Shown here in pieces: positions 1 to 10,029 of a stretch of DNA of 10,029 nucleotides. Source of the DNA: Acutalibacter sp. (GTDB lineage Bacteria > Bacillota > Clostridia > Oscillospirales > Acutalibacteraceae); the NCBI GenBank assembly GCA_022801475.1, contig JAAWSH010000037.1, forward strand, positions 1 through 10,029. The letters run 5' to 3'. The notes beneath the pieces were generated by a model that made no database searches, was not told the DNA's origin, and worked only from the letters and a program-made list of their open reading frames with translations. Numbering within the stretch: position 1 is the first letter of the stretch; every line of letters begins with the position of its first letter. The translations under genes and the position numbers were made by a program.

Positions 1-1
1 A

Positions 2-232
2 AGCGTGGACGAGCTGGTGGCCGCCGCCAAAGACGGCACGTTAGAGGAGTGCTGGGGCAGCGGCACCGCGGCGGTGATCTCCCCAGTGGGGGCCCTGCGG
101 TTTGGAGACGAGGTTATGCCCATCTCCGGCGGCGGCATTGGCCCTGTAAGCCAAAAGCTGTACGATACGGTCACGGGCATCCAGACCGGAAAGCTGGCCG
201 ATGAATTCGGATGGACGGTGGAAGTAAAATAA
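2..232 (+). CDS. ilvE: Branched-chain amino-acid aminotransferase, C-terminal fragment (5' end outside window)
   Basis: This PLP enzyme of fold type IV interconverts Leu/Ile/Val and their 2-keto acids using glutamate. The visible part is the last ~76 residues. It carries the family hallmark GSGTAAVISPVG, in which the Gly-Thr-Ala loop contacts the cofactor phosphate, followed by a GIGPVSQKLYDTVTGIQTG segment and the usual FGWTVEV ending. These match the C-terminus of the larger bacterial/eukaryotic-type BCAT branch. The catalytic lysine lies upstream of the window. The in-frame GTG at position 5 is internal and is not a start. The stop codon overlaps the start of the next gene (TAATG), so the two are probably cotranscribed. 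Frame and family are clear; the exact substrate preference is inferred. Confidence 0.88.
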   Translation, partial: SVDELVAAAKDGTLEECWGSGTAAVISPVGALRFGDEVMPISGGGIGPVSQKLYDTVTGIQTGKLADEFGWTVEVK

Positions 233-591
233 TGGACGAGAACACCATTTTGCGGGGAATTTTGGACAGCTATCCCTATCCCATTGTCTTTGTGGACAGC
301 ACCTTTACCATCCGCTATATGAACCGCTACGCCCAGTACCACTATTACCAGGAGCGGGGCTACCAAGACCTGATTGGCAAAAGCCTGTTCCTCTGCCACG
401 ACAAAGAGGGCTCTCGAGAGCGCATCCGGGCGGCCTATGAGAAGATGAAAAGCGACGGCAAAGAGGTCTTTGTAGGGGTAAATCTGCGCAACCAGCGTAT
501 TTATATGCAGCCGGTACGCAACCAGGCGGGAGAGCTAATCGGCTTTTTCGAGCGGTTTGAGCTGAACCTGTATATGGAAAAGAAACTGTAA
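232..591 (+). CDS. Small single-domain PAS protein
   Basis: This 119-residue protein appears to be one PAS sensor fold and nothing else. The N-terminus (ILDSYPYPIVFVDSTFTIRYMN) is the typical PAS A/B strand pair. It is followed by a helical section with LIGKSLFLCHDKEGSRERI, and then strands ending in QAGELIGFFERFEL. I see no histidine kinase, GGDEF, DNA-binding or membrane segment, so it may be a ligand- or redox-sensing adaptor that acts through a partner. I chose the ATG at 232 because it overlaps the stop of the upstream aminotransferase gene (TAATG), which favours translational coupling. A longer in-frame start at 211 would lie inside that gene and add only seven unconserved residues. Ligand and partner are unknown. 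Confidence 0.8.
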   Translation: MDENTILRGILDSYPYPIVFVDSTFTIRYMNRYAQYHYYQERGYQDLIGKSLFLCHDKEGSRERIRAAYEKMKSDGKEVFVGVNLRNQRIYMQPVRNQAGELIGFFERFELNLYMEKKL

Positions 592-605
592 TGGAGGGTT
601 CCCCC

Positions 606-1547
606 ATGCTAAAAGGACTTTCGGTGATTGAATGCCCCTACTGCTACAACCGCTGGCAAGTGGACCCCACCGCCGTCCCTTATCGCCTAAGCGACCCGGT
701 CAAGAGGTTTTCTCAGCGCCGGGACGTGGACCTATACCGCCTGTGCGGGGTCTATGGCAAAACCGGCGCTCCAGTGGAGACAGTAGAGGTGGACCACCGC
801 AGCCACCCAGACCTGCCCCCCAGCTTTGCCGTGCCCCGGGATTTTTCCGATAAGGTCTGCGGCGCGCTGCTGCGGGGCCGGGCGGTGGCTGTGGCCGGGG
901 GCTACTGCTGCTATGCCCCGGCGGTGGCGGGGGGCATTCAGCGAGCCATTGGTACAGACAAAAAGCTGGGCGTGGTTTGGGTAGACGCCCATGCGGACAA
1001 CCGCGTTATCGAAACCCTAAACCGCCCCACCCGGTTTGTTGGCTTCCCCCTTTCGGCCCTGGCCGGACAGACTTATCCCCAGTGGCGCACCCAGGGCTGC
1101 GGCCTGGCGGAGCCTATCAGCGGCCAAAACGTACTGGTCAGCGACGGCAGGCTGAACGACCCGGACTTTGACGAAAATATGCGGACGGCGGGTATGACGC
1201 ACCTGGACGCCGCCGCCTTTGACGCACAGGACCGTTGGCGGGCGGCCGTGGAGGAACTGGCGGCCCGGGTAGACGCGCTGTACCTTTCGGTAGACGCGGA
1301 CATCCTTAGCCCGGAGTATATTCCCGCCTATGAGCAAAATGAGCCCGGGGGCCATGACATTGACACCGTGATGCGGAACATCCGCCTGGTGATGGAAACT
1401 GGTAAGGTGCTGGCCTACTCTCTGTTTTGTGTGGATTTCGACCACTACCACCAGGGGGGCGAATGGACGTATTTAAGCGGCATGAAGCTGCTGGCCGCCG
1501 GCCTGGAGAGCTGGCGGGAAATGCCGGAGGAACTGCTGCAAAAATAG
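606..1547 (+). CDS. Arginase/agmatinase-superfamily (ureohydrolase fold) protein
   Basis: A 313-residue protein with binuclear-metal ureohydrolase signatures: DAHAD at residues 127-131 and SVDAD at 228-232, then a Pro and a Gly-Gly further on (IPAYEQNEPGG). The usual GGDHS box is GGYCC (98-102), so the first metal-ligand histidine is replaced by Cys; the other five expected ligands (D127, H129, D131, D230, D232) are present. Canonical members hydrolyse arginine, agmatine, formiminoglutamate or guanidine-type substrates, but the altered box means the substrate cannot be named. The N-terminus contains a CPYC pair. I chose the ATG at 606 because GGAGGG at 594-599 lies six bases upstream; an ATG at 591 would overlap the PAS gene stop but lacks a site of its own. 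Probable last gene of the operon. Confidence 0.82.
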   Translation: MLKGLSVIECPYCYNRWQVDPTAVPYRLSDPVKRFSQRRDVDLYRLCGVYGKTGAPVETVEVDHRSHPDLPPSFAVPRDFSDKVCGALLRGRAVAVAGGYCCYAPAVAGGIQRAIGTDKKLGVVWVDAHADNRVIETLNRPTRFVGFPLSALAGQTYPQWRTQGCGLAEPISGQNVLVSDGRLNDPDFDENMRTAGMTHLDAAAFDAQDRWRAAVEELAARVDALYLSVDADILSPEYIPAYEQNEPGGHDIDTVMRNIRLVMETGKVLAYSLFCVDFDHYHQGGEWTYLSGMKLLAAGLESWREMPEELLQK

Positions 1548-1548
1548 C

Positions 1549-1582
1549 AAAAGAGAGCGAACCCTGAGGGCCGCTCTCTTTT
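1549..1582. terminator. Bidirectional intrinsic terminator between convergent genes
   Basis: An 11-bp perfect stem pairs AAAAGAGAGCG (1549-1559) with CGCTCTCTTTT (1572-1582) around a 12-nt loop. The A-run on the left and T-run on the right make it usable in both directions. It sits exactly between the arginase-family stop (1547) and the minus-strand phosphodiesterase stop (1583). Confidence 0.88.
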
Positions 1583-2140
1583 TCATTGCAAACCATCCAA
1601 GGCCAGCCGGTCCATCTCTTCCCCCTCCAAGGTTTTCCACAGGAAGAGCCCGTCCTCTAAAACCATATAGCCCCGCCAGCTCCCCTCTTTGGGCAGGGCC
1701 GCCGAGCCGGGGTTCAGGTACCACCAGCCCCCCGGGGTACGGGTCTTGGCTGGAACATGGGTGTGCCCATGAAGAAGGACCCCTTCTGGGGGCAGGGCCG
1801 GGGGGTTCTGCTGATGATAGACATGGCCATGGGTGGCAAAGACCATGTGCCCGGCAGTCTCCAAAAGGCAGTACGGGGCCAGCGCTGGAAAGTCCAGCAC
1901 CATCTGGTCCACTGGAGCCTCGCAGTTGCCCCCCACGCAGAAGATCCGGGCCGCGCAGTCGTTCAGCAGCCGGGCCACCTCTTTGGGGGCATAGCCAGGG
2001 GGCAGGTCATTGCGGGGGCCATGATATAGCAGGTCCCCCAACAGCAGCAGCCGGTGGGCGCCCTCTCGCTGAAAAGCCGAGAGCACCCCCTGGCAGGCGG
2101 GCTCGCTGCCGTGAAGGTCTGAAGCGATCAGCCATTTCAT
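1583..2140 (-). CDS. yfcE: YfcE-type metallophosphodiesterase
   Basis: A 185-residue calcineurin-like phosphoesterase with every binuclear-metal motif in order: SDLHG (D8, H10), GDLLYHG (D36), GGNCE (N72), THGH (H104) and GHTH (H125, H127). Its length and motif spacing match the YfcE/MJ0936 branch, small cytosolic Mn-dependent phosphodiesterases that act on generic phosphodiesters in vitro and whose natural substrate is uncertain. The start at 2140 is set by the conserved MKWLIASDLHG beginning and by AAAGGAG (plus-strand 2150-2156) nine bases upstream; the reading frame stays open for 57 more codons upstream, but those residues do not belong to the fold. Its leader has a tandem 9-base repeat that overlaps the ribosome binding site. 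Convergent with the arginase-family gene. Confidence 0.9.
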   Translation of the reverse strand: MKWLIASDLHGSEPACQGVLSAFQREGAHRLLLLGDLLYHGPRNDLPPGYAPKEVARLLNDCAARIFCVGGNCEAPVDQMVLDFPALAPYCLLETAGHMVFATHGHVYHQQNPPALPPEGVLLHGHTHVPAKTRTPGGWWYLNPGSAALPKEGSWRGYMVLEDGLFLWKTLEGEEMDRLALDGLQ

Positions 2141-2152
2141 AGTAGCATACTC

Positions 2153-2174
2153 CTTTGCGGTAAATCTTTGCGGT
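2153..2174. repeat. Tandem 9-mer in the yfcE leader overlapping its ribosome binding site
   Basis: CTTTGCGGT occurs at 2153-2161 and again at 2166-2174, separated by four bases. Read on the minus strand, the copies (ACCGCAAAG) lie just upstream of yfcE, and the proximal one supplies part of the AAAGGAG Shine-Dalgarno site. A short GGTCC/GGACC hairpin (2172-2184) adjoins the distal copy. Function is unknown; it could be chance. Confidence 0.4.
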
Positions 2175-2368
2175 CCTATGGACCTGTTTGAAAATAGCAG
2201 AATGCCGGATCTTTGCCCCAGAAAAAATATTGAGGGGACACAGCCCTGTTCAGGAGAAATCCATGGATCCCCCTCTGGTGATGGACGAGGGCTTGACAAT
2301 AGAGGAAACAAGGTCTTTTTGCCCAGAAGCGGTCCATTGCAAAAAGAAAACCGTGCGCTGCGCGCGGC

Positions 2369-2427
2369 TCCCCGTCAGCTCTTCCGATTCACGAGGATCT
2401 TTGACGGGGAAAGGGGCCAAAAGATCC
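2369..2427. repeat. Two interleaved inverted repeats (alternative stems or pseudoknot)
   Basis: TCCCCGTCA (2369-2377) is the perfect complement of TGACGGGGA (2402-2410), while GGATCTTT (2395-2402) is the perfect complement of AAAGATCC (2420-2427). The second stem begins inside the loop of the first and shares base 2402 with it, so as RNA they would form either competing hairpins or a pseudoknot. Confidence 0.45.
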
Positions 2428-2466
2428 CCCGGCAACCTGGGCATAAGAGTCCTGCATAGTAAGCGC

Positions 2467-2498
2467 GCTGGAAAATCGGTCCATACCGGTTTTCCAGC
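2467..2498. repeat. 14-bp stem with 4-nt loop
   Basis: Positions 2467-2480 (GCTGGAAAATCGGT) pair with 2485-2498 (ACCGGTTTTCCAGC) around the loop CCAT, with one G-U pair and no mismatch. There is no T-run on either side, so a terminator is unlikely. Confidence 0.65.
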
Positions 2499-2528
2499 AG
2501 AACGGCGCGGGCACCCCCATGCCGCCAG

Positions 2529-2584
2529 GTTCAAAGAGGAGATACCTCTAGCTATCTCCTCCAAAGGTATCTCCTCTTTTGAAC
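2529..2584. repeat. 18-bp inverted repeat with an internal competing arm
   Basis: The left arm 2529-2546 pairs fully with the right arm 2566-2584, apart from one bulged base. The loop contains TATCTCCTC (2553-2561), an exact copy of the right-arm core (2568-2576), so the left arm can pair with either copy. There is no T-run after the hairpin. Confidence 0.65.
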
Positions 2585-2606
2585 TGCGTTAACTATAACC
2601 CGGCAC

Positions 2607-2768
2607 CTTAAGGCAACATCGCACAAAGATTGTGCGCAAGCGAAAGCTGTGCGAAATAGTACGGTTGTACTATGACGGAAAATATGCAAGCAAATCGTGC
2701 GCAAAGCCCACGAGCATGTTTGCACGAGCAGGTCTGCTCGTGCGGTCTTTGTGCGGTGCTGCCTTAAG
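2607..2768. repeat. 162-bp unit with 23-bp terminal inverted repeats (MITE-like or structured RNA)
   Basis: The left end 2607-2629 and right end 2746-2768 are complementary at 21 of 23 positions by Watson-Crick pairing, with one more G-U pair and one A/C mismatch; both ends begin CTTAAGGCA when read inwards. Inside are a perfect 7-bp hairpin (2656-2662 with 2667-2673), a 10-bp palindromic arm (2722-2731 with 2734-2743) and a direct repeat CACGAGCA (2709-2716, 2723-2730) that could compete for that arm. It encodes no plausible protein. The flanks show only a weak near-repeat (TATAACCCGG versus TATACCGG), so target-site duplication is not established. Confidence 0.6.
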
Positions 2769-2828
2769 TATACCGGAAAAAACCACGGGCCGCAAGAGGA
2801 AATTTACCCCGCGAATGGGGTTTGGGGC

Positions 2829-2857
2829 TTGACGTGGGGCGAAAAATCGGTTATAAT
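2829..2857 (+). promoter_or_regulatory. Sigma-A promoter of the tRNA-Thr gene
   Basis: TTGACG (2829-2834) and TATAAT (2852-2857) are separated by exactly 17 bp, a near-perfect vegetative promoter. Transcription would start near 2864, about 23 bases before the mature tRNA end. Confidence 0.9.
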
Positions 2858-2886
2858 AAATGCCGTTGGTTATGCTATTCTTTTTT

Positions 2887-2962
2887 GCTGGATTAGCTCA
2901 TTCGGTAGAGCACATCACTCGTAATGATGAGGTGGTCGGTTCGATTCCGACATCCAGCTCCA
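2887..2962 (+). tRNA. tRNA-Thr (anticodon CGU)
   Basis: A complete cloverleaf of 76 nt including an encoded CCA end. The acceptor stem is GCTGGAT with ATCCAGC, the D-stem GCTC with GAGC, the anticodon arm CATCA-CTCGTAA-TGATG, and the T-arm GTCGG-TTCGATT-CCGAC. The loop shows anticodon CGT, reading the threonine codon ACG. It has its own promoter and terminator, so it is a single-gene transcript. Its 3' end faces a recombinase remnant, consistent with past use as an integration target. Confidence 0.95.
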
Positions 2963-2966
2963 AGAG

Positions 2967-3008
2967 AACCCCTAGAAGTTACTGGACTTCTAGGGGTTAT
3001 CCTTTTTT
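2967..3008 (+). terminator. Intrinsic terminator of the tRNA-Thr gene
   Basis: A 13-bp perfect stem pairs AACCCCTAGAAGT (2967-2979) with ACTTCTAGGGGTT (2986-2998) around the loop TACTGG, followed by a run of six T (3003-3008). It begins five bases after the tRNA CCA end. Confidence 0.93.
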
Positions 3009-3087
3009 ATCACACTATCTGGCCCCAAGCCACAAAGATATACAAAAGGACATACGCTCTCAAAATATCGAATACTTTACCACAAAG

Positions 3088-3117
3088 AAAAGGCCGGGGA
3101 TTTGCTCCCGGTCTTTT
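3088..3117 (-). terminator. Hairpin terminator downstream of the recombinase remnant
   Basis: AAAAGGCCGGG (3088-3098) pairs with CCCGGTCTTTT (3107-3117), with one G-U pair and an 8-nt loop. Read on the minus strand it follows the recombinase stop by four bases and leads into a T-rich stretch, as expected for that gene's original terminator. It could also act on the plus strand. Confidence 0.75.
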
Positions 3118-3121
3118 GCTT

Positions 3122-3343
3122 TTATTCCCCATTTCCCGCCGCTTCCAGAGTCTGCCGGAAAATATCCCCCGCCCGCCTGACGCTCTCCTCATCCGCATGG
3201 GGGTACATTCTCAAGGTTGTGGACTTGTCCGCGTGGCCCAGTTTTTCACTCACCGAGGCCCCGTCTGCTCCGTTAGTGATGGCTACATTGGCAAGCGGTG
3301 GCCCAGCCGCGCCGCTATAAACGCCGCAGCCCCGGCATGGCGG
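3122..3343 (-). pseudogene. Tyrosine recombinase (phage/ICE integrase) remnant, C-terminal tail only
   Basis: Minus-strand translation from the TAA at 3122-3124 backwards gives a tail with ITNGADGASVSEKLGHADK followed by STTLRMYPHADE, the LGH box and catalytic-tyrosine region of tyrosine recombinases. The family places the nucleophile in the TLRMY segment. The frame runs only 73 codons before an upstream in-frame stop (3344-3346), and the HxLRH box expected about a dozen residues before this segment is missing. A neighbouring frame has an LGH in the right place that could be its decayed relic. The core-binding and N-terminal domains are absent; full proteins are usually 300-400 residues. It points toward the 3' end of the tRNA-Thr gene, the usual position for an element integrated there. 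It cannot be a working recombinase. Confidence 0.82.
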
Positions 3344-3500
3344 TCAACTCCAGAGCCAGCTGATTGGGTGGGGCCCGCGCCTCTGGCACCGGCGGGGCCG
3401 GGCTGGGACCGGTCATTGCCAAGGAGACCGTTACCCCGCGCGGGGGTAGGCGGAATGCAAAGATGAAGCCGTACTGTTTACGGCCCCCCTGGCCGCCCAT
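3344..3500. other. GC-rich stretch with no supported gene
   Basis: This lies between the recombinase remnant and the van operator. A 61-codon minus-strand frame (3315-3500) crosses it but has no recognisable domain, and the GATAATCCTAAG before its ATG is not a good ribosome site. It probably contains decayed remains of the same integrated element. A short palindrome (TACCCCGCG at 3432-3440 with CGGGGGTA after it) is the only local structure noted. Confidence 0.4.
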
Positions 3501-3539
3501 CTTAGGATTATCTTAGGAAAGTCCCAACCTTAAGTTAAA
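3501..3539 (+). promoter_or_regulatory. Candidate response-regulator operator upstream of the van operon
   Basis: CTTAGGATTAT (3501-3511) is followed directly by CTTAGGAAAGT (3512-3522), and a related CTTAAGTTAAA lies at 3529-3539. Two head-to-tail sites with an 11-bp period are the usual footprint of an OmpR/PhoB-family dimer, the family to which VanR belongs. The array ends close to where the -35 element would be. The link to VanR is inference from context, since no regulator gene is in the window. Confidence 0.5.
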
Positions 3540-3555
3540 GAACCCAGCGCTTTTA

Positions 3556-3566
3556 TGTGGTATGAT
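3556..3566 (+). promoter_or_regulatory. Extended -10 promoter of the van operon
   Basis: TGTGGTATGAT contains a TATGAT -10 (3561-3566) preceded by the TGN extension (3558-3560). The position 17 bp upstream reads AAGAAC, which is not a -35 element. This fits an activator-dependent promoter served by the repeats just upstream. Transcription would start near 3573, giving a leader of about 150 nt. Confidence 0.5.
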
Positions 3567-3586
3567 GTCAGTAACGCATTTGAGAA

Positions 3587-3664
3587 CCGGCAGCTGCCAA
3601 TGCTGAAACAGGCGGCAGAGCTGCCGGCTCAACAAAGAAGATTGCTTCGAAGCATTGCTTCTTT
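3587..3664 (+). promoter_or_regulatory. Two leader hairpins ahead of the van operon
   Basis: CCGGCAGCT (3587-3595) is the perfect complement of AGCTGCCGG (3619-3627). A second hairpin pairs AAAGAAG (3634-3640) with CTTCTTT (3658-3664) and has a self-complementary GCTTCGAAGC near its tip. Neither is followed by a T-run, so simple attenuation is not shown; roles in mRNA stability or leader folding are possible. Confidence 0.45.
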
Positions 3665-3726
3665 GAACTGCGTGAACAATACGTACCAGTGGGAACGCGA
3701 ATTTTTTTACTTAGGAGGAATGACTT

Positions 3727-4542
3727 ATGACAGAGAAAACCATGGAGCGCAGGCGGAGGTACCAGCAGCGGCATAGGAGGAACACCATCGCCACTTGGAC
3801 CGTAGGCGCGGTTTGCGCGGCTATGCTGGTGTTTTTGGCGGCAATGGGGTGCATGGACTATGTGAAAAAGCTCCCGCCCCCGGAGAGCTCCGGCCTGCCC
3901 GGATTGGCTTTAGGAGAACCCAAACAGGAGACGCCCGTCCAGGATAATCCAATCAGCCAGCCCCAAGAGCCAACGGTCTACGAGGACGGCACAGACTGGA
4001 ACCTGCGGCTGGTGAACCGCTGGAATGCTGTCCCAGCGGGGTACAGTGTGAACCTCCAGGAACTGCCCGGCGGAGAACAGGTGGACGAGCGTATCTATGA
4101 GCCCTTAATGGAAATGCTGGAGGCCGCCAGAGAGGGCAACTGGGACGAAGTGCCCCGGGTGATCTCCGGCTACCGCACCCAGGAGGTGCAGCAGGGACTT
4201 TACGATGCCGAGGTGAACAAATACAAGTCCCAGGGGTATTCAGAGGAGGACGCAAAGGCCGAGGCTGGCAAGTGGGTGGCTGTCCCCGGCACCAGCGAGC
4301 ACCAGCTGGGATTGGCCATAGACGTGGAGGGAGCCACCTACGACGTGTTCCTCTGGCTGCAAGAGAACAGCTACAAGTACGGGTTCATTTTCCGGTATCC
4401 CGGCAGCAAAACGGACATTACCGGCACAGTGGAGGAGGTGTGGCACTACCGCTATGTGGGGGTGGAGGCCGCCACGCAGATGTATGAACAGGGGCTTTGC
4501 CTGGAGGAATATGTGGAAATGAAAGGCGGGGAAGAATCATGA
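3727..4542 (+). CDS. vanY: VanY-like membrane-anchored D,D-carboxypeptidase (first copy)
   Basis: A 271-residue M15B zinc peptidase that would remove the terminal D-Ala from peptidoglycan precursors outside the membrane. Residues 1-20 are strongly basic, about 22-42 form a single hydrophobic anchor, 46-85 a Pro/Gln-rich linker, and the catalytic domain starts near 90. Zinc and catalytic positions are visible: SEHQLGLAID (H192, D199) and EVWH (E237, H240), with SGYRT (R150) as the substrate arginine. AGGAGG at 3713-3718 lies eight bases before the ATG. It is the first gene of the operon, and its stop overlaps the next start (ATGA). It shares the unusual QGLCLEEY ending with the next copy and with VanXY. 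It may act on tetra/pentapeptide ends generally rather than only in resistance. Confidence 0.85.
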   Translation: MTEKTMERRRRYQQRHRRNTIATWTVGAVCAAMLVFLAAMGCMDYVKKLPPPESSGLPGLALGEPKQETPVQDNPISQPQEPTVYEDGTDWNLRLVNRWNAVPAGYSVNLQELPGGEQVDERIYEPLMEMLEAAREGNWDEVPRVISGYRTQEVQQGLYDAEVNKYKSQGYSEEDAKAEAGKWVAVPGTSEHQLGLAIDVEGATYDVFLWLQENSYKYGFIFRYPGSKTDITGTVEEVWHYRYVGVEAATQMYEQGLCLEEYVEMKGGEES

Positions 4543-5318
4543 CCATGGAAAACCGCAGAGATAGAATGACAAAAAAACACGCGGAACACAAGGAGCCTGC
4601 GCGCTTGAAAACAGAGTGGGTGGTAATAATGGCTGGCTTCTTGGGTCTAACGGCATGGCTAAGCGCTGTGCTGCTGCCGTGGGCGGGGCATAGGTTTTCC
4701 ACCAGTCTGGAGCCATCCCCGGCCTTTATGGAAGCACAGGAGGTGCCAGGCTGGAACCTGATCCTGGTGAACCCCTGGAACAGCCTGCCCGAGAGCTATC
4801 AGGTGCCGCTGCTGGATTTGGGCAGTGGGGAAAAGATAGACCGCCGCTGTTACGGGGCGCTTCAGGATATGCTGGACGGCTGCCGGGCCGCTGGGATGGA
4901 ACCGCTTATCTGTTCCGCGTACCGCAGCCAGGAGACCCAGGAACAGCTATTTGCGGATCAGGTGGAGCAGTGGACATCCCAGGGATATTCTTTGGAAGAG
5001 GCCAAGGCCGAGGCGGGAAAAGTGGTGGCTGTTCCCGGAACCAGCGAACACCAGCTAGGCTTGGCAGTAGATATTGTAGACATCACAAACCAGATGCTGA
5101 ACGAAAGCCAGGAGGACACGCCCGTGCAGCAGTGGCTTATGGAAAACAGCTGGAAATACGGCTTTATTCTGCGGTATCCCAACGGGAAGAGCGACGCGAC
5201 AGGAATCATATATGAGCCTTGGCACTACCGCTATGTGGGGGTGGAAGCCGCCACGCAGATGTATGAACAAGGGCTATGCCTGGAGGAATATTTGGAAACC
5301 AGGGAGGTTCTGCCATGA
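4539..5318 (+). CDS. vanY: VanY-like membrane-anchored D,D-carboxypeptidase (second copy)
   Basis: A 259-residue paralogue of the gene before it. Layout: basic N-terminus (1-25), one membrane anchor (about 27-48), a shorter linker, and the M15B catalytic domain from about 70. Motifs: SAYRS (R129), SEHQLGLAVD (H171, D178) and EPWH (E226, H229). Relative to the first copy it has a ~10-residue insertion (NQMLNESQED) after the D178 motif, near the active-site entrance, so the substrate range may differ. The start at 4539 is the ATGA overlap with the previous stop; a further ATG six bases on is possible. The last ~80 bases of the catalytic domain are nearly identical to the first copy at DNA level, mostly including synonymous positions, which suggests duplication with gene conversion. 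Confidence 0.83.
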   Translation: MTMENRRDRMTKKHAEHKEPARLKTEWVVIMAGFLGLTAWLSAVLLPWAGHRFSTSLEPSPAFMEAQEVPGWNLILVNPWNSLPESYQVPLLDLGSGEKIDRRCYGALQDMLDGCRAAGMEPLICSAYRSQETQEQLFADQVEQWTSQGYSLEEAKAEAGKVVAVPGTSEHQLGLAVDIVDITNQMLNESQEDTPVQQWLMENSWKYGFILRYPNGKSDATGIIYEPWHYRYVGVEAATQMYEQGLCLEEYLETREVLP

Positions 5319-6367
5319 AAGAAAAGTTAAACATCGCCGTGCTGTTCGGCGGCTGTTCGCCGGAATATGAGGTGTCCCTGCAATCGGCCGCGGCGGTGAT
5401 CCGGCATATGGACAGGGAGCGGTTTTTACCCGTCCCCATGGGCATCACCCGGCAGGGGGACTGGTACTGCTTTGGCGGGAGCATAGAGGAAATCGCTGCG
5501 GATACCTGGCACTTGGGGGAGACCCGCTTCCCGGTGGCAATCTCCCCGGACCGCACAAAGCCCACCCTATATCAATGTGCCGGAAACCATATCACCGAAC
5601 TCCACGTGGACGCCGCCTTTCCCGTGCTCCACGGAAAAAACGGCGAGGACGGCACAGTGCAGGGGCTGTTTGAACTAATGGGCATCCCGGTGGTGGGCTG
5701 CGGGACGCTGGCCTCGGCTTTGTGCATGGATAAATACCGGGCCCACCAGATCGTCCAGGCGGCGGGGATAGAAGCGCCCCGCGCTCTGGTGCTGGAGAGA
5801 GACGCGGGAATGGAATCCGCCCATGCCCTGGCAGAACAGCTTGGCTACCCACTGTTTGTCAAGCCTGTAAGGGCCGGATCGTCCTTTGGCATTACAAAGG
5901 TGGCAGACAGGAAAAGCCTGCCCGCCGCCGTGGCCCGCGCCGGCCAGTATGACAGGGAGATTATCCTGGAAGAGGCCATTCCCGGCTTCGAGGTGGGCTG
6001 CGCCGTTATGGGAAACGACAGTCTCACTGTGGGCGAGGTGGACGAGATCGAGCTGGCAGAGGGCTTTTTCGACTACACGGAAAAGTACACGCTGAAAACC
6101 TCCGCCATCCACACCCCGGCCCGCATCCCTGCCGCCACGGCCCGGCGCGTCAAAGACACGGCCCAAACCATTTATCGTGCCCTGGGGTGCGGAGGATTTG
6201 CCAGGGTGGATATGTTCCTGACCCCCGAGGGAAAAATCGTGTTCAACGAGGTAAACACCATTCCCGGCTTCACGGAACACAGCCGGTTTCCCGGTATGAT
6301 GAAAGCAGCCGGGCTGGAGTTGGGGCTGGTTGTCTCCCAGGTGATTGGATTGGCGGTGGAAAAATGA
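5315..6367 (+). CDS. vanG: D-alanine:D-serine ligase, VanG type
   Basis: A 350-residue ATP-grasp ligase that joins D-Ala to D-Ser for incorporation into the stem-peptide terminus. Motifs in order: FGGCSPEYEVSL (11-22), HGKNGEDGT (106-114), KPVRAGSSFG (183-192), FFDYTEKYTLKTS (251-263), RVDMF (297-301) and NEVNTIPGFT (311-320). The EKYTLK omega-loop is the VanG/VanC/VanE D-Ser signature; D-Ala:D-lactate ligases differ here. Length equals that of characterised VanG. The ATG at 5315 has AGGGAGG (5301-5307) upstream and overlaps the previous stop (ATGA). The genes downstream supply D-Ser and remove D-Ala-D-Ala, so the context agrees with the call. D-Ser specificity is a motif-based inference, but a strong one. 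Confidence 0.95.
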   Translation: MKEKLNIAVLFGGCSPEYEVSLQSAAAVIRHMDRERFLPVPMGITRQGDWYCFGGSIEEIAADTWHLGETRFPVAISPDRTKPTLYQCAGNHITELHVDAAFPVLHGKNGEDGTVQGLFELMGIPVVGCGTLASALCMDKYRAHQIVQAAGIEAPRALVLERDAGMESAHALAEQLGYPLFVKPVRAGSSFGITKVADRKSLPAAVARAGQYDREIILEEAIPGFEVGCAVMGNDSLTVGEVDEIELAEGFFDYTEKYTLKTSAIHTPARIPAATARRVKDTAQTIYRALGCGGFARVDMFLTPEGKIVFNEVNTIPGFTEHSRFPGMMKAAGLELGLVVSQVIGLAVEK

Positions 6368-6900
6368 ACCGTCTGATTTTAGTGAACCGCCAGTACCCCT
6401 ACACCATTCACGTCCGGCGGGACCTGGCCCCTGTTCTCCCCGCTTTCCCCCACATCCTTCTGGAGCGGGAGGCCGCTCATGCCCTTTCACGGCTCATGGA
6501 GGAACTGGATGGTTGGGCGCACATTGTTCCAGTAAGCGGCTGGCGCTCCTTTGCCCAGCAGCAGAGGATCTACCTGGATTCCCTCCGGGACAACGGGCGG
6601 GAATTCACAAAGCAGTTCGTGGCCCTGCCCGGCCACAGCGAACACCAGACCGGCCTTGCCATTGACCTGGGCCTACGGGGAGAGAATGTAGATTTCATCC
6701 GCCCCAACTTCCCCTATGAGGGCATCTGCCAGCGGTTCCGGGAACTGGCCCCGGCCTATGGCTTTATTGAGCGCTACCCGGCGGGGAAAGAGCGCGTCAC
6801 CGGCATTTCCCACGAGCCCTGGCACTTCCGCTATGTGGGCATACCCCACGGGGAGCACATCACCCGGCAGGGGCTTTGCCTGGAGGAATACCTGGCATGA
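6364..6900 (+). CDS. vanXY: VanXY-like D,D-peptidase (dipeptidase/carboxypeptidase)
   Basis: A 178-residue soluble M15 zinc peptidase without signal or membrane segment, the size class of VanXY. It would hydrolyse D-Ala-D-Ala made by the housekeeping ligase and trim pentapeptide precursors in the cytoplasm. Motifs: SGWRS (R61), SEHQTGLAID (H94, D101) and EPWHFRYVG (E151, H154). Its start overlaps the vanG stop (ATGA). The ending QGLCLEEYLA is shared with both VanY copies, and a 23-base stretch (6868-6890) is identical in DNA to 4489-4511 in the first vanY. GGAGG within those codons (6882-6886) lies ten bases before the next gene and probably serves as its ribosome binding site. The dipeptidase versus carboxypeptidase balance cannot be read from sequence. 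Confidence 0.88.
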   Translation: MNRLILVNRQYPYTIHVRRDLAPVLPAFPHILLEREAAHALSRLMEELDGWAHIVPVSGWRSFAQQQRIYLDSLRDNGREFTKQFVALPGHSEHQTGLAIDLGLRGENVDFIRPNFPYEGICQRFRELAPAYGFIERYPAGKERVTGISHEPWHFRYVGIPHGEHITRQGLCLEEYLA

Positions 6901-7367
6901 GTACACGGGAAAAGCTGGCCGCTTGGTCAAAGGGAGACTATATGGAAATGTATTGGGCGATGTTTTGGCGGCGGGAGCGGTGCCAGGGCAAAATCTGGCG
7001 GGATACCCTGACCTTTCTCCTGAACCGGATGGCCCGCCGCCACGGGGGCTACATTGGCAGCGGGGCCAAGTTCTGGGATGAGCCCCTGCTGCCCCACGGG
7101 CTGCACGGGGTGTATATCTCCCGGTACGCAAAAATCGGCGCGGGCTGCTGCATCTACCACAACGTCACCATTGGCGAGGTGGACGGCAAAGCGCCGGAAA
7201 TCGGCGAACACTGCCTGATCGGGGCCGGGGCCGTGCTGGTGGGCGGTATTAAAATTGGAGACTATGTGAAAATAGGCGCGGGCGCGGTGGTCCATACCGA
7301 TATTCCCAGCCACGCCACGGTGGTGGCCCAGCCCGCCCGAGTGATTGTAAGGGAGGACAAACGATGA
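6897..7367 (+). CDS. Hexapeptide-repeat acyltransferase, serine-acetyltransferase-like
   Basis: A 156-residue left-handed beta-helix acyltransferase. Residues 1-60 are helical and basic. Hexapeptide repeats start near 72 (GVYISRYAKIGAGCCIYHNVTIG) and continue to about 148 (APEIGEHCLIGAGAVLVGG, IKIGDYVKIGAGAVV, ATVVAQPARVI). The order and the final VVAQPARVI resemble the short serine O-acetyltransferase/CapG-like group; full-length CysE is about 100 residues longer. The acyl donor would be acetyl-CoA, but the acceptor is unknown. It sits between vanXY and the serine racemase with ATGA overlaps on both sides, so it belongs to the operon. A link to serine supply or to acetylation of a wall precursor is inference; no such gene is part of the standard vanC/E/G set I know. 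Confidence 0.75.
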   Translation: MSTREKLAAWSKGDYMEMYWAMFWRRERCQGKIWRDTLTFLLNRMARRHGGYIGSGAKFWDEPLLPHGLHGVYISRYAKIGAGCCIYHNVTIGEVDGKAPEIGEHCLIGAGAVLVGGIKIGDYVKIGAGAVVHTDIPSHATVVAQPARVIVREDKR

Positions 7368-8434
7368 TGGAGAAAAGCCGGGCCTGGATCGAAATGGACC
7401 GCGCCGCCCTGCGCCACAATGTGGAAGCCCTGCAAAAGCGCCTGCCACCGGGCTGCGCCTTAATGCCAGCGGTAAAGGCAAACGCCTATGGGCATGGGGC
7501 TGTGTCCATCGCCAGGGAGTGTCAAACAATGGGCGTGGACGCTTTTTGCGCAGCCACGGTGGAGGAGGGCGTCGAGCTGCGGGAAAACGGCATACGCGGC
7601 ACAATTTTAGTACTGGGCTGGACAGACCCACGGGCGGCTGTGCAGCTGCATGAGCACAAGCTGACCCAGACAGTGGTGGGCCTTGCCTATGCCCAAGAGC
7701 TGGACCGGCTGGGAAAGCCCATCCAGGTACACGTCAAAATTGACACCGGGATGCACCGGCTGGGCCTGCACTGGGAGGACCTGGAGGGGATGGCGGGCAT
7801 CTTTTCCCGCGAAAACCTGCGGGTCACCGGGGCCTTCACCCACATCTGCGCGGACAGCATGGCAAAGGAGCAGGGGCGGCGGTTTTACCGGGCTGTGGCG
7901 GGGCTGAAGGGACATGGATATAACATCCCCAAGATCCATCTGCTGGCAAGCCAGGGGCTTATCAACCACCCGGAACTAGGCGGGAACTACGCCCGTGTCG
8001 GACTGGCCCTGTACGGCGTTGGCGCCCCGGAATTGCGGCCTGTCCTCTCCCTAAAAGCCAGGGTGGCACAGGTTCGGGAACTGCCTGCCGGGGAGGGCAC
8101 AGGGTATGAATTGCGGTTTACCTCCCAGCGGCCCAGCCGGATCGCCGTGCTCGCCATCGGCTATGGGGACGGCCTGCCCCGCTCCCTCTCCTGCGGCGCG
8201 GGGCGCGTGCTGCTCCACGGCAAAAGAGCGCCCATTGCCGGGCTGATCTGCATGGACCAGACGCTGGTGGACGTGACGGGCCTTCCCCATGTGTCGCCGG
8301 GCGACACGGCTGTGTTGATTGGGAAAAGCGGCGGGTCAGAAATCACCGCCGCCGAGATGGCGGAACAAGCGGGGACGATCCCTAATGAGATTTTCAGCCG
8401 GTTGGGCAGGCGGCTGGGGCGTCATCTGTGTTAA
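7364..8434 (+). CDS. vanT: Stand-alone VanT-type serine/alanine racemase
   Basis: A 356-residue PLP racemase of the Alr fold: PLP lysine in VKANAYGHG (K38), KIDTGMHRLG (R131), ARVGLALYG (211-218), the second catalytic base Y268 in IGYGDG, and ICMDQTLVDVT. Near the C-terminus TIPNEI places Asn (N341) where alanine racemases have Tyr (Tyr354 of Geobacillus Alr, TINYE), aligned by eye. Asn at this site is the known VanT feature that admits serine, so D-Ser production is likely. Known VanT proteins are about 700 residues with a membrane-embedded N-terminal half; that half is absent here, so the enzyme should be cytosolic. GGGAGG (7351-7356) precedes the ATG at 7364, which overlaps the previous stop; a second ATG follows directly. 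Last gene of the operon. Confidence 0.85.
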   Translation: MMEKSRAWIEMDRAALRHNVEALQKRLPPGCALMPAVKANAYGHGAVSIARECQTMGVDAFCAATVEEGVELRENGIRGTILVLGWTDPRAAVQLHEHKLTQTVVGLAYAQELDRLGKPIQVHVKIDTGMHRLGLHWEDLEGMAGIFSRENLRVTGAFTHICADSMAKEQGRRFYRAVAGLKGHGYNIPKIHLLASQGLINHPELGGNYARVGLALYGVGAPELRPVLSLKARVAQVRELPAGEGTGYELRFTSQRPSRIAVLAIGYGDGLPRSLSCGAGRVLLHGKRAPIAGLICMDQTLVDVTGLPHVSPGDTAVLIGKSGGSEITAAEMAEQAGTIPNEIFSRLGRRLGRHLC

Positions 8435-8463
8435 ACCATCTTTGCAGAAAGCAGCAAACCAAC

Positions 8464-8492
8464 CCAAAGAGAGGCTATCCGCCTCCCTTTGG
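8464..8492. terminator. Weak hairpin between convergent vanT and glycosyl-hydrolase genes
   Basis: CCAAAGAGAGG (8464-8474) pairs with CCTCCCTTTGG (8482-8492) at 10 of 11 positions, overlapping the last codons of the minus-strand gene. There is no proper T-run on either side, so it may end transcription poorly or be chance. No better terminator was found in the 40-bp gap. Confidence 0.35.
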
Positions 8493-9716
8493 CTTTGCCA
8501 AAACCTCTACCGCGTTGCGCACCTCTTCCTGGGTCTGTTCCGTATCTAGATAGGCCGAGCTGTAAAGTATAATGCCGTTACACGCCGCCTCCCGCGCCGC
8601 TGTGATCTGCTGGCCAATCACCTGCCCTCCGGCCCAATCCTCCTCCCCCGCTCCAGCCTTGTAAAGGGCAAGGCCTACATACAGCCGAGCGTTTGGGTGC
8701 CTGTAAAGCTTGGACCATTCCTCCAGCGCCTGGGTATAGTCCAATCCCTCGTTTTCAAAGCTATAGTAGATTTGCGGGCATACATAATCCGCATAGCCTG
8801 AGGTGGCGCACCAGGCTTCCACGTCTGCTCCCATCTCATGGTCATTGGCAATGTTCCCCTGGGGCGACACGCCAAAGGCCACATCCTCTCTCACTGCTTT
8901 TACCTTTTCATATACCAGGGCCATCATAGCGTTAATATTCGCGCTCCGCCATTCTTCCAGTTCCAAAGGGGTCTGCACAGTCTCTACATGAAGCTGATAG
9001 GCCTCTTCATCCAGGCCAGCGTCTTGGGCCGGGTAAAAATAGTCGTCAAAATGGATTCCGTCTACTGGATAATTCTCCACAATTTCTGCCGCTCCGTCCG
9101 CGATCAGGCTCCGTATATAGGGGTAAGCGGGGTTGAGATAAACGCCGCCCTCCCACTCCATAAAGTAGAATGGATATTCTTCCCCCAGGACCGTATAGGG
9201 GTTGTCCTGGGCCAGCTCCCCAGGCGTCTCAGCTGTGCGCACCCGCAGGGGGTTAATCCACGCGTGAAACTCCAGCCCCAGCCCATGGGTGTACTCCACC
9301 ATAAACTTCAGGGGGTCATAGCCCGGGTCCTGGCCCTGTTTGCCGGTAAGAAGGTGGGACCAGGGGTATTGCTTAGAGGGGTAAAGGGCGTCGCAAAAGG
9401 GGCGCACGTGAACGAATAGCGCTGTTAAGCCTTTTTCCTTTGCACTATCGGCAATTCCTTTGAAATTCGCCTCAAACTCTTCCTGGCTCCCTCCGCTTAG
9501 AGACATATATGGGACCCAGACCCCGGCCATTTGGGTGTTTTTCGAAGTGGGCTGGGGTACAGGAGATGGTGTAAAGGTAGGCGAGGCCGGGCTGTGTAAA
9601 GGCGGTTCCCTGTTCAGTGCCTGTTGGCTTTGCAGCAGCCAGACCACCCCCACCGAGCAGGCCAAGAGCAGCCAGGCCAAGAGATACCCTGTCTTTTTTC
9701 CAAAAAAATGGCGCAT
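8475..9716 (-). CDS. Exported family-10-like glycosyl hydrolase (DigH/YddW type)
   Basis: A 413-residue cell-surface protein of the GHL10 (DUF187) group, whose studied member DigH cleaves glycan strands freed of peptides in peptidoglycan. Residues 9-29 are a hydrophobic anchor with a possible lipobox (LLAC, C20), although hydrophobicity continues past the Cys, so a transmembrane anchor is equally likely. Residues 38-60 are a Pro/Ser/Thr linker. The TIM-barrel domain begins with GVWVPYMS (65-72) and shows HAWINPLRV (151-159), DGIHFDDYFYP (219-229, acidic pair D224-D225) and FGVSPQGN (281-288). AAAGGAT sits about nine bases before the ATG. It is convergent with the van operon and divergent from the HAD gene. 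The wall-related role fits the neighbourhood, but a functional tie to resistance is not shown. Confidence 0.88.
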   Translation of the reverse strand: MRHFFGKKTGYLLAWLLLACSVGVVWLLQSQQALNREPPLHSPASPTFTPSPVPQPTSKNTQMAGVWVPYMSLSGGSQEEFEANFKGIADSAKEKGLTALFVHVRPFCDALYPSKQYPWSHLLTGKQGQDPGYDPLKFMVEYTHGLGLEFHAWINPLRVRTAETPGELAQDNPYTVLGEEYPFYFMEWEGGVYLNPAYPYIRSLIADGAAEIVENYPVDGIHFDDYFYPAQDAGLDEEAYQLHVETVQTPLELEEWRSANINAMMALVYEKVKAVREDVAFGVSPQGNIANDHEMGADVEAWCATSGYADYVCPQIYYSFENEGLDYTQALEEWSKLYRHPNARLYVGLALYKAGAGEEDWAGGQVIGQQITAAREAACNGIILYSSAYLDTEQTQEEVRNAVEVLAKPKGGG

Positions 9717-9757
9717 TCTTCCACATCCTTTCGCTTTTCACCAGGGCAGATGTCCAA

Positions 9758-9786
9758 TTGACAACTACCCCAAAAACGAGTATAAT
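9758..9786 (+). promoter_or_regulatory. Consensus sigma-A promoter of the HAD phosphatase gene
   Basis: TTGACA (9758-9763) and TATAAT (9781-9786) are both perfect matches, separated by 17 bp. The predicted start near 9793 leaves a leader of about 50 nt to the ATG at 9844. Strong constitutive expression is expected. Confidence 0.9.
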
Positions 9787-9843
9787 TTTTCTATTCATAT
9801 CTATGCCCCTCTCACACCAATCATGACCGAAAGGATGTGCCCC

Positions 9844-10029
9844 ATGAAGTACCGCTTCCTTTTAATGGACGCTGACTACACGCTTTTAGACTTTCCCCAG
9901 GATATGCGCCTGGCATTTCAGTCCACCTATTCCGCCTGTTTTTCTGGCCAAGCACCTTACAGCCAGCGCTTTTTGGAATGCTATAATGCTTGCAACAACC
10001 GCGCCTGGGAGCGCTTTGAGCGGGGCGAA
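9844..10029 (+). CDS. HAD-superfamily phosphatase, N-terminal part (YjjG-like; 3' end outside window)
   Basis: The first 62 residues of a haloacid-dehalogenase hydrolase. MDADYTLLDF (8-17) supplies motif I (D9 nucleophile, D11 acid/base), and the helical segment after it is the start of a cap domain inserted behind motif I. The DADxTLLDF spelling resembles YjjG-type 5'-nucleotidases that clean up non-canonical pyrimidine nucleotides, but the decisive later motifs (II-IV) lie outside the window, so the substrate is a guess. AAGGA (9831-9835) lies eight bases before the ATG, and a perfect sigma-A promoter lies upstream. Transcribed divergently from the glycosyl-hydrolase gene. Confidence 0.82.
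   Translation, partial: MKYRFLLMDADYTLLDFPQDMRLAFQSTYSACFSGQAPYSQRFLECYNACNNRAWERFERGE

What the first reader, a model, noticed from the sequence alone, without database searches (positions are those of the whole stretch)
3727..8434. VanG-type D-Ser resistance operon with a non-standard gene set
The ligase carries the D-Ser-type EKYTLK loop, and VanXY and a VanT-type racemase are present. The order vanY-vanY-vanG-vanXY-acyltransferase-racemase differs from the vanC, vanE and vanG clusters I know: two VanY genes lead, an acyltransferase is inserted, and vanU/vanW and the vanR/vanS pair are not beside the structural genes. It could be an intrinsic system of a gut commensal, and an ancestor or relative of mobile vanG elements.
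Basis: partly seen in the sequence, partly recalled or inferred. Interest (0 to 1): 0.78.

Follow-up and report, generated by a model that had tools for sequence, protein, structure and literature searches.

The report
VanG operon with swapped acyltransferase
A gut bacterium carries a vancomycin-resistance gene set in which the membrane half of one enzyme is missing and a small unrelated acetyl-transferring enzyme sits in its stead, and relatives show the same exchange, which hints at what that puzzling membrane half does.

Summary
The six-gene operon is real (3727-8434). It is vanG-type: ligase 536 bits (VanG cut-off 495), racemase 474 (cut-off 460). It is not intrinsic: 4 of 29 genus genomes carry a VanG-type ligase, and the sister genome has an empty site here. 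vanR/vanS survive beside it only as remnants; an intact orphan pair lies on another contig of the bin. The "acyltransferase" is the notable part. It has a serine-acetyltransferase fold but fails the CysE and EpsC cut-offs. VanT racemases usually carry a membrane acyltransferase-3 (AT3) domain of unsettled function. In 21 of 21 operons with the soluble gene AT3 is absent; of 90 loci, 14 have the soluble gene, 65 AT3, 11 neither, 0 both. Oscillibacter valericigenes and Muricomes intestini differ by this swap inside about 85% identical DNA. Best reading: two unrelated acyltransferases fill one role, so AT3 acts as an acyltransferase, not merely a serine transporter. The acceptor is unknown, the step is dispensable in some loci, and the tree-corrected test is not significant.

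The parts
2887..2962 (+). tRNA-Thr (CGT), chromosomal landing site beside the operon
   Evidence: ARAGORN; also in the empty site L185
3125..3295 (-). C-terminal remnant resembling a tyrosine integrase (weak, below Pfam's cut-off)
   Evidence: PF00589 E 0.008, 16.4 bits, cut-off 27.1; frame shown
3300..3343 (+). vanR remnant
   Evidence: 86% over 44 bases to L004 3790-3833, which lies inside intact vanR; alignment
3364..3505 (+). vanS C-terminal remnant, frame-broken
   Evidence: 76.7% over 215 columns (3373-3577) to the L004 vanS end and the DNA after it; tblastn E 1e-5
3500..3518 (+). probable VanR operator: two CTTAGGA boxes 11 bp apart, conserved with L004
   Evidence: a -10-like TATGAT follows at about 3561 (alignment); the sigma-70 consensus scan found no promoter
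3575..3712 (+). hairpin-rich leader before vanY1, much of it absent in L004
   Evidence: fold of 3575-3727 z -3.0; alignment; matches only itself in the bin
3727..4542 (+). vanY1, D,D-carboxypeptidase with a probable N-terminal membrane anchor
   Evidence: PF02557; NCBIfam vanY_BG 312 bits (cut-off 400); anchor read from the sequence, no predictor run
4539..5318 (+). vanY2, tandem paralogue of vanY1
   Evidence: PF02557; vanY_BG 220 bits (cut-off 400); repeats D1/D2
5315..6367 (+). vanG, D-Ala-D-Ser ligase
   Evidence: NF000091 536 bits, cut-off 495; 4fu0 E 6e-127
6364..6900 (+). vanXY, D,D-dipeptidase/carboxypeptidase
   Evidence: 4f78 E 5.5e-63; NF000149 210 bits (cut-off 500)
6897..7367 (+). 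soluble left-handed beta-helix acyltransferase of serine-acetyltransferase fold, standing in for the AT3 domain
7364..8434 (+). vanT catalytic half only (serine racemase, no AT3 domain)
   Evidence: NF033131 474 bits, cut-off 460; 4ecl E 5.5e-102; no PF01757
8475..9716 (-). chromosomal GHL10 gene, right flank of the insertion
   Evidence: PF02638; 97.6% aa to L185

Best explanation
This is a horizontally acquired vanG-type D-Ala-D-Ser operon stranded beside tRNA-Thr. VanT's catalytic half makes D-Ser, VanG joins D-Ala to D-Ser, and VanXY with two VanY enzymes removes D-Ala-D-Ala and D-Ala-ended precursors, so vancomycin finds a weaker target (inferred from the families). It belongs to a variant in which the membrane AT3 domain of VanT is absent and a stand-alone soluble acyltransferase of serine-acetyltransferase fold is encoded in the same operon instead. 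The mutual exclusion in the loci examined and one DNA-level swap are shown. That both use acyl-CoA to acylate the same pathway-linked acceptor is inferred. Local vanRS is broken; regulation in trans by the orphan vanRS pair on contig C136 through the conserved operator is inferred.
For: Family scores. AT3 absent in 21 of 21 operons with the soluble gene. 90 loci: 14 soluble, 65 AT3, 11 neither, 0 both; Fisher 4.9e-10, not corrected for descent. Searches with the soluble protein alone found 17 distinct genomes with hits: 10 of 10 close ones (E <= 2e-53; 9 of 9 without the window's own) lie in vanG operons, 0 of 7 remote ones near van genes in the fetched stretch. In 4 of 21 the gene is upstream of the ligase, not in the AT3 slot, and AT3 is still absent. 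L011 and L013 match at about 85% DNA on both sides of the swapped block. Racemase tree: 8 label changes, at least 4 forced by supported branches. VanT's AT3 keeps an R/K-X10-H motif in 41 of 43, with Arg at the aligned column in 33, Lys in 9 (R-X10-H motif from PMC9833829, passages). The soluble enzyme keeps its putative catalytic His in 21 of 21. Separate canonical CysE above the cut-off in 5 of 6 operon-bearing genomes tested.
Against: 11 of 90 loci lack both enzymes, so neither is indispensable. The phylogeny-aware pair test has only 4 supported pairs; 2 or 3 go the expected way, the rest do not differ, median p 0.25, so correlation beyond shared descent is not significant. AT3 enzymes deliver acyl groups to an extracytosolic acceptor (PMC12423673 abstract), which a soluble enzyme without a secretion signal would not reach, so the acceptor need not be the same. 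The acceptor is unknown. A close homologue, P0001, lacks the putative catalytic His. An AT3 gene elsewhere in these genomes was not searched for. The bin is 64% complete, and contig C136 could be mis-binned.
Confidence: 0.6

Rival explanations
1. The soluble gene is a serine-metabolism enzyme (an L- or D-serine O-acetyltransferase) that tunes serine supply; AT3 is a serine importer. The two are alternative ways to manage serine for the racemase, with no shared acyl-transfer role.
For: Closest fold is serine acetyltransferase; it lies next to a serine racemase; serine transport by AT3 has been proposed (PMC9558356 passage); a basic residue is kept at the SAT Arg192 position in 19 of 21.
Against: It fails CysE (71.6 of 210.65 bits) and EpsC (86.6 of 150) cut-offs; at two SAT serine-binding positions (roles recalled) it has Pro and Ala in 21 of 21; a separate CysE is over the cut-off in 5 of 6 genomes; R/K-X10-H is kept in 41 of 43 VanT AT3 domains.
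Confidence: 0.2
2. The two genes have unrelated roles. The exclusion reflects a few old recombination events and shared descent: AT3 is often lost, and the acyltransferase hitch-hikes in some lineages.
For: 11 of 90 loci lack both; the pair test is not significant after tree correction.
Against: 0 of 90 with both; at least 4 supported switches; AT3 also absent in the 4 operons where the gene sits upstream of the ligase; 10 of 10 close homologues, the window's included, in van operons; dN/dS 0.14.
Confidence: 0.25
3. The acyltransferase modifies the glycopeptide itself, or a rival antibiotic, like CatB/Vat xenobiotic acetyltransferases.
For: Some hexapeptide acyltransferases inactivate drugs (recalled); weak hits to CatB and Vat(I) models.
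Against: CatB and Vat(I) hits score 23.7 and 22.2 bits against cut-offs of 350 and 415; it would not explain the exclusion of AT3.
Confidence: 0.03

Closest known systems
vanG operon of Enterococcus faecalis BM4518 (regulatory vanURS; resistance genes vanY, W, G, XY, T; PMC4405338, passages)
   Same: VanG-type ligase, VanXY, VanT racemase, VanY, D-Ser type
   Different: there vanU and vanW are present, VanT is membrane bound, vanRS is adjacent; here AT3 is absent, an acyltransferase is added, there are two VanY, and vanRS is remnant
vanL (known here only from NCBIfam model names: separate VanT-L membrane and catalytic subunits, NF000033 and NF033133)
   Same: catalytic racemase as its own protein
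   Different: vanL keeps the membrane part as a separate gene; here it is absent and a non-homologous soluble acyltransferase is present
Serine acetyltransferase CysE/EpsC
   Different: below family cut-offs; two serine-binding positions replaced; shorter N-terminal part
Sister copy in L004 = G002 (Oscillospiraceae bacterium, contig MGBC000120.35)
   Same: same six genes in the same order, 84% ligase identity
   Different: intact vanRS directly upstream; lies among T4CP, group II intron and serine recombinase genes

Membership tests
vanG-type D-Ala-D-Ser operon | VanG-type ligase above the curated cut-off | tested here: met
   536 vs 495 bits
vanG-type D-Ala-D-Ser operon | VanT serine racemase catalytic domain | tested here: met
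   NF033131 474 vs 460
vanG-type D-Ala-D-Ser operon | VanXY dipeptidase/carboxypeptidase | tested here: inconclusive
   best solved relative is 4f78 (E 5.5e-63), but 210 vs 500 bits for vanXY_G and 203 vs 250 for vanXY; SEHQ and E-x-WH motifs present
vanG-type D-Ala-D-Ser operon | membrane AT3 domain of VanT, fused or split | tested here: not met
   no PF01757 in the racemase; no VanT-AT3 HMM hit in the window
vanG-type D-Ala-D-Ser operon | adjacent vanR/vanS | tested here: not met
   only remnants; orphan pair on C136
vanG-type D-Ala-D-Ser operon | vanU and vanW | tested here: inconclusive
   no room between the overlapping six genes; no dedicated profile search of the other ORFs or of the rest of the bin
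vanG-type D-Ala-D-Ser operon | precursors ending in D-Ala-D-Ser; resistance phenotype | not testable with these tools
   needs mass spectrometry and MIC
Serine acetyltransferase (CysE/EpsC) | score above curated cut-off | tested here: not met
   71.6 of 210.65 and 86.6 of 150 bits
Serine acetyltransferase (CysE/EpsC) | SAT fold | tested here: met
Serine acetyltransferase (CysE/EpsC) | serine-binding Asp157, Arg192, His193 (E. coli numbering and roles recalled) | tested here: not met
   Asp157 is Pro and His193 is Ala in 21 of 21; Arg192 is Lys or Arg in 19 of 21 and Gln in 2; placed by alignment only

The most novel reading that the evidence does not exclude
The AT3 domain of VanT is a working acyltransferase, not a serine transporter, and vanG-type resistance includes an acylation step on a metabolite reachable from the cytosol (for example D-Ser or a D-Ser-ended wall precursor). 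In some Clostridia the step is done by a soluble enzyme of serine-acetyltransferase fold that has replaced AT3 several times independently.
Probability: 0.33. Interest if true: 0.85.

Novelty: new variant of a known kind. Interest (0 to 1): 0.6.

Why it matters
The role of VanT's AT3 domain is described as unknown (PMC9558356, passages) or unconsidered (PMC12423673, passages); the latter says that laboratory and clinical mutations for high-level resistance fall in it, although the C. difficile evolution study could not rebuild the resistance by introducing its vanT mutations one by one (PMC11326576, passages). A natural replacement by a small soluble enzyme gives a tractable handle: it can be purified and assayed, and two named species differ by the swap. 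If the acylation step is real, D-Ser-type glycopeptide resistance has a component that I found no report of anyone assaying (searches listed under Tried and rejected).

Tried and rejected
Housekeeping Ddl for the ligase: rejected. The acyltransferase as the cell's cysteine-pathway SAT: made unlikely by a separate CysE over the cut-off in 5 of 6 genomes (in the sixth, G811, the best match is 161 bits of 210.65). Purely positional exclusion (the gene occupying the AT3 slot): weakened, since 4 of 21 operons have the gene upstream of the ligase. Viral contigs: 10 loci, best 45% identity, not followed. Plasmids: all 572 matching records for the acyltransferase under 60% identity, the 15 listed 32-41%, not followed; plasmid-borne VanG-type ligases up to 58%, neighbours not read. 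A consensus promoter scan found nothing at the operator. The acyltransferase gene tree mixes the van-linked copies with homologues of unknown context, so it could not show that the whole clade is van-linked. L039 has another hexapeptide gene 7.4 kb from a ligase with fused AT3-VanT; it scores 53 bits with the HMM against more than 230 for the operon copies scored and was not counted.

Literature: searches gave no listed title or abstract start describing a soluble acyltransferase in vanG operons (two returned no papers; 18 and 25 list 20 of 57 and 20 of 25). Passages were read in PMC12423673, PMC9558356, PMC5073890, PMC4405338, PMC9833829 and PMC11326576 and the first part of PMC8431993; all other hits were seen as listings. 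Subscription journals are largely not held.

Rows dropped before the 90-locus count: 13 of 103 loci without a racemase hit over 150 bits (L008, L010, L040, L043, L044, L051, L068, L075, L083, L136, L147, L149, and L154, the housekeeping Ddl). None of the first twelve had the soluble gene in the operon; L043, L044, L083 and L136 have AT3, two of them cut by the contig end. L037 counts as 'neither' although its VanT keeps a weak AT3 match of 37 bits in an N-terminal stretch of about 120 residues. L146, L148 and L213 were left out of the careful tree.
Full report
What is there. The window is the whole 10,029-base contig C24 of a 64% complete bin. The six genes at 3727-8434 are intact and joined by five ATGA overlaps. 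The ligase passes the curated VanG model (536 vs 495 bits) and the racemase passes the VanT-G catalytic model (474 vs 460). Nearest solved relatives are 4fu0, 4f78 and 4ecl; that these are VanG-type proteins of E. faecalis is recalled. VanY1, VanY2 and VanXY fall below their curated cut-offs, so they are relatives, not named members. All six genes are under purifying selection against the sister copy L004 (dN/dS 0.08-0.19).

Acquired, not intrinsic. A VanG-type ligase (57-100% identity to the window's) occurs in 4 of 29 genus genomes (G000, G002, G010, G025), while all 29 have a match at E <= 1e-60, the rest at 40-45% identity as expected of a housekeeping ligase. In the family sample 21 of 398 genomes have a match at E <= 1e-100. 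The sister G002 has the same flanks (93% on both sides; 87.7% over 389 columns around the tRNA) with an empty site: window 3144-8461 is replaced there by about 255 bases. G002's own van copy lies elsewhere, between a conjugation coupling-protein gene carrying a group II intron and two serine recombinase genes. The operon is more diverged (dS 0.42-0.96) than the flanking GHL10 gene (dS 0.23). The left edge abuts tRNA-Thr and a fragment that weakly resembles an integrase end (E 0.008, below cut-off).

Regulators. Beside the operon only a vanR fragment and the end of vanS remain. Between them and vanY1 the putative operator, two CTTAGGA boxes 11 bp apart, is conserved with L004 and similar in L011. 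It was not found beside vanRS on C136, and the consensus scan found no promoter here. An intact vanR-vanS pair lies on contig C136 without structural van genes. Its VanR passes the curated model (365 vs 350 bits); its VanS (346 vs 400) does not, nor does the sister's VanS. Control in trans is a plausible inference; the pair could also be mis-binned.

The swap. From 80 loci found by ligase similarity I tabulated the soluble gene and the AT3 domain, using an HMM made from the N-termini of 43 fused VanT proteins. Pfam confirms AT3 (PF01757) in the fused L013 and the split L019, and its absence in L011. With the family loci added and 13 of 103 dropped for want of a racemase hit, 90 loci give 14 soluble, 65 AT3, 11 neither, 0 both. 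Fisher p is 4.9e-10 without correction for descent. As a second sample, searches with the soluble protein alone in family (4 of 398), class (3 of 391), order (13 of 365) and phylum (1 of 378) samples, which overlap, gave 17 distinct genomes with hits. The 10 close hits (E <= 2e-53), one of them the window's own, all lie in vanG operons without AT3; one of these operons, L213, has its racemase in pieces. The 7 remote hits (E 2e-26 to 5e-33) have no van gene in the fetched stretch, some of it short. Together with the ligase-based loci there are 21 operons with the soluble gene and none has AT3. In 17 of 21 the gene lies between ligase/vanXY and vanT; in 4 (L053, L063, L073, L210) it lies upstream of the ligase.

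Independence. On the careful racemase tree of 94 rows the soluble-gene label needs 8 changes (bootstrap 7-8), at least 4 forced by supported branches. The phylogeny-aware pair test offers only 4 supported pairs: none contradicts, 2 or 3 go the expected way, median p 0.25, so it is not significant. The clearest single case is L011 (O. valericigenes, soluble gene) against L013 (M. intestini, AT3): 85-88% DNA identity before and 85% after a block of about 0.6 kb in one and 1.1 kb in the other that holds the two different acyltransferases.

What it means. A review states that the role of AT3 in VanT is unknown and that serine transport was proposed (PMC9558356, passages). A 2025 paper argues from fold that the AT3 part of VanT has an unconsidered function, and says that high-level resistance mutations fall in it (PMC12423673, passages); against this, the C. 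difficile study could not rebuild vanT-mediated resistance from single vanT mutations (PMC11326576, passages). The R-X10-H motif described as absolutely conserved in AT3 enzymes (PMC9833829, passages) appears as R/K-X10-H in 41 of 43 VanT AT3 domains here; at the aligned column 33 have Arg, 9 Lys and 1 Gly. Replacement of that domain by a non-homologous acyltransferase points the same way: the shared property would be acyl-CoA chemistry. Which acceptor, and whether it is the same, is not shown. Operons with neither enzyme show that the step is optional.

Membership and novelty. It works like a vanG operon, and its ligase and racemase meet the VanG and VanT-G models, but two usual features (AT3 domain, adjacent vanRS) were tested and not met, so I file it as a new variant of a known kind. 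I found no description of this variant, within a library that lacks most subscription journals.

Noticed in passing
L184 1067-1232, 3783-3952; window about 2180-2420: MITE-like repeats: 34 matches to window 2160-2450 in the bin, the window's own included, with 40 of 62 candidates scored; related copies flank the orphan vanRS pair on C136.
   Followed up: partly
window 3575-3727: Two strong hairpins in the vanY1 leader (z -3.0), largely absent from the sister copy; could be an insertion or an attenuator.
   Followed up: partly
window 4441-4519 and 5220-5298: The 3' ends of vanY1 and vanY2 are 95% identical over 79 bases although longer stretches around them are 76-78% alike, as if homogenised by gene conversion.
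   Followed up: no
L013 9044-11872: In Muricomes intestini the vanXY reading frame is interrupted by about 2 kb of other DNA.
   Followed up: no
L034: A vanG-vanT locus on a contig labelled Alistipes (Bacteroidota), perhaps mis-binned.
   Followed up: no
literature, PMC11326576 (passages): In C. difficile evolved under vancomycin, one clone with a vanT mutation also carried mutations affecting maa, a putative maltose O-acetyltransferase; a weak, possibly chance link to acetylation.
   Followed up: no
L012, L014, L022, L046, L064, L067, L069, L078, L140, L148: vanG-type loci with a catalytic-only VanT and neither acyltransferase; five of them (L012, L022, L046, L067, L069) also lack a vanXY hit.
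   Followed up: partly
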